This document shows positions 1 through 64,000 of a stretch of 64,000 bases of DNA, one piece after another. How positions within the stretch are numbered: position 1 is the stretch's first letter; each line of letters opens with the position of its first letter. The stretch spans positions 3,729,501 to 3,793,500 of the forward strand of contig CP082962.1 in the NCBI GenBank assembly GCA_021730285.1, given 5' to 3'. The position numbers and the translations under genes are program-made. Origin of the DNA: Desulfovibrio sp. JY. Its GTDB lineage: Bacteria; Desulfobacterota; Desulfovibrionia; Desulfovibrionales; Desulfovibrionaceae. The notes below the pieces were generated by a model. The model was given only the letters and a program-made list of their open reading frames with translations, did no database searches and was not told the origin of the DNA.

Positions 1-743
1 GCTGCGTAGCCCTTGTGCCCTTCCGGAATGCCGAGGAGCGCGCCGAGGGGCGGATGGGCGTCGAGGGCGAAGATCAGGTAGCCGCACCAGCAAGCCCCGT
101 AGCCGCCGGCCGCGGCGGCGATTTCCAGCCAGGCGGCGGCAATGGCCGCGTCGAGGGCCGGAGTGATGCCGGCATCCGGCGCGTGGACCACCACCACATG
201 GGGCGCGCCACGGAAGATCACGTCCCGACCCTTGGCCACGGCCCGGGCCGCGCCAGCCAGATGCAGATCGGCGGCGCGCTGGGTATCGGCCGCGACCTCG
301 GCCGCGATCCACTCGAGCACGCCGCGGCGCGCCACGTCCATGCGTTCCGGGCCATCCACCACCACATAGCCGACCTGCCGGGCGTTGTGTCCGGTGGGGG
401 CATGGCGCACCGCCTCGATAAGCGCCAGGATTTCCTCGTGGGAAAGCGTCTGGGGCGCGTAGTTGCGGCAGGAGCGGCGGGACATGAGCAGCCGGCGCAG
501 GCTGGCCAGGTCCGGCAGTTCCCGGCGTTTGACCGGCGAAAACTGCTCCTCGGGCAAAAGCGCGTGGTGAAAGGCCCCTGTCGGGCAGGCAATGACGCAG
601 TGGCCGCAGCGGATGCAGTGCGCTTCGCGGCCGGCCAGGGCATGGGGCGGTTCCTCCCCTTTCTGCCGGACCAGACTGGCTGGGCAGGCCGCCACGCAAA
701 GGCCGCAGCCCGTACATTTCTCGCCGATGGTGAAAAGGGGCAT
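1..743 (-). CDS. Ferredoxin-nitroreductase fusion (3' end outside window)
   Basis: Reading from the ATG at 741-743 the protein opens with two 4Fe-4S ferredoxin motifs, CTGCGLCVAAC and CIRCGHCVIAC, within the first 55 residues. A nitroreductase domain follows, with the typical SRRSCRNYAP stretch near residue 90 and the HAPTGHNARQ flavin-site region. The reading frame is open to base 1, so the C-terminus is missing. Members of this family reduce nitro or quinone-like substrates with FMN, taking electrons from the attached iron-sulfur clusters; the physiological substrate is unknown. Only one base separates it from the stop codon of the upstream gene, so the two are probably co-transcribed. Confidence 0.88.
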   Translation of the reverse strand, partial: MPLFTIGEKCTGCGLCVAACPASLVRQKGEEPPHALAGREAHCIRCGHCVIACPTGAFHHALLPEEQFSPVKRRELPDLASLRRLLMSRRSCRNYAPQTLSHEEILALIEAVRHAPTGHNARQVGYVVVDGPERMDVARRGVLEWIAAEVAADTQRAADLHLAGAARAVAKGRDVIFRGAPHVVVVHAPDAGITPALDAAIAAAWLEIAAAAGGYGACWCGYLIFALDAHPPLGALLGIPEGHKGYA

Positions 744-744
744 A

Positions 745-1677
745 CTACTTCGTCTCCGCGTTGTCGTTTTGGGAGCCGCCGAAGCGGGATTGCAGGACGG
801 CCAGGGCTTTTTCTTCCTGCTCCACATATAATTCCGGCGCAAAAAGGGCCTTGTGCCCGCCGACGGTATGGCGCAACACCGGGGACAGGGAAACATGGCC
901 GAACGTGTGGCCCAGGCGGACCATATCCCCGAACCAGGCCACGCCGATGTCCAAAATGCCGTTGCCGGTCTCGGGATTGCCCACGTCGACATAGGCCCCG
1001 AACGGACGCGCCTGCCCTTGCGGGCAGGTGACCGGCCGGGCCATCTCCATATTGATCAGACAGCAATATTCGTTGAGCCGGCATTCTGGCAGCGGCCAGG
1101 GATGGCGCACGAGTTCCTCGGTCGGCTCCTGGGTATACAGCCGGCGGTAGATCTCGGCCGGCAGGGCGTCGTAGAGGGCGCGGAGTTCGGCGAAGTCGGG
1201 CCGGTATTCCAGGTAGCGGCCCGGGCCGCAATGGCCGAAACGTTTGGCCGGACACAGCCAGCACTGCCCCACTTCTCCCACGCCGATATTTTCGCCCATA
1301 TGCCCGAGCAGCAGCCCGACCGCGTCGCCGATAAACTCGCAGTCGTTGTGGATAAGGAGCAGATAGCGCTTGTCCATGTGTTCGAAGGCGTACTGGTAGC
1401 GCAGGCTGTGGCGGTAGCCGGTGTCGCCCAGGCGTGACGGATCCACGGCATAGCGCCAGTTCATGAGCTGCGGGCGGAAATGCACGAGCCGATCGCCGAG
1501 CACCTGTCGGATGTCCCCATGGGCGAAGGCTTCATTGACCGCGGCGCGTTCCTCGATGAAGTAGACCTTGTCGATCCAGCGGCCCGAATGCTCAAGCAAC
1601 GACAAAAGGGACAGCACGGTCTGGGCCGGTTTGCCGAAGACGTTTATGGCCACGTCGACGATGCGCGTGTTCATCAT
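745..1677 (-). CDS. Putative glycosyltransferase-like protein
   Basis: A 310-residue soluble protein without a clear named family. The N-terminus (TRIVDVAINVFGKPAQTVLS) and the IHNDCEFIGDAVG stretch around residue 110 resemble the fold and acidic metal-binding motif of GT-A glycosyltransferases, where an Asp-containing motif follows a beta strand. Several cysteines (CWLCPAKRFGHC) near residue 140 could bind a metal. It sits directly upstream of the nitroreductase and downstream of a GT39-type membrane glycosyltransferase, so a surface-glycan role is plausible. The glycosyltransferase assignment is inferred from these patterns and should be treated as tentative. Confidence 0.7.
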   Translation of the reverse strand: MMNTRIVDVAINVFGKPAQTVLSLLSLLEHSGRWIDKVYFIEERAAVNEAFAHGDIRQVLGDRLVHFRPQLMNWRYAVDPSRLGDTGYRHSLRYQYAFEHMDKRYLLLIHNDCEFIGDAVGLLLGHMGENIGVGEVGQCWLCPAKRFGHCGPGRYLEYRPDFAELRALYDALPAEIYRRLYTQEPTEELVRHPWPLPECRLNEYCCLINMEMARPVTCPQGQARPFGAYVDVGNPETGNGILDIGVAWFGDMVRLGHTFGHVSLSPVLRHTVGGHKALFAPELYVEQEEKALAVLQSRFGGSQNDNAETK

Positions 1678-1785
1678 GGGCGGCGGGCCTTAGGGGATGG
1701 AGGTTGCGGGGATGCTCTTCGACCTTTTAGCCCATGGTCGGTCAGCCGGCAACCTGACCGGCCTGGGCTCCTCCCCGGGCCGGGA

Positions 1786-4107
1786 TCACTTGGCGGGCAC
1801 CAGACGCAGTTTGCGAATAAAAAGGGCCATCGGCCGCACGTCCGTGGCGGCGAAGGTGGTCTTGCCGTGGTTCCAGTCACTGTAGGCGATGGCGATCGTG
1901 TTGTGTCCCTGGCGTCCGGCGATGGGGATGCGACGGGACTCGCGGGCGTCGGCCGGCAGGTTGGCGAAGGTTTCGACCACCGTCCCGTTGACGGCGACCG
2001 TCACGGTCTGGCCGGGAATGACGTTGGCGAAGTCGAACTCGAGGACGTAGTTCCCGGCTTGTGGCAAATCGAAGGCCAGCTCGCTTTGGGGACCGAGCCC
2101 CCAGCGCCAAAGGTTGAGGTCGCTGTGTTCGATCTTGCCGAGTCCCCCCTGCACCCGCACGGCAAACGGCACTGGGGAATCGAAATGCCCGAGCGGCACG
2201 ATTTCCAGGTCGAAGTCCCGAAACGCCGTGGTTTCGAGGTTGCCGCCGGGATAGCGGGCGGTATAGGGCGCGCAGACCGTTTCCAGGCGCAACGTCAGGG
2301 TCTTGTAGGGCTTTTCGCGCACCAGCGTCACCATGCGACCGCCCTGCCCGTCCGGGCCAACGGACGTGAAAAGCGGCACGGCCGGCTCGTCGTCGAAGCG
2401 GGCCGAAAAAGCCATCGTGCTGTCCCGGCCCTGGTTCTTATATTCGATCATCCACTGGAGTTGCTGGGGCGCGTCGCCGGCCGCGTTGTCGATCCTGTAT
2501 TCCAGAAAGGCCGGCCGGCTGTTGCGGGTGGGGATGGCCTCTCCACCCCAGTACGGATTGATGGTCATATCCGAAAAGGCTGTCACCTGCCGGTAGAAGT
2601 CCGGAAAGGCGGCGCGCCGTCGCAGATGAAAGGGCGCGGCGGCAATGACCGGGGCCGGCTCCCGGTGGATGGGCAGATCGTAAATCTTGGCGTTTAAGAC
2701 CTGCTCGGACCGGCTGATGGGGCCAACGGCGGTGGTGAAAGCCTGTTCGGTTTTGCCCAGGTGTCCCCAATTGTGAAACGGCGCGAAAAACCGCAAGGTA
2801 AAGTCGGGGCTTACCGCGTCGAGCTTCTGGTCGCGGAAGGGATTGCCGGCCACAAACCGGTCCAGGTACCAGGACACGGCATTGACCGTGCCCGGGTCCG
2901 AGGCGGCGACAACCTCCCCGGGCCGAAGCCTCCAGGCCAGTTCCCGGGCCATGGGCTTGAAGTCCGTGACAAAAACCGGATGATGGTAGCTCGTGGGCCG
3001 GTAATAGGCGTCCGGGTGGGTGAAAAAGACGTTGGCCGCCGCAGTGATGGCGAGCAGCAAGGCCGCCGGCGGGACGAGCAGACCGGGACGGGGCAGGAAA
3101 CGCGTTGCCTGGCCGGCGAAAAGGGCCGCCACGACCGTCATGTAGAGGAAATGGCGCGGCGAAAAATAGGCGGTCTTGCGCATGAAAAAAAGGATCAGGG
3201 CCGGGATGAGCACAACGAGCAGGCAGGCGGCCAGTTCGCGCGGGGCGCGCCGCGCCATGGCCAGTCCCCCGAGGGCGACAATGGCGCCCATGAACAGGCG
3301 CATGGCCGTGTCGTCATGGCTCCACAGCACATCGGCCGCATAGGCGACGATGAGCCGGCCTATGGCGGCAAAGCTGCTCTTGTCGGCGAAGATCGACAGC
3401 GTGGTCTGGCTGGGCAGGAAAAAAATGAGCAGCACCGGCAGCGCCACGATGGCCGTACCACAACAGAAAACCACAAGCTGCCGCAAGGTGAGGCCCTGCC
3501 CGCGCGGCCGCCAGTTGGCCACGAGCACGACGCCCTCGGCAAAGACGACCTCGAACATGAAGTAATGCAGGCACAACAGGACCGCGTTGATCCCAAGCAG
3601 GGCGTAGAGATCGCGGTTTTGCCGCTCCCTGATCAGCCGCAGGCAGAAATAGAGTGAAAAGACGAACAGCAGCGTCAGGATGGCATAGGGGCGGACCTGC
3701 CGCACATGCCAGACCTGCATGGCGCTGCCGGCGAGAAACGCCGCCGCGACGAGCCCGACCGCGCGGTCGTAGAGCCTGCCGAAAAGACGCCAGGCGGCAT
3801 AGACCGCGGCCAGTCCGCACAAGGCCGAGGGCAGGCGCAAGGCGAAATCGGAGATCCCCGCCCATTCCACCGCCTTGATGAAAAGGTGATACAGCGGCGG
3901 GTGCATTTCGCAGTGGCGCGAGAAGTCGAGGATGTAGGAGACCGGGAAACGTGCTGTCAGCGGGACGACGATTTCGTCCCACCACATGGTCGGTGTTTCC
4001 AGATGATACAGGCGCAGGCAGGCGGCGACGGCCAGGATGGCGGCCAGGACCAGCCGCTCCGCCCAGTCGCGGGATGCGCCCTTGGTATTATGAAACGTCT
4101 GCTGCAT
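1786..4107 (-). CDS. GT39-family membrane glycosyltransferase (ArnT/PMT-like)
   Basis: A 773-residue protein. The N-terminal half is a polytopic membrane domain with an early periplasmic acidic motif, MWWDEIVV, near residue 42, followed by HPPLYHLFIK; these are typical of GT39 and ArnT enzymes that transfer sugars from polyprenyl-phosphate carriers. About ten hydrophobic segments end near residue 360. The C-terminal 400 residues are hydrophilic, beta-rich and presumably periplasmic. The donor and acceptor cannot be deduced. It is separated from the next gene by about 110 bases, so operon membership is uncertain. Confidence 0.85.
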   Translation of the reverse strand: MQQTFHNTKGASRDWAERLVLAAILAVAACLRLYHLETPTMWWDEIVVPLTARFPVSYILDFSRHCEMHPPLYHLFIKAVEWAGISDFALRLPSALCGLAAVYAAWRLFGRLYDRAVGLVAAAFLAGSAMQVWHVRQVRPYAILTLLFVFSLYFCLRLIRERQNRDLYALLGINAVLLCLHYFMFEVVFAEGVVLVANWRPRGQGLTLRQLVVFCCGTAIVALPVLLIFFLPSQTTLSIFADKSSFAAIGRLIVAYAADVLWSHDDTAMRLFMGAIVALGGLAMARRAPRELAACLLVVLIPALILFFMRKTAYFSPRHFLYMTVVAALFAGQATRFLPRPGLLVPPAALLLAITAAANVFFTHPDAYYRPTSYHHPVFVTDFKPMARELAWRLRPGEVVAASDPGTVNAVSWYLDRFVAGNPFRDQKLDAVSPDFTLRFFAPFHNWGHLGKTEQAFTTAVGPISRSEQVLNAKIYDLPIHREPAPVIAAAPFHLRRRAAFPDFYRQVTAFSDMTINPYWGGEAIPTRNSRPAFLEYRIDNAAGDAPQQLQWMIEYKNQGRDSTMAFSARFDDEPAVPLFTSVGPDGQGGRMVTLVREKPYKTLTLRLETVCAPYTARYPGGNLETTAFRDFDLEIVPLGHFDSPVPFAVRVQGGLGKIEHSDLNLWRWGLGPQSELAFDLPQAGNYVLEFDFANVIPGQTVTVAVNGTVVETFANLPADARESRRIPIAGRQGHNTIAIAYSDWNHGKTTFAATDVRPMALFIRKLRLVPAK

Positions 4108-4249
4108 GCTGCAAAAGGCGCAAGGGCCACGACCGCCATCGTAATGGGCCGCGACGCCGAAGGGAAAGGGTCAGGAACTCGCCGCGCCCGGGGCCGGGCC
4201 CGTCACCGTGAAAAAAAGCGGTGCGCGCCGGACGGAGGGCTGTAGGCGA

Positions 4250-4564
4250 CTACCCCCGGCCCTCTTCGGCATGCTCGGCTTCCTTGGCATGCTCGACGGA
4301 CTCGGTACGGGTGGCTTCCAGGCGCTTGACGAAGGCGTCGCGGCATTCGTAGCTGCAAAAGGCGTAGACCTTGTTGCCGTCGCGAACGCGAATGTCGGCG
4401 TCGGCCGGAACGTAGGTGCCGCAAACCGGGTCCTTGACCATCTCGCCGGTGGCGGCCATGCGCGTTTTCGTTTCGGCTTCCTGGGTCTTTTTACGGCCTC
4501 GATCGCCGAGGAAAAGCTTATAGAGGATAAAGCCGGCCACGATCAGTATGAGCCAACGGTACAT
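4250..4564 (-). CDS. Membrane-anchored YHS/TRASH-domain protein
   Basis: A 104-residue protein with one N-terminal transmembrane helix (LILIVAGFILYKLFL) and a small YHS-type domain. MVKDPVCGTYVPAD followed by FCSYECRDAFVKR gives the CxnCxxxC arrangement of these putative metal-binding modules. YHS domains occur in metal transport and sensing proteins, often next to copper or heavy-metal systems, but no such genes are adjacent here. The C-terminus is acidic and rich in Glu and Ala. The function is unknown beyond likely metal binding at the inner membrane. Confidence 0.85.
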   Translation of the reverse strand: MYRWLILIVAGFILYKLFLGDRGRKKTQEAETKTRMAATGEMVKDPVCGTYVPADADIRVRDGNKVYAFCSYECRDAFVKRLEATRTESVEHAKEAEHAEEGRG

Positions 4565-4595
4565 AACGCTCCTTGCAGGTCCTTTGCGGACCCGG

Positions 4596-5120
4596 TCAAT
4601 GTCCCGCTCTTACGGTATTTCCAACGATTTTGAAAGGGATTTTCGCAAGCGCTGTCGCAACGCTTCCGCCCTCCCCGTCCGGGATGATCACCCCCGGGGC
4701 GATATCCGCCAGGGGCACGAGGACAAAGGCGCGCTGGCGCAGCCTCGGGTGGGGCACGACCAGATCGGGCTCGTCGATGGCCGCGTCGCCGTAAAGCAGC
4801 AGATCGAGGTCCAGGGTGCGCGGCCCGAAGCGACGTTCCCCACGCACGCGCCCAAGGGCTGTTTCAATGTTCAAAAGCGCGGTGAGGAGTTTTGCGGCTG
4901 TCCAGTCGGCGGCAAGTTCCAGCGCCACGACCTGATTGAGAAAAAACGGCTGGTCGGCATCGCCCCAGGGTTCGGTTTCGTAAATCGGGCTTGCCGCCGC
5001 GAGACTTGCCCCGGGGAGCATGGCCAGACGCTCCCGGGCCACTTCCAGGGTAGCCGCCCGGTCTCCGAGATTGGAGCCCAGCCCGACATAGGCGGTCGTG
5101 ACGATATGGCGTTTCGTGAT
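4596..5120 (-). CDS. folK: FolK, HPPK of folate synthesis (start non-canonical)
   Basis: 2-amino-4-hydroxy-6-hydroxymethyldihydropteridine pyrophosphokinase, which pyrophosphorylates the pterin before dihydropteroate synthase. The hallmarks are visible: YVGLGSNLGD at the N-terminus, PIYETEPWG, FLNQVV, RFGPRTLDLDLLLYGD and the PHPRLRQRAFVL loop. The nearest in-frame ATG (5243 or 5219) would add a 35-45 residue tail unlike the family. A good ribosome site (AAAGGAG, 5126-5132) lies 5 bases ahead of an ATC codon at 5118-5120, and a promoter-like pair lies just upstream, so I start the gene at that ATC, giving 174 residues. The start is an inference; the identity is firm. Confidence 0.85.
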   Translation of the reverse strand: MTKRHIVTTAYVGLGSNLGDRAATLEVARERLAMLPGASLAAASPIYETEPWGDADQPFFLNQVVALELAADWTAAKLLTALLNIETALGRVRGERRFGPRTLDLDLLLYGDAAIDEPDLVVPHPRLRQRAFVLVPLADIAPGVIIPDGEGGSVATALAKIPFKIVGNTVRAGH

Positions 5121-5125
5121 GGAGT

Positions 5126-5176
5126 CTCCTTTCTCGCGGCAGCGCAGAGGTAAAAAAGTCGTCAAGGCCGTGTCAA
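5126..5176 (-). promoter_or_regulatory. Candidate folK promoter and ribosome-binding site
   Basis: On the minus strand TTGACA (5171-5176) and TTACCT (5148-5153) are separated by 17 bases, a perfect -35 with a weak -10. A transcript would begin near 5141. The Shine-Dalgarno sequence AAAGGAG follows at 5132-5126. This promoter lies downstream of both in-frame ATG codons, which supports a start further inside. Sequence-only prediction. Confidence 0.45.
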
Positions 5177-5373
5177 GCAGGGCGATCACGCCAGGAGGCC
5201 TGGTTTCGTACTTTCCCATGGCGGATGTGGGGGGATGCTGCATTTTATGCGTACTCGGATCGCACTTGCCGCAAGGTTTGGCAACGGCCTGGGAAAATCA
5301 TTTCAGAACACTTGCTTGGGAAAACAAGAATCCACTTGTTATTTTTAATATGGTTGGATAGATCGGAAGAACT

Positions 5374-7305
5374 ATGCGTAAAAAGGAACCAGCAAACGAA
5401 ACCGTCGCATCGACGACACAACATCATAGCAACAGATTGTCTTTTTCATTGCAATTGACTGTCCATTCTTTTGTAGTTTTGTTCCTTGTGCTGCTCATCT
5501 GGGGGAATCTTTTTCTTGAACATGGCCGTATTGAAAAACGTGAAAAGGAACTCTTGCAGCTTCAAACCCATATTGTTCAAAATATCGTCGAGCAGAACCT
5601 TGCCGATCTCAATACAGTGCTCAAGGATATTCAACGACAGGGCACCGCGTTGCGCGCTCTACACGGGGAAACTCTTCGGTTGGATATCCTTGCCGATGCC
5701 CTCAGCGGTATCCGGGTGCTGAGCGTTTACGATGTCAAAGGCGTTATCGAAGCATCCAATCGGCAGGAAATGATCGGGAAAGACTTTTCCCAAAGGGATT
5801 ATTTCAAAACGATTCAGCAACAGCCCAACCTTGATACCTTGTATATCAGCGCCCCCTTCCAGTCCGTCCTTGGCGCCAGGGTCATTTGTATCGGGCGCAT
5901 GATCGGCAATGCTCAGAACCAATTCGACGGCATCGTCAATGCCTCGCTGGACCCGGCTTATTTTGCCCCGCTCCTTGGCTCGATTCTTTATGCCCCGGAT
6001 ATGTGGGCGGCACTGGCCGATGCCGATGGCTCCATTTTTGTTGCCATGCCGCAACGTGAGAGAAAAGATGAAAATGATGGGAAGAAAATTAACGTTTTTT
6101 TAGAAAAATACAGCCAGAGCGGTGTTGCTCTAGAAACATTCGTCGACGCCACGCTTGATCATGACAACGGAAGCATGGTTTCCATGCGTTCAGTAAATCC
6201 AGCAGCATTACATCTCAACAAGCCGCTCACGATCATCGTCACGAGAAGTGTCAAAGAAATTTACAAAGATTGGAGAAGAGATGTAGTTGTTCAAAATTTC
6301 ATTCTTTTTCTTGTAATATCATTTGCCACATTAGCATTGGTAGCCATTCAAAAATGGCGTCGTGACAATGAACAGTTAAGGCTGAAAGCAGAAGAGGAAG
6401 CCGCCCGGCACGATAAATTTACGCACATGGTGATGGACAATATCCCCGCCATGGTCGCCTATTGGAACAAAGATATGTATTGTGAATATGCCAATAAAAT
6501 TTACTATGAATGGTTCGGCAAAACGAAAGAACAGATATACGGGGCCCACGCCAAGGATATTCTCGGGGATACGCTCTTCGCTCACAATGAAACGCGCATG
6601 CTTGGCGCGCTACGCGGTGAACCCCAGATGTTCGAGCAGGACAGAACAAAGGCCGATGGATCGACAGGCCATACACTGGCCCGCTATATTCCTGACCAGA
6701 GCGGAGACTCCATACGCGGTTTTTTTGTACTCGTATCGGATGTCACCGAACTGAAGGAAACGCAATTTGAATTACAGCAACGCGTCAAGGAACTCCATAT
6801 CCTCGCCACAACGGATTCTCTGACAGGTTTGAGCAACAGACGGTATTTTATCCAAAAAGTCATGGAGGAAATAACTCGGGCCAAGCGTTATGCCGCTCCG
6901 TTGGTTTTTCTTATGGTGGACATAGATCATTTCAAATCCATAAACGATACCTATGGCCACGATGTAGGCGATGCGGTACTTAGGTCAATGGGTGAAGTAT
7001 TACAAAAAACGATGCGGGAAACGGATCATATCGGCCGTCTTGGCGGTGAGGAATTCGGCATATTGCTCATTGAAACAAGCCGTTCCGAGGCCAGTAACAT
7101 TGCAGAGCGTCTTCGAAAGTCCCTTGAGAATAGCTGCGCGGAAACGCATTCCGGCCAGATTTGTTTCACAGTGAGCATCGGCTTGGCCTTTTTTCAAAAA
7201 GACAAGGACGACCCTCTCGAAGATATGTTGCGCCGGGCCGACAATGCCCTGTATCAGGCCAAAAACAACGGACGCAATCAGGTCTGTTGCGACGAGGATA
7301 TGTAA
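5374..7305 (+). CDS. Membrane diguanylate cyclase: Cache-PAS-GGDEF
   Basis: A 643-residue signalling enzyme that makes cyclic di-GMP. The order is transmembrane helix (about 24-46), periplasmic Cache-like sensor with the usual SNRQEMIGKDFSQRDYF motif (about 130-150), second helix (about 305-325), PAS domain (about 350-455) and a GGDEF domain (about 475-640). The active site is GGEEF, and RETD sits five residues ahead of it, the inhibitory I-site, so product inhibition is expected. A GGAAGA ribosome site precedes the ATG. The gene and its upstream region are visibly richer in A+T than the neighbours, suggesting horizontal acquisition. The ligand of the Cache domain is unknown. Confidence 0.93.
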   Translation: MRKKEPANETVASTTQHHSNRLSFSLQLTVHSFVVLFLVLLIWGNLFLEHGRIEKREKELLQLQTHIVQNIVEQNLADLNTVLKDIQRQGTALRALHGETLRLDILADALSGIRVLSVYDVKGVIEASNRQEMIGKDFSQRDYFKTIQQQPNLDTLYISAPFQSVLGARVICIGRMIGNAQNQFDGIVNASLDPAYFAPLLGSILYAPDMWAALADADGSIFVAMPQRERKDENDGKKINVFLEKYSQSGVALETFVDATLDHDNGSMVSMRSVNPAALHLNKPLTIIVTRSVKEIYKDWRRDVVVQNFILFLVISFATLALVAIQKWRRDNEQLRLKAEEEAARHDKFTHMVMDNIPAMVAYWNKDMYCEYANKIYYEWFGKTKEQIYGAHAKDILGDTLFAHNETRMLGALRGEPQMFEQDRTKADGSTGHTLARYIPDQSGDSIRGFFVLVSDVTELKETQFELQQRVKELHILATTDSLTGLSNRRYFIQKVMEEITRAKRYAAPLVFLMVDIDHFKSINDTYGHDVGDAVLRSMGEVLQKTMRETDHIGRLGGEEFGILLIETSRSEASNIAERLRKSLENSCAETHSGQICFTVSIGLAFFQKDKDDPLEDMLRRADNALYQAKNNGRNQVCCDEDM

Positions 7306-7523
7306 CGCTTCTCCCTGGCAACTCCTTTGACATGTCCTACGCGGCTACTTCTTTGTTAGAGATTCGAAGCATTGGCCAATGGTATCGATTGGCCTTCTCC
7401 CCCTGTTCCTGTTGCCCTGGTGTGACCGCTCGGTCGCGCCGGGCACCAAGGTCCTCCTGGAGCGCGCCTGCCCATCGGATATGCCGTTGCGCTCGGATCA
7501 GACGTTGAATCCCGGGCGAAATC

Positions 7524-8474
7524 GTGTCACGAAGTCCTGGCGTATCCGTCATGCCCACAGAAAACACTTCCCCCCCTGCCCCCTCCCATCCCTGGGTGGA
7601 CCGCTACCTGGAACACTTGGTCGTGGCCAAGGGGCTGGCCGAGCACTCTATTGCCGCCTATTCCACAGACATCGCAAGCTTTTTAACTTTTTTAAACGAG
7701 CATGACGGCCACCTCGAAACCGTCAATGACGATACGCTGTTTCTCTACCTCATGCATTTGCGTTCGCGCGGGCTGGCCAGCCGCTCCCTGGCCCGGCATC
7801 TCTCGGCCCTGCGCGGCTTTTTCGCCTATGCCGCCGGCGAAGGCTGGCTGCCCGAATCCCCGGCGGCCCTGATTGAAAATCCCAAGCTGCCGCGTCTGCT
7901 CCCGGACGTGCTTTCCCGCGACGATGTGGCAAGGCTCCTCGATGCCCCGGACACGGCCACGCCGCTCGGGTATCGCGACCGGACCATGCTGGAACTGCTC
8001 TATGCCGCCGGGCTTCGCGTATCGGAGCTTACCGGGCTTGCGCTGACGGATTTCGACGCCCAGGCCGGGCTGCTGCGGGTTTTCGGCAAGGGCTCCAAGG
8101 AGCGGCTTATCCCTATCCACGCGTTGGCCCAGGAGTTTCTTTCCACCTACGTGCAGACGATCCGGGGCGCGTTTCATCCCAAGGAGCAGTTTATCTTTCT
8201 GAACCGCTCCGGTCGCGGGCTCTCCCGGCAGGCCGTGTGGAAAGGCATCAAGCGCCACGCCCAGGTCGCGGGCATCTCCCTGCGCATCTCGCCCCACAGT
8301 CTGCGCCACTCCTTCGCCACCCACCTGCTCGATGGCGGGGCCGACCTGCGCACGGTGCAAACCCTGCTCGGCCACGCGGACATCAGCGCCACGGAAATCT
8401 ATACCCACGTTCAGGCCGAACGCCTGCTGGCCGTGCATCGCGCCCACCATCCCCGGTCCCGCTCCCAAAATTAA
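7524..8474 (+). CDS. xerD: XerD/XerC-family tyrosine recombinase
   Basis: A 316-residue site-specific recombinase of the Xer type, which resolves chromosome dimers at dif with FtsK. It has an N-terminal SAM-like core-binding domain (PWVDRYLEHLVVAKGLAEHS) and a catalytic domain with all expected residues: Arg in GLRVSELTG, Lys in GKGSKER, His-x-x-Arg in HSLRHSFATHLL, His in LLGHADIS and Tyr in IYTHV. The frame can open at GTG 7524 or at ATG 7551; neither has a strong ribosome site, and 7551 gives a length closer to the family. No phage genes are adjacent, so it is read as a housekeeping Xer protein rather than an integrase. Confidence 0.88.
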   Translation: MSRSPGVSVMPTENTSPPAPSHPWVDRYLEHLVVAKGLAEHSIAAYSTDIASFLTFLNEHDGHLETVNDDTLFLYLMHLRSRGLASRSLARHLSALRGFFAYAAGEGWLPESPAALIENPKLPRLLPDVLSRDDVARLLDAPDTATPLGYRDRTMLELLYAAGLRVSELTGLALTDFDAQAGLLRVFGKGSKERLIPIHALAQEFLSTYVQTIRGAFHPKEQFIFLNRSGRGLSRQAVWKGIKRHAQVAGISLRISPHSLRHSFATHLLDGGADLRTVQTLLGHADISATEIYTHVQAERLLAVHRAHHPRSRSQN

Positions 8475-8495
8475 AGTGAAAGTAGAACGTTACCT

Positions 8496-11282
8496 ATGAG
8501 TTTCCCCTCCAAACCGCCGCTCAAAGAGGCACCGGTCATCGTTACCGGCCATGCCAACGCGGATTTCGACTGCCTGGCCGCCATCATCGCCGCCGGCAAG
8601 CTCTATCCCGGCGCGACCCTGATCTTTCCCGGCAGCCAGGAAAAAAATCTCAGGCACTTCTTCATCCAAAGCGCCACCTACCTGTTCAATTTCAAAAACT
8701 TCAAGGAAATCGAGCCGGGAAGCGTCAAGACCCTCGTCCTGGTCGACACCCGCCAGCGCTCGCGCCTGCCCCATATCGAACCGGTCTTCGCCAATCCGGG
8801 GCTTGTCGTTCACTGCTACGACCACCACCCCGACACCGAGGAGGACGTTCCGGCCGCCCTGTCCGTGGTCAAGCCCTGGGGATCGACCACGGCCATCCTC
8901 ATGGAACGCATCATGGCCGAGGACCTGGCCCTTTCCACCGACGAGGCCACCATCCTCGGCCTTGGCATCTACGAGGACACGGGCTCGTTCACCTTTGCCT
9001 CCACCACCGAGCACGATCTTGCCGCCGCCGCCTGGTTGCGTGCGCGCGGCATGGACGTGGGGGTTATCGCCGACCTCATGACGCGCGAGCTCTCCTCGGA
9101 ACAGATCACCATCATGAGCCAGCTCATCGAGTCGGCCCAGACCCACGACATCAACGGCGTGGAAGTGGTCATCGCCGAGGCCACCTCCGACCAGTACGTT
9201 GGCGACTTCGCCCTGCTCGTGCACAAATTTCTGGATATGGAGAACCTGCGCGTGCTTTTTGCCATCGGGCTCATGAACGACCGGGTGCACCTTGTCGCCC
9301 GCTCGCGCAGCCCGGACGTGGACGTGGGCAAGATCTGCGCCTCGCTTGGCGGCGGCGGCCACCCCTACGCGGCCTCGGCCTCCATCAAGAACCGCACCCT
9401 GACGCAAGTGCGCGAGGAGCTCTTCGGCCTGCTCTACTCGCAGGTCAACCCGCAGATCCTGGTACGCCAGCTCATGAGCAAGCCGGCCGTGTCCATCGAG
9501 GAATGGGCCAACATGCGCCGGGCCGAGGAGATCATGACCCGCTATGGCTTGAAGGCCCTGCCGGTGGTGACCAAAAACGGCAAGAAATGTGTGGGGGTCA
9601 TCGAGCACGACATCATGGACAAGGCCATCAACCATGGCCTGGGCGACGTGCCGGTGGCCGAATACATGATCCGCGAACCTGCCGTGGTCACGCCCGACAC
9701 CGACCTGTACCCGGTCATGGAGATCATCCTCGGCCGGCGGCAGCGCCTGGCCCCGGTAGTCGAGAACGGTAAGCTCGTGGGGGTGGTCACGCGCACGGAT
9801 ATCGTCAACACGCTGGTCAAGGAGCCCTCGCGCATTCCGGAGTCGCTGCTGCCCGAGCGCAAGCGCGAACGCAACATTTCGGGGCTGTTGCGCGAGCGGC
9901 TGCCCAAGGACATCCTCACGCTCCTCAAGCGTGCCGGCAAGCTCGGCCAGGAACTGGGTTATGCCGTCTATGTGGTGGGCGGGTTCGTGCGCGACGTGCT
10001 TTTAAAGCATGTCAACTTCGACGTGGACCTGGTGGTCGAGGGCGATGGCATAGCGTTTGCCGCGGCTATGACCCGGGAGATGGGCGGCCGTTACAAAGCC
10101 CACCCCAAGTTCAAGACCGCCGTGGTCGTGCTGCCGGACGGCCAGCGGGTGGATGTGGCCACGGCCCGGCTGGAATACTACGAATACCCGGCCGCGCTGC
10201 CGACGGTGGAGCTGTCCTCCATCAAGATGGACCTCTACCGCCGCGATTTTACCGTCAATGCCCTGGCCGTGCATATCTCCCCGGACCGCTTCGGCGATCT
10301 GGTGGATTTTTTCGGGGCCCAACGCGACATCAAGGACCGGGTGCTGCGCGTCCTGCATTCCTTAAGCTTCGTCGAGGACCCCACCCGCATCGTGCGGGCC
10401 ATCCGCTTCAGCGAGCGCTTCGGTTTCCGCATCGGCGGCCAGACGGACCGGCTCATTAAAAACGCCGTGCGTCACAATTTCTTCCACCGCCTGTCCGGCT
10501 CCCGGGTCTTCCACGAGTTGCAGCTGATCCTGGAGGAAAAAACGCCCCTGGCCTGCCTGCGCCGCATGCACGACTACAAGCTTCTCGCCGCCATCCATCC
10601 CCTGCTCGCCCTGACCCCGGCCCGGGAAACGGTGCTCATGGAGGTGGAAAACGTCATCAACTGGTACCGCCTGCTCTTCATCGACCCCAAGCCGCAGGCA
10701 TGGCTGATCTATTTTCTGGCCTTGTGTTCGGGTATGGACCCGGAGCAGTTCGCCTTGGTCGGCAAGCGACTCAACTTCTCCAAGCGCACGGCGGGCGACA
10801 TCGCCCATCTGCGCCTGCAGATCCGCGAAACGGCGCAAGGGCTTTTCAATTGGGAGTACCACAAGGGCACATTGTCCGAACTCTATTTCCTGATGGAGCC
10901 GCTGCCGGTCGAGGGGGCGCTTTTTCTCATGGCCCGCAATCCCCGGGAGCCGTTGCAAAAATACGTTTCGCTTTTTCTCACCACCCTGCGCGGGAAAAAA
11001 CTGGAGATTACCGGCAACGACCTCAAGGCGCTGGGCGTCGAACCGGGGCCCGGTTATACTTCCATCCTGCGCCGGGTTCGGGGCGCGGTCATCGACGGCC
11101 ATGCCCCCTGCCGGACCGAACAGCTGGAAATGGCCCGCCGGCTGGCCGCCGGTGAATCCATCGAACCGCTGTTGTCCCGGCTGACATCCGGGGCGCTTTG
11201 TTCCCTGCCCGAACCTCCGGTAAGGCCGGAAGCCGACCAGGATGTTTTACCGCAACAGGCTGTCGATCCACACAAAAAGTGA
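8496..11282 (+). CDS. DHH-CBS-CBS-tRNA nucleotidyltransferase fusion
   Basis: A 928-residue multidomain protein. Residues 1-300 form a DHH/DHHA1 phosphoesterase module (HANADFDCLAA, YDHHPDTEED, GGGGHPYAAS). Two CBS domains follow (about 325-455). From about 485 comes a class II tRNA nucleotidyltransferase/poly(A) polymerase head with VVGGFVRDVLL, FDVDLVVEGDG and YRRDFTVNALA, then the neck and tail helices. In bacteria with split CCA-adding activity this architecture is found on the A-adding enzyme. A role in maturing tRNA 3' ends, with the DHH part possibly degrading short RNA or nucleotides, follows from family knowledge. It lies 21 bases after the xerD-like gene and is probably co-transcribed with it. 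Confidence 0.92.
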   Translation: MSFPSKPPLKEAPVIVTGHANADFDCLAAIIAAGKLYPGATLIFPGSQEKNLRHFFIQSATYLFNFKNFKEIEPGSVKTLVLVDTRQRSRLPHIEPVFANPGLVVHCYDHHPDTEEDVPAALSVVKPWGSTTAILMERIMAEDLALSTDEATILGLGIYEDTGSFTFASTTEHDLAAAAWLRARGMDVGVIADLMTRELSSEQITIMSQLIESAQTHDINGVEVVIAEATSDQYVGDFALLVHKFLDMENLRVLFAIGLMNDRVHLVARSRSPDVDVGKICASLGGGGHPYAASASIKNRTLTQVREELFGLLYSQVNPQILVRQLMSKPAVSIEEWANMRRAEEIMTRYGLKALPVVTKNGKKCVGVIEHDIMDKAINHGLGDVPVAEYMIREPAVVTPDTDLYPVMEIILGRRQRLAPVVENGKLVGVVTRTDIVNTLVKEPSRIPESLLPERKRERNISGLLRERLPKDILTLLKRAGKLGQELGYAVYVVGGFVRDVLLKHVNFDVDLVVEGDGIAFAAAMTREMGGRYKAHPKFKTAVVVLPDGQRVDVATARLEYYEYPAALPTVELSSIKMDLYRRDFTVNALAVHISPDRFGDLVDFFGAQRDIKDRVLRVLHSLSFVEDPTRIVRAIRFSERFGFRIGGQTDRLIKNAVRHNFFHRLSGSRVFHELQLILEEKTPLACLRRMHDYKLLAAIHPLLALTPARETVLMEVENVINWYRLLFIDPKPQAWLIYFLALCSGMDPEQFALVGKRLNFSKRTAGDIAHLRLQIRETAQGLFNWEYHKGTLSELYFLMEPLPVEGALFLMARNPREPLQKYVSLFLTTLRGKKLEITGNDLKALGVEPGPGYTSILRRVRGAVIDGHAPCRTEQLEMARRLAAGESIEPLLSRLTSGALCSLPEPPVRPEADQDVLPQQAVDPHKK

Positions 11283-11321
11283 TGGGATCAGACACCTTCT
11301 TCAATGGCACAAAACGGAGAG

Positions 11322-11378
11322 AGGATGGCGCGGGAAGGAAAAACTCTTTTCAAAGCTTTTCCCCCTCTTGCGCCGTTT
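11322..11378 (+). terminator. Hairpin with T-run after the tRNA nucleotidyltransferase
   Basis: An interrupted inverted repeat pairs GGCGC...GGAAAA with TTTTCC...TTGCGCC and is followed by GTTTTTTC, as expected for an intrinsic terminator of the plus-strand gene. Its arms resemble the other G/A-rich palindromes in the window. Confidence 0.5.
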
Positions 11379-11388
11379 TTTCGAACGG

Positions 11389-11577
11389 CTAAAGCATGTC
11401 GTAGCCGAAAGCCTGGAATTCCGGGGCGAACACGTCGTTTATCTGTCTGAGCTGGTCACGGCGAAAGACTGTGGCCGGATCAAGCGTATTGGCCATGATG
11501 CCTTTTTGGGCATGGGGCAAGGCTACGGCAGCCTCGATACCAGGATGTTGCAACAGGCGTGAGAAATCGTATTGCAA
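11389..11577 (-). pseudogene. Possible gene remnant
   Basis: A 62-codon minus-strand frame in the otherwise gene-free stretch 11283-11611. The peptide has a balanced composition and a coherent helical end (TVFRRDQLRQINDVFAPEFQAFGYDML) that resembles the C-terminal end of a longer enzyme rather than random antisense translation. No recognisable domain remains and no ribosome site precedes it. It may be the tail of a lost gene, possibly a sulfotransferase-like protein, but that is a guess from general appearance. Confidence 0.25.
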
Positions 11578-11611
11578 GGATTCGTGGCGCAGGACTCAGT
11601 GTCGTCCCCTC

Positions 11612-12322
11612 TCAGCGTGCGGCAGCTTCCGTCAGCGGACAGGCGAGCCGCCAGTCGCTTTCCGGCTCGAACTGCCGGGCCACGTCCAGGCGTTTTTGGA
11701 ACTCGCTTCGCCGCACGGGCACCGCGCCGAAATGGGCCAGGTGCCCGGTTTCCTGCTGACAGTCGATGAAATGGAAGCCGCGCTTGTCCAAGTGCCGGCA
11801 AAGGGTCACGAAGGCGACCTTGGACGCGTCCGTGACCCGGTGAAACATCGACTCCCCGAAAAAAGCCCGGCCGATGGCCACGCCGTAGGCACCGCCAACC
11901 AGTTCCCCGTCCAGCCAGGCCTCGACGCTGTGGGCATAGCCGGCCGCGTGCAGGGCCTCGTAGGCCGCGATCATCTCCGGCACGATCCAGGTGCCGTCGC
12001 CGACCGTGCGCGACACGCCGGCACAGCCCCGGATCACGCCGCTAAAATCCTTATCCAGCGTCACGGTGAATTTCCCGGACCGGATGGTCCGGGCCAGCCG
12101 ATGTGAAACGTGGACCAGGCCCGGAAAGAGGATCGGCCTGGGGTCCGGCGACCACCACAGAATGGGCGTGTCCGTGTCGTACCAGGGGAAGATACCCCGC
12201 CGGTAAGCCGCGACCAGCCGCGTGACGCACAGATCGCCGCCCACGGCCAAAAGTCCGCCCGGCTCGGCCAACGACGGCCGTGGGAAAAGCATCGGGTCCT
12301 CGGTCAGCGAAAAAACCGGCAT
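11612..12322 (-). CDS. aat: Leucyl/phenylalanyl-tRNA-protein transferase
   Basis: A 236-residue enzyme that adds Leu or Phe to the N-terminus of proteins starting with Arg or Lys, creating N-degrons. Typical motifs are FPRPSLAEPGGLLAVGGDL near the start, RRGIFPWYD, LWWSPDPRPILFP, the FTVTLDKDF stretch, and GGAYGVAIGRAFFGESMF. It lies downstream of clpA and clpS in the same direction. A perfect 22-bp palindrome occupies the space 21 bases ahead of its ATG. Confidence 0.95.
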   Translation of the reverse strand: MPVFSLTEDPMLFPRPSLAEPGGLLAVGGDLCVTRLVAAYRRGIFPWYDTDTPILWWSPDPRPILFPGLVHVSHRLARTIRSGKFTVTLDKDFSGVIRGCAGVSRTVGDGTWIVPEMIAAYEALHAAGYAHSVEAWLDGELVGGAYGVAIGRAFFGESMFHRVTDASKVAFVTLCRHLDKRGFHFIDCQQETGHLAHFGAVPVRRSEFQKRLDVARQFEPESDWRLACPLTEAAAR

Positions 12323-12342
12323 GCCGTTTGTGTCCTGGAGGA

Positions 12343-12388
12343 CTGGGGGAGGGAACCCCTTTTTGCAAAAAGGGGTTCCCTCCCCCAG
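12343..12388 (-). repeat. Type 2 palindrome just upstream of aat
   Basis: A perfect inverted repeat with two 22-base arms (12343-12364 and 12367-12388) and a 2-base centre. The pattern in each arm is a G-rich block, AACCCC and a run of T. It begins 21 bases before the aat start codon. A near relative with the same layout sits 14 bases ahead of dnaG at 39953-39994. In the aat mRNA leader it would form a very stable hairpin close to the ribosome site. Confidence 0.8.
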
Positions 12389-12443
12389 ACCCCCACCCTC
12401 CCCAAAAATTCTTTATGGGGTTAAAAGATAGGGTGGGACTCCG

Positions 12444-12518
12444 TATCCCTTTGAAAGTTTTTGAAGGGGGTCCAGGGGGAAACTTTTTTCAAAAAGTTTC
12501 CCCCTGGCCGCCGGAGGC
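12444..12518 (-). repeat. Type 1 palindromic repeat, copy A (after clpA)
   Basis: Starts 18 bases after the clpA stop. In the direction of clpA it reads GCCTCCGGCGGCC, then a perfect 17-bp stem (arms 12472-12488 and 12491-12507), then GGACCCCCTTCAAAAACTTT. Almost the same sequence follows three other genes in the window in the same orientation. No U-run follows the stem, so it is not a classical intrinsic terminator. Confidence 0.85.
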
Positions 12519-12536
12519 ATTCCGCCTCCTTCTCCC

Positions 12537-14819
<2,283 letters not shown>

Positions 14820-15134
14820 TCAGACCTCTTCCATGCTGCATTTGAGCGGGTAGCCGTTTTCCCTGGCCAGCCGGTGCACGAGAGACACCTTGAGCTCGGC
14901 CACTTCGGCCGTGTACTCCCCACAGACGCCCACACCGTTGTTGTGGACGTTCAGCATGATCTGCGTGGCTTCGTTTTCGTTTTTATGAAACACGTCGACG
15001 AGGACCTGGATGACGAATTCCATGGTCGTGTAATCGTCGTTGTGCAAAAGCACCTTGTACCTTCTCGGCTCACGGACTTCCTCTTCGACATCGACGCCGA
15101 GACCCGGTTGTTCCTGTTCGATGGGATGGCTCAT
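14820..15134 (-). CDS. clpS: ClpS, N-degron adaptor of ClpAP
   Basis: A 104-residue adaptor that binds N-terminal Leu, Phe, Trp or Tyr and delivers substrates to ClpA. The core motif YKVLLHNDDYTTMEFVIQVL and the later VHNNGVGVCGEYTAEVAELK are diagnostic. The ATG at 15132-15134 gives the family's usual length; a longer in-frame extension upstream has no similarity and was not used. Its stop abuts the clpA start. Confidence 0.95.
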   Translation of the reverse strand: MSHPIEQEQPGLGVDVEEEVREPRRYKVLLHNDDYTTMEFVIQVLVDVFHKNENEATQIMLNVHNNGVGVCGEYTAEVAELKVSLVHRLARENGYPLKCSMEEV

Positions 15135-15516
15135 TGGGCTTGCCGTCACCTTTTCCCGGATATCGGGGAACTTCGGGGCGTCATCACGCCCGGATTGCGG
15201 TTTCTGGATAGAAATAAGTCGCCCTGGCGCACTGTCGAGGGGTAACGGCGTAAGGCGCGCCGCGTCCACCCTGCCTTGCACTCCATGAAATGGGGTACGA
15301 GAAATCGCGCCTACTGACAACAGGCTTCGCAGTACATTGAAATTGTTGCGGATCAGAAGGTAATTACAAAATAGTCGAAAATACGGGGCGGGAGTGGCCA
15401 CGCTTTGCCGGGTTCTCCCTTCTCGCGTTCTCCCGTTCAAACGTCTTCTGGCCAAGGCGTGCGCAACATGGGGCAAGGGGGAAAACCGCCCGCCCAAGCC
15501 ACAAGGGGAAAGGAAG
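15135..15516. other. Gene-free stretch upstream of clpS
   Basis: About 380 bases between the clpS start and the CYTH gene stop. It should hold the clpS-clpA promoter. It includes an A+T-richer patch at 15310-15385, but I found no convincing -35/-10 pair, operator or RNA gene. Confidence 0.4.
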
Positions 15517-16110
15517 TCAGGACAGGTCGGACAACACGCCGGCGCGTTCGTCGGGGTCGAAAACGAAACTGTCGCAGGCCGGCAGGCCGCAGGCGGCCAG
15601 ATGGGCCTGGTAGAGGGCGTGATAGGTCAGCGGTATGGCCTCGGCCATGGCAAGCCCGAGATTCTCGGCCACGGCGGCAATGGCCGAGGCCGGCCCCTCG
15701 ATTTCCAGGTAGCGGCCGAAAGGGAGCCGGTCGAGGCAGACATGGGTTTCGCCCACCTGCCAGGTCTCCCGGACTTTTTCGTAGCGCAGGGCCGGAGCGT
15801 AGCCCAGGGCGCAAAAGATCGATTCCATGACGGCGGGATCGGCTACCCCGGTCTCGAGCTCCCGGCGAACCTTGATCCCGGCGGCGGCGGCCGTTTCGGA
15901 CGGGAGCTTGAGCGTCACCCGGCCCTCGCCGTCGCGGCGCAGGCGCAAGAGCACGTCGCGACGCCGCAGCTCCCTGCCCGGCGTATCGAAGACGATATTT
16001 TCCTCGAACACCCGGGACAGGCGCACGCCGCCGGCTTTTTCGAGCTTTTCGCGCACGGGCGCAAACGCCGTCACGGCGAACTTGGTTTCAATCTCGTCGG
16101 CATCGGACAC
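15517..16110 (-). CDS. CYTH-domain protein (triphosphate-metal superfamily)
   Basis: A 197-residue CYTH protein. The signature EIETKFAV near the N-terminus supplies the E-x-E-x-K metal and triphosphate motif; further charged strands such as LLRLRRDGEGRVTLKLP and YLEIEGP complete the tunnel fold. The family includes class IV adenylate cyclases and inorganic or thiamine triphosphatases, and the exact reaction cannot be read here. I start at GTG 16108-16110, preceded by GAGGAG; a longer frame upstream overlaps hypD in another frame and is spurious. It lies directly downstream of hypD. Confidence 0.88.
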   Translation of the reverse strand: MSDADEIETKFAVTAFAPVREKLEKAGGVRLSRVFEENIVFDTPGRELRRRDVLLRLRRDGEGRVTLKLPSETAAAAGIKVRRELETGVADPAVMESIFCALGYAPALRYEKVRETWQVGETHVCLDRLPFGRYLEIEGPASAIAAVAENLGLAMAEAIPLTYHALYQAHLAACGLPACDSFVFDPDERAGVLSDLS

Positions 16111-16137
16111 GGCGGCCGCTCCTCGGGTTGCAATCCT

Positions 16138-16190
16138 GCCGGAATTCCAAAGGGCGTCGCCCTTTGGCCGCCGAAGGTTTTCCCCCAGAC
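16138..16190 (-). repeat. Hairpin repeat between hypD and the CYTH gene
   Basis: In the hypD direction a G-rich lead is followed by a short hairpin CCAAAGGGCG/CGCCCTTTGG with a 1-3 base loop. It lies just after the hypD stop and resembles the 3'-end palindromes elsewhere (shared CGGCGGCC), with a different stem. Confidence 0.5.
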
Positions 16191-16198
16191 TATGGCAC

Positions 16199-17290
16199 CT
16201 ACAGGTCGAGCCTGTACTTAAAGTAGGCGGCGCAGCCTCCTTCGGTGGAGACCATGCACGGCCCCACGGGCGTGGCCGGGGTGCAGGCCTTGCCGAAAAG
16301 CGGGCACTCGTTGGGGGCCATCTTGCCCTTGAGCACCTCGCCGCAGCGGCAGCCGGGAAGCGGCGGCGTTTCCTTGAGTTCCACGCCCGGCAGGCGCATG
16401 GCGTCGAAATCGGCGAATTCTTCGCGGATGACCAAGCCGCTTTGGGGAATGAGCCCCAGGCCCCGCCAGAGCGCATCGGCTGGGGAGAACACCTCGTCCA
16501 TAATGGCCATGGCCACGGGATTGCCGGCGTCGGACACCACCCGGGTGTAGCCGTTGCGGATGGCCGGAGCGTTATTTTTGAGCATGCCCGTGATGTCGAG
16601 CAGCGCGGTCAGGATGTCCAAGGGCTCGAACCCGGTGACGACTGAGGGCACATGGTATTTTTCGGCCACAAAGGCGTACGGGGTCGCGCCGATAATCGCC
16701 GAGACATGCCCCGGCAGGATGAACGCGTCCACGTTGATGTCCGGATCGGAGAGCAAGGCCTCAAGCGCCGGCGGCACGAGCTTGTGGAAGGAAAGCACCC
16801 GGAAGTTTTTCAGATTCTGTTCCCGGGCCAGCTTGATGGTGGCGGCCACGGCCGGGGCCGTGGTCTCGAAGCCGACGCCGAGGAAGACGACCGTGCGGCC
16901 GGGGTTGGCCGCGGCCACGGCCAGGGCGTCGACCGGCGAGTAGACGACTTCCACCCGCGCCCCGTCGGCCTTTGCGGTCTTGAGGTTGCGTCCCTTGGGG
17001 CCGGGCACGCGCATGAGGTCGCCAAAGGTGGTCAGCACCACGTCGTCACGGCCGGCCAAGTCCAAAAAGGCGGCCACTTCGGACTCGTGGGTGACGCACA
17101 CCGGGCAGCCCGGGCCGGTCAGATGGGTAATGGTCGGGGGCAGCAGGCTGCGCAACCCGGATTGGAATATGGCCACGGTATGGGTGCCGCAGACTTCCAT
17201 GAACCGAAAAGGGGTGGTCGCCTCGGCGGTCAGACGCGCAAGCAGCGCCCGGCACAGCTGGGGGTCCTTGAAAGCCTCAAACGAGTTCAA
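16199..17290 (-). CDS. hypD: HypD, [NiFe]-hydrogenase maturation protein
   Basis: A 363-residue iron-sulfur protein that, with HypC, assembles the Fe(CN)2CO group of [NiFe] hydrogenases. Motifs seen are FMEVCGTHT, GPGCPVCVT, GFETTAPA and the C-terminal cysteine set (PGCRCGEVLKG, CPLFGKAC). I place the start at TTG 17288-17290, inside the end of hypC (14-base overlap), preceded by AGGAAGG; an upstream ATG would only add frame-shifted hypC sequence. Rare-codon start and overlap suggest translational coupling to hypC. Confidence 0.95.
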   Translation of the reverse strand: MNSFEAFKDPQLCRALLARLTAEATTPFRFMEVCGTHTVAIFQSGLRSLLPPTITHLTGPGCPVCVTHESEVAAFLDLAGRDDVVLTTFGDLMRVPGPKGRNLKTAKADGARVEVVYSPVDALAVAAANPGRTVVFLGVGFETTAPAVAATIKLAREQNLKNFRVLSFHKLVPPALEALLSDPDINVDAFILPGHVSAIIGATPYAFVAEKYHVPSVVTGFEPLDILTALLDITGMLKNNAPAIRNGYTRVVSDAGNPVAMAIMDEVFSPADALWRGLGLIPQSGLVIREEFADFDAMRLPGVELKETPPLPGCRCGEVLKGKMAPNECPLFGKACTPATPVGPCMVSTEGGCAAYFKYRLDL

Positions 17291-17504
17291 GGTCCAGGCC
17301 TTCCTGAAAGAGTTTGATGGTTTCCAGGGCGTCCTCGCGGTCCAGACGGCGAATGGCGAACCCGGCGTGGACAATGACGAAATCGCCTATGGCCGGCGCG
17401 ACGTCGATGAGCTCCAGGCGCACCTGGCGGGTGACGCCGCCGATTTCCACATCAGCCACCTTATCGTTGATGGCGGTTACTTCCATGGGAACGGCAAGGC
17501 ACAT
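17277..17504 (-). CDS. hypC: HypC, hydrogenase maturation chaperone
   Basis: A 75-residue chaperone that partners HypD and docks on the hydrogenase large-subunit precursor. It begins MCLAVPMEV, with the essential Cys2 once Met is removed, and has GDFVIVHAGFAI near the end. The ATG at 17502-17504 is chosen because the conserved N-terminus begins exactly there. It heads the hypC-hypD-CYTH run; hypE is not in the window. Confidence 0.96.
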   Translation of the reverse strand: MCLAVPMEVTAINDKVADVEIGGVTRQVRLELIDVAPAIGDFVIVHAGFAIRRLDREDALETIKLFQEGLDLELV

Positions 17505-17649
17505 GGGGTGCTCCTCCGGCAAAGGGATGGCGACGGGCGAGGATGCCCGGCGCGTTTGGGGAAATATGCGCATCCGCAACGGCTTTGTCAAAAGCCGAAG
17601 GTTTGTTGGTTGGTCGGCCGGTGGGGGAAGGCGTTGCGGCCTTTGGTTA

Positions 17650-17726
17650 GCCGGCGGGGGGCATTGCGGACGCGGGCGGCGCATATTTAAAGAATACGCC
17701 TTCGCGTCCGTAATGCCCCCGCCGGC
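17650..17726 (-). repeat. Hairpin with conserved core, copy 1
   Basis: Left arm 17650-17674 pairs with right arm 17703-17726 (24-25 bases, one bulge and one G-T pair). The 28-base middle, read on the minus strand, is nearly identical to the middle of the hairpin at 22288-22365. It lies in the gene-free region upstream of hypC and about 200 bases beyond the type 1 repeat at 17909-17977. Confidence 0.75.
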
Positions 17727-17908
17727 CCTGGCAACGCGGTCCAGGCTCGAAGATAATCTTTCCCCCAGTCCGCGCGGATAATCAGGTATTGCCAGCGCGT
17801 TACATTTTTCTGGCCCTCTTTGTCTCCTCGCCGACGGATAACCGTCCAGCCTCGTAAGCGGCCTCTTGTCCCTCTGAAAAACCAAGTTGAATAGACTCCC
17901 CGCCCTCC

Positions 17909-17977
17909 TTTGAAAATTTTTGAAGGGGGTCCAGGGGGAAACTTTTTTCAAAAAGTTTCCCCCTGGCCGCCGGAGGC
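17909..17977 (-). repeat. Type 1 palindromic repeat, copy B
   Basis: Perfect 17-bp stem (17931-17947 with 17950-17966). It begins only 4 bases after the stop of the gene ending at 17982 and is oriented with that gene, as the other copies are. Confidence 0.85.
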
Positions 17978-17981
17978 GCCA

Positions 17982-18335
17982 TTACAACGCGACAACCTCC
18001 AACGCCTTGAAGCACTTGGGCGGGATAAGCTCCTGGTGCACGGCGAAGCGGGCCTTGGACACGGCCTTGTCCGCGTCGGCCGCCTCCACCTCGACCTCGC
18101 CGGAGAGCGGCGTTTCCACCTTTGTCCGGTAGGCCACTTCATAGGTCCCGGCCGGCTCCAGGGGCCGGATGGTACGCGGTTCGAAATGAAAGTAGGGCTC
18201 GTCCCGACGCTGGTCGGGGTGCACGATGGCCTGGGCCGCGAGCATGGCCTGTCCCTTGCCGGTGGCCGTCACCACTTCGGCGCCTTCCTTGGCCTGCATA
18301 ATTCTGGTTTCGTAGCGCACACGATATTTCGGCAT
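17982..18335 (-). CDS. Hypothetical protein, 117 residues
   Basis: Unrecognised small soluble protein starting MPKYRVRYETRIMQAKEGAE. It reads as alternating beta strands with charged surface patches and a helical C-terminal half (ADADKAVSKARFAVHQEL) and has no signal peptide or obvious catalytic motif. The start at 18333-18335 is the most compact choice, although no strong ribosome site precedes it; ATG 18350 is an alternative. A type 1 repeat follows its stop at once, which supports it being a real transcribed gene. Confidence 0.65.
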   Translation of the reverse strand: MPKYRVRYETRIMQAKEGAEVVTATGKGQAMLAAQAIVHPDQRRDEPYFHFEPRTIRPLEPAGTYEVAYRTKVETPLSGEVEVEAADADKAVSKARFAVHQELIPPKCFKALEVVAL

Positions 18336-18463
18336 GATCGACCAATCCATTTCCGGCCGGCGAAAGAACCGCGGCCGGGCGTTGCTTTTTCCCGAAGGGT
18401 TGCTATCAATCCGGTTGCCGGGCGCAAAGCTTTTCAACCCGTCCGGCAACCGACGTTTTCCAT

Positions 18464-19108
18464 ATGTCCGAACACATCCATGATCCTGCCCAGCCCAAGC
18501 CGGAAACCGGCTCCGGGGAGCTGCCCTTCCCGCCCGATCCGCCGCGGGTGTCCTTTGTTCCCACGGACGCGCAGTGTCGCGAATTGTGGGACGCCTACGG
18601 CATGTTGCCCAACATCCGGGAGCATAGCGCTCTGGTCGCCTGTCTGGCTACCGCCCTGGCCGAAGCGGCCGTGCGGGCCGGGCTTGACGTGGAAGTGGCG
18701 GCCGTGCGGGCCGCCGGACTGCTCCACGACCTGGCCAAGACCTACACCATCCGCCACGGCGGCAACCACTGCCAACTCGGCGGCGCCTGGGTGCAGGAAC
18801 TGACCGGCAATCCGGTCCTGGCCCAGGGCGTGGCCTGCCACGTCACCTGGAGCCTGCCCATCGACCTGCGGGCACATTTTCTGCCGCTGGCAATCATTTA
18901 CAGCGACAAGCGGGTCAAGCACAACCAGATCGTCACCTTGGAAGCCCGCTTCGACGATCTGCTGACCCGCTACGGCAAGACGGAATACATCCGGGAACGC
19001 ATCCGGGAATCCTTCCAACAGGCCGCGGCCATCGAAAAGGCCCTGGCCCAAACCCTGGATTTGGATCTCCATGAAAATACTTTTGGTTGCGGGCGGCTGG
19101 TCGAGTGA
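18464..19108 (+). CDS. HD-domain phosphohydrolase
   Basis: A 214-residue protein with an HD metal-dependent phosphohydrolase domain. His in [13 protein letters not shown], the doublet in [11 protein letters not shown] and Asp in [12 protein letters not shown] are in place. Such enzymes cleave phosphate esters of nucleotides or related molecules, and the substrate is unknown. The proline-rich first 30 residues are probably disordered. The last 38 bases overlap the start of ddl in another frame, so the two are likely co-expressed. Confidence 0.85.
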
Positions 19109-19991
19109 ACGCGAGGTTTCGCTGTCCGGCGCCGTCCAGATCGGCAAGGCGCTTACAAGCCTTGGCCACGAGGTCGTTCCCTGCGACCTGTCCGACGATT
19201 TTCCGGGGTTTGTCGACGCGGCCAGAGGCTGCGATTTCGCCTTTTTGAATCTCCACGGCGCGCCGGGCGAGGACGGCCTGCCCCAGGCTTTGCTCGACGC
19301 GGCCGGCGTGCCCTACCAGGGATCCGGCCCGGCCGGCTCGTTTCTGGCGCTCAACAAGGCCGCGTCCAAGCAGCTTTTCATCCGCCACGGCCTGCCGACG
19401 CCACGCTGGGATTTCCTGCCCACGCCGCCGCCGGCAGGGTACGCGCCCGATTTCCCGACGCCCTGGTTCGTCAAGCCCAACAGCGGCGGCTCGAGCGTCT
19501 ACATGTCGCTGGTGCGCGATCCGGCCGATCTGCCGGCGGCCCTGAAAAAAATCTTCGCCACCGGCGACACGGCGCTTATCGAGGAAGGGATTTGCGGCGG
19601 CACGGAGCTGACCTGCGCCGTGCTTGGCGACGAGGCCCTGCCGCCCATCCTCATCCGGCCCAAGGCAGGGGAATTTTTCGATTACACCAGCAAATACCAG
19701 CCCGAGGCGGCCGACGAGATCTGCCCGGCCCCCATCCCGCTGGCATTGACCGACGAACTCGGCCGCCTCAGCCTGGCTGCCCATGCGGCGCTCGGACTTG
19801 CCGGCTACAGCCGGGCGGATTTCATCCACACCGACAGGCACGGACTGACACTCCTCGAGGTCAACACCCTGCCCGGCATGACGCCGACCAGCCTGCTGCC
19901 CCGCTCGGCCCGGGCGGCCGGGCTCGACTTTCCCCAACTGATCGCCAAACTCATGGAACTTGGGCTTGCGCGACGGGGCAAGAGGCCTTAA
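19071..19991 (+). CDS. ddl: D-alanine--D-alanine ligase
   Basis: A 306-residue ATP-grasp enzyme that makes the D-Ala-D-Ala dipeptide for peptidoglycan. Diagnostic segments are [55 protein letters not shown] and [11 protein letters not shown] with the metal-binding Asn. Its ATG lies within the 3' end of the HD gene. The length fits the family. Confidence 0.95.
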
Positions 19992-20098
19992 TTGACCCCG
20001 ACCCACGGCGCGTCCGGCCTTTACGCCGGCCCCGTTCCACTATACCCTGCCGGCGGCCGTAAACCCGCGGCCGACGGCCCATACGCGCGGAGACCTGC

Positions 20099-21226
20099 AT
20101 GAAAGCCATCCTGGCCCTTGAAGACGGCACCCTTTTTCACGGCCATACATTTACCGACAAGGGCGGCGCCGGCGGCGAAGTGATCTTCAACACCGGCATG
20201 ACCGGGTATCAGGAAGTGCTGACCGATCCGTCCTACACCGGACAGATGGTGTGCATGACCTACCCCCACGTCGGCAACTACGGCATCAATCCCGAGGACG
20301 TGGAATCGGCGAAGATCCGCGTGGCCGGATTCATCGTCAAGGAATGCTGCAAAGAGCCCTCCAACTGGCGCTCCACCATGAGCCTGCCCGAGTACCTCGT
20401 CAGTCAGGGCATCACCGGGATCGAGGGCATCGACACCCGGGCGCTCACCCGCCACCTGCGCCTGCACGGGGCCATGCGCGGCTACATTTCCACAGACGTG
20501 TCCGATCCGCACCAGGTGGTGGAACTGGCCAAGGGCCTGCCGTCCATGGAAGGCCTCGGCCTGGCCAAGGACGTTTCCTGCGACGCCCCCTTCGTCTGGA
20601 CGGGAGGCAGCATCAAGCCGGCGACCATCGTCGACGGAGCCTACGACTGGCCCGGCGACGGCCCCCGGCTGGTGGTCTTCGACATGGGCATCAAGTGGAA
20701 CATCATGCGGCTTCTTTCCGCCCAGGGCTTCGACCTGCTCATGGTGCCGCACACCACCACGGTGGACCAGGTCAGACGCTTCGACCCGGACGCCATTTTC
20801 CTTTCCCCCGGCCCCGGCGACCCGGCCGCCCTGACCGACCTCGTCGCGACCACCGCCCGCCTGGCCGAGGACTATCCCCTGGCCGGCATCTGCCTGGGGC
20901 ATCAGCTCCTGGGGCTGGCCCTCGGCGGACGGACCTACAAACTCAAGTTCGGCCACCATGGCCTCAACCACCCCGTCAAGGACCTGGAAACGGGCCGGAT
21001 TGAAATTTCATCGCAAAATCACGGTTTTTGCGTGGACATCGAAAGCCTTTCCAACGTAGAGTTGACGCACGTAAATTTAAATGACGGAACTCTTGAGGGC
21101 TTTGCCCACAAGAAAAAACCCGTCATCGCCATCCAGTACCACCCCGAGGCCGCTCCCGGGCCTCATGACAGCCGATATTTCTTCACCCGTTTCCGAAATC
21201 TCGTGCGCCGGGAGACGGGCAAATAA
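20099..21226 (+). CDS. carA: Carbamoyl-phosphate synthase small subunit
   Basis: A 375-residue glutamine amidotransferase subunit that hydrolyses glutamine and passes ammonia to CarB for arginine and pyrimidine synthesis. The N-terminal domain starts [15 protein letters not shown] and contains [14 protein letters not shown]. The class I glutaminase domain has the nucleophile in [15 protein letters not shown] and the His/Glu pair in [12 protein letters not shown]. carB is not in the window. The TPR gene follows 27 bases later. Confidence 0.97.
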
Positions 21227-21253
21227 CCTCGGGCGCCGACGCGTCGGGAAAGC

Positions 21254-22075
21254 ATGTCCTCGGAACTGACCAAGGCCCGGTCCCAGATCAACAAGGTCAG
21301 GACGTTTCTCAAGCAGGCCAAACCGCTGCCCGCCGTGTCGGCCTTGTACGAGGCCATCGGGGCGATGCTGCGCACGCCGCTTATCAAGTCGGAAAAAGAG
21401 GAGTTCTGCAAGCTCATCACCGACGCGGTGCTGCTTCTTAACGGCGACCGCACCCTGCGCAAGATCTATCCGCTTATTCTCGATTACACTCCGGGAAAGG
21501 AAAAGGAGCTGGCCGACACCCTGGTCACCCTCCTCGGCGAGCTGCAGGCCACGGCCGTGGAGGAAGCCAAGGACATCATGGCCGACATGGCGCAGCGCAT
21601 CGCCAGCGGTCTGGCCGAGGGCAAGCTCCTTCTCGAAGAGAAGCGTTTCGACGAAGCCAAGCAGTCCCTGGAAAAGCTGGCCCGGGAATTTCCCCGCGAC
21701 GCCGATCTGCGGGCGCACATCGCCGAGCTTTTCATCTCCGGGGAACAGTACGAGCAGGCGTTTTCCTACCTCGACGAGGCCATCAACCTCTCGCCCGATC
21801 AAATCCACCACTACAACCGCATCGGCATCGTGCTACGCAAGCTCCACAAGTACGATATTGCCGAGAAATACTTCATGCGGGCGGTGGAATTCGCCAAATC
21901 CGATCCCAACCTCTACTTCAACCTCGGCCGGGTCTATCTGGACTGGCAACGCTGGGACAAGGCGGAAAAAGCCTCCCGACTGGCGTTGCGGCTCTCCCCT
22001 TCTTTCGTCGAGGCCCAGAAGCTGCTCAACTTCGCCCTCAAAAAACAAGGCAAGGAACCCGAGCCGGCATCTTAA
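21254..22075 (+). CDS. TPR-repeat protein
   Basis: A 273-residue helical protein. The C-terminal half contains at least three tetratricopeptide repeats (about 115-250), for instance FDEAKQSLEKLAREFPRDAD and YEQAFSYLDEAINLSPDQ. The N-terminal 110 residues are helical and charged. It is cytoplasmic, with no signal peptide, and is probably a scaffold or adaptor. It is likely co-transcribed with carA and followed by a type 1 palindromic repeat 8 bases after its stop. The partner is unknown. Confidence 0.85.
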   Translation: MSSELTKARSQINKVRTFLKQAKPLPAVSALYEAIGAMLRTPLIKSEKEEFCKLITDAVLLLNGDRTLRKIYPLILDYTPGKEKELADTLVTLLGELQATAVEEAKDIMADMAQRIASGLAEGKLLLEEKRFDEAKQSLEKLAREFPRDADLRAHIAELFISGEQYEQAFSYLDEAINLSPDQIHHYNRIGIVLRKLHKYDIAEKYFMRAVEFAKSDPNLYFNLGRVYLDWQRWDKAEKASRLALRLSPSFVEAQKLLNFALKKQGKEPEPAS

Positions 22076-22082
22076 TTGGGAG

Positions 22083-22152
22083 GCCTCCGGCGGCCGGGGG
22101 GAAACTTTTTGAAAAAAGTTTCCCCCCGGACCCCCCTTCAAAAACTTTCAAA
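22083..22152 (+). repeat. Type 1 palindromic repeat, copy C
   Basis: Stem arms 22094-22110 and 22113-22129. Relative to copies A, B and D the third pair of the stem is G-C instead of A-T on both arms, a compensatory change that keeps the 17-bp pairing. It starts 8 bases after the TPR gene stop and is oriented with it. Confidence 0.85.
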
Positions 22153-22184
22153 AGGGGATGGAGGCATTATCGAGGATACGAATG

Positions 22185-22224
22185 GCTCCGTCATTTTTTC
22201 GGAAATGACGGAGCTGTTTTTTTT
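22185..22224 (+). terminator. Strong intrinsic terminator
   Basis: A perfect 12-bp stem (22185-22196 with 22203-22214), a 6-base loop, then TG and a run of eight T. This is the real transcription stop of the carA-TPR unit, 30 bases beyond the type 1 repeat, or of a short RNA starting inside the intergenic region. Confidence 0.85.
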
Positions 22225-22287
22225 GAAGGGCAAGATATTGCGAGTGTGCGTCCAGGGCGGGCATCCGGACATGAGACATGTAGCCAG

Positions 22288-22365
22288 GGCCGACAGGGTC
22301 AGGGCGGACGCGAAGGCGTATTCTTCAAATATGCGCCGCGCGCGGCGGCCCTGACCCCGTCGGCC
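22288..22365 (+). repeat. Hairpin with conserved core, copy 2
   Basis: Arms 22288-22305 and 22348-22365 pair at 17 of 18 positions. Their sequence is unrelated to the arms of copy 1, but the enclosed core (about 22306-22338) matches copy 1 over 33 bases with a single difference. It lies about 60 bases after an intrinsic terminator, in the same orientation relative to the preceding gene as copy 1. Confidence 0.75.
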
Positions 22366-22421
22366 AACCAAACTCTTTCGATTGTTAAAAGGCCCGGCCT
22401 GGATTGTGCGCGCCCCCCTTT

Positions 22422-23252
22422 TTAGCGCATCCCGGAAACCAGTTCCGGCGCGCCCCAGACCGGGGCCAGCCTCTGCAGCTCCGCGCGCGGCAGTTGCACC
22501 ACCACCGGCTTTTTCGCGGCGTCGATCCAGCCGAGCAGGGTCCGCATGGACGACTCCCGCATGGCCGTGCAGCCGACGGTCGGCGCACCCGGGCGTCGCC
22601 AGAGATGGAAAAAGATACACGAGCCCGCGCCGGGTTTGGTGTCGGGCGCGTTGTGCTCGACCATAAGACCGTAGCGGTACAGGCCGTCGGGCCGCAGCAT
22701 CCGGTCCGGACTCGTCCAATCGTGCACGGCCACGGTATTTTCATCCACGATCCGGTTGTAGGAGGCAGAGGTGGCGGTCTCCACGCACACGGTCTGATCG
22801 GTGACCCTGTGCATGGGCATCTTGGCCGGCGGGGAGAGCGTTTCTGGCTGATAGGCGAAGGCCGTGCCGAAGGCGAAGACCCCGGCCGGGGAACGGCCGT
22901 CGCCCTCGACCTTGACCGGGCCGTCCGCCGCCGGGTCGCCGGAAAGCCCCCTGCCCCAGGCCATGCCGTTTTTGCCGATGGTCACCGGCACGGCGTCTCC
23001 GACCGGCTGCCAGGGGCCGTCCCCCGCCCGTTCGAAGCGACGCATGGTGGCCTGGTTGTCGTTGAAGCTTTCGGGCACCACCAGGACCAACTGTCGCGCC
23101 CCGGCCAGCGGTGAAACGCTTCGACCGGCTTCCGGGGGCGTTGCCGGCGTCCGGGGAGAAATCGCCTTGGGACCAGGGGCGGCCGCCTGGCAGGAAGCCA
23201 GCAGCAGGCAACAAAACAGGCAGGCAAGCAGGGAAGAATACGTACGTGGCAT
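22422..23252 (-). CDS. L,D-transpeptidase-like lipoprotein
   Basis: A 276-residue protein that starts at the ATG 23250-23252 with a GGAG ribosome site and a lipoprotein signal (LLACLFCCLLLASC lipobox). The C-terminal half is a YkuD-type catalytic domain: YGLMVEHN, then SCIFFHLWRRPGAP and the active-site Cys in VGCTAM. The GCTAM form, instead of GC-x-R, is typical of one subfamily. L,D-transpeptidases cross-link peptidoglycan or attach proteins to it in the periplasm. A longer upstream frame has no signal peptide and was rejected. Confidence 0.88.
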   Translation of the reverse strand: MPRTYSSLLACLFCCLLLASCQAAAPGPKAISPRTPATPPEAGRSVSPLAGARQLVLVVPESFNDNQATMRRFERAGDGPWQPVGDAVPVTIGKNGMAWGRGLSGDPAADGPVKVEGDGRSPAGVFAFGTAFAYQPETLSPPAKMPMHRVTDQTVCVETATSASYNRIVDENTVAVHDWTSPDRMLRPDGLYRYGLMVEHNAPDTKPGAGSCIFFHLWRRPGAPTVGCTAMRESSMRTLLGWIDAAKKPVVVQLPRAELQRLAPVWGAPELVSGMR

Positions 23253-23529
23253 AAGGACTCCAGGGAGGTCAGGATAGCGGCGAGGCAGCCGCGGAAACAA
23301 TACGCCAATCCCCTTCCACGGCGACATGGTCGGCCGGGAAAAACAATCGCGCCGGGCGCTCCAGGATACAGGGCGCCGGCGCAAAACGAAACGGTCTTGC
23401 CGTGTCAAAAACGTCATGGGAACGAGGATCTTGACTTGGAGCGCTTCCCCGGCGACAACACTAAGCTATGGGGATTTCGCCATCGGGCGGGCCGACAACA
23501 TACCGCCAGTCCACCACACGGAGCACCAC

Positions 23530-23937
23530 ATGATCGCATGGGACCCGGCCCTGGCCGTCGGACTCGAAAAAATCGACGCGCAACACCAGGAAATCATCCG
23601 GTTGATCAATGAGCTGGCCGCCAAGCGGGGAGGCGGGAACGCGCAACTCGCCGCCGAGACGTTACGATTTTTGCACGACTATTTAAACAGTCATTTCGCA
23701 CTGGAAACCGAGCTGATGCTGCGTATCGGCTATCCTGGCATAGACCGCCATCGGGAAAATCACGAGCTGTTCGCCAATCATGTCGTCTTTTTTGAAATCG
23801 AAAAGGAATTCGGCATGGTAACGGACCAGATGCTCGACGACATCCTGGCCTTCCTGCTGGACTGGTTTCTTCACCACATCGCCACCGAGGACAGGGATCT
23901 GGCCGCCTTCGCACGCACCCGGGCAGCGTCCGAATAA
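23530..23937 (+). CDS. Bacteriohemerythrin
   Basis: A 135-residue single-domain hemerythrin that binds O2 at a non-heme di-iron site. The ligand pattern is present: His in DAQHQEI, the His/Glu pair in LNSHFALETE, two His in DRHRENHE, and HH...D in FLHHIATEDRDL. The start at ATG 23530 follows GGAG and matches the family start (MIAWDPALAVGLEKID); the frame open further upstream is not similar. In anaerobic sulfate reducers such proteins are thought to buffer or sense oxygen. Confidence 0.93.
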   Translation: MIAWDPALAVGLEKIDAQHQEIIRLINELAAKRGGGNAQLAAETLRFLHDYLNSHFALETELMLRIGYPGIDRHRENHELFANHVVFFEIEKEFGMVTDQMLDDILAFLLDWFLHHIATEDRDLAAFARTRAASE

Positions 23938-23955
23938 AACGGCCTTCTTCTCCCC

Positions 23956-25167
23956 TCAGGCCAAGGACAGCAGCAATTCGCACACCCGACGGCTGTCGGC
24001 CTTGCCCGGTTCGTCCTCCCGGGCCATGGCCACATCCACCACCTCGACGCCGAGCTTGCGGATGGCGGCGAGGTCCAGCGGATTTTCGTAACGGCCTTTT
24101 TTGCTATCCACCAGCACGAACCGCAACAGGTCCTCGCTCCGGCAGGACTTGGTGCAGCCGGCGCGAAGCGTTTCCAAAAGCCGCTCCACCTGCCCGGCCA
24201 CGGTCATGCCGCGCTGTTCCGGGTCGTGGCCGAGGTTGGGGATGTAGACCTTGGGGCAGTGGGTGGCGGCCACGGCATCCCCCACGCCCTGGGGGAGCAG
24301 GTTGGCGAGCAGGCTCGAATAGAAGCTGCCGTACGGGTAGCAGATCACGTCGGCCTGACGGATGAGGACTTCGGTTTTTTCCCGGATGCGCACCGTGGCC
24401 GGCGTGGGGTCATGCAGGTTCGCCACCAGCCATTGCCGCGCGATGGGCGCATCGATGGGCGCGGTTTCCTTGCCGGTCATGAGGTGCTGGCCCAGGAGCA
24501 CGCGGCCGTTTTCCAGCTGGCAGGCCAGATGCAGGTCGCAGTTGACGATGGGCCGCACCACGCCGCGCGCCTCGACCAGCTTCATGAACAGGTAGATGAC
24601 CGGGTCGAGCATGCGGTTGTAGTTGAAATAGCCGCCGGTCAGGATGCAGTTGCCGATGCTGGCGCCGCGCAGGTCGAAGGCATCGGTCCGTTTCTGCTCG
24701 AAAAAGCGCAGATGCGTGCGGATGATCTTGCGCATGGGATCGGGAATGTGGCGCACGAGCGGATCGTCGCCGGTGAGCATCTTGCCGAGCCGCGCCGCCA
24801 GCTCTTCCTGGGAGGCATCCTTGGGCAGGCGGTAGGCGAAAAGCTCGAACACGGCCGGGTTGCCGGTGATGGAACGGTCGGCCAGGGCCATGATGCGGTT
24901 TCGCAGGTCGCCCACGGCCGGCATGTGGAAGGCCTTGCGCAGCACGGCCGAGGAGCCGCCGGAGTCGAAGGGCGTGATCAGGTGGATGGAATTGGAGGTG
25001 TATTCGATGAGCGTTTCGCTTAAATGCCGCAGCGCCGTGCCGCCGCTGAAAAAGAGTATCTTGGGTCCCAGTTCCGGGGCGCGGCGGTAGAGCGCCGCCT
25101 TGGACAGGTCGGGCAGATTGACGGAACGGGAGATGTTCACGCGCGGAAAGGATTTCGAGTCAGCCAC
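23956..25167 (-). CDS. CofD/YvcK-like protein of the GAK type
   Basis: About 403 residues with the CofD/YvcK (2-phospho-L-lactate transferase) fold: ILFFSGGTALRHLSE near the N-terminus, ITPFDSGGSSAVLRKAF, and the C-terminal VYIPNLGHDPEQRGMTVAGQVE. It is shorter and different at the ends from F420-type CofD, and I recall it as the CofD-related member of the 'GAK' gene set. The ribosome site AGAGGA abuts the ATG at 25173 but is well spaced from GTG 25165-25167, so I start at the GTG. It follows an HprK-like kinase by under 70 bases. The substrate is unknown. Confidence 0.82.
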   Translation of the reverse strand: MADSKSFPRVNISRSVNLPDLSKAALYRRAPELGPKILFFSGGTALRHLSETLIEYTSNSIHLITPFDSGGSSAVLRKAFHMPAVGDLRNRIMALADRSITGNPAVFELFAYRLPKDASQEELAARLGKMLTGDDPLVRHIPDPMRKIIRTHLRFFEQKRTDAFDLRGASIGNCILTGGYFNYNRMLDPVIYLFMKLVEARGVVRPIVNCDLHLACQLENGRVLLGQHLMTGKETAPIDAPIARQWLVANLHDPTPATVRIREKTEVLIRQADVICYPYGSFYSSLLANLLPQGVGDAVAATHCPKVYIPNLGHDPEQRGMTVAGQVERLLETLRAGCTKSCRSEDLLRFVLVDSKKGRYENPLDLAAIRKLGVEVVDVAMAREDEPGKADSRRVCELLLSLA

Positions 25168-25231
25168 AGGCATTCCTCTGTCCCGAATGGGGAACGGATT
25201 GATGACGTCGTAGGGCGGGCGCGGCAAACCT

Positions 25232-26338
25232 TCAGACACAACAGGGTGCGGCAGCCGGCCCGGAGGCCGGGACGGCGGGCGGCCCCAGCACGTCCAGGCA
25301 CAAGGCGGCGGCCCGCTTAAAATCCACACCGCCGCCGATGACCAGCACCGGGCAGGCTCCCAGCAGGACGCGATAGGCGTCTTGCGTGGCGGGACGCGGC
25401 CCCTCCTCGAAAAACACGCCCACATCCTTCATGAAGGCCGGCAGCAGCTCCGGGGAGGCGTCGACGTCCGTCCAACGCGCGCGCATGTCGCCGCCGCCGC
25501 GCCGCCAACCGAGGACCACCAGCGCCCGAAGCCCGGCCCGAAGCCGAAACCGGCCGGGGCCGAAACAGTCGCGGATGCGCACGTCGTATTTGTGCTCGAC
25601 GCGCCACAACGCGTCAGGGGAAAGCCCGGCGTAGGCCGCCCGCTCCGCTTCGGTCAAAACCGGGGCCAAGGCTTCGTTATGGAGCAGCGTCCCCGGATTG
25701 ATGCGGGGCATGCGGGCGATGCCGGTCATGGTCAGGCCGTCGGCGCCGGGGCCAATAAGCACCCGGTCGTTGGAGACGAACGAAGCGCCGTGACGCATGA
25801 TTTCCAGGGCCAGCGTGGATTTCCCGGCCCCGGCGAAACCGGACAGGGTAATCCCCGCCCCGCCCAGGCACACGCCGGCGGCGTGGAAGAGCAAGGCTCC
25901 GGCGCGCAGTTCCCGGTCCCCGCAACGGGCGTTGACGGCATTGACGACCTGGTCGACGTTTTGCCGGCAGGGGCCGAGCACGTAGTGTCCGCCCGGGCCG
26001 AACACCAGCCACAAGCCCGTGCGGCGCTTGCGCACCACGCGGCCGTCCGGCAGGTCGACGTATTCTTCCTTGGCCTCCTCGCCCTGCCCTTCCCGCGAGG
26101 CGAAAGGCAGGACGCTCGGCACCGGGCCGCCGTCCAGGGCCGTGACCACGATGTCGGGATTGCCGGCCTCGTCGAGAAAATCCTGGTAATGGGCGGTCAG
26201 GGCGTCCATGAGCTCGCCGGAATTCGAGCGCACCGCGACACGCGTGTCGGCAAGACGCAAACCGAGCGCGAGGGTCGGCATCATGTCCCGCTGATAGGCC
26301 GCGACAATGCCGCGGCAGGTGACTCCACTGGCCCCCAT
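25232..26338 (-). CDS. HprK-related kinase of the GAK type
   Basis: A 368-residue protein whose C-terminal half resembles the kinase fold of HPr kinase/phosphorylase: LLFHAAGVCLGGAGI, Walker A FAGAGKSTLALE, SFVSNDRVLI and the Arg-rich RMPRINPGT. The N-terminal half has no known domain. No HPr gene is nearby, so the phosphate acceptor is unknown; I recall this as 'HprK-related kinase B' of the GAK set. GGAG six bases upstream supports ATG 26338. It lies 28 bases after phoU and ahead of the CofD-like gene. Confidence 0.82.
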   Translation of the reverse strand: MGASGVTCRGIVAAYQRDMMPTLALGLRLADTRVAVRSNSGELMDALTAHYQDFLDEAGNPDIVVTALDGGPVPSVLPFASREGQGEEAKEEYVDLPDGRVVRKRRTGLWLVFGPGGHYVLGPCRQNVDQVVNAVNARCGDRELRAGALLFHAAGVCLGGAGITLSGFAGAGKSTLALEIMRHGASFVSNDRVLIGPGADGLTMTGIARMPRINPGTLLHNEALAPVLTEAERAAYAGLSPDALWRVEHKYDVRIRDCFGPGRFRLRAGLRALVVLGWRRGGGDMRARWTDVDASPELLPAFMKDVGVFFEEGPRPATQDAYRVLLGACPVLVIGGGVDFKRAAALCLDVLGPPAVPASGPAAAPCCV

Positions 26339-26366
26339 GCGTTCTCCAAAGGCCCGCGATCGAGCG

Positions 26367-27032
26367 TTAGCGGGGCTGGCACTGCTGGCTCAGCGTGGCC
26401 CCCTTGAGAATGAAAACGACCGTCTCCGCGAGGTTGGCGGCATAGCCGCACATCCGCTCGAAGCAACGGGCGGCCAGGATGGCGCGCACCGAAGCCTCGG
26501 GCGCGGCGTGGCACTCGGAAAGCGCTTCGGTGATGGTGCGCATGGCCGTGATGACCAGTTCCCGGCCTTTCTCCTCAATATGGCAGACTTCCAGGGCGTC
26601 GTCGATATTGTCATCGACAAAGGCCTTGGTCGCCAGCCGAAACATGTGGGCGGCATGGTTAGCCAGCGCCTCCAGGGCCGTGTCGCAGTCCCCGGGAAGG
26701 CCGGCGCCCGTCAGCGCTCCTTCGGCCACCACCACGGCCTCGTCGGCCAGCCGCTCCAGATTGATGACCGCCCGGGCGTAGCCGACAATGCGGCGCAGGT
26801 CCAGGGCCACCGGCTGCTCCAGGGCCAGCATGTGCAGGCAGGCCTCGTCGATGTCGCAGGTCGCCTGGTTGATTTCCCGGTCGCCGTCGATGACCTGGCG
26901 GGCCACGCCCGTGTCGTGGCGCAACGCGGCATCCATGGCCCCCCGTCGCGACGCCTCGACCAGTTCGAACAGCGCGATGACGCGTCCCTTGAGGGCATCC
27001 AATTCGGCGTGAAAATGTGCTCTGGTTTCCAT
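26367..27032 (-). CDS. phoU: PhoU, phosphate-transport regulator
   Basis: A 221-residue all-helical protein with two PhoU three-helix bundles; the repeated pattern is seen in ELDALKGRVIALFELVEASR and DLRRIVGYARAVINLERLADEA. PhoU represses phosphate uptake through the Pst transporter and the PhoR kinase. It lies 91 bases downstream of pstB in the same direction. The ATG at 27030-27032 gives the family length; an upstream in-frame ATG is less likely. Confidence 0.93.
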   Translation of the reverse strand: METRAHFHAELDALKGRVIALFELVEASRRGAMDAALRHDTGVARQVIDGDREINQATCDIDEACLHMLALEQPVALDLRRIVGYARAVINLERLADEAVVVAEGALTGAGLPGDCDTALEALANHAAHMFRLATKAFVDDNIDDALEVCHIEEKGRELVITAMRTITEALSECHAAPEASVRAILAARCFERMCGYAANLAETVVFILKGATLSQQCQPR

Positions 27033-27123
27033 GGTGTCTCCCGCGCCCGGTTTCGGGCTCGTCGTTGCGTCTTTTTTGGTGTTGCGATCGAAACACATCT
27101 ACGCACATTTGGCGAACATGACA

Positions 27124-27885
27124 CTAGCCAAAGCGGCCGGTCACGTAATCCTCGGTCTGCTGGCTGGCGGGCCTTGTGAAGACGTCCTCGGTGGGACCGG
27201 TCTCCACCAGCCGCCCCATGAAGAAAAAGGCGGTCTGGTCCGAGACGCGGGCCGCCTGCTGCATGCTATGGGTGACGATGACGATGGTATAACTGCGCTT
27301 GAGGACGGCAATAAGCTCCTCGATCTTCTGCGTGGCGATGGGGTCGAGGGCCGAGGCCGGTTCGTCCATGAGCACCACTTCCGGCTCCAGGGCCACGGTG
27401 CGGGCGATGCACAGTCGCTGCTGCTGGCCGCCGGAAAGGCCCAGGGCCGAATCGTGCAGCCGGTCCTTCACCTCGTCGAAAAGCCCGGCCGCGATCAGGC
27501 TCTTTTCCACCCGGCTGGAGATGTAGTCCTTGTCGCGCACGCCCCCCACCCGCAGGCCGTAGGCCACGTTTTCAAAGACGCTTTTCGGGAAGGGGTTGGG
27601 TTTTTGAAAGACCATGCCCACCTTGCGCCGCAGCTCCACCACATCGAGCTGGGGCGTGTTGATCTTGACCCCGTCGAGGAGCACGTCGCCCGTGGTGCGC
27701 GCCCCCGGAATCAGGTCGTTCATGCGGTTGAGACAGCGCAGGAACGTGGACTTGCCGCACCCGGACGGGCCGATCAGCGCCGTGACCCGGTTTCCCGGGA
27801 TTTCGAGGTTGATGCCATCCAGGGCCTTGAATTTTCCGTAGTAGAAATCGAGGTTGACGGCGGCCATCTTGAGGTCGTGTTTCAT
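27124..27885 (-). CDS. pstB: PstB, phosphate ABC transporter ATPase
   Basis: A 253-residue ABC ATPase that powers phosphate import. Walker A is [13 protein letters not shown], the signature [13 protein letters not shown], and Walker [34 protein letters not shown] is PstB-specific. Start [10 protein letters not shown] at 27883-27885 follows GAAGG. The PstSCA genes are not in the window; pstB heads a run with phoU, the HprK-like kinase and the CofD-like gene. Phosphate control of this run is expected, but I see no clear Pho box. Confidence 0.95.
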
Positions 27886-28100
27886 ATCGCCTTCTTTGCC
27901 TGACGCAAGCGGCGGCAATTCTGCCGTCTTGCTGGCCGTTGCTGTGGCAAACCCCCATGACGATCGCGCCATGAAGACGTGGCGAACCCGTGACAAATCA
28001 CGTTCGACCAGATGTAACCACTTTGAAAGCCTGCAAATCCCGAAAATGACGCCACCGCGGCGCGGTGGAAACTCTGGCGCGTTGCCGAGATGTCCGGCGC

Positions 28101-28307
28101 TTATCGGTCCCGGCGTCTGACGATGCAGTCCAGAAACGCCGCAATGAGGGCTTCACGATCCGGCGCGCTGCCGGCCCGGCGGCAAAACTCGCGAGCCAGC
28201 CGCCGCTCGCCCAGGGCGCGCAGCACGTCCCTGCCCTGGCGCAAGAGTCCGGCTTGACCGGGGTCCTCCGGCTGTCCGGCCGAAGGCACAGACGGTTTGG
28301 CAACCAT
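28101..28307 (-). CDS. Hypothetical small protein, 68 residues
   Basis: A small charged, helical protein ([41 protein letters not shown]). It has a coherent amphipathic pattern, unlike the competing frame on the same strand. The start at ATG 28305-28307 is weakly supported by GGGG upstream. No family recognised; it stands alone upstream of pstB and is divergent from the PHP-glycosyltransferase gene. Confidence 0.4.
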
Positions 28308-28494
28308 GCCCCGTAACATGCTTGGCCGCCGCAGCGGAAACAAGCGACGTTTGCGTGACAATACCGCCAGTTGCGTCAACAAAAGTGTGGCCAAACGCAA
28401 TCCGACCGCAACAGGGGCGGGGATAGAAGGCCCACAAGCCGTCCGACGCCAGGCCCATCCTTGCACCGCCTAGCCCTTCGCCGAAGGAGAGACC

Positions 28495-30963
28495 ATGAAA
28501 ATCGATATGCACGTGCACTCCAAGTATTCCACCAGGCCCTCCCAATGGGTGCTGCAAAAGCTCAACTGCCCCGAGAGCTTCACCGAGCCGATGCGCATCT
28601 ACGAGGAAGCCAAGCGCAAGGGCATGGGGCTGGTCACCATCTCCGACCACAACCGTATTGAAGGGGCGCTTTCCATCGCTCATCTGCCGGACACCTTCAT
28701 CAGCGAAGAGGTGACCTCGTATTTCCCCGAGGATCGGTGCAAGGTTCACGTGCTGGTCTACGACATCAACGAAGCCATCCACCGCGAGTTGCAGCGGATC
28801 CGGGAAAACATCTACGATCTGGTCGATTACCTGCGCCAGGAAAAACTCCACCACGCCGTGGCCCACCCGCTTTTCGGGGTCAACGACCGGATCACGGTGC
28901 CCAATTTCGAGAAAATGCTGCTGCTGTTTCGTAATTTCGAAATCAACGGCGCGCGCGACGCCTGGCAAAACGATTGCCTGCGCGAGATCATTCCCTCCCT
29001 CGGTGAAGAGACCATCTGGCGGCTGGCGGAAAGATACAAGATCGATCCCGGCTACGAACAGCCCTGGCGCAAGAACCTCATCGGCGGCTCCGACGACCAC
29101 AGCGCGCTGTATATCGCCTGCACCCACACCCAGGTGGAAGGGGCGGGCAATCTCCAGGAGTTTCTCTCCGGCATGGAAAACGGCGCCTCCCGGGCGCTCG
29201 GCGTCTCTTCCACCCCGCGCACCATGGCCCGCACCCTCTACAGCATCGCCTACCAATTCTACAAACACCGCTTCAGCATCGACCGCTTCCTGGACAAGGA
29301 CGTGACGCTCAAGGTCATCGACCGCTTCCTGGAGCCGGAACACCAGGGCAGCGCCGGGCTGGCCTTCAAGCTGCGCACGCGCCTCGTCCGCACGCTGACC
29401 CGCCGCCGCCCGCGCGCCAACACGCCGCTTAAGGACCTCATCCGCGCCGAAACCGAATCGCTTATCCGCGCCGACCCCATGCTCATGGAATTCGCCCAGG
29501 CGGGCGTCTTAAACGGCGAAAATCTGGAAACCGGCTGGTTCTCCTTCGTCAACCGGGCCACCAACCGGGTGGCCTCGCATTTCGCCCGCACCCTGCTCGA
29601 CCATGTCAGCGGGGCCAACGTGTTCGACATCTTCGGCACCCTGGGTTCGGCCGGAGCCCTTTACACCATGCTCGCCCCCTACTTCGTGGCCTATTCCATC
29701 TTCACCAAGGAGCGCCAATTCAGCAGCGAGGCGCGCAAGGCCCTGACCGGTCAAAACGGCCATGGGCACGACATCAAAGTGGCCCACTTCACCGACACCT
29801 TCCATGAAATAAACGGCGTTTCCGGTACATTGCGCCAGCAGGCGGAACTGGCCATCCGCACCGGCAAGGGGCTTTCCATCGTCACCTGCGACCACGGCCA
29901 GCGGGTGTTCGAGCCGGGGGTACAAAACTTCAAGCCCATCGGCGTCTATCAGTTCGAGGAATATCCGGACCAGAAGCTCTTTTATCCGCCGCTTCTGGAA
30001 ATGCTCCACTACGTCTACGCCGGGGGGTTCACCCGCATCCATTCGGCCACGCCCGGCCCCATCGGCCTGGCCGCGCTGTGCATCGCCAAGACGTTGCGCC
30101 TGCCCATCTACGGCACCTACCACACGGCCCTGCCCCAGTACGCCCAGATCCTGACCGGCGACGAGGCCATGGAAGACCTGACCTGGAAGTTCATCATCTG
30201 GTATTACAACCAGATGGACCTGGTTTACATCCCCTCCCGCGACACCGGCCGCGAGCTTGAGGAAAAGGGGCTCGATCCGGCCAAGCTGCGGCTGTTCCCG
30301 CGCGGGGTCGACGTCTCCCGCTTCCATCCCGGCAAGCGCTCCCGGGAGGTGGCCGCGAAATACAACATGGGCGACGGGGTGCGCCTGCTCTACGCCGGCC
30401 GGGTTTCCCGGGAAAAGGACCTGCATCTGCTGGCCCAGGCGTTTACGGAACTGTGCGTCAAGCACCCGGACGCCACCCTGACCGTGGTCGGCGACGGCCC
30501 CTACCTCGACGACCTGCGCGAAGCCCTTGCCGGCACGCCGACCACGTTTACCGGCTACCGCGAGGGCGAAGAGCTTTCCGCCCTGTTCGCCACCTGCGAC
30601 CTGTTCGTCTTCCCGAGCGCCACCGACACCTTCGGCAATGTGGTGCTGGAGGCGCAAGCCTCGGGCCTGCCGATCATCGTCACCAACCAGGGCGGCCCTA
30701 TGGAAAACATTCTGCCCGGCGAAACCGGGGTGGTGGTGCCGGCCGGGGATGTCGCGGCGCTCCTGGCCGCCATCGAGGGCATGCTGGCCGACCAGGAACT
30801 CATGCGGGCCATGGGCCGGGCCGGCCGGAGCTATGCCGAGGAGCGCACCATCGAAAAGGCCTTCGAAGCCTATTGGGACATGTACACGGACAGCACGCCG
30901 ACCATCATGGAAGAACCCGCCGTCAAACCCGAAAAGCCCCAGCGCATGGTTTTCGCGGCCTAG
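28495..30963 (+). CDS. PHP-domain / GT4 glycosyltransferase fusion
   Basis: An 822-residue fusion. Residues 1-260 form a PHP-type metal phosphoesterase (MHVHSKYST, ISDHNRIEG, HAVAHPLFG, GGSDDHSALY). Residues about 420-810 form a GT4 retaining glycosyltransferase with RLLYAGRVSREKDL, VVGDGPYLDDL, SATDTFGNVVLEAQASGLP and the donor-binding ENILPGETGVVVPAGD. The combination suggests sugar transfer coupled to phosphate-ester hydrolysis, perhaps for a glycolipid; this is inference. An intrinsic terminator follows the stop. Confidence 0.9.
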   Translation: MKIDMHVHSKYSTRPSQWVLQKLNCPESFTEPMRIYEEAKRKGMGLVTISDHNRIEGALSIAHLPDTFISEEVTSYFPEDRCKVHVLVYDINEAIHRELQRIRENIYDLVDYLRQEKLHHAVAHPLFGVNDRITVPNFEKMLLLFRNFEINGARDAWQNDCLREIIPSLGEETIWRLAERYKIDPGYEQPWRKNLIGGSDDHSALYIACTHTQVEGAGNLQEFLSGMENGASRALGVSSTPRTMARTLYSIAYQFYKHRFSIDRFLDKDVTLKVIDRFLEPEHQGSAGLAFKLRTRLVRTLTRRRPRANTPLKDLIRAETESLIRADPMLMEFAQAGVLNGENLETGWFSFVNRATNRVASHFARTLLDHVSGANVFDIFGTLGSAGALYTMLAPYFVAYSIFTKERQFSSEARKALTGQNGHGHDIKVAHFTDTFHEINGVSGTLRQQAELAIRTGKGLSIVTCDHGQRVFEPGVQNFKPIGVYQFEEYPDQKLFYPPLLEMLHYVYAGGFTRIHSATPGPIGLAALCIAKTLRLPIYGTYHTALPQYAQILTGDEAMEDLTWKFIIWYYNQMDLVYIPSRDTGRELEEKGLDPAKLRLFPRGVDVSRFHPGKRSREVAAKYNMGDGVRLLYAGRVSREKDLHLLAQAFTELCVKHPDATLTVVGDGPYLDDLREALAGTPTTFTGYREGEELSALFATCDLFVFPSATDTFGNVVLEAQASGLPIIVTNQGGPMENILPGETGVVVPAGDVAALLAAIEGMLADQELMRAMGRAGRSYAEERTIEKAFEAYWDMYTDSTPTIMEEPAVKPEKPQRMVFAA

Positions 30964-30990
30964 CTTCTTCCCAGACACGCCTCACGCATC

Positions 30991-31033
30991 GCGCGCCAAG
31001 TCGTCTGCCAGCGACTTTGGCGCGCTTTTTTTG
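30991..31033 (+). terminator. Intrinsic terminator after the PHP-glycosyltransferase
   Basis: GCGCGCCAA...GTCG pairs with CGAC...TTTGGCGCGC, a 13-bp stem with one bulge, and the stem runs into seven T. It lies 30 bases after the stop codon. Confidence 0.85.
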
Positions 31034-31106
31034 CCGTCCCCCACCGCCCCGCCAGGCAGAACGAACAACAGGGGACGCTGCCTTGCCCTTCGACCACGAG
31101 ACGTCG

Positions 31107-31135
31107 TTGACCCTGTGGCAGGGCACGCTTATCTT
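31107..31135 (+). promoter_or_regulatory. Sigma-70-type promoter ahead of the methyltransferase
   Basis: TTGACC (31107-31112), a 17-base spacer and TATCTT (31130-31135): five and four matches to the consensus hexamers at ideal spacing. It lies between the upstream terminator and the methyltransferase start about 100 bases downstream. Confidence 0.55.
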
Positions 31136-31232
31136 CGCGACATCAGCCGGCTTTTCCAACAACAGCCAGGAACCGGAAACGACAACCGGCCGGCCCGCCA
31201 GGGCCGATAGGCCCCCAAGGAGCACTGCGGAC

Positions 31233-31910
31233 ATGACGCGACAAGGCGCCTACAAAAATCCCATCGCCAAGTACATCCACGAATACATGTTCTGGAAAAA
31301 GGAGCTGGCGGAAAAAGGATTTTTGCCGAACGCGCATTACGAAGCGCTTTTCACCACGCTTTTCGGCCTGGAAAAGGCTTTCTACGACGGCAAGCGCCTG
31401 CTCGATATCGGCTGCGGCCCCTGCGGGTCTCTGGAATGGGCGGATAACGCCGCCCAACGCGTCGGGCTCGATCCCCTGGCCGAGGCTTACGGATTTCTCG
31501 AACGAGCGCCGCAAGAAATGGAATACACGCCGGATTTCGTGGAGCACATCGCCTTTCCCGACGCCTCGTTCGACGTGGTGACCTCGATCAATTCCCTGGA
31601 CCATGTGGACGATCTGGCCCAAGCCACAGCCGAGATGGCGCGCGTCGTGCGCCCGGGCGGCCACATTTTGATCGCCTGCGAGATCAGCCCCGCGCCCAAG
31701 CCCTGCGAACCGACCCTGGTCGGCTGGGACTTGGCCGCGCACTTTTCGGGCAAATGGCGCGTCCTCGACGCCTCACGCTTCCCCTTCAGCGAAAACGTGT
31801 CCACCTCCATCCTCCACAAACAGCCCCTCGACCCCTCCGCCCCCATCCCCCCACACGGCGTCCTGCGTTTGATATTGCAAAAGGGAGAGGAAGAGAAAAC
31901 CTTGAAATAG
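31233..31910 (+). CDS. SAM-dependent methyltransferase
   Basis: A 225-residue class I methyltransferase. The glycine-rich SAM site is LLDIGCGPCGSLEW near residue 50, the acidic loop VGLDPLAEAY follows, and DASFDVVTSINSLDHVDD and RVVRPGGHILIAC form motifs II and III. AAGGAG lies ten bases before the ATG. It has its own promoter and terminator-like repeat. The substrate is unknown; nearby glycosyltransferase and radical SAM genes might hint at a natural-product or surface-sugar role. Confidence 0.85.
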   Translation: MTRQGAYKNPIAKYIHEYMFWKKELAEKGFLPNAHYEALFTTLFGLEKAFYDGKRLLDIGCGPCGSLEWADNAAQRVGLDPLAEAYGFLERAPQEMEYTPDFVEHIAFPDASFDVVTSINSLDHVDDLAQATAEMARVVRPGGHILIACEISPAPKPCEPTLVGWDLAAHFSGKWRVLDASRFPFSENVSTSILHKQPLDPSAPIPPHGVLRLILQKGEEEKTLK

Positions 31911-31914
31911 AGTG

Positions 31915-31975
31915 CCGGGGTGAAACCTTTCTGAAGAAAGGTTCTCCCCCCGGGCCCCCCTTTCCAAAGACTTTT
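31915..31975 (+). repeat. Diverged type 1-like palindrome
   Basis: An imperfect hairpin (about 31915-31952, G-rich arm with AAACCTTT against AAAGGTTCTCCCC) and a tail CCCCCCTTTCCAAAGACTTTT that matches the type 1 tail pattern. It lies 5 bases after the methyltransferase stop and points the same way as the gene. Confidence 0.6.
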
Positions 31976-32038
31976 CATAAAAATGGGTTGTGCCCTGCGC
32001 CGGCCCTGCCCCGTTATATACTTTAGGAAGGGGAGAGC

Positions 32039-32079
32039 GCGAGAGGGGAGAACCCTTTTTAAAGGGTTTCCCCTCTCGC
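32039..32079 (-). repeat. Type 2-like palindrome containing a stop codon
   Basis: GCGAGAGGGG-type arms with AACCCTTT/AAAGGGTTT at the centre pair over about 19 bases with one extra base. The right arm lies inside the end of the radical SAM gene, whose stop codon (32059-32061) is at the hairpin centre. Confidence 0.7.
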
Positions 32080-33288
32080 ATGCTCTTTCCTCTTCTTCCA
32101 CTCTCTTCTCCCATCAAACTGACCGCAAGCGGCGAAGTAGCGCAGGTCCTTGAGCCAGAGCAGGAGCTGGCGGTGGTCGGCCGTAAGGAGTCGCAGCCAG
32201 CCGGAGGGCATGGTCGTCAGGTCGCCGAGCGGTCCGAGCAGTTCGCTCGGGTCGCGGAAGCATTCCCAATCGCAGGCTTGGCAATGGGGCTTACCGTCGA
32301 GAGTTGCCTCGGAAAGCTTCCAGAACGGCCCCATGTTCTCCCCGGCCCGGTAGCCGCAGGGGAAACAGTCGCCATGCCGGTCCACGTAGAAAAAGCTCAC
32401 CCCGCCGAGGCAGGGACGGGGCGGTTCGGATGGTTGGGCGTATTGCCGGACCAGGGCGTGGACCGCGCAAAGTGGCGTGAAAATCCGCAAGTCGCTCCGG
32501 TGGCGCGGCACAGTGTCGCGCAGCGCCCGGAAAAGCTCGTACTTTTCGGTGTTGGAAAAGGTCACCCGCGCATCGGAGGCCGTGGCCGCATACACGGCCT
32601 GAGCTCCCTTTTCCCGATCCGTATCGCTCATGGGGTAGCAGCAATTGGCCATGGTGAAGCCAAGGGCGGCGGCTTTTTCGAAAAATCGGCCGATCTGGGT
32701 GCAGGCGGCGCGGTAGAGCGCCTCGCCTTCGCCGCTTAAGGGTTGCGGGCCGCCCATGAAGCGGTTGAGCGCCACATTGGCCGTGGGAAACAGGCCATGG
32801 GCGTGGAAGATGGGGAGCGCCTTGGCAACCCCTTCCACCATGCCGGCATGGCCCCGGTTGGCTTCGTGGGTGGCGGGATCGGCGGAGTCAAGGCTGATCC
32901 AGAAATTGCGCACCGGGGTTCCGGCAAGATTCTCGGCCAAGCGCGTGACCCGGTCGATGAACCCGGGCGCGTCGGGACTGCCGAACTGGTAGCCGTTGGT
33001 GCCGGTGCGCAGATAGGTGATGCCGGCCCGGCCGGCGTAGTCGAGCAGGTCAAAAAGCGTCGATCCGGTCAGAAAGGGTTCGCCGCCGGTAAAAGACAAG
33101 GCGGCCACGTCCAGGGCGGCGCAACGGTCGATGATGCGCTTGGCCGTATCCGGGTCCATGTCGCCGCGTTCGCCGCCGGCCGTCACGCGCATGCCGCATT
33201 GGGCGCAGCGTGCGTTGCACCGGTTCGTGATCTGCATGACGACCTGTCGCGGCCTTCCCCGCCATCGCAAAACGCGCAGTATGGGCAT
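32059..33288 (-). CDS. Radical SAM protein with SPASM-like C-terminus
   Basis: A 409-residue radical SAM enzyme. The cluster motif is CNARCAQC near residue 25, followed by FTGGEPFLTG. The C-terminal region has further cysteines (CLGGVSFFYVDRHGDCFPCGY, CQACDWECF) that can hold extra iron-sulfur clusters as in SPASM proteins, which modify peptides or guide cofactor synthesis. The start ATG 33286-33288 follows AAAAGGAG. The last codons lie within a palindromic repeat. No precursor peptide was found nearby. Confidence 0.88.
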   Translation of the reverse strand: MPILRVLRWRGRPRQVVMQITNRCNARCAQCGMRVTAGGERGDMDPDTAKRIIDRCAALDVAALSFTGGEPFLTGSTLFDLLDYAGRAGITYLRTGTNGYQFGSPDAPGFIDRVTRLAENLAGTPVRNFWISLDSADPATHEANRGHAGMVEGVAKALPIFHAHGLFPTANVALNRFMGGPQPLSGEGEALYRAACTQIGRFFEKAAALGFTMANCCYPMSDTDREKGAQAVYAATASDARVTFSNTEKYELFRALRDTVPRHRSDLRIFTPLCAVHALVRQYAQPSEPPRPCLGGVSFFYVDRHGDCFPCGYRAGENMGPFWKLSEATLDGKPHCQACDWECFRDPSELLGPLGDLTTMPSGWLRLLTADHRQLLLWLKDLRYFAACGQFDGRREWKKRKEHARGETL

Positions 33289-33481
33289 GATGCTCCTTTT
33301 GTCGACCGGTCGGGCACGGCTAGCGTACTGCAACAACCGGCGGCATGGCTTCATACCCGGTGGTCCGGTCCGCCCGCTTTACGGAAGGGTTACGATCCGA
33401 CGACAGGGGATCGCCAGGAAAACGCGTTACATTCCCGACCGCTGTCTTCAAATCGTAACACAACATGGGCATGTTTGATGG

Positions 33482-34285
33482 ATGGACGCACTGGAACCCG
33501 GCGCGTTGCGCATCGCCTGCTGCAACCATAAGGGCGGCGTGGGCAAGACGACCTGCGCCGTGAATCTGGCGGCCGGGCTTTGTCGCGCGGGTTGGCGCGT
33601 TGTTGTGGTGGACGCCGATCCCCAGGCCCACCTGACCGCATCCCTTGGGCTGGGCGATCCCGGGGACGGAGGGCTGGCCGCCGTGCTCGAGAGCGACGTC
33701 CCGGTCTCCCGGTGCCTGATCGAAGCCGAGGGCCTGCGCGTGCTGCCGGCCGCCGCCCGGCTGGCTACTGTAGAGTCCGAACTTTCCAGGCGCGAAGCGC
33801 CGGATAGCCTTCTGGCCGCGGCCATGGCGGACCTGTCCGACAGCGACGTCGTCCTTTTCGACTGCCCGCCCCACCTGGGGCCGCTCACCCGGCAGGTACT
33901 CGGCGCGGCCACGCGGGTGATCGTGCCCATGACGCCCGATTACCTGTCCATGCAAAGCCTGGCCTGGCTCATGGGCACCCTGTCCGAACTGGCGTCGGCC
34001 GAAACATCCGGCCCGTCGGTGCTCGGCATCGTGCTCAACCGATTTACGGCGCGCAAACGCCTGCACCGCGAGGTCAGGCGCGCCGTGGCCGGACATTTTC
34101 CGGATATACCCTTCGAGACGCCCATTCGTGAAAACGTGTCCCTGGCCGAAGCGCCAAGCCACGGCCAGGATATCTTCCGCTACGCGCCAACCAGCGCCGG
34201 CGCCCGGGATTTTGCCGCCGTCTGTCGGGAACTCGCCCGACGCACGGGCGAACCGGCCAGGACGGCGAAACGAGGTGCAAAATGA
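33482..34285 (+). CDS. ParA/Soj-family ATPase
   Basis: A 267-residue deviant-Walker ATPase: CNHKGGVGKTTCAVNLAAGL with the signature Lys, VVVDADPQAHLT, and VLFDCPPHLGPLTRQ. No parB or parS is close by. The downstream gene starts at the ATGA overlap with this stop and has a basic N-terminus, as ParA partner proteins do. This points to a dedicated cargo-positioning ATPase rather than the chromosomal ParA; that reading is inference. Confidence 0.9.
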   Translation: MDALEPGALRIACCNHKGGVGKTTCAVNLAAGLCRAGWRVVVVDADPQAHLTASLGLGDPGDGGLAAVLESDVPVSRCLIEAEGLRVLPAAARLATVESELSRREAPDSLLAAAMADLSDSDVVLFDCPPHLGPLTRQVLGAATRVIVPMTPDYLSMQSLAWLMGTLSELASAETSGPSVLGIVLNRFTARKRLHREVRRAVAGHFPDIPFETPIRENVSLAEAPSHGQDIFRYAPTSAGARDFAAVCRELARRTGEPARTAKRGAK

Positions 34286-35202
34286 CCGCCCGCTCAAGAC
34301 TCGGCCGCGACCCTTTAAGCGGCGTATCCCAACCCGAGACCAAAAAAACGGCCAAGAAAGCGACGAAAACCGCGACGAAAAAGGCCGCGCCTAAGAAATC
34401 CACCACGCCCAGGCCGACCAAGGCCGGGGCCGCAGTTCAACAGACCGTACCGGCAGCCGAGCCTATCCAGCCCATCCCGCAAAGCGCGCCGGTGGTCGAA
34501 CCCAAGGCCCAGACCGATGCGCTGATGCCGGAAACCGTTGCCAGCCCCGCACCGGCAGCCGAGCCCATCCAGCCTATCCCGCAGAGTACGCCGGTGGTCG
34601 AACCACTGGCCGCCGCCACGGCCGGGGATGTGCCGGAAGCGCCCACGCCGGAACCGCTCGTCGAGACGGTGCCGACACGCGAGGCGGTCCAGCCGATTCC
34701 CCAAAGTACGCCGGTCATCGAACCGGCTCCCAAAGCCGTTTCGCCCGAATCATTATGCCCTTCGGCTCCGGCCGAGGCGCCGCATCCACACCCGGCCGAA
34801 GTCTTTTTGCGCGGGGTGCTCGAAGGATTGGCCCCGGCCGGCGCTCTCTTGACCGATGTGGAAGCGGACCCGGACACCTCCGCCCTGCCGGTCGAAAAAC
34901 TTTTCTATTTCAGCCATGTTCTCCAACTGCTCGTCAATCCCCTGGAGCAGCCGGCTGCGGCCGGACGCAAACCGGGCGACAAGCGCGGCCCGGTCCCGGC
35001 CGTGTCCGTGCGGCTGCGCACCATCGGGCAAAACCGCCACAGCCTGCGCATCTACGACAACGGCCTGTTTTTCGGGCGCGCTCTTCCGGATCTTTCCCTG
35101 GAAATGGAAGCCTTGCGCCCGCTTCTGCTGTTCGTGATCAAACGCGACGGTTCGATTCTGCTCAAACGGGGCAAAAGCGTCGAATTCGAGATTATCGGCT
35201 AG
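34282..35202 (+). CDS. Putative ParA partner with basic tail and repeats
   Basis: An unrecognised 306-residue protein. Residues 1-15 include RSRLGRDPLSG, similar in style to the LGRG box with which ParB-type partners stimulate ParA. Residues 20-40 are Lys/Ala rich, like DNA-binding tails. Three copies of a 15-residue repeat around QPIPQS-A/T-PV-V/I-EP lie at 60-74, 94-108 and 134-148 in a Pro-rich linker. The C-terminal 120 residues form a compact domain (FSHVLQLLVNPLEQ, RIYDNGLFFG, LLLFVIKRDGSILLKRG). The stop of the ParA gene overlaps its ATG. Confidence 0.75.
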   Translation: MTARSRLGRDPLSGVSQPETKKTAKKATKTATKKAAPKKSTTPRPTKAGAAVQQTVPAAEPIQPIPQSAPVVEPKAQTDALMPETVASPAPAAEPIQPIPQSTPVVEPLAAATAGDVPEAPTPEPLVETVPTREAVQPIPQSTPVIEPAPKAVSPESLCPSAPAEAPHPHPAEVFLRGVLEGLAPAGALLTDVEADPDTSALPVEKLFYFSHVLQLLVNPLEQPAAAGRKPGDKRGPVPAVSVRLRTIGQNRHSLRIYDNGLFFGRALPDLSLEMEALRPLLLFVIKRDGSILLKRGKSVEFEIIG

Positions 35203-35226
35203 CAACGCAAGCCAAAGGAGCGCGTC

Positions 35227-35493
35227 ATGGAAAAAGAAAAAAACAAAATCAAGATCGAAGGGGTGATGCAGCTTTCCGAGGTCATCGCCAACCTGGAAAA
35301 GCTGGTCGCGGACATGCAGTGCGGCAAGGTCACCCTGGCCGCCGGGGATGAAAGCCTGACGCTTTCTCCCTCAGTGCTGGTCAATGTGGAGATGAAGGCT
35401 TCCCAGAAAAAGGACAAGGAGAAGTTCTCCCTGGAGATTTCCTGGAAGAAGCACAAGGAAATCGAGGGATTCGCGGACACCGTCGACGAATAG
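35227..35493 (+). CDS. Amphi-Trp domain protein
   Basis: An 88-residue protein matching the amphi-Trp domain I recall from NCBIfam/TIGRFAM: a helical N-terminus (MQLSEVIANLEKLVADMQCGKVTL), a beta strand with DESLTLSPS, and the end FSLEISWKKHK with the hallmark Trp. Its function is unknown; in several sulfate reducers it occurs with GAK genes. Here it is 24 bases after the ParA-partner gene and is probably in its operon. GGAG precedes the ATG. Confidence 0.8.
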   Translation: MEKEKNKIKIEGVMQLSEVIANLEKLVADMQCGKVTLAAGDESLTLSPSVLVNVEMKASQKKDKEKFSLEISWKKHKEIEGFADTVDE

Positions 35494-35512
35494 GCCTTTG
35501 GCGGGAACGAGG

Positions 35513-35560
35513 GGACACGAAAGACGGCCGGGGAGCGACCTCCGGCCGTCTTTCGTGTCC
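35513..35560. terminator. Perfect 19-bp palindrome after the amphi-Trp gene
   Basis: Arms 35513-35531 and 35542-35560 are perfectly complementary around a 10-base loop. AAAGA in one arm and TCTTT in the other allow it to act on both strands, between the plus-strand ParA cluster and the minus-strand racemase. Probably a bidirectional terminator. Confidence 0.75.
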
Positions 35561-35581
35561 CGGACACCGGTACGCGGTGGC

Positions 35582-36286
35582 TCAGGCCTGGCGTCCCTCC
35601 CCGTCCAGGGCCCAATTGACGGCGTAGAGACTGTGTACGAGGCTGCTGCTTAAAAGCGGCAGGGACGATGCGGACAACAGCACGGGAAGCTCGGTGCAGC
35701 CGAGGATGACGCATTGGGCCCCGCGCCGGCCAAGCTCTCCGATGATGCGGTTGTGCTCGGCCCGATCCTCGTCGGTAAATTGATTACGGCACATCCGCTC
35801 GAAAATGGCAGTGTCGATATAGGCGCGATCCTTCTCGTCGGGCACGATGAGGCGCGCCCCGGACTTCGCCTCGATGCGTTCCCGGTAGAACCCCTCCTCC
35901 ATGATCGGCCGCGTGCCGAGCAAGGCCGCGACGGAATAGCCGCCGGCCGTGATCGCGGCGGCCAGGGCGTCCCCGATATGCAAAAACGGCTCGGGAACGC
36001 GGGCGGCGACGGCATCGTGAACCTTGTGGATGAGGTTCGAGCACAGCATGATGCCGTCAACCCCGGCGCGATGCAGGCTCTCCGCCGCCCGGCCCAGGAT
36101 GTCCCCGGCGGCGTCCCAGTCGCCGGCCTGCATCACCGCCGCCAGCTCGGCGAAATCGATGCTGGCCAAAACGAGCTTGGCCGAATGCAGCCCACCCAGG
36201 CGGCGGGCCGTCTCCTCGTTGATGAAGCGGTAATAGTCGACTGTGGACAGCCAGCTCGTGCCGCCAATGAGCCCGATGGTCTTCAT
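35582..36286 (-). CDS. Aspartate/glutamate racemase family protein
   Basis: A 234-residue cofactor-independent racemase of the AspR/YgeA type. IGLIGGTSWLSTVDYY opens the fold, and the two catalytic thiols lie in GIMLCSNLIHK and VILGCTELP. It interconverts L- and D-amino acids, probably aspartate. It is transcribed away from rpoD's terminator, with its own upstream region of about 170 bases. Confidence 0.88.
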   Translation of the reverse strand: MKTIGLIGGTSWLSTVDYYRFINEETARRLGGLHSAKLVLASIDFAELAAVMQAGDWDAAGDILGRAAESLHRAGVDGIMLCSNLIHKVHDAVAARVPEPFLHIGDALAAAITAGGYSVAALLGTRPIMEEGFYRERIEAKSGARLIVPDEKDRAYIDTAIFERMCRNQFTDEDRAEHNRIIGELGRRGAQCVILGCTELPVLLSASSLPLLSSSLVHSLYAVNWALDGEGRQA

Positions 36287-36401
36287 GTACTTCCCCTTCT
36301 TGCTTCTCGAAAATGCCCGATTATTTTTCTCCAGCGCCCCGTTCGTGTCAATATTTCCCTCACCCAGCCTTCAAGGCAGGTTTTTCCCCCGCCTATCGCA
36401 C

Positions 36402-36432
36402 AAAAAAAGGGCAGGCTCCGAGGAACCTGCCC
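36402..36432 (-). terminator. Intrinsic terminator of rpoD
   Basis: On the minus strand a 7-bp GGGCAGG/CCTGCCC stem with a 10-base loop (36409-36432) is followed by seven T (36402-36408). It is 24 bases beyond the rpoD stop and ends the rpsU-to-rpoD cluster. Confidence 0.85.
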
Positions 36433-36455
36433 GACAGTGCGTAACGAATGAAGCC

Positions 36456-38214
<1,759 letters not shown>

Positions 38215-38222
<8 letters not shown>

Positions 38223-39939
38223 CTCCCCTCCCGGAAAGGGCCTGTAGTTCCCCTAAAAGCCGCAAGACTTCCGCGTGCGCGCCCTGTTCCTGCGCCCGAC
38301 GCAGGTCGTCCATCATGGCGCGCCGCCGGTCGCCTTCCCTGCACTCGTGGAGAAAAACGCAAATATCCTGGTAAAATGACGCAGCCTCCTCGTCAGTCAT
38401 AGCCGGCTCCAACTGCGCATTGGTCCAAAACGCCGTCTGGGCCGTGTCCAGACGCGTGGCCAACTCGTCGGGGCCGCCCCCGAGCAATCTGGCGAAAAAA
38501 TCCCGGGCCGCGTCCGTGGACAGCGCCTCGGCCATGCCCTGGCCCGACAGCGTCTCCAGATAATCGGGACGGCGCACGGCAAACGACAGCATCTGGGCGT
38601 CGCGCGGGGACATCTCCAACGCCTGCCGCCGCTTGACCGCCATTAGGCCAGGCTGACGCCTGGGCCGGGAGACGGCCTCGCCCAGGAACCGGCGCAACTC
38701 GATTTCGGCCAGCCCCAGCCCCGCGGACACCCGGGGGATGAAAACCGCCCGCAGCGCCTCGTCGCCAAGGCCCGTTAAAAATTCAACCGCCCAGGCGGCC
38801 ATATCCTTGGGCGCGTAGGTGTCGCGCACCACGCGCAAGCAAAACGTCAACCCGTCCTCGGCCCGGGCCAGCCACTCCTCGAATCCGTCACGGCCCCTGG
38901 CGTGGAGCAGACTGTCCACGTCCTCGCCGTCGGGCAGCGGCACCACCCGGCAGGCACCGCCAAGGGTCAAAAACATCTGGGCCGCGCGAAGCGCCGCCTT
39001 GCGCCCCGGCGGGTCGCCATCGAAAACAAGGTCCACTTGCGAGGCGAACCCGGAGAGCCGCTTGGTCTGCTCCGGGGTCAGCGCCGTGCCGAGCACCCCG
39101 CAGGCCTCGCCGTAGCCGAACTGGTGCAGGGTGATGACGTCCAGGTAACCCTCGGTCAAAAGCGCCCGCCGCGACTTGGCCATATGCGGCCGGGCTTCGA
39201 ACAATCCGTAAAGATGCTGTCCCTTGGTGTAGATCGGCGTTTCGGCGCTGTTTAAATATTTGGGATCGCCATCCCCCATGATGCGCCCGCCAAAAGCGAT
39301 CACCCGCCCGCCGCCGTCGCGGATGGGAAACATGAGCCTGTCGCGAAACCGGTCCCAGACGCGACCGTTTTTGCCCATGCTCAAAAGCCCGGCCAGCACG
39401 CCCGCATCCTCGGAAAAGCCACGCCGGCGCAGCACGTCGCAAAGGCCCTGCCACCCCGCCGGGCTCACGCCCAGGGCGAAGCGCTCGATCATCTCCGGAC
39501 TCACCTGCCGTTTGTCCAGGTATTCCCGGGCGGGTGCGCCCTCGGGGCGCGAAAGCGTATGCCGGAAGTAGCGATCGGCCAGCTCGTGCATGGCCAGGCA
39601 GGTGTCGCGTTCCTGCTTGCGCTTGGCCGCGCGCGGGTCGTTTTTGACCCGGCCGATGTCCACGCCCACTTCCGCCGCCAGCCGCTCCAGTCCCTCGCGG
39701 AACTCCAGGCCGTTTATGCGGCAGTAAAAATCAATGACGTCGCCCGAGGCCTGGCAGCCGAAACAATGGAAAAAGCCCTTGTCCGGGTGCACGTTAAACG
39801 AGCCCTTGGTCTCCTGGTGGAACGGACACGCCCCGACCAGCCGGCCGCCCACCGGGCGCAACGTCACATAGCGTCCGACAACCTCGGCAATGTTGGCCCT
39901 GGCCTTGACTGCGGCCACCACGCTTGCGTCGTGTTTCAC
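38215..39939 (-). CDS. dnaG: DNA primase DnaG
   Basis: A 574-residue replicative primase. The zinc-binding domain has [18 protein letters not shown] then CFGCQASGD. The catalytic core includes EGYLDVIT and [13 protein letters not shown] of the Toprim fold, and a helicase-binding C-terminus follows. I start at GTG 39937-39939 ([17 protein letters not shown]), where similarity begins. No Shine-Dalgarno site is visible; a perfect palindrome ends 14 bases upstream, and further upstream frames translate the repeats only. Confidence 0.95.
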
Positions 39940-39952
39940 GGGCGAGACGCGT

Positions 39953-39994
39953 GCGGGGGAAACCCCTTTTTTAAAAAAAAGGGGTTTCCCCCGC
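39953..39994 (-). repeat. Type 2 palindrome just upstream of dnaG
   Basis: Perfect 20-base arms (39953-39972 and 39975-39994) with a 2-base centre: G-rich block, AAACCCC and a T run. It is related in sequence and placement to the one ahead of aat (12343-12388). Confidence 0.8.
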
Positions 39995-40103
39995 GCCCCC
40001 TTCCCGAAAAAACTTTTACCGGGAGTACAAGGGGGGACGAAAGTTTGCTCATTGAGACCTTCGTGTGCGACGCCTTTCATACCGCAGGAGACACTCGCCC
40101 CCG

Positions 40104-40172
40104 GGAAAAAGTTTTTGAAAGGGGTCCAGGGGGAAACTTTTTTCAAAAAGTTTCCCCCTGGCCGCCGGAGGC
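40104..40172 (-). repeat. Type 1 palindromic repeat, copy D (after mutS2)
   Basis: Stem 40126-40142 with 40145-40161, identical to copies A and B. It begins 12 bases after the mutS2 stop, in the mutS2 direction, and is followed by the type 2 palindrome ahead of dnaG, repeating the clpA-aat arrangement. Confidence 0.85.
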
Positions 40173-40183
40173 TCTCTCCCTGC

Positions 40184-42529
40184 CTATTTCAAAATCACCA
40201 TGGTCATGCCGTCGCCGCCGCGGTCCTCGGGGGCCAGGGCGAACGACGCGACCTGGGGATGTTCCGTAAGTAACCTGTGCACTTCGCGACGCAGGGCTCC
40301 GGTGCCCTTGCCGTGGATGATCTCGAGCTCACCGTGTCCCCGCAAAAGCGCCGCGTCGAGAAACGTGGCCAGTTCGCTTTCGGCCGCGTCGGCGCGCATA
40401 CCGCGAAGATCGAGCACGAGTCCCAGCCCGGAAGCCGCCGTCGTGCCGCGCGGAGCGCTGGCGACCGTCACGCCGCCCGGTTTGGCGGCCGGGGCAGCGG
40501 CAAGGGCCATATCCGCAACCGGCACCCACAGGCTCACGCCGCCCACATCGACCTTGGCCGCCTGGCGACGCATATCCTTTTCCCGAACCACGGCCGTCTT
40601 GTCCCAACTGATAATGCGCACGAAATCTCCGGGCGCAAGGGCGGCCAGATCGAGAGCCTTGGCCGGGGCCTCTTCGGGCTCCTGCCGGCCGGTTATGGCA
40701 TTACCTTGTTCAATAAGTCTTTTTCTCGCATCGGCAAGGGCCTTCTGCGCTTCCTTGCGTCCGATGCGGCCGGCCTCGTGGCGGCGGGCAATCTCGCGGG
40801 AGAGGTCGCGAATCTCCTCGACCAGGGTCTCCTGGGCTTTCTTCAAGTTCTCCTTGAGCTTTGCCACCCGCCCTTCTTCCTCGCGCCGATTGGCCGCGAT
40901 GGCCTCGAGTTCCCGCTCACGCCGCAGGGCCAGGTCGTTGAGCCGATCGAACACCTGCCCGGCGTCGCTGCCATCCAATAAAAGATACCGGCTGGCCCGC
41001 TCCAGGATTTCCTCGGGCAGCCCGTGCTCCCGGGCCACGTCCAGGGCGATGGACGCGCCGACCTGATCGTAGGCCAGGCGGTAGACAGGCTTCTTGGTGG
41101 CCGGGTCGAAAAGCATGCAGGCGGCGCGCACGCCGGGCCGGGACAGGCCGTAGGCCTTGAGCGCCGGAAAGTGCGTGGCCGCGGCCAGATAGGCCCCCTT
41201 GTCGAGCAGACCGTCGACCACGGACTGGGCCAGGGCCGCGCCTTGGGAGGGGTCCGTGCCCGCGCCGAATTCGTCAAGGAGCACAAGGGTGTCCGCGTCG
41301 ATATCCGGCCAGACGCGGGAGAGGTGGCGTATCTGGGCCGTGAAGGTGGAAAGATGGTCTTCCAGGCTCTGCTCGTCGCCGAGAAAAACGAACACCTTGT
41401 GGAAATACGGCAGCCGGCTGCCCTCCCCGGCCGAAATGGGCAGCGCGGAAAGGGCCATGACGGCCAGCACGCCCAGGGTCTTGAGGCACACGGTCTTGCC
41501 GCCGGCGTTGGCCCCGGTGACGATAAGTCCCCGCTGGTCCTCGCCCAGAACCAAATCCTGGGGCATGACCCGCGTCCTGGCCCCGTCCCCATCGGCCAGG
41601 ACCAGCAACGGATGGCGGGCGGCCAGCAGATGCACGGGGCGGCCCTGCCCCACTTCGGGCAGCGTTCCGCCGAGGCGGTCGGCCAGGGCGGCCTTGGCCC
41701 ACAGGACGTCGCAGGCCACGAGCAGGCGGTAGGCGGCGGCCACCTCGCGCCGCTCGTCCCGGGCCAGGCCGGTCAGAAAGGCCATGACGCGGGCTTCGGC
41801 CTCGCGCTCCTCGTTTTTGAGCTCCTGGAGGCGGTTGTTGGTCTCGACCAGAAAAAACGGCTCGATATAAACGGTTTCGCCGGTCTGGGAATAGTCGTGG
41901 ATGATGCCCTGGACGCGGCCCTTGAAGTTGGCCTTGAGCGGCAGGACATAGCGGTCCGAGGAGATGGTGACGTAATCGTCCTGCAAAAAAGGCACCATCT
42001 CCTTTTCGCCCACGAACTCCTTGACCCGGGTCATGATGGTCTGATGGATGGCGCGAATTTCCTGGCGTACGGAAAAAAGCTCGGGCGAGGATTCGTCGCG
42101 CAGGCTTCCATCCGGGGCCAGACAGCGGGCCAGGGCGGCCTGGGTCTTTTGCGCCCAGGGCGTGCCGGCCACGACATCGCGCAACAGCGAACTCCCGGGT
42201 TCGCCCTTGCCGAGGGCCTCGCGCAGGGCGGCCACCTGGCCCAGCACATGGCCAAGGGCGACCAGGGCGTCGAGCTCCAGGGCGCGGCGTTCGCTTTCGA
42301 GGATGGGGAAAATCGCCTCGATGTCGGGAAAGGGCGTGAAGGTGAATGCGGCGTCGCGACGCAACTCCACGGCCTCGGCCAGCTTGCGCTGTTCGTCGGC
42401 CAGGACCTTGGGATCGCCAATGGGGGAAATTTCCCGGCAGGCAGCCGCCGCCGGTTCGGAAACGGCCAAAGCGGCCAGCCGTTCCAAAACCTTAGGAAAC
42501 TCCAGCAACGAAAGAGTTCTGGATTCCAT
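40184..42529 (-). CDS. mutS2: MutS2 ATPase/endonuclease
   Basis: A 781-residue MutS2 protein. The ATPase has Walker A TGANAGGKTVCLKT, DEQSLEDHLSTF, and Walker B LVLLDEFGAGTDPSQGA. A long coiled coil follows (about 515-600). The C-terminal Smr nuclease domain has LDLRGMRADAAESEL and the HGKGTGALR loop. MutS2 acts on recombination intermediates or on collided ribosomes, depending on species. It lies between yqeY and dnaG. Confidence 0.96.
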   Translation of the reverse strand: MESRTLSLLEFPKVLERLAALAVSEPAAAACREISPIGDPKVLADEQRKLAEAVELRRDAAFTFTPFPDIEAIFPILESERRALELDALVALGHVLGQVAALREALGKGEPGSSLLRDVVAGTPWAQKTQAALARCLAPDGSLRDESSPELFSVRQEIRAIHQTIMTRVKEFVGEKEMVPFLQDDYVTISSDRYVLPLKANFKGRVQGIIHDYSQTGETVYIEPFFLVETNNRLQELKNEEREAEARVMAFLTGLARDERREVAAAYRLLVACDVLWAKAALADRLGGTLPEVGQGRPVHLLAARHPLLVLADGDGARTRVMPQDLVLGEDQRGLIVTGANAGGKTVCLKTLGVLAVMALSALPISAGEGSRLPYFHKVFVFLGDEQSLEDHLSTFTAQIRHLSRVWPDIDADTLVLLDEFGAGTDPSQGAALAQSVVDGLLDKGAYLAAATHFPALKAYGLSRPGVRAACMLFDPATKKPVYRLAYDQVGASIALDVAREHGLPEEILERASRYLLLDGSDAGQVFDRLNDLALRRERELEAIAANRREEEGRVAKLKENLKKAQETLVEEIRDLSREIARRHEAGRIGRKEAQKALADARKRLIEQGNAITGRQEPEEAPAKALDLAALAPGDFVRIISWDKTAVVREKDMRRQAAKVDVGGVSLWVPVADMALAAAPAAKPGGVTVASAPRGTTAASGLGLVLDLRGMRADAAESELATFLDAALLRGHGELEIIHGKGTGALRREVHRLLTEHPQVASFALAPEDRGGDGMTMVILK

Positions 42530-42549
42530 AAGAAAAAAAGGAAGCGTTG

Positions 42550-42996
42550 TCAGGAAGCCAGGCGCGCCTTGACGGCCCCGCTGACCCGTTTACCGTCGAC
42601 CCGCCCCTTGTGAGCGGCGAGCACCGCCTGCACCACCCGGCCCATGTCCTTCATGCCGTGGGCATCCAGTTCGGCCACGGCGGCGGCAACGGCGTCGCCA
42701 AGCTCGGCGTCGGTCAAAGGAGCGGGCAGGTAGGCGACAAGCACCTCCAACTCCCGCTCCTCTTTTTCGACCAGGTCAGCCCTATTCGCCTTGGCGAACT
42801 GTTCGATGGACTCACGGCGCTGCTTGGCCTGCTTGGCCAGGACATCGAGAAGCTCGTCGTCGGTAAGAGGGCGCAAAAGCTCCACCTGCCGCAGCTTGGC
42901 GGCAGCCTTGAGCATGCGCAGCACACTGACGACGAGCTCGTTCCTGGCCCGCATGGCGGCCAGATAGTCGGATTCGATTCGGGCTGTAAGATTCAT
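42550..42996 (-). CDS. yqeY: YqeY/GatB-like domain protein
   Basis: A 148-residue helical protein matching the stand-alone GatB tail domain (YqeY): starts [21 protein letters not shown] and ends with the typical MGRVVQAVLAAHKGRVDGKRVSGAVKARL. It may bind tRNA-like substrates, but the role is unclear. The start ATG shares one base with the rpsU stop, so the two are translationally coupled, as is common in bacteria. Confidence 0.93.
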   Translation of the reverse strand: MNLTARIESDYLAAMRARNELVVSVLRMLKAAAKLRQVELLRPLTDDELLDVLAKQAKQRRESIEQFAKANRADLVEKEERELEVLVAYLPAPLTDAELGDAVAAAVAELDAHGMKDMGRVVQAVLAAHKGRVDGKRVSGAVKARLAS

Positions 42997-43196
42997 TACA
43001 TCATGTTGATTTTGCGCATTTTCTTGAGCAGGCGCTTACGAGCGGCAGCCTTTTTCTTCTTGCGCATGACACTGGGTTTCTCAAAGTGCTGGCGCTTTTT
43101 CAGCTCCGAGAGAATCCCGGATTTCTCGACCTGCTTCTTGAAGCGGCGAAGAGCCACATCGAAGTTGTCGGATTCGTCAAGATACACTCCGGGCAC
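42996..43196 (-). CDS. rpsU: Ribosomal protein bS21
   Basis: A 66-residue small-subunit protein: [27 protein letters not shown], then the basic [15 protein letters not shown] tail. Two GTG starts are possible, 43205 and 43196; the second places the conserved PGVY directly after the initiator and has GAGG five bases upstream, so I prefer it. rpsU heads the cluster rpsU-yqeY-mutS2-dnaG-rpoD. Confidence 0.95.
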
Positions 43197-43285
43197 GGAC
43201 CTCACCCCCTCTTTGGGAAATCCCTTACGGCAAACACAGATAGTTAACCCGGAAGCCCCTCGCCGTCAAGGGTTTCCTTCCGGAA

Positions 43286-43319
43286 TCGAAAAAGTCCGCC
43301 CTGCCGAAGCCGGGCGGAC
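43286..43319 (-). terminator. Intrinsic terminator of the small membrane protein gene
   Basis: An 8-bp stem GTCCGCCC/GGGCGGAC (43294-43319) with a 10-base loop, followed on the minus strand by five T. It separates the HU/membrane-protein genes from rpsU. Confidence 0.85.
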
Positions 43320-43346
43320 TGGCGAAAGCCGGGCGTGTGCGTGGAT

Positions 43347-43532
43347 CTAGTGTTGCGGCCCGTGGGCAGCGGCCTTTTTGGTGTCAAGGATGGCCTTGAT
43401 CACACAATAGCCCATGCCGGAGGCAATGATGAAAAGCACCAGATACAACACGCTGAAAAAAACGAAGTGATCGGGCTGCCACCAGGGCAGGTCCTGCGGC
43501 AGGGGGCTGTGAATGGTTTCGCCGTGCAGCAT
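43347..43532 (-). CDS. Small single-pass membrane protein, 61 residues
   Basis: Starts MLHGETIHSPLPQDLPWWQP, then one strong transmembrane helix (HFVFFSVLYLVLFIIASGMGYCVI), then a short basic tail. AGGG precedes the ATG. No family name comes to mind; the Pro/Trp-rich N-terminus before the helix is like small subunits of respiratory complexes. It lies 21 bases after the HU gene and has its own terminator. Confidence 0.75.
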   Translation of the reverse strand: MLHGETIHSPLPQDLPWWQPDHFVFFSVLYLVLFIIASGMGYCVIKAILDTKKAAAHGPQH

Positions 43533-43553
43533 GAAAATTCTCCAGGGAGGGTT

Positions 43554-43826
43554 TTATTGGATGGCGTCCTTGAGCAGTTTCCCGGGCCGAAACTTGACAA
43601 CCTTCGACGCCGGAATGTTGATCTCGGCGCCGGTGCGCGGGTTGCGTCCGGTGCGGGCCTTGCGCTCGTCCACCATAAAGGTGCCGAAACCGGTCAGGGT
43701 GATTTTCCCCTCGCCGACCAGCGTGGCCTCCACGGCCTCGATAAAAGCGTTCAGGGCGCGTTCTGCATTCGCCTTGGTCAGGCCGGTCTTCTCGGCAATT
43801 TTTCCTACCAGGTCAGCCTTGGTCAT
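43554..43826 (-). CDS. HU-family DNA-binding protein
   Basis: A 90-residue nucleoid protein: MTKADLVGKIAEKTGLTKANAERALNAF, the GFGTFMVDERKARTGRNPRTGAEI arm and the end VVKFRPGKLLKDAI. It bends DNA as a dimer. A ribosome site GGAGGAG precedes the ATG at 43824-43826. HU and IHF subunits are hard to tell apart by sequence, so no gene symbol is given. Confidence 0.95.
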   Translation of the reverse strand: MTKADLVGKIAEKTGLTKANAERALNAFIEAVEATLVGEGKITLTGFGTFMVDERKARTGRNPRTGAEINIPASKVVKFRPGKLLKDAIQ

Positions 43827-44043
43827 CTGTCCTCTCCTCCTCGGTTGATACGCCATCTGCCAGCAGGCGGCGTCGTGCTCCCGTTTTCACCCGTCGCCAT
43901 GTGACGATAACAATGGAAAACCGGCCACCCTCTCGCTCGCCTCCCCGTGACGAGGAAGGCCGGTCCGGCTCCGTCGCACATAGCCGAAACCTCGCCCGCA
44001 TGCGGGACGAGTGGGCAAAAGAAAATCGATTTGCGGCCCAAAG

Positions 44044-44895
44044 TCAAGAGGCCAAGCGCAGTTTCAGCATTTCGGCCAGTCCGGCGAGCTGTTTCGGGGC
44101 CAGCGTTTCCGGCCGGTCCGTCAAGCGGATGCCCTGCCCGGCCAGCCAATCGTCCAGCGCCGCATCGCGCCAGGGCTTCAAAATTCCTCCCAACTGCTTG
44201 CGACGCTTGGAGAAAAGGAACTTGAGCAGTTTTGACAGCGCCTGGGGCTCGCCCGGTCGGTCCGCAAGCGGCAACGGTATCATGGCCACCACGGCCGAAT
44301 CGACCTTGGGGCGGGGCCGAAACACCGTGGGCGGCACCTTGAAACAGTACGTGGCCCGCACATGGCTGGCGATCCAGGCGGTCAGCGCGCCGTACGCCCG
44401 GCCGCCCGGCGCGGCGCAAAGCCGCAGCGCCACCTCGTGCTGCACCATGAACACCGCCCGGGCGAACCGGGTCGCCCCGGCGCACAGGTCCCACAGCAGC
44501 GGCGAGGCGATGTTGTAGGGCAGGTTGCCGAGAATCCGCACGTCCCCGGAAAGCAGGTCGAGCCGGCTCCAGTCCTGGCGCAGCGCGTCGGTTATGGCCA
44601 CGGCGAGCGAAGGATAGGTCCGGGCGAGATGCGCGGCCAGGTCCCGGTCCTTTTCCAGGGCCAGGAAGGACCTTGGCCCGGCGGCGGCGACCAGCCCGGT
44701 CAGCGCCCCCCGGCCGGGGCCGATCTCGATGACGGTGTCCCCGGCGGCAATGCCGCAGGCGGCCACGATCTTGGCCGCCGTGTTGGGGTCATTTAAAAAA
44801 TTCTGGCCCAGGCTCCGCTTGGCCCGGGCGAAGGACTCCCCTGCCCCGTCCGCCATGGGCGTTTCGGTCGCGGATGAAAAGGACTTGTGACTCAT
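44044..44895 (-). CDS. rsmA: 16S rRNA dimethyltransferase RsmA (KsgA)
   Basis: A 283-residue enzyme that dimethylates the two adenosines near the 3' end of 16S rRNA. Diagnostic segments are KRSLGQNFLNDPNTAAKIV, VIEIGPGRGALTGLV, FLALEKDRDLA, and the catalytic ILGNLPYNIASPLL. The ATG at 44893-44895 overlaps the stop of the upstream glycosyltransferase (ATGA), so the N-terminus is about 25 residues longer than usual and probably disordered. Confidence 0.95.
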   Translation of the reverse strand: MSHKSFSSATETPMADGAGESFARAKRSLGQNFLNDPNTAAKIVAACGIAAGDTVIEIGPGRGALTGLVAAAGPRSFLALEKDRDLAAHLARTYPSLAVAITDALRQDWSRLDLLSGDVRILGNLPYNIASPLLWDLCAGATRFARAVFMVQHEVALRLCAAPGGRAYGALTAWIASHVRATYCFKVPPTVFRPRPKVDSAVVAMIPLPLADRPGEPQALSKLLKFLFSKRRKQLGGILKPWRDAALDDWLAGQGIRLTDRPETLAPKQLAGLAEMLKLRLAS

Positions 44896-46622
44896 ACCGT
44901 CTCCTGGCGTTCCAAAAGATCCTGTTTGAGCGCCCAGACGACATGGTAGCGGGCGGCGGCCGCGTCGAGCTCCGGTTCGGCCGCGGCCAGCCGGGCGGCC
45001 AGGGTCAGCCCCGGGCAGCCGGCGCGCGACAGGAAAAGCAGCGTGCGAATGGCGGCAAGGGAGATGTCCCCGGCCATGCCCGCATAGAGGACCGGGAAAT
45101 CCTGCCCCCGGTAGACGGCCCGGCCGGCCCGGCTCCAGGTGAGCCGCACGGCGTCGGACAGGACCCCGGTGGGATAGCCGGCGAACACCTCGCCATAGGC
45201 CAGGGTCTGCGGATGGCGCAAGGCCCGCAGCGCCTCGCGGTCGGGGACAGGCGACGCGGCCAGGCGTTCCCACAGGGCCAGGTGGCGCTCGATCACCGTT
45301 TCCAAGGAAAATTCCCGGCACACCCGTTCACGCCCGGCCTCGCCCATTTCCCGGCGCAGGGCCACGTCGGCCGTCAGCCTGCCCAGGACGCCGGCCAGGC
45401 TGGGCACATCCACGGCCAGTCCCTGGGCCAGATACAGATGGGTGTGGTTGTCGTAGCAAAGCGGGGCCAGAACGTCGCGCTGCCGCGTGTCCGGCAGGCC
45501 CATGGTCGGAACCAGATACCCGGTGCGGCCGGAGCGCACGATGTCGCGATAACCGTCGTACTCCGAGGCGAGTACGGGGAGGCCGGCGGCCATGGCCTCC
45601 AAAAGGGTGAGGCCGAAGGTCTCCTGGGGATTGTCGGCCAGGGAGACGAAGATGTCGGCCAGGGCGAAAATCTCGCGTTTTTGCGGCTCGGTCGGCCGCT
45701 TGATCAGGACAAAGGGCAAGTTGATGTTGGCGGCCAGATTCTCCAGCACCTGCAAAAAAGGCCCGGCATCATCGTCGGTCCAGCCCGCCGCCACCAGGCA
45801 CAGCGCCCCGGGGTCGGCCCCTTGGGCCAAAAGCCGCTGCACGGCCCGAAAAAGGGGCAGCAGATCCATCTTGGAGCTGTGGGACAGCCGCCCAAAGACG
45901 AGCATGACCACCGCGCCGGCGGCAATCCCGTGGCCTGCCCGGGCCTCGAGACGGTCGGCGTCCGCGAGGGGTTGCCAGTCGCCGGGGTCCACGCCAAGCG
46001 GGATGCGCGCCACCTCCGGCCCGGGATGGGTTTCCGGCGACAGGCCGTAGCCTTGGCGCAGGCTGCCGAAGATGCGCTTCACCACATCCCGGCCGGCCTT
46101 GGATGTGGCCACGATGGCGTCGCGGCGGGTGGCGCCGGGCCACAGATGGGCCAGAAACTCCCGGCCATAGGCGGCATAACTTAAGGAATGGGTGGTGCCG
46201 GTGATGGGAAAGATGTTTTGGGCCGTGGCGTTTCGCAGGGCGGCCAGACGCGGCTGGGAGGTGATGCAGTCCGAGAGGTGGAATACGGTGTACGGGGTCG
46301 CGGCAATGGCGGTCGGCAGGTCGCGACGCGTCAAAACCTTGAATTTGCCGCGCGCGAACGCCTCCGGGTAGCGCACCGCGAGCAGCCGCTCGTGCAGGTC
46401 GCGTTCCCGGGGCGAGGGCATGAAAAAATGGTAACCGTCGAAAGGATCGACCCGCAGCAAGGCATCCAGAAAACCGGCATTGGCCACCTTGCGGCCCATG
46501 ACGGCGCCGGATTCCACGAAAGGATCGAGGGTTGCGAAAAGGCGTGGCGCGGACATGGGGGGACGGAGCCACACCCGGGCCGTCTTGTCAATCGACGGGG
46601 GCAAGACATCTTTGGCCTTCAT
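44892..46622 (-). CDS. GT4-family glycosyltransferase
   Basis: A 576-residue glycosyltransferase of the GT-B type. The donor domain shows MLVFGRLSHSSKMDLLP, an ALADIFVSLADNPQETFGLTLLEAMAAGLPVLAS motif (E-x7-E equivalent) and RSGRTGYLVPT. The C-terminal 170 residues after the GT domain are extra and unassigned. No transmembrane helix. Probably adds sugars to a surface polymer or lipid. It is translationally coupled to rsmA, an unusual partnership. Confidence 0.87.
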   Translation of the reverse strand: MKAKDVLPPSIDKTARVWLRPPMSAPRLFATLDPFVESGAVMGRKVANAGFLDALLRVDPFDGYHFFMPSPRERDLHERLLAVRYPEAFARGKFKVLTRRDLPTAIAATPYTVFHLSDCITSQPRLAALRNATAQNIFPITGTTHSLSYAAYGREFLAHLWPGATRRDAIVATSKAGRDVVKRIFGSLRQGYGLSPETHPGPEVARIPLGVDPGDWQPLADADRLEARAGHGIAAGAVVMLVFGRLSHSSKMDLLPLFRAVQRLLAQGADPGALCLVAAGWTDDDAGPFLQVLENLAANINLPFVLIKRPTEPQKREIFALADIFVSLADNPQETFGLTLLEAMAAGLPVLASEYDGYRDIVRSGRTGYLVPTMGLPDTRQRDVLAPLCYDNHTHLYLAQGLAVDVPSLAGVLGRLTADVALRREMGEAGRERVCREFSLETVIERHLALWERLAASPVPDREALRALRHPQTLAYGEVFAGYPTGVLSDAVRLTWSRAGRAVYRGQDFPVLYAGMAGDISLAAIRTLLFLSRAGCPGLTLAARLAAAEPELDAAAARYHVVWALKQDLLERQETV

Positions 46623-46684
46623 ATTGCAAGAGGCAAGACGGGAATCCGCACTCCAGGCGGTCCCAGGACCAAAGGAGGCCGGTT

Positions 46685-48187
46685 ATGACGCGCGGCATGC
46701 GCCCGGAACAGGTGTGGGGCATTGGCCTCACGGATGCCTTCGAGTCGGCAATTTCTGCCGCCCTCGGCAGTGGTTACACACTGCGCAACTGGCAGGTGGG
46801 CCGCTATCCGGCCGAGCGCGATCTCGGTCGGGCCGCCCCCCTGGTCATCTTCGTGGTCAAGGAAGCCTGGGACGCCCTGCCCGCCGCCGCCCGCCGCCGT
46901 TTGGAGGACTGGGAAGTGCCCCAGCGGGTGCTGGTGCTCTCCGCCACCCAATCCGTTTCCGATTTCGACGAACTGCTGGAGGACGGCTTTTTATCCGCCA
47001 TCTCCGAGCCACTGACCGACAAGAAAATCCGCGACGTCATCTTCCGGGCCAAGGAAGTCAAAAGCCTCTACGACGACATTTTCCGCATGACCCGCGAGAT
47101 CATGCTGGAACGCGAACTGCTTGCCCGCAAGACCGACCTGGTGCTCTTTTTGAACCGCATCCTCACCCGCGCCTCGGAGTCCCTCGACCCCACGGTCATC
47201 CTGGACAACGCCCGCGAGGACCTGGAGCTGCTGTTGCCCCTGCGCGGGCTTTTGGGAATCCTGTGGCAACCGGGAAGCTCCGGGGGCATGGACGCCGAAC
47301 TGTTTTTGCAACCGGACATGGACCACGCGACCGAACGCCACTGGACCGAGGAACTGCTGCGCCACGGGGCCAAGCTCTCCGGCAAGTCCATGCAGAGTTA
47401 CCGGACCACGTTCCTGGAAGGCGGCTCGGGTCGGGAGCCGCTGGCCATTCCGCAAGCCCCGGAGGAAATCATCCGGCTGCCGCTTCGGGCCGGGGGCGAA
47501 ACCTTTGGCGCGCTGATTCTCTACCGCGACCAGGGCAAGGCCCTTGGCAAGGACCAGGTCCAGGCGCTTTACGCCTCCATCAACCACCTGGCCCTGGCCC
47601 TGCGCAATGCCGCGCTTTTCAGCCAGGTCAAAATCCGGGCCGATCATGACGGGCTCACCCGCATCCACAACCGTCGGGCTTTTGACGAACGCCTCGTGGA
47701 GGAATTGCGGCGGCACCAGCGCTACCACCACACCTTGAGCTTGCTCATGCTCGACATCGACCATTTCAAGACCATCAACGACCGATTCGGGCATCTTGTG
47801 GGCGACCATGTGCTGCGCGAGGTGGGACGCCTTCTCTCGGATACGCTGCGCAGTACGGATTTTACCGCCCGCTACGGCGGTGAGGAATTCACGGTCATCC
47901 TGCCCCAGACCGCCGAGGAACCCTCGCGCGTGCTGGCCGAACGGCTGCGCGGGGTCATCGAGGAAGCCCATTTCAACCACGATGGACAGGATTTCTCCAT
48001 CACCGTCTCCATCGGCGTAGCCACGATGGTTCCCGGATCGCTGACCAAGCGCAAGGAACTGCTGGAAAAGGCGGACAAGGCCCTGTACCAGGCCAAGAAA
48101 CTCGGCCGCAACCAGGTCTGCACGGCGCTCGGGCCGGTCTCCCTGACAACGGAGGCGGTCGCCGCCTCGGCCGCCAAGGCCGGTTAA
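46685..48187 (+). CDS. Soluble diguanylate cyclase with receiver-like and GAF-like parts
   Basis: A 500-residue protein. Residues 1-125 look like a degenerate response-regulator receiver, without clear phospho-Asp. A helical linker and a GAF-like region (about 155-315) follow. The GGDEF domain (about 325-485) has active site GGEEF, with the inhibitory I-site RSTD five residues upstream. A strong AAAGGAGG site precedes ATG 46685; a longer upstream frame overlaps the divergent glycosyltransferase and is rejected. It makes cyclic di-GMP in the cytoplasm. Confidence 0.92.
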   Translation: MTRGMRPEQVWGIGLTDAFESAISAALGSGYTLRNWQVGRYPAERDLGRAAPLVIFVVKEAWDALPAAARRRLEDWEVPQRVLVLSATQSVSDFDELLEDGFLSAISEPLTDKKIRDVIFRAKEVKSLYDDIFRMTREIMLERELLARKTDLVLFLNRILTRASESLDPTVILDNAREDLELLLPLRGLLGILWQPGSSGGMDAELFLQPDMDHATERHWTEELLRHGAKLSGKSMQSYRTTFLEGGSGREPLAIPQAPEEIIRLPLRAGGETFGALILYRDQGKALGKDQVQALYASINHLALALRNAALFSQVKIRADHDGLTRIHNRRAFDERLVEELRRHQRYHHTLSLLMLDIDHFKTINDRFGHLVGDHVLREVGRLLSDTLRSTDFTARYGGEEFTVILPQTAEEPSRVLAERLRGVIEEAHFNHDGQDFSITVSIGVATMVPGSLTKRKELLEKADKALYQAKKLGRNQVCTALGPVSLTTEAVAASAAKAG

Positions 48188-48198
48188 ACGACCACATG

Positions 48199-48234
48199 CG
48201 AGGGGAACTCCTTTCAAAGGGTTCCCCTCACGCG
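48199..48234. repeat. Palindrome between convergent genes
   Basis: AGGGGAAC...CCTTT pairs with AAAGG...GTTCCCCT, with GCG/CGC at the base. It resembles the type 2 family and lies 12 bases after the cyclase stop, facing the protease gene's 3' end. Confidence 0.6.
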
Positions 48235-48279
48235 CCCGGCCATTCCGCAACATTTTGCTTTTCCGCGAAGATTCGTTTC

Positions 48280-50367
48280 TCAGCTGAGGGCAATCAGCGG
48301 TCCGTTCGTCCCACTCTTCTCCGTACCAAGCAGCGCATCCGTGGTCACGACCCGGTCGGCAAAGGACAAGGCCTCGACATTGGTGATGGTCTTGATTCCG
48401 GCCTGGCTCGACACCGTGAGCACGCCAGCGTCCGTTCCGAGCGTATAATCCGCATAAATGTCGGGGAAGCCGACCACATCGAAGCCCGGGCCGCCATCAA
48501 GACTGTCGTCGCCCCGGCTGGTCATGAGCACGTCGTCGCCCCGGCCGCCATACAGACTGTTGTCGGCGTCATTGTCCACGAGCAGGTCGTTGCCGTCGCC
48601 GGTGGCGAGATTCTCGATGGTGGTCAGCGGCGCGAGGACAACGGCCGCTCCGTCGACAAGGCTGATGGTCCCCGGCGCCAGGGTGACGGCGGACCCGGTC
48701 GTTACGGGCGAGGCGTTTATGGTGTCCGTGCCCGTCAGGTCGACAAGCAGCGTGCGCGAGGGGCCCTCGGCGGCGTAGGTTCCGTACTCGTTGGTATAGA
48801 CGTAGCGCGTGTCGTCGGTCGCGGCCGCGCCGTAGAGGTTGAGGGTCCAGCCTCCAAGGCCCACGGTCGCGCCGTCGGCCTTGGTGTCGTAGACGGTCAG
48901 CGCCCAGTCGCCCTGGGAGGATTCGCCCAGAAAGGCGGTGGAGGTCATGGCGAAATTGGCCGGGTACGCCCCGGCCATGCCCGGCGCGTCGAAGAGGACG
49001 CTTTGGGTGCCCGCCGGCGAGGTCAGGACGACGGTCAGGCCGGAGACATCCTCGGTGGCCAGGTCGAGCACGACTTCGGCCCGCTCCACGGCAACTCCGG
49101 CCGCCATGGCGATGTCGGAGGAAACGGAACCGGTGCCGTCGTCAGGGAGCGTGACGCCGACCCCGGCCTCGCCGGTTGTCACGAGAAGATTATCGGTCGT
49201 GTTTTGCCTGTCCCAGGTCTCGGCCAGACGCACGGCGGCAGTGGCGTCCACCAGGCCGTATCCCACGTCGCGGCTGGCATGCATGCCGCCGCCGTTCCAG
49301 GTGCTCGCGCCGTTTATGGTCCATTCGGCGGCGGCGTCCGTGTTGCGCGCGGTCAGGGCCAGGATTTCCTGGACGTCGCGGTAGCCAAGGGCGGGGTTGG
49401 CTTCGAGCATGAGGGCCACGACGCCGGAAACCAGGGGGGCGGCGGCCGAGGTGCCGCCGAAATCATAGGCGTAGTCCCCTTCCGGCGAGGTCGCCGTATT
49501 GTAGCCGAGCGTCCCCACCCGGTCGGTGGTCACGATGTCGCCGTAGGAATGCGACACGAGCTCCTGGATCACCTCGTCCTCGTCGCCTTCGTCCTCGGCG
49601 GGAATGACAACGGTTTCCCAGGTGTAGTAAAAGGAATTGGACGGCGCGGCCACCAGATTGGACGCGCTCGGGGTGCTGTAGCTGCTCACCTTGCCGGTAT
49701 TGTCCACAGCCGCCACGGAAATGCTGTACGGGGAGTTGGTGAGATTGTCGGTGTTGGCGTCGAAGCCTTCTTCCCGGTCGTTGCCGGCGGCGAAGACGAC
49801 AACGGCCCCGAGTCCGCCACGCCCCTCGGATGCGGCCTGGGACAATGCCGCCCCCATGGCCTGCCCCTCGGGGGCATTGAAATTGTCGAATTCCCCGCTA
49901 AATCCCCAGCTGTTGCTCATCACATCGTAGACGCCGGCAGTACGTTGCAGGGCATCGGCAAAAGCGGCCTTGAGAGTGGAATTTTCCACCTGCTCCGACA
50001 AGTCGAGGTAGACCGAGGCCACGGTGGCGTCATAGGCAACACCGACACCGCCGATGGCGTTGCCGGCCACGGCGGCAATCTCGCCGGCCACGGCCATGCC
50101 GTGGTTGTCCTCGGTCAATACGGGCTGCCCATCCACCCCGGCCGCCATGGCGGAAAAACTCAAGGAGACGTCGAGATTGGCGCTTATATCGGGATGGTCG
50201 TATTCCACCCCCGTATCGAAGACGCCGACAGTGACGCCTTGGCCCGTGTAGTCTTGCCAGACCGGTGCGACATTGAGGTCAATGCCGGGCGTCGCGCCGT
50301 TTTGGCCGGTATTGAGCAGATACCATTGCTGGTCGAACAGGGGATCGTCGATGGTCGTCGCGGCCAT
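48280..50367 (-). CDS. Secreted subtilisin-like protease with P domain and RTX repeats
   Basis: A 695-residue serine protease. The catalytic triad lies in VGVFDTGVEYDHPD, EDNHGMAVAGEIAA and GGTSAAAPLVSGVVALM. A proprotein-convertase P domain follows (about 390-500). The C-terminal part holds calcium-binding RTX nonapeptides (GDGNDLLVDNDADNSLYGGRGDDVLM). There is no N-terminal signal peptide, so export by a type I secretion system reading the C-terminus is likely. No transporter genes are adjacent. Confidence 0.93.
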   Translation of the reverse strand: MAATTIDDPLFDQQWYLLNTGQNGATPGIDLNVAPVWQDYTGQGVTVGVFDTGVEYDHPDISANLDVSLSFSAMAAGVDGQPVLTEDNHGMAVAGEIAAVAGNAIGGVGVAYDATVASVYLDLSEQVENSTLKAAFADALQRTAGVYDVMSNSWGFSGEFDNFNAPEGQAMGAALSQAASEGRGGLGAVVVFAAGNDREEGFDANTDNLTNSPYSISVAAVDNTGKVSSYSTPSASNLVAAPSNSFYYTWETVVIPAEDEGDEDEVIQELVSHSYGDIVTTDRVGTLGYNTATSPEGDYAYDFGGTSAAAPLVSGVVALMLEANPALGYRDVQEILALTARNTDAAAEWTINGASTWNGGGMHASRDVGYGLVDATAAVRLAETWDRQNTTDNLLVTTGEAGVGVTLPDDGTGSVSSDIAMAAGVAVERAEVVLDLATEDVSGLTVVLTSPAGTQSVLFDAPGMAGAYPANFAMTSTAFLGESSQGDWALTVYDTKADGATVGLGGWTLNLYGAAATDDTRYVYTNEYGTYAAEGPSRTLLVDLTGTDTINASPVTTGSAVTLAPGTISLVDGAAVVLAPLTTIENLATGDGNDLLVDNDADNSLYGGRGDDVLMTSRGDDSLDGGPGFDVVGFPDIYADYTLGTDAGVLTVSSQAGIKTITNVEALSFADRVVTTDALLGTEKSGTNGPLIALS

Positions 50368-50464
50368 GGGCGTCTCCGTACGTTTCTTGTGCCGTGCATT
50401 GGCTCTTCCGGGCCTATTCCCAGGCGAACGCCGCCATGGACAACACGCCCAGAGAATACTCTTA

Positions 50465-50715
50465 TAAAAAAATAGCCGAACAATCGCGCAAAGGCAATGC
50501 GCCCATCCGCCGCTTCCCTGTCAGCCAGTCCTGCTTGATGCCACAGGCGGCGAACTTGTGCGTGTCCCGGCCGAAACGGTCATTGATCGCATCAAACGTG
50601 CTCACGAGCCGCTCTCCCCTGTCCCCGGCTTCCGGCACGCAAGTTGCTGGCGTTTCAGGCGCTCCAGGCCGAACAGCATGACGACGCCAGCCTTCTTATA
50701 GCAATAACATTTACG
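50465..50715 (-). pseudogene. umuC remnant, C-terminal end
   Basis: Minus-strand translation gives YKKAGVVMLFGLERL, matching the YRKAGVML segment of UmuC. After a frame change near 50640, RLVSTFDAINDRFGRDTHKFAACGI follows, matching the little-finger C-terminus (LMAALDAINARFGRGTLRFA type). Both pieces are in the right order for UmuC but out of frame with each other. The N-terminal piece is 2.1 kb away at 52.8-53.0 kb. Confidence 0.7.
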
Positions 50716-50795
50716 GGAAATGCCCGGATCGCGGCGGTGTGCGTCGTGGCCACGGGCAAGGCTGCATTGAATATAATCGAGTATCACTCTTCCGT

Positions 50796-52556
50796 TTACG
50801 GCTTCAAATTATCGGGAACCTCTTTCGGTGTTAAGACGATTTCCAAACGACGATATGCCTTTCCCGACTTATCTTGTTCCAGCACAAGTCCAGCCTTCCC
50901 GGTTAGCTTAAATTGCAATTCACAGTAAGTGTGCCCTTCTGGAGAGTACACTTCATTGATCTTCACGTGTTCCATCCCGTCCCAGACACCGCCTATTCCC
51001 GCAGAATAGGTATATAACGGTTGCCACTCGTCCTTCGGCGAAAAACGGTAGTTGGCGGCAATTCGAGCCTGACCGTCGTTGAAGACGCGACGGAAGGATA
51101 TGACATCCATATTTTGAAATGGTTTTGTCGTGGATATTGCAAGGGTCACCGTCGCCTTGGCGTCTTTGTCCGTAAAGGCACGGGCCGGCGCGATCATGTC
51201 CGGACTATCGTGCTGCGCAGGAGAATCGCCGACGCCATCGAGAACAAGCTGAACGTCCTTAAAAAATTTTCCGTCGGAAGACGTCGAAACCATCTTTCCT
51301 TTCGGATCCCGCAACTGGAGGCCCAAGGCTCCGTCCGGCGATCGCACCACGGAAATCGACCATGTGTTCCCACAGTTCCGGTCAAAAAGAGGGGGGACGA
51401 TCTTCGCCGGCCCTCCATTGGGAGGAAAACGCACAGACGCGGCGATTTCCTTGGCGATGATGTCGTCTCCTGCGGAGTTCGTATGGCCGTCGGCCTTCAG
51501 GAAAAAAGCTTCGGTGTCTTTCCCGGACAATCGGCGAAAGGTTGTAGCAAAATCGATGTAGGGAATCCCTTCGGCTTTTGTGAATGGGTAAAATTCACAA
51601 CTATGGCAATTCAAATTATCCCAAATCTGAGAATTTGTGGGAATGGCGACAAAAAGGAACTTTGCCCCATCTTTTGCGCAAAGTTCGCGCAACATCAATA
51701 GAGCATTTTCATAAGTCGTCCATAAGCGCTGTAAAAATCTATTGTTCTTTTCGTTTAAAACTGCAAAGTTTTCGCTCTGCAGACAGGCGTTCTCTTCTGG
51801 CGTCGCTTTCAACAATAACGCGTTGATTTCATCCTTCTTGATAGTTTGCTTGATATGGAGGGGAATATTTGTCTTGGAAGGATTGTCTTTTTGTTTATTA
51901 AAGTACTTATAATAAAGAAGATATTTTATTTTTGCGGCAAAATTTCCAAGTGCGGTCTTCGAAAACAACGTGGAGAGTGTCGTCGCATAGTTGTTATTTC
52001 GGTTCTCCGCGGCCATCGCCTGCCGTCCAATTACATCTCTAAAGAAATCCGTATCGATATCATTATAACAGTATTGAACGATAACAAGATCAGGCCTAAG
52101 CTTACTTCCTTTATTTTTATAATAATCATATTGATCTAAAATATTAGAAAAAAGCATTCCAGCATTAATTACCTCAAAATGAATCTTCGGGTATTTTTTG
52201 GAAAGATACTGATATAATTTTTCTGAATAGGTGTCATGATCGTCTACTCCCCACCCCATGGTGTAGGAATCTCCAAGACACAAAATACGGAAAACATCTT
52301 TCCCTTTTGGAATGCTGATTTCTCGAAGAGAGCGGAGACCCTGTGAGTTAGTAGTAAATCTGTAGGGATAATTTTCCGGCTGATGGTTGATTACAGAAAT
52401 ATTCGGTTCAAAATCTCCAGCGAGATTTTCGTAATACCGACCATACACGATGCAGGACGGAACAAAATTAAAATATCTTAACACGATCTCCGCAACGAGC
52501 AACAACCCGGCGGTAGCCACCGTGATAATGACAACTTCACGCAAAAGCTTCTTCAT
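50796..52556 (-). CDS. SGNH-hydrolase-like membrane-anchored protein
   Basis: A 586-residue protein with an N-terminal membrane anchor (EVVIITVATAGLLLVAEIVL) and an SGNH/GDSL-type hydrolase domain: CLGDSYTMGWGVDD carries the nucleophile Ser, and KADGHTNSAGDDIIA the Asp/His pair. Such domains deacetylate or acetylate polysaccharides in the periplasm. GAGG before ATG 52554-52556 decides the start. The gene is clearly richer in A+T than its surroundings and lies between two remnants of umuC, indicating insertion from elsewhere. Confidence 0.83.
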   Translation of the reverse strand: MKKLLREVVIITVATAGLLLVAEIVLRYFNFVPSCIVYGRYYENLAGDFEPNISVINHQPENYPYRFTTNSQGLRSLREISIPKGKDVFRILCLGDSYTMGWGVDDHDTYSEKLYQYLSKKYPKIHFEVINAGMLFSNILDQYDYYKNKGSKLRPDLVIVQYCYNDIDTDFFRDVIGRQAMAAENRNNNYATTLSTLFSKTALGNFAAKIKYLLYYKYFNKQKDNPSKTNIPLHIKQTIKKDEINALLLKATPEENACLQSENFAVLNEKNNRFLQRLWTTYENALLMLRELCAKDGAKFLFVAIPTNSQIWDNLNCHSCEFYPFTKAEGIPYIDFATTFRRLSGKDTEAFFLKADGHTNSAGDDIIAKEIAASVRFPPNGGPAKIVPPLFDRNCGNTWSISVVRSPDGALGLQLRDPKGKMVSTSSDGKFFKDVQLVLDGVGDSPAQHDSPDMIAPARAFTDKDAKATVTLAISTTKPFQNMDVISFRRVFNDGQARIAANYRFSPKDEWQPLYTYSAGIGGVWDGMEHVKINEVYSPEGHTYCELQFKLTGKAGLVLEQDKSGKAYRRLEIVLTPKEVPDNLKP

Positions 52557-52700
52557 GGCATCCTCAGTTTCACTTACAATAATCAGATATCCCAAAACAA
52601 AAATGGCCTGCGCATCCTGCGTGGCCGTTGTTTCTTACGGAAATACACACCCAGTTTCAACATAAAGGTGGCCCTGTAACTGAATATGGGCAATTACCCG

Positions 52701-53093
52701 CTAATGAGCAAAATAACTGGAATTTTCGTGCTGATTATCCGAGCGGAACTGGCCTGGGAGGTAGTTGGGGAAACAATCGCCAGCCAGGAACGCATCGTCC
52801 GCATTTTGTCGCCGGAACAACTCCCGGCACGCGACGGCCAATTCACCCATGGGAATACCGGCGGTCTTGGCCTCTGCCGACCGGACGAGGATGCAGCCGT
52901 CGTTGTTGGACAGCACAACCACGGGCCGATTGCCAGGGACGGAACAAACACCTTTTCGCCACGAGGCGTAAATGGAGTTGCAGTCTACCAGGGCCAAAGG
53001 CCGGTCAGGTCCGGTGAATGACTGAACGAAATCAAGGCCCAGTAGCGGCATCCCGGCCAAGACCCTCGAGGCGTAGCCACTACACAGGGCCAA
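52701..53093 (-). pseudogene. umuC remnant, N-terminal end
   Basis: Minus-strand frame with LALVDCNSIYAS, RPVVVLSNNDGCILVRSAEAKTAGIPMGELAVACRELFRR, the catalytic start of UmuC (translesion polymerase V). Between YAS and RPVVV the sequence reads better as CEKVF in another frame, so two compensating frameshifts are likely. Similarity stops after RELFRR and the frame ends at 52701. The start region is also abnormal. Confidence 0.75.
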
Positions 53094-53177
53094 GCCGCGC
53101 GTAAATCAGTACAAAATCGCGCGCCGCCTTACAAAATCCGGGCAACGATGTTAGCAATCCGTTAGCCGAAAACGAAG

Positions 53178-53208
53178 AAGGGGTTACGGTTTTTAACCGC
53201 AACCCCTT
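53178..53208 (-). terminator. Hairpin after the tRNA-Arg fragment
   Basis: 14-base arms (53178-53191 and 53195-53208) pair at 13 positions; on the minus strand the stem is followed by T-rich sequence. It starts 9 bases after the tRNA CCA end and is the expected terminator of that tRNA gene. Confidence 0.7.
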
Positions 53209-53217
53209 GAACTCGTT

Positions 53218-53262
53218 TGGTGGGCAATGGGCGATTCGAACGCCCGGCCTTTGGCTCCGGAG
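53218..53262 (-). tRNA. 3' half of a tRNA-Arg(CCG) gene (attachment-site remnant)
   Basis: Read on the minus strand: anticodon loop CTCCGGA with anticodon CCG, 3' anticodon stem GCCAA, variable AGGCC, a perfect T arm (GGGCG/TTCGAAT/CGCCC), acceptor 3' strand ATTGCCC, A, and encoded CCA. The 5' half does not follow: upstream sequence cannot form a D arm and pairs with only three bases of the anticodon stem. This is what an integration inside a tRNA leaves at one end of the element. Confidence 0.7.
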
Positions 53263-53754
53263 GCCCGGGGTCGGTCCCCGTGATAGCCACGGATGCCCCC
53301 AATGCCCACATTTTCCAACCGCACTTCCTTGTTGGCTGCCTGGGTAGGGCACTGTTTCGGCCCACAGCTATTTATCCCCCGATTTATCCGCCTGAGGCAT
53401 TCACCGCCTGGAATGCATACGGCGACGCGCCTTCAGGCCGTGCCGCGTCCAGATACGTTTCGCGTCCAGGACGTTCGTCCGCGCGGCACGGCCTGAAGGC
53501 GCTACCGATCCCGCCGAGCGTCAGCGAGGCGGCTCTTTCCGCCCCCCTCCCCCTCTCTCATCTCTCTAAAACTGTCCAGCGAGGTCCTGGCGGCCTGGCC
53601 CCGGTCACGGGTCCTTCCTGGGGCCTTTATACACCGCGCACGTTGGGGTGCGGGGTGTCGCGGAATTTTGCGGAAAAAATCTGGCGGAAAAACGGAAAAA
53701 CCGTCGCCGGCAGCTCGGCTTGCCGGGGGCTAGACCTGTGGGGACTGCCTGACC
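53263..53754. other. Left end of the integrated element, gene-free
   Basis: About 490 bases between the tRNA fragment and the first phage gene. It contains several GC-rich small hairpins next to the junction (53263-53300) and a large perfect inverted repeat (53427-53502). I saw no convincing gene, integrase fragment or promoter here. Confidence 0.5.
53427..53502. repeat. Perfect 21-bp inverted repeat near the phage end
   Basis: Arms 53427-53447 and 53482-53502 are perfectly complementary and enclose 34 bases. There is no T run on either side, so it is not an obvious terminator. It lies between the attachment site and the phage helicase gene and may be a protein-binding or DNA-processing site. 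Confidence 0.7.
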
Positions 53755-55404
53755 ATGCCTGATCGAAAAGACCCGACACCGGAAGAGATCGCCGCCGCCG
53801 CCGAGCAGGTGGCCGAGCGCGTGAAAGAGGAAGGCGTCACTAACGAAGCCGCCGCGCCAGTCATCGATTACGAGTTCGTCAAGCGTTGCCTCTTCGCCAG
53901 CTCTAAAGGCGACGGCATTCTCTACGCTGCCGTGCACAAAGGAAAATTTCTTTGCGCTGCTTCAACTCAAAACAAGCAGGTGCAATGGTTCGAGTGGACG
54001 GGCTCATATTGGAAAGACGTGGTGATCTATCGGGCCGAAGCGGCTGTTGAGGCCGTAATCTCCAAATACGAAGAGGCGCGCGTCGAAACCGACGTCAAGG
54101 CTGGGAAGGCCAAGGAAGTCGGTGATGCGGACGAGCAAAAACGCCTGGAGCGCATCTCCAAGCGACTACGCAAAAACATCGATAGCCTCCGCGACGGGGC
54201 CGGGGTTTCGGGCGCGCTCCGGTTCGCGCTGTCCAACGACGATCCCCTCCTGGTGAGCATGAAGGAGTTTGATGCCGACCCGTATCTTTTCGGCGTCGCC
54301 AACGGCGTGATCGATCTGCGCACCGGGGAGTTCCGCCAAGCACGCCCGAGTGACCGAATCAAGCGAACCTGCAATGTCACCTGGGAAGGGATCGATGCCG
54401 CCTGTCCGCGCTGGGAGGCTTTCGTCAAGGAGATCGTCGGCGAGGACGCGGATGTAGCCGCATTTTTACAGCGGGTATTTGGCTACGCTATCACAGGCCA
54501 GAGTTCCGAACCGCTTTTCGTGGTGCTTAACGGCGAGGGGCGTAACGGCAAGACCGTCATGGTCGAAACCCTGGGCAGGGTCTGCGGCGACTACATGGCG
54601 CCGATCCCGGCCGAGCTGCTCCTCGACCAGGGGCAGGCCAGAGACGCGGACAAGCCGACGCCTACTATTATGTCGCTTAACGGCCTGCGCGTGGCCTACG
54701 CAACCGAGTCCGAGGAAAACAGGCGTTTTTCGATCGCCCGGGTCAAATGGCTCTCCGGTGATGACCGGCTTACCGGCCGCTACATGTGGGAAAACAATCC
54801 CACCAGCTTTTATCCGACACACACCTTGTTTTTGTTGACCAACCATCGACCTCATGCCGGGGCCCATGAGTACGCCTTTTGGGACCGGCTGCGTCTAGTC
54901 GATTTCCCTTTCAGGTACGTCGACAATCCAAAAGCCGAAAACGAGCGCCAACGTGACAAGACGCTTGGAGACCACTTCGAGCGCCATGAGCTGCCCGGGA
55001 TACTGGCGTGGCTGGTCAAGGGATGCCTTGCCTGGCAGCGAGATGGCATCTCGCCGCCGTCGTCCGTGCTGGCCGCAACCGAGGAATATCAGCGCGAGGA
55101 GGACCACCTCCAGGATTTCGTGGAGGAGTGTCTCATCACCACCGAGGGCGCGCGGGTTACGGCCACCGAAATCTACGACCTCTACACCCGCTGGTACATG
55201 AAAAACAGGGGCAAGTACGTCCCGACCATGAACACCTTCGGCAAGCACCTCGGCAAGAAGATCCACAAGGAACGGCGCGGCGGCACGGTCTACTACTACG
55301 ACGTGCAGCTCAATCCCGTCGCCGAAGACGCATATCCTGACAAAAGGGCTGAAAAAGAAGCCGGTTACGGAAACAACTTATGGGGAAAGTCCCGCAAGTC
55401 GTGA
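53755..55404 (+). CDS. Phage D5/P4-type primase-helicase
   Basis: A 549-residue SF3-type helicase of the phage D5/P4 family. The N-terminal part includes FGVANGVIDLRTGEFRQ, characteristic of the D5 N domain. The ATPase has Walker A NGEGRNGKTVMVETL near residue 260, LLTNHRP near 365 (sensor) and a basic DRLRLVDFPFR. A winged-helix C-terminus (TEIYDLYTRWYMKN) likely binds the origin. It unwinds DNA to start phage replication and lies directly before an array of short repeats. Confidence 0.9.
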   Translation: MPDRKDPTPEEIAAAAEQVAERVKEEGVTNEAAAPVIDYEFVKRCLFASSKGDGILYAAVHKGKFLCAASTQNKQVQWFEWTGSYWKDVVIYRAEAAVEAVISKYEEARVETDVKAGKAKEVGDADEQKRLERISKRLRKNIDSLRDGAGVSGALRFALSNDDPLLVSMKEFDADPYLFGVANGVIDLRTGEFRQARPSDRIKRTCNVTWEGIDAACPRWEAFVKEIVGEDADVAAFLQRVFGYAITGQSSEPLFVVLNGEGRNGKTVMVETLGRVCGDYMAPIPAELLLDQGQARDADKPTPTIMSLNGLRVAYATESEENRRFSIARVKWLSGDDRLTGRYMWENNPTSFYPTHTLFLLTNHRPHAGAHEYAFWDRLRLVDFPFRYVDNPKAENERQRDKTLGDHFERHELPGILAWLVKGCLAWQRDGISPPSSVLAATEEYQREEDHLQDFVEECLITTEGARVTATEIYDLYTRWYMKNRGKYVPTMNTFGKHLGKKIHKERRGGTVYYYDVQLNPVAEDAYPDKRAEKEAGYGNNLWGKSRKS

Positions 55405-55653
55405 CCAGGACATAGGACATCGCCAGGATATCCGCGTCTGGATTGTCCTGGTGGCGGAAAGGGGCGCGTTGACTGGATGGAGGGGTGCGCCAGGACATCA
55501 GGACCCCGGCATGTAATGCCATCTAAACGTTCAAACCTCGGCTCGGAGCATACCATCATGTCCTATCCTATCATCCTACTTCTTAAAAAAGAAAAGAAAG
55601 ATGGGAGGTTACGGCCAGGATATTGCCAGGACATTGCCATGCAGACAGGACAT
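55405..55653 (+). other. Iteron-like repeat array, candidate phage replication origin
   Basis: The heptamer AGGA(C/T)AT occurs seven times in direct orientation, starting at 55407, 55414, 55425, 55492, 55617, 55628 and 55647, and once inverted at 55558-55564. The last three are within the longer unit CAGGAYATTGCC. The array fills the space between the helicase and primase genes and includes an A+T-rich patch with A runs at 55580-55600. Direct repeats plus an A+T-rich zone between replication genes are the layout of an iteron origin. Confidence 0.55.
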
Positions 55654-55660
55654 TGCCGCC

Positions 55661-57331
55661 ATGGCCGCTGATCTGCTTGGTTTGTTCGAGGCGCATGGGC
55701 TCACGCCGAAGAGGAAAACAGGCGGCGAGTGGGCAGCGCCCTGCCCGGCCTGCGGCGGCGAGGACCGCTGCATGATCAAGCCGGCGGATCATGAGGGGCG
55801 CGGCGGCTACTGGTGCCGTCAGTGCGGGGCCTACGGCGATGCCATCCAGTTCCTCCGGGACTATGAAGGCATGCCCTACCAAGAGGCTTGCCGCCATCTG
55901 GGAGTCGAGGCGGCCCGGGCCACGGCGTCCTCTTTGCCGCGCCCGCCGAGACAGGCCGCCGCCCAGGACTCGTTCGAGGCCGCGCCGTCCGTGCCTCCTG
56001 CCGAGCTGTGGACCCAAAAGGCCAGCGCCTTTGCCGCCTGGGCCCACCAGCATCTCCTCGCCAATCCCACAGCGCTTGCCTGGCTGGCCGCGCGCGGGCT
56101 GCCTCTCGAGGCTGTCCAGCGTGACCGCCTGGGCTGGAACCCGGGCGAGAAGGGACGTTCGTGCCTCATCCGCCCCCGCGCCAGCTGGGGCCTGCCGCCG
56201 GTCGAGGGAAAGCCGGACAAGAGCGGCAAGCCCCAGCTGAAAAAGACCTTCTGGATCCCCCGCGGCTTGGTCATCCCGCGTTTTGCCGGCGACGCTCCGG
56301 ACAGCCCCGTCGCGCGGCTGCGCATTCGCCGGCCCGAGGCCGACCGCCGCGAGTTCCGCGCGGAGACGAAATACTACGTCATCCCCGGATCGAACATGGA
56401 CGCCATGATCCTCGGCTGCGAGGCGCGCGCCTTCGTGGTGGTCGAGTCCGAGCTGGACGCGCTCATGCTCCACTATCAAGCCGGCGACCTGGCCGGCGCG
56501 GTGTCGGTGATGACGGCCAGCGTCAGGAAGATCGAAGCCGGAGTGCTCGAAACCCTGCGCGACGCCCTGGCCATCCTGGTGGCCCTGGACGCCGAGGGCA
56601 AGGACGGGGCCGGGGCCAAGGGGTGCGCACGGTGGATGGCCAGCTTCGCCCGCGCCAAACGCTGGCCGGTCCCGGTTGGCAAGGATCCCGGCGAGGCCTT
56701 CGAGAAGGGCGCGAACCTGCGCGCCTGGATCCTTGCCGGGCTGCCGGCGGTGTTGCGTCCAGGACTTTTGCCGCCTGGACAGCCGCGAGGCGTGGGGGCG
56801 GGAGAAGAAGAGGCGGCGCGGGGCGGCGCGGTCGAGAATGCGCGGGAGGATGTCGAAAATGTGCCGGCGGCGACAGAAGATGCGCGTGTGGCCGTCGAGG
56901 ATGCGCGGCAACCGCAGGATACTGCGTCCGCCGTTCGCTGGCTCGATCCGGACCACGTGACCGCGTTCGACATGGTGCCGTTGCGTGAGCTGCTCGAAGC
57001 CATGGCGCGACATCGGGTGGAGCCGGTACTCGTGCCCGGCCGCGATAGTAACGTCGAGCGGTTGTTGGCGCTGCGGGACCAGGGCGATCTTTCACCGGAA
57101 TCACAGGAGCACGTCGCGCGTCTTTTCTTTGATTGCTGCCTCGAGGCGGTGCTGTGGTTCGCGGACTACCGGGGAATGCGCTCGGTCAAAAGCCTGCGGG
57201 ATGTGTTCGGCCGGTCCGAAGGCAATGGGCAGGTCGCGGCCATTGTGCGGCGCGCGGATCCCGAGACGACGAATCTGTCGTTTGCCGGCTGGGCCCGGCT
57301 GGACTTCTGGCGCTGTCCGGAAGCGGCGTGA
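55661..57331 (+). CDS. Phage primase: zinc finger and Toprim
   Basis: About 556 residues. The N-terminus has a primase zinc finger (CPACGGEDRCMI then YWCRQCGAYGDAIQF) and the middle a Toprim-like segment (AFVVVESELDALML, VALDAEGKDGAGAKG). A long Glu/Ala-rich linker and a C-terminal helical region follow. The start could be ATG 55601 or 55661; 55661 is preferred because the upstream in-frame stretch consists of the repeat array. It supplies primers with the neighbouring helicase. Confidence 0.85.
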   Translation: MAADLLGLFEAHGLTPKRKTGGEWAAPCPACGGEDRCMIKPADHEGRGGYWCRQCGAYGDAIQFLRDYEGMPYQEACRHLGVEAARATASSLPRPPRQAAAQDSFEAAPSVPPAELWTQKASAFAAWAHQHLLANPTALAWLAARGLPLEAVQRDRLGWNPGEKGRSCLIRPRASWGLPPVEGKPDKSGKPQLKKTFWIPRGLVIPRFAGDAPDSPVARLRIRRPEADRREFRAETKYYVIPGSNMDAMILGCEARAFVVVESELDALMLHYQAGDLAGAVSVMTASVRKIEAGVLETLRDALAILVALDAEGKDGAGAKGCARWMASFARAKRWPVPVGKDPGEAFEKGANLRAWILAGLPAVLRPGLLPPGQPRGVGAGEEEAARGGAVENAREDVENVPAATEDARVAVEDARQPQDTASAVRWLDPDHVTAFDMVPLRELLEAMARHRVEPVLVPGRDSNVERLLALRDQGDLSPESQEHVARLFFDCCLEAVLWFADYRGMRSVKSLRDVFGRSEGNGQVAAIVRRADPETTNLSFAGWARLDFWRCPEAA

Positions 57332-57455
57332 AAGTGGAGGGCTGCCTGCCGGAGTTGCAGCTCCGACCGGCGGCCGGATGACAGGAGCATCCGACCAGGG
57401 AACCCCAGCCCTCCAGCCATGCATGGCCCGGAGGCAGTAGCACGGGGATGATCGG

Positions 57456-58778
57456 ATGGAAACGCTCAAACTCGAACAATGGCCGCTGGCGCGGCTGCGG
57501 CCCTACGAGCGGGGCCTGCGCAAATACGGCAAGGACGTGGTGGAACGGATGATGTCGGCGATTCGGGAGTACGGATTTCGGGTGCCTGTGCTGGCGCGCT
57601 TCGACGGCCGCCTGCGCCTGGACGCGGCCGCGCGCCTGGGGCTGGCCACGGTGCCCGTGATCCCGGCCGACGAACTCACCGAGGCGCAAGTGCGCGCCTT
57701 CCGCCTGCTCGTCAACCGCTCAGCCACCTGGGCGGCCTGGGACGAGGAGATGGTGGCCGTGGAGCTGGAGGAGCTGCGGGAGCTGGATGTGGATCTCGCG
57801 CTCACCGGCTTCGACGTCGCCGAGCTGGACGCCCTGCTCGACCTGCTGCCGCTCCCCGGCCGCACGGATCCAGACGACGTGCCGCCTGTGCCCGAGACGC
57901 CGCAGACACGGCCGGGCGATATCTGGTTGCTTGGCCGGCATAGGTTGCTTTGCGGCGACGCCACCAGCTCGGCCGATCTGGCCGCACTGCTCGGCGATGA
58001 GCGCCCGGAGCTGGCCGTCACCGATCCACCTTACAACGTGGCCGTCGAGGGCAAGGCCGGAAAGATCCTCAACGACAACATGGCCGGAACAGCCTTCAGG
58101 GAGTTCCTGGGCCGAGCCTTTGCCGCGCTCCACGCGGTGCTGGCTGACGGCGCGGCCGTGTACATTGCCCACTCGGAGACCGAGGGCTTTGCCTTCCGCG
58201 ACGCGTTCCAGGCCGCCGGCTTCAAGCTGGCCGGGTGCCTGATCTGGCGCAAAAACGTCCACGTGCTCGGCCGCTCTGACTATCACTGGCAGCACGAGCC
58301 CATCCTTTATGGCTGGAAGCCGACCGACCGGCACGCCTGGTTCGGCGGCCGCCGCCAGACCACCCTCCTCGAGGCGCTGCCGGGCGCGGTGCTCCTGGAT
58401 GACGGCCGCGTGCAGATCCCGGCCGGCGACGACGTCTACCTTATCTCCGGCCATGATCTGGCCGTGGAAGTCGCCCCGGGCTCCATCGTCAGCGTGGACA
58501 AGCCGACACGCAGCGACGCGCACCCCACCATGAAACCCGTGGCGCTCCTCGAGCGTTTCATCCGCAACTCGTCCCGCCCTGGCGGCCTGGTCATCGATCC
58601 GTTCGGCGGCTCGGGCTCCACGCTCATGGCCTGCGAGGGCTTGGGCCGGTCCTGTCGCACCCTCGAACTGGATCCGCGCTTTTGCGACGTGATCGTGCGG
58701 CGCTGGCAGGAGCACAACGGCCGCGTGGCCACCCGTCCGGATGGACGGCCGTTCCCGGCCAGGGGGGACGCGGCATGA
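57456..58778 (+). CDS. ParB-like domain / DNA methyltransferase fusion
   Basis: A 440-residue fusion. Residues 1-120 form a ParB/sulfiredoxin-type domain (LEQWPLARLRPYERGLRKYG, VPVLARFDGRLRLDAAARLG). Residues about 150-430 form a beta-class N4/N6 methyltransferase with catalytic DPPYNV ahead of the SAM motif VIDPFGGSGSTLMACEGLGR. Such phage enzymes modify DNA to escape restriction. No cognate nuclease gene is adjacent. The stop overlaps the next start (ATGA). Confidence 0.92.
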   Translation: METLKLEQWPLARLRPYERGLRKYGKDVVERMMSAIREYGFRVPVLARFDGRLRLDAAARLGLATVPVIPADELTEAQVRAFRLLVNRSATWAAWDEEMVAVELEELRELDVDLALTGFDVAELDALLDLLPLPGRTDPDDVPPVPETPQTRPGDIWLLGRHRLLCGDATSSADLAALLGDERPELAVTDPPYNVAVEGKAGKILNDNMAGTAFREFLGRAFAALHAVLADGAAVYIAHSETEGFAFRDAFQAAGFKLAGCLIWRKNVHVLGRSDYHWQHEPILYGWKPTDRHAWFGGRRQTTLLEALPGAVLLDDGRVQIPAGDDVYLISGHDLAVEVAPGSIVSVDKPTRSDAHPTMKPVALLERFIRNSSRPGGLVIDPFGGSGSTLMACEGLGRSCRTLELDPRFCDVIVRRWQEHNGRVATRPDGRPFPARGDAA

Positions 58779-59497
58779 GCGAGGACCTGACGCCCTATCT
58801 CGCACGTAGCGCCGCCACCGATCTGCCCGCCCTGCTGCGGGCCAAGGAAGGGGCCAAGAGACGCATGAACGATACGCCGACAAAGGAAAATATCGAGGCC
58901 TTCAAGAAGGTGCGCGACGAGGTGGACAAGGCCACGACCGGAGGCGGCGAAGGTCGCATCTTCCCCAAGCGGCCGGCCGCCCTGGCCTATCTGCAGGGGC
59001 GCGGCTTTTCGATCCAGAAAACCAAGTTTTACGCCGACTGCAAGGCCGGGCTCGTGCCGACCAATGCCGCCGGCCAGTTCGAGGAGGCGGTGCTGCTGGC
59101 CTACGCCTCAAACCTCCCCACCGTGGCCAAGGAAAAGGACAGCGAACTCTCGGGAGAAGCCCGTCGGCGGCTGACGGCCGACGCGGACTACAAGTGCGAG
59201 CAAGCCAAGCTGACCCAAAAACGACGCGAGATGCTCGAGGGCAAGCTGGTCGAGCGGGTGCAGGTCGAGCGGGATCTGGCGGCCCGGGCCCAGTTCTTCA
59301 AGCGCCAGATCGAAAACGCCGGGCCGCTCTTTGGCGCGCGCATCATCGAGGCGGTCGGCGGCGACGAGACGAAGCTGCCGGAGTTCCTGCTGTTCTGGGA
59401 GCAGGCCACGGCGGACTGGATGGATGCCTGGTCGGCGGACAGGGAGTTTGTGCTCGGGACGGATGCGCCCGATGACGCGGCCTCTGGTCAGGCCTGA
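58775..59497 (+). CDS. Phage helix-turn-helix protein, possible small terminase
   Basis: A 240-residue charged protein. The segment RPAALAYLQGRGFSIQKTKFYADCKAGLVP looks like the winged-helix DNA-binding domain of Nu1-type small terminase subunits or excisionases. A helical, basic middle (KCEQAKLTQKRREMLEGKLVERVQVERDLAARAQFF) follows, as in Nu1 proteins. It is translationally coupled to the methyltransferase gene. The large terminase is not in the window, so the call is tentative. Confidence 0.6.
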   Translation: MSEDLTPYLARSAATDLPALLRAKEGAKRRMNDTPTKENIEAFKKVRDEVDKATTGGGEGRIFPKRPAALAYLQGRGFSIQKTKFYADCKAGLVPTNAAGQFEEAVLLAYASNLPTVAKEKDSELSGEARRRLTADADYKCEQAKLTQKRREMLEGKLVERVQVERDLAARAQFFKRQIENAGPLFGARIIEAVGGDETKLPEFLLFWEQATADWMDAWSADREFVLGTDAPDDAASGQA

Positions 59498-59522
59498 ACC
59501 TGTAAAACGCGAGGAGCATGGC

Positions 59523-60089
59523 ATGAGCGGAAATCCCTGGAACCAGACGTTTAGCGGACTCGCATTCGACTTGTTGGACCCGTTGTCGAACATGGTCAGC
59601 ATCAAGGACATCGCGCACGCGCTGTCGAACCAGTGCCGTTTCAACGGTCATTGCAAACGGTTTTACTCGGTGGCCGAGCACTGCGTCTATGTGTCCCGCG
59701 TCGTGCCGAAGCCCATGCGGTATCTGGCCCTGCTCCACGACGCGGCCGAGACCTACACCAATGACATCACGCGGCCGCTCAAGTCGATCCTCCCGGATTT
59801 TCGGGATGTCGAGTCCAGGATCCGGCAGGTCGTCGCCCACCGCTTGAATCTCCCCAGGGAGATCCCCGAGGAGATCCACATCGCCGACCAGCGATTGTTG
59901 GTCACCGAGTCGGAATACCTCATGTCCCCGTCGCCGCGTCCCTGGCTGGCCGGCGTTGCGCCCTACGATCTGCGCGAGATCGGCCTGCGCCACCCTAACC
60001 AGTTCGGCCTGCTGCCGCGCGACGCGCATCGTCTGTTTCTTGAGCGGTTCGCCGAGTTGTCGATTTTGGAGGATGGTCATGAGCGGTAA
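59523..60089 (+). CDS. HD-domain nucleotidase (YfbR-like)
   Basis: A 188-residue HD phosphohydrolase with His in RFYSVAEHCVYVSR, the doublet in LALLHDAAETYTNDITRPLK and a later Asp in IADQRLLVTE. The pattern is that of YfbR-type 5'-deoxynucleotidases, which release deoxynucleosides; phages use such enzymes to tune the dNTP pool. GAGGAG precedes the ATG at 59523. Confidence 0.87.
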   Translation: MSGNPWNQTFSGLAFDLLDPLSNMVSIKDIAHALSNQCRFNGHCKRFYSVAEHCVYVSRVVPKPMRYLALLHDAAETYTNDITRPLKSILPDFRDVESRIRQVVAHRLNLPREIPEEIHIADQRLLVTESEYLMSPSPRPWLAGVAPYDLREIGLRHPNQFGLLPRDAHRLFLERFAELSILEDGHER

Positions 60090-61170
60090 GTCTAAAATAG
60101 AATGGTGCGATTCCACCTGGAATCCCGTTCTCGGGTGCTCGCCGGTCTCGGCCGGGTGCGCGAACTGCTACGCCGCCCGGTGGGCCTGGCGGCTCTATCA
60201 GATGGGCCTGCAACGGTACGACATCCTGGCCAAACCGGACGGCACATGGACTGGCAGCGTCCATTTCGTCGAGGGGGAGTTGAACCGGCCTTTGACCTGG
60301 CGCAAGCCCAAGCGGATTTTCGTGTGCAGCATGGGCGATCTGTTCCATTCGCGCGTGCAGCCCTTCCTCTGGGATGAAGTGTTCTCGCGCATAGTGCTGA
60401 CGCCGCGCCACACCTATTGCATCCTGACTAAACGCCCCGAGCGGATGCGCGACGTTCTTACCGCGCCCGGCATGGCTGAACGTGTCCTTCGCAGGGCCAC
60501 CAGCTTCCCTTTGCCGTTTCACCCCACAGGCAAGCCGGCCTGGCCGCAATGGCCCCCGGCGAACGTTTTTGTCGGCACCTCCATCGAGGACCAGCCGACG
60601 GCCGACGCGCGCCTGCCGTTTGTCACCGAGTTGGCGTCCCTGGGTTGGCGGACCATGATCAGTGCCGAGCCTATGCTGGGGCCGGTGGATCTGACGCCGT
60701 GGGATAGGTGCGACCAGTGCGGAAAGCTGCGCAACAGCTTCGATCCCTACAATGGGGTTGGGAAGCCGTGGGGGTCGGATCAATGTCACGAGCATTTTAA
60801 TCCCCATGGCGGCTGCGACGGGAGTTACAGGGAGCATGTGCTCTCCTGGGTCATCTGCGGAGGCGAGTCCGGCCACCATGCCCGCCCCATGCATCCCGAT
60901 TGGGCGCGCGGGTTGCGTGACCAATGCGCGGCGGCCGGCGTGCCGTTTTTCTTCAAGCAGTGGGGAGAGTGGGGGCCACTCGAAGGCTCGGGAGCGGGCA
61001 GCCCGACTCCGGTGGCCTTTTGGAGCGAAACGGATGTTTCCCGCCCCATCGGTTGGGTCGAGGGGCTCACGACGGAAAAGACACAGCACATGGTTCGCGT
61101 CGGCAAACGCACCGCCGGCAGGATGCTGGATGGCGTGGAGCACAATGCTTTCCCGGAGACACGGTCATGA
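60079..61170 (+). CDS. Phage Gp37/Gp68 family (DUF5131) protein
   Basis: A 363-residue protein beginning SKIEWCDSTWNPVLGCSPVSAGCANCYAARWA, the family signature with a C-x6-C-x2-C cluster that resembles a radical-SAM or iron-sulfur motif. FVCSMGDLFH, YCILTKRPERM, FVGTSIEDQ, SAEPMLGPVDL and VICGGESG follow in the standard order, and a Cys-rich insert (CDQCGKLRN) lies in the middle. The biochemical role is not established. It overlaps the HD gene by 11 bases and has GGAGG upstream. Confidence 0.9.
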   Translation: MSGKSKIEWCDSTWNPVLGCSPVSAGCANCYAARWAWRLYQMGLQRYDILAKPDGTWTGSVHFVEGELNRPLTWRKPKRIFVCSMGDLFHSRVQPFLWDEVFSRIVLTPRHTYCILTKRPERMRDVLTAPGMAERVLRRATSFPLPFHPTGKPAWPQWPPANVFVGTSIEDQPTADARLPFVTELASLGWRTMISAEPMLGPVDLTPWDRCDQCGKLRNSFDPYNGVGKPWGSDQCHEHFNPHGGCDGSYREHVLSWVICGGESGHHARPMHPDWARGLRDQCAAAGVPFFFKQWGEWGPLEGSGAGSPTPVAFWSETDVSRPIGWVEGLTTEKTQHMVRVGKRTAGRMLDGVEHNAFPETRS

Positions 61171-61340
61171 AGGAACAAGCCCTTCTCCGCAAGGAGCGCC
61201 ACTACTGCAAAACCACGCCCAATTGTTGCAGTGGGTGTTTGTTCTTCCAAATCCTCAACGACAGCGGCCATTACCTGTGCGCCAAGGACGGCGCCCCGGT
61301 GCGCAAGTTCTCTTGGTGCCGCGCGTACAAGCCCGCATAA
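61167..61340 (+). CDS. Small cysteine-rich phage protein, 57 residues
   Basis: Starts by an ATGA overlap with the Gp37/68 gene. The peptide has six cysteines (HYCKTTPNCCSGCLFFQ, YLCAKD, SWCRAY), suggesting a zinc or iron-sulfur knuckle. No family recognised. The tight overlap is the main evidence that it is real. Confidence 0.65.
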   Translation: MKEQALLRKERHYCKTTPNCCSGCLFFQILNDSGHYLCAKDGAPVRKFSWCRAYKPA

Positions 61341-61351
61341 GGAGGTTGAGC

Positions 61352-62047
61352 ATGCCCATCCCCAAAGCGACCATGACCCTGCTGGCCGAAGTCCTGGACG
61401 AACGCGCCAAGCAGATTTCCAAGGGCTACACGCCCGAGCATGACGACGCGCACCAGCATGGCGAGCTGGCGATGGGTGCCGCCGCCGTGGCCTTGGCGGC
61501 GGCCGAGCGGCAGGCGGATGAACTCCACCAGTTCCTCCCGAAAGGGTTCCCCGGATCAGGGGATGTTCCCTGGCCATGGGGGGGCGAATATGTGGATCTG
61601 GTTTCCCACCGCCCTGTGCGCCGGGGGCTCATCGTCGCCATCACAATGCTCCTGGACGAAGTCGAACGCCTGGACCGACTGCGCGACGCAGGTGAGATCG
61701 AATACTGCGGCGGCTGCGGCGCGCTCGTGTGGAAGGACGAGGCCGTGGTGGACGTCGAGGGCGTGGTGCTGTGCCCCGAGTGCGCCGCCGGGAGCGAGGT
61801 CGCCTACGCCAACGAGCCCGATCCGGTGGCCCGGTTCCTGCGTGAGCGGTGCGATCGCAATCCCGAGGCCAGTGAGACCGTGGCGGACCTGTACGCGGCT
61901 TATGAGGACTGGGCTTCTCTCGATCCCACGTTTCGCATGACGTGCGTGGTTTTCAGCCGGAACCTCCAAGCACTGCCCTGGATCATGAAAGTGCAGGCCT
62001 TCGGCGCCGCGCACTTCAAGGGTGTGCATCTGCGGCGGGAGAGATAA
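61352..62047 (+). CDS. Phage protein with zinc ribbon and HTH-like tail
   Basis: A 231-residue protein. The N-terminal half is helical (MTLLAEVLDERAKQISKGYTPEHDDAHQHGELAMGAAAVAL) and resembles proteins with a conserved D-D-x-H-x-H-G-E-L segment found in phages. CGGCGALVWK then LCPEC forms a zinc ribbon near residue 130. The last 60 residues (VADLYAAYEDWASLDPTFRMTCVVFSRNL) look like a winged helix as in D5 primase tails. Ribosome site GGAGG precedes the ATG. Confidence 0.75.
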   Translation: MPIPKATMTLLAEVLDERAKQISKGYTPEHDDAHQHGELAMGAAAVALAAAERQADELHQFLPKGFPGSGDVPWPWGGEYVDLVSHRPVRRGLIVAITMLLDEVERLDRLRDAGEIEYCGGCGALVWKDEAVVDVEGVVLCPECAAGSEVAYANEPDPVARFLRERCDRNPEASETVADLYAAYEDWASLDPTFRMTCVVFSRNLQALPWIMKVQAFGAAHFKGVHLRRER

Positions 62048-62049
62048 CC

Positions 62050-62499
62050 ATGGATATCCCGCGCATCGCCATCGCCGTGCAACAGCCTTGGGCCTGGCTG
62101 CTGGTCAACGGATTCAAGGACGTGGAGAACAGGACGTGGCCGCTGCCCTCGGCCTACGTCGGCCGGCGGATCCTGATCCAGGCCAGTGCCCGGCCTACCT
62201 TCAACTTGTCCATGGCCAGGGACATCCTCGAGGAGATCCACGCCCGTTACGGCCTGCCGGGAGGACTGCGTTTCCCGGACGAGGGCCGGCAGTCCGGCGG
62301 CATCGTGGGCGTGGTCCGTTTTGTCGGCTGCGACCAGGGGCACCGCACCTCGCCCTGGGCGGAATCCGGCCAGTGGCACTGGCGCGTCGCCGATGCCGCC
62401 CCCCTGCCCTTCATGCCATGCAAGGGGCGGCTGGGGTTCTTTCGGGTGGACTATGCCGCGCCCGAGACGCGGCCCAACCTGCTGGGGGTGGCGTCGTGA
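62050..62499 (+). CDS. ASCH-domain protein
   Basis: A 149-residue ASCH (PUA-like) domain protein: AIAVQQPWAWLLVNGFKDVENRTWPLP, RRILIQASAR, GGIVGVVRFVGC. These bind RNA or modified nucleotides; the exact role in phages is unknown. It starts two bases after the previous stop, and its own stop overlaps the next gene. Confidence 0.85.
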   Translation: MDIPRIAIAVQQPWAWLLVNGFKDVENRTWPLPSAYVGRRILIQASARPTFNLSMARDILEEIHARYGLPGGLRFPDEGRQSGGIVGVVRFVGCDQGHRTSPWAESGQWHWRVADAAPLPFMPCKGRLGFFRVDYAAPETRPNLLGVAS

Positions 62500-62909
62500 G
62501 CAGGGAAACGCGCACTACGATGGATTGCTTGCGGATAATTCAGGAGAGACCTGAGTGGCGTTATCGAATTGGCAAGGTAATTAAGACTTTTGGCGACTAT
62601 TTTCCGGGGGAGACGGTATTGTATCGCAACAGTCCGGGTGGGACGTGTATTGTTGAGACGCCCATGCCGGAGGATCATTATGCCGATGGACATTGCGGAT
62701 CATTGCGAACTTGGGGAACCATCGTAGGAGTCCCCCATTTTATGGTTTCCCCTTTGGACAAGAAGGGGCCTCATCCATGTGTTGGATGCAGACAGCACAA
62801 TCGTGAAGGATTTTCTTGTTGGGTCCTGGATTATTGCGGGGTGACGCCTAAATTCTTTAGCGACCAATTCAGCGATTTCTGTAGAGATAGAAGCAAGGTA
62901 GACTTATGA
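62496..62909 (+). CDS. Hypothetical phage protein, 137 residues
   Basis: Unrecognised. GTG start overlapping the ASCH stop (GTGA); ATG 62520 is an alternative. Contains VLYRNSPGGTCIVETP, CGSLRTW and a PHPCVGCRQHN...CWVLDYC region with cysteines that may bind a metal. Its base composition is more A+T rich than the preceding phage genes, hinting at a separate origin. Confidence 0.65.
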   Translation: MSRETRTTMDCLRIIQERPEWRYRIGKVIKTFGDYFPGETVLYRNSPGGTCIVETPMPEDHYADGHCGSLRTWGTIVGVPHFMVSPLDKKGPHPCVGCRQHNREGFSCWVLDYCGVTPKFFSDQFSDFCRDRSKVDL

Positions 62910-63130
62910 GCTACCGCGATCTTTCCATCCCAAAGCGGAGGGCTTTCCTTGGCAATCAGCTTCGTGTGGTGATGAGGCTTGTCAAGGATGAAACCATCCT
63001 GTGCGCCGAGTGTGGAAAATCAATCCGCATTTTCTACGCCTACCGTTGTCGCTGGTGTGGATTTTACTTTTGCCCTGTGTGTGCGGACACCCACTTTGGG
63101 CCAGACATTTCCGAATGGAGGCTGCCATGA
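62906..63130 (+). CDS. Small zinc-finger-like phage protein, 74 residues
   Basis: Begins at an ATGA overlap. Three CxxC pairs (LCAECGK, YRCRWCGF, FCPVCAD) arranged as two zinc knuckles; the middle is aromatic. Probably a structural zinc protein that binds nucleic acid or protein. No family name recognised. Confidence 0.7.
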   Translation: MSYRDLSIPKRRAFLGNQLRVVMRLVKDETILCAECGKSIRIFYAYRCRWCGFYFCPVCADTHFGPDISEWRLP

Positions 63131-63699
63131 AACGCCGCCCCACTCCTGGTCAGCTGTCCCTGTTCGACACGACGGGCGGCATGTCCGCTTCGGTGCGAAA
63201 GAAGCCGCCGCCCGCACCACTCTTGGCTCCAAAGACCATGATCCACGATAAGCCGAAGCGACAGTCTCCGCAGATTATACAACCAGACTACATGCGTGAC
63301 GGTATGCTCTACCTCCCGGAGGGTGTTGCGCAACCGCCCTGCATGGCGAACTGGTATTGCGTGGTATCGGACGATGGGAAGCGTGACGCTTTGACCGTCC
63401 TCTACCGCATTTACAACAAGAATGAGGCCAAGGAACTCGAAGACATATCCGGAGTTCTTGAAATCCCGATCCTCGGGAGATGCTGGGAAGACCATGGAAA
63501 CTGGCTGCAGGACGTCTACAGCCCGGCCATTGACGCGTTGGAAGCCTACGCCGCCGAAACGCTGGGCACCTCTATTTTGGGTGTCAAACTGCGGCACTAT
63601 CTTGTGGTGGCTCATAGCCAGGAACAACGGTTCGAACAGCGCGACGTGCCGCATCTGGGGACCGTGCGGCCGCAGGTGAAAAGCGAGGTGGCGGCATGA
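63127..63699 (+). CDS. Hypothetical phage protein, 190 residues
   Basis: ATGA overlap with the zinc-finger gene. The first 60 residues are basic and proline rich; PTPGQLSLFD resembles the clamp-binding Q-L-S-L-F motif, so it may bind the host beta sliding clamp. The remainder (NWYCVVSDDGKRDALTVLYRIYNKNEAKELEDI onward) is unassigned. It is coupled to the PAPS-reductase-like gene downstream. Confidence 0.65.
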   Translation: MKRRPTPGQLSLFDTTGGMSASVRKKPPPAPLLAPKTMIHDKPKRQSPQIIQPDYMRDGMLYLPEGVAQPPCMANWYCVVSDDGKRDALTVLYRIYNKNEAKELEDISGVLEIPILGRCWEDHGNWLQDVYSPAIDALEAYAAETLGTSILGVKLRHYLVVAHSQEQRFEQRDVPHLGTVRPQVKSEVAA

Positions 63700-64000
63700 T
63701 GCTTGATGCCAATGGCCACGAAGCCGCACCTCTGACAGCTTACGAGCGACGTTGGGCCGAGTCCGTGGATTCCGGCAAGGTCTTGGCCGCCTACCAGGAA
63801 TTGCAGCGCCGGCAGGCTTTGCCCTTGGCCGACAAGGTAGCCATGAGCCTTGACCGCATCAGGGACTGGTACGAGGCCTGGAACGGGCAGGTGTCTGTTT
63901 CGTTTTCGGGAGGAAAGGATTCTAGCGTTTTGTTGTGGCTGGTACGCCTGATTTATCCAGACGTACCAGCAGTTTTCTGTCACACTGGCCTAGAATACCC
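63696..64000 (+). CDS. PAPS reductase-like PP-loop protein (cut by window end)
   Basis: The first 101 residues of a PP-loop ATP pyrophosphatase. SVSFSGGKDSSVLLWLVRLIYPDVPAVFCHTGLEYP carries the SGGKDS nucleotide loop and the strand typical of phage-borne PAPS-reductase-family proteins. ATGA overlap with the gene before. Related enzymes activate substrates by adenylation, in assimilatory sulfate reduction or nucleic-acid sulfur modification; the phage version's reaction is not known. Confidence 0.85.
   Translation, partial: MMLDANGHEAAPLTAYERRWAESVDSGKVLAAYQELQRRQALPLADKVAMSLDRIRDWYEAWNGQVSVSFSGGKDSSVLLWLVRLIYPDVPAVFCHTGLEY

Follow-up and report, generated by a model that had tools for sequence, protein, structure and literature searches.

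A conserved N-terminal tag is predicted to couple an extra ParA ATPase to an adaptor and an amphi-Trp protein in Solidesulfovibrio

The window analyzed here is a stretch of 64,000 nucleotides from the genome of a sulfate-reducing Solidesulfovibrio, assembled as one contig of 4.69 Mb. Its central feature is a trio of consecutive genes encoding a ParA-type ATPase, a partner protein, and an amphi-Trp protein (Table 1). Reading of the open reading frames confirmed the arrangement described in the initial annotation: the ATGA at the end of the ParA gene contains the ATG of the partner gene (position 34282), i.e., the two genes overlap, and a gap of 24 bases (35203-35226) separates the partner gene from the amphi-Trp gene. 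The middle gene, previously listed as unrecognized, is indeed without a Pfam or NCBIfam match, and no description of a ParA/partner/amphi-Trp trio was found in the literature searched.

Table 1. Positions of the trio, of the parts of the partner protein, and of the nearby GAK-system genes in the window
Feature	Position	Strand	Basis or remark
ParA/Soj-type Walker ATPase, 267 aa	33482..34285	+	Pfam AAA_31, Thermus Soj 1wcv, conserved ATPase motifs
Adaptor/partner protein, 306 aa	34282..35202	+	ORF, sequence, partner alignment
N-terminal tag MTARSRLGRDPLS, putative ParA-binding motif	34282..34320	+	35/35 ParA-linked loci; absent from 3/3 ParA-less partners
Lys/Ala-rich basic stretch	34340..34430	+	Net charge +10, residues 13-50; not conserved outside the genus
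Pro-rich linker, three repeats QPIPQS[AT]PV	34445..34731	+	Sequence reading
Predicted catalytically degenerate histidine-kinase CA (GHKL) domain	34801..35202	+	AF2 model, Foldseek, VIA, profile
Amphi-Trp domain protein, 88 aa, GAK-system family	35227..35493	+	TIGR04354, 5.2e-20
GAK-system CofD-like protein, possibly functionally linked	23965..25068	-	TIGR04357, 538 bits; genome 3753465-3754568
HprK-related kinase B, GAK system	25286..26311	-	TIGR04355, 397 bits; genome 3754786-3755811

The first protein of the trio belongs to the ParA/Soj group, with a deviant Walker A motif including the signature lysine, a Walker B motif, and similarity to Soj; it matches Pfam AAA_31 (1.6e-34), and its nearest solved structure is Soj of Thermus (1wcv, 3.8e-43). 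The trio ParAs keep KGGVGKTT, DADPQ, and DCPP as well as a basic stretch at the position of the DNA-binding arginine of Soj, a predicted DNA contact. A canonical ParA-ParB pair is encoded elsewhere in the genome, as is its sole ParB_N match, and the ParA of the window is therefore an extra one, separate from the chromosomal ParAB and in line with its earlier designation as an orphan. A quick tree, weakly supported internally, placed the trio ParAs apart from chromosomal ParAs. Other ParAs were encountered along the way. One further ParA of this genome (L115, 1528-2292, minus strand) adjoins genes that read as CheW-like and CheR and resembles the chemosensory ParAs PpfA and ParC. Related ParAs of family f59 (L184, 811-1494, minus strand; L187, 2264-2887, plus strand) are followed by a gene whose product starts approximately with LxxTxLSWI[KR]DTT and continues through a long linker into a hydrophobic segment at the C-terminus; it is possibly another tagged ParA adaptor, with a membrane cargo.

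For the partner, the initial annotation had proposed a layout in which a start with LGRDPL, a Lys/Ala tail, and a repeat-bearing spacer precede a folded domain, and the LGRDPL start (residues 7 to 12), the Lys/Ala stretch, and the three repeats are all present in the sequence. Alignment of the partners upholds the N-terminal motif and reduces the tail and the repeats to a variable linker that is not general: the aligned proteins differ almost throughout, the one common feature being a tag, RLGx[DN]P[LF], that follows within a few residues of the start. This tag occurs at all 35 loci that carry ParA beside an amphi-Trp gene, the window included, and its arginine is present in every case, which makes the middle protein a likely ParA partner, as had been suggested. 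At 22 loci, all of them outside the genus g5, a separate partner protein carries it. The g5 loci with ParA (13/13) are without a partner gene; here ParA is directly followed by a gene in which the tag and a linker are joined in frame to the amphi-Trp domain, and at those g5 loci that were read further upstream the ParA module adjoins a GAK CofD gene. That the amphi-Trp protein itself bears the tag in g5 agrees with its earlier placement on the cargo side. A search of the window genome found the tag at the true N-terminus of one protein only, and of no other.

Three ParA-less loci have kept the partner, and the tag is lost at each of them. In G080 it has decayed to RLGREPSSG, and the best ParA elsewhere in that genome is only 38% identical; on contig C95 of G097, the partner is kept with neither ParA nor tag; and in G071, flgE is followed directly by the partner (starting with MAHEQRPGTAHRSP), the amphi-Trp gene, and a response regulator gene, with no ParA. 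The surroundings in G037 are the same as in G071, but there ParA lies between flgE and the partner gene, and the tag is intact. Five ParA-less g5 loci encode, within the stretch read, only an untagged amphi-Trp protein. Co-occurrence of tag and ParA gave P = 1e-4 in a Fisher test that ignores shared ancestry and thus overstates independence, because the loci are phylogenetically related and include only three tag losses. Taken as a comparison of sequences, the evidence linking ParA and the tag is strong, and we infer that the tag binds ParA. Some genomes keep partner and amphi-Trp protein but lack ParA, which is thus not essential to the function of either.

A homologue of the partner was found in 14 Solidesulfovibrio genomes, that of the window among them, and in a single further genus. 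The three genes stay together: at 13 loci of the genus they occur in the order seen in the window and adjoin the same radical-SAM gene. When amphi-Trp genes were sought across the order and the phylum and their surroundings read, ParA was found beside amphi-Trp in the genera g41, g31, g10, g37, g43, and g5 of the same family and, outside the family, in one genome of the same phylum (G490, family f21). A phylum-wide search with ParA, in which 30 loci were read, found no RLGxDPL module besides that of G490; at these loci, high-scoring ParAs of other families were accompanied by a different partner, in many cases ParB, or by a protein with another start. In g10, the interval from CinA to amphi-Trp contained either both ParA and partner or neither (six loci read), and there are genomes in which amphi-Trp adjoins CinA while ParA and partner are both missing. 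The window genome likewise carries a second amphi-Trp gene, without ParA or partner, after a CinA-like gene (L107, 4881-5138, plus strand), and the trios of g10 and g41 sit in a CinA context like that of L107. Tight synteny inside Solidesulfovibrio would also be expected if the three genes were neighbors without a common function, kept together by chance in one clade; this is already unlikely, and it is the least probable of the explanations considered here, given that the arrangement recurs at different loci (CinA, flgE, GAK cluster, rSAM/rpoD) in several genera and another family and that ParA and tag co-vary. As far as sequences can tell, what exceeds chance is the tag at the N-terminus together with the order of the genes.

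Residues 1 to 50 of the partner have a net charge of +12, and the AEPIQPIPQS[AT]PVVEP-like repeats lie at positions 34445, 34547, and 34667, the later two sharing 86% and 69% identity with the first. Length and sequence of this linker vary within the genus, and in other genera it is shrunken or changed. Since neither the Lys/Ala stretch nor the repeats are conserved in other genera, both were considered and rejected as the ParA-binding part. A basic stretch of this kind, like the Lys-rich tails of the amphi-Trp proteins encoded upstream of ParA in g5, could also be taken to bind DNA, in which case ParA and a ParB-like tagged partner would segregate DNA from an unrecognized centromere. We regard this as very unlikely: the partner has no ParB domain, the genome already possesses its own ParAB, and the basic stretch is unconserved in other genera.

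The folded C-terminal domain of the initial annotation is present and can be specified further. AF2 modeling of partner residues 158 to 306, based like the other structure predictions on a shallow alignment of five rows, gave a model of moderate confidence (pLDDT 67, pTM 0.62). Foldseek related this model to histidine-kinase ATP-binding domains (best match 4r3a, 1.8e-6), and VIA matched it to the CA domain of DosS with a Z score of 12.6 over 117 residues. Independently, a sequence profile of the partner family had a single PDB match, again to EL346, the kinase of the Foldseek match, though a weak one (E = 0.16). In the alignment with EL346, the N-box residues Asn and Glu are replaced by P and L, DxGxG reads DNGLF, and a GxG loop (G2) is not seen; of the hallmarks of a histidine kinase, the predicted model thus shows the CA (GHKL) fold and not the N-box, DxGxG, and GxG motifs. 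The domain is accordingly predicted to be a GHKL fold devoid of catalytic residues. In g37 and g43, the partners contain a recognized PAS domain before the degenerate kinase domain, and NarL-type response regulator genes adjoin; on account of the CA-type fold, the PAS domains, and these regulators, a sensor kinase is the probable ancestor of the adaptor. The main rival to a spatial role is that ParA serves as an ATP switch, similar to FleN/FlhG, on a signaling protein of sensor-kinase origin; the tag would then couple the state of the ATPase to signaling output without any cargo being moved. The PAS plus degenerate kinase architecture and the adjoining NarL-type regulators of some genera, and flgE next to two loci, speak for this regulatory role; it is nonetheless unlikely, since neither a phospho-acceptor nor catalytic kinase residues are recognized, no response regulator lies near the trio of the window, and in g5 the tag is fused to amphi-Trp with the kinase domain absent.

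The third protein is clearly a member of the amphi-Trp family (TIGR04354 score 71.5 bits, cut-off 31), a component of the 'GAK system' of NCBIfam (TIGR04354-TIGR04357), whose letters we take to stand for grasp, amphi-Trp, and kinase. Its structure model was of low confidence (pLDDT 62) and gave no convincing PDB match, and no paper mentioning 'amphi-Trp' or 'GAK system' was found in the literature searched. The window contains GAK genes about 8 kb upstream of the trio, with no amphi-Trp gene found between those for the CofD-like protein and HprK-related kinase B. CofD_rel_GAK and HprK_rel_B are present in all 18 trio-bearing genomes tested; their proximity to the trio is not general, the distance being, for example, about 93 kb in G025. 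The GAK loci read in other genomes have genes for CofD-like, HprK-related, ATP-grasp, and amphi-Trp proteins in a row. Two variations on the amphi-Trp gene may be recorded here. The amphi-Trp proteins encoded upstream of ParA in g5 have a long Lys-rich, histone H1-like C-terminal tail (L111, 4595-5599, minus strand; L110, 4959-5450, plus strand). In L175 (3179-5306, minus strand), a third amphi-Trp gene of the window genome is followed by a gene for a PhoU/aminoglycoside-phosphotransferase-like fusion protein; the two genes are similarly arranged next to GAK clusters (L166).

The reading we favor, with a probability of roughly 60%, is a module of the ParA type that serves positioning (or segregation) and uses a portable tag; in it, the tagged adaptor couples ParA to an assembly of amphi-Trp protein and pseudo-kinase. 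ParA-ATP would coat the nucleoid and be contacted by the N-terminal RLGx[DN]P[LF] tag of the adaptor, whose arginine may stimulate ATP hydrolysis in analogy to the arginine region at the N-terminus of ParB. A disordered linker would connect the tag to the pseudo-histidine-kinase CA domain, which, together with the co-encoded amphi-Trp protein, would make or join a higher-order assembly, the cargo; contact between adaptor and amphi-Trp protein and formation of the assembly are both presumed. The ability of the tag to reside on the amphi-Trp protein itself makes an assembly that includes this protein the most likely cargo, and g5 would have dispensed with the adaptor by placing the tag on the amphi-Trp protein inside a GAK gene cluster. 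Spacing of such a cargo over the nucleoid, as proposed in the initial annotation, is suggested by analogy with other ParA systems. To our knowledge, few cargos are known for ParA systems outside plasmid or chromosome segregation. Whether the module also represents an undescribed class of ParA cargo, i.e., amphi-Trp/GAK assemblies positioned via a portable tag that decays when ParA is lost, is to us a proposal with slightly less than even chances. If true, the GAK system would gain its first cell-biological handle, and the widespread amphi-Trp/GAK proteins, unstudied in the literature searched, a first testable role; a tag that predicts a ParA partner from sequence, backed by parallel loss, would help to assign cargos to orphan ParAs.

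The trio shares with the GAK system its third protein and, in g5, the position of the ParA module beside a GAK CofD gene, whereas ParA and the tagged adaptor lie outside the GAK models and most GAK loci seen are without ParA. As in ParABS, the ATPase is closest to Soj among solved structures, and the tag occupies the place at which ParB of this genome has LGRGLEALL at its N-terminus, with LGR common to both; unlike in ParABS, no ParB domain is recognizable in the partner by Pfam or NCBIfam, and a separate ParAB exists. In the McdA-McdB system, carboxysomes are positioned by a ParA-family ATPase and a small partner unrelated to ParB (PMC6328274). The trio resembles it in combining a ParA-family ATPase with a non-ParB partner and in the proposed spacing of cargo over the nucleoid, but McdA is without the signature lysine (PMC9178275) that the ParA of the window possesses (KGGVGKTT), and the partner is not recognized as McdB. 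ParC-ParP of Vibrio localizes chemosensory arrays, the N-terminus of ParP binding the ATPase and its C-terminus integrating into the assembly (PMC5706961), and PpfA-TlpT of Rhodobacter likewise pairs a ParA-like ATPase outside par with an adaptor (PMC9178275). Common to these systems and the trio, as interpreted here, are a non-par ParA and an adaptor with an N-terminus for the ATPase and a C-terminus for an assembly of signaling parts. In contrast to both, the third gene of the trio encodes an amphi-Trp protein and the locus is without chemotaxis genes; in contrast to ParC-ParP, the adaptor ends in a predicted pseudo-kinase CA domain rather than a CheW-like AIF domain (no CheW match). ParP is the closest working model for the adaptor of the trio.
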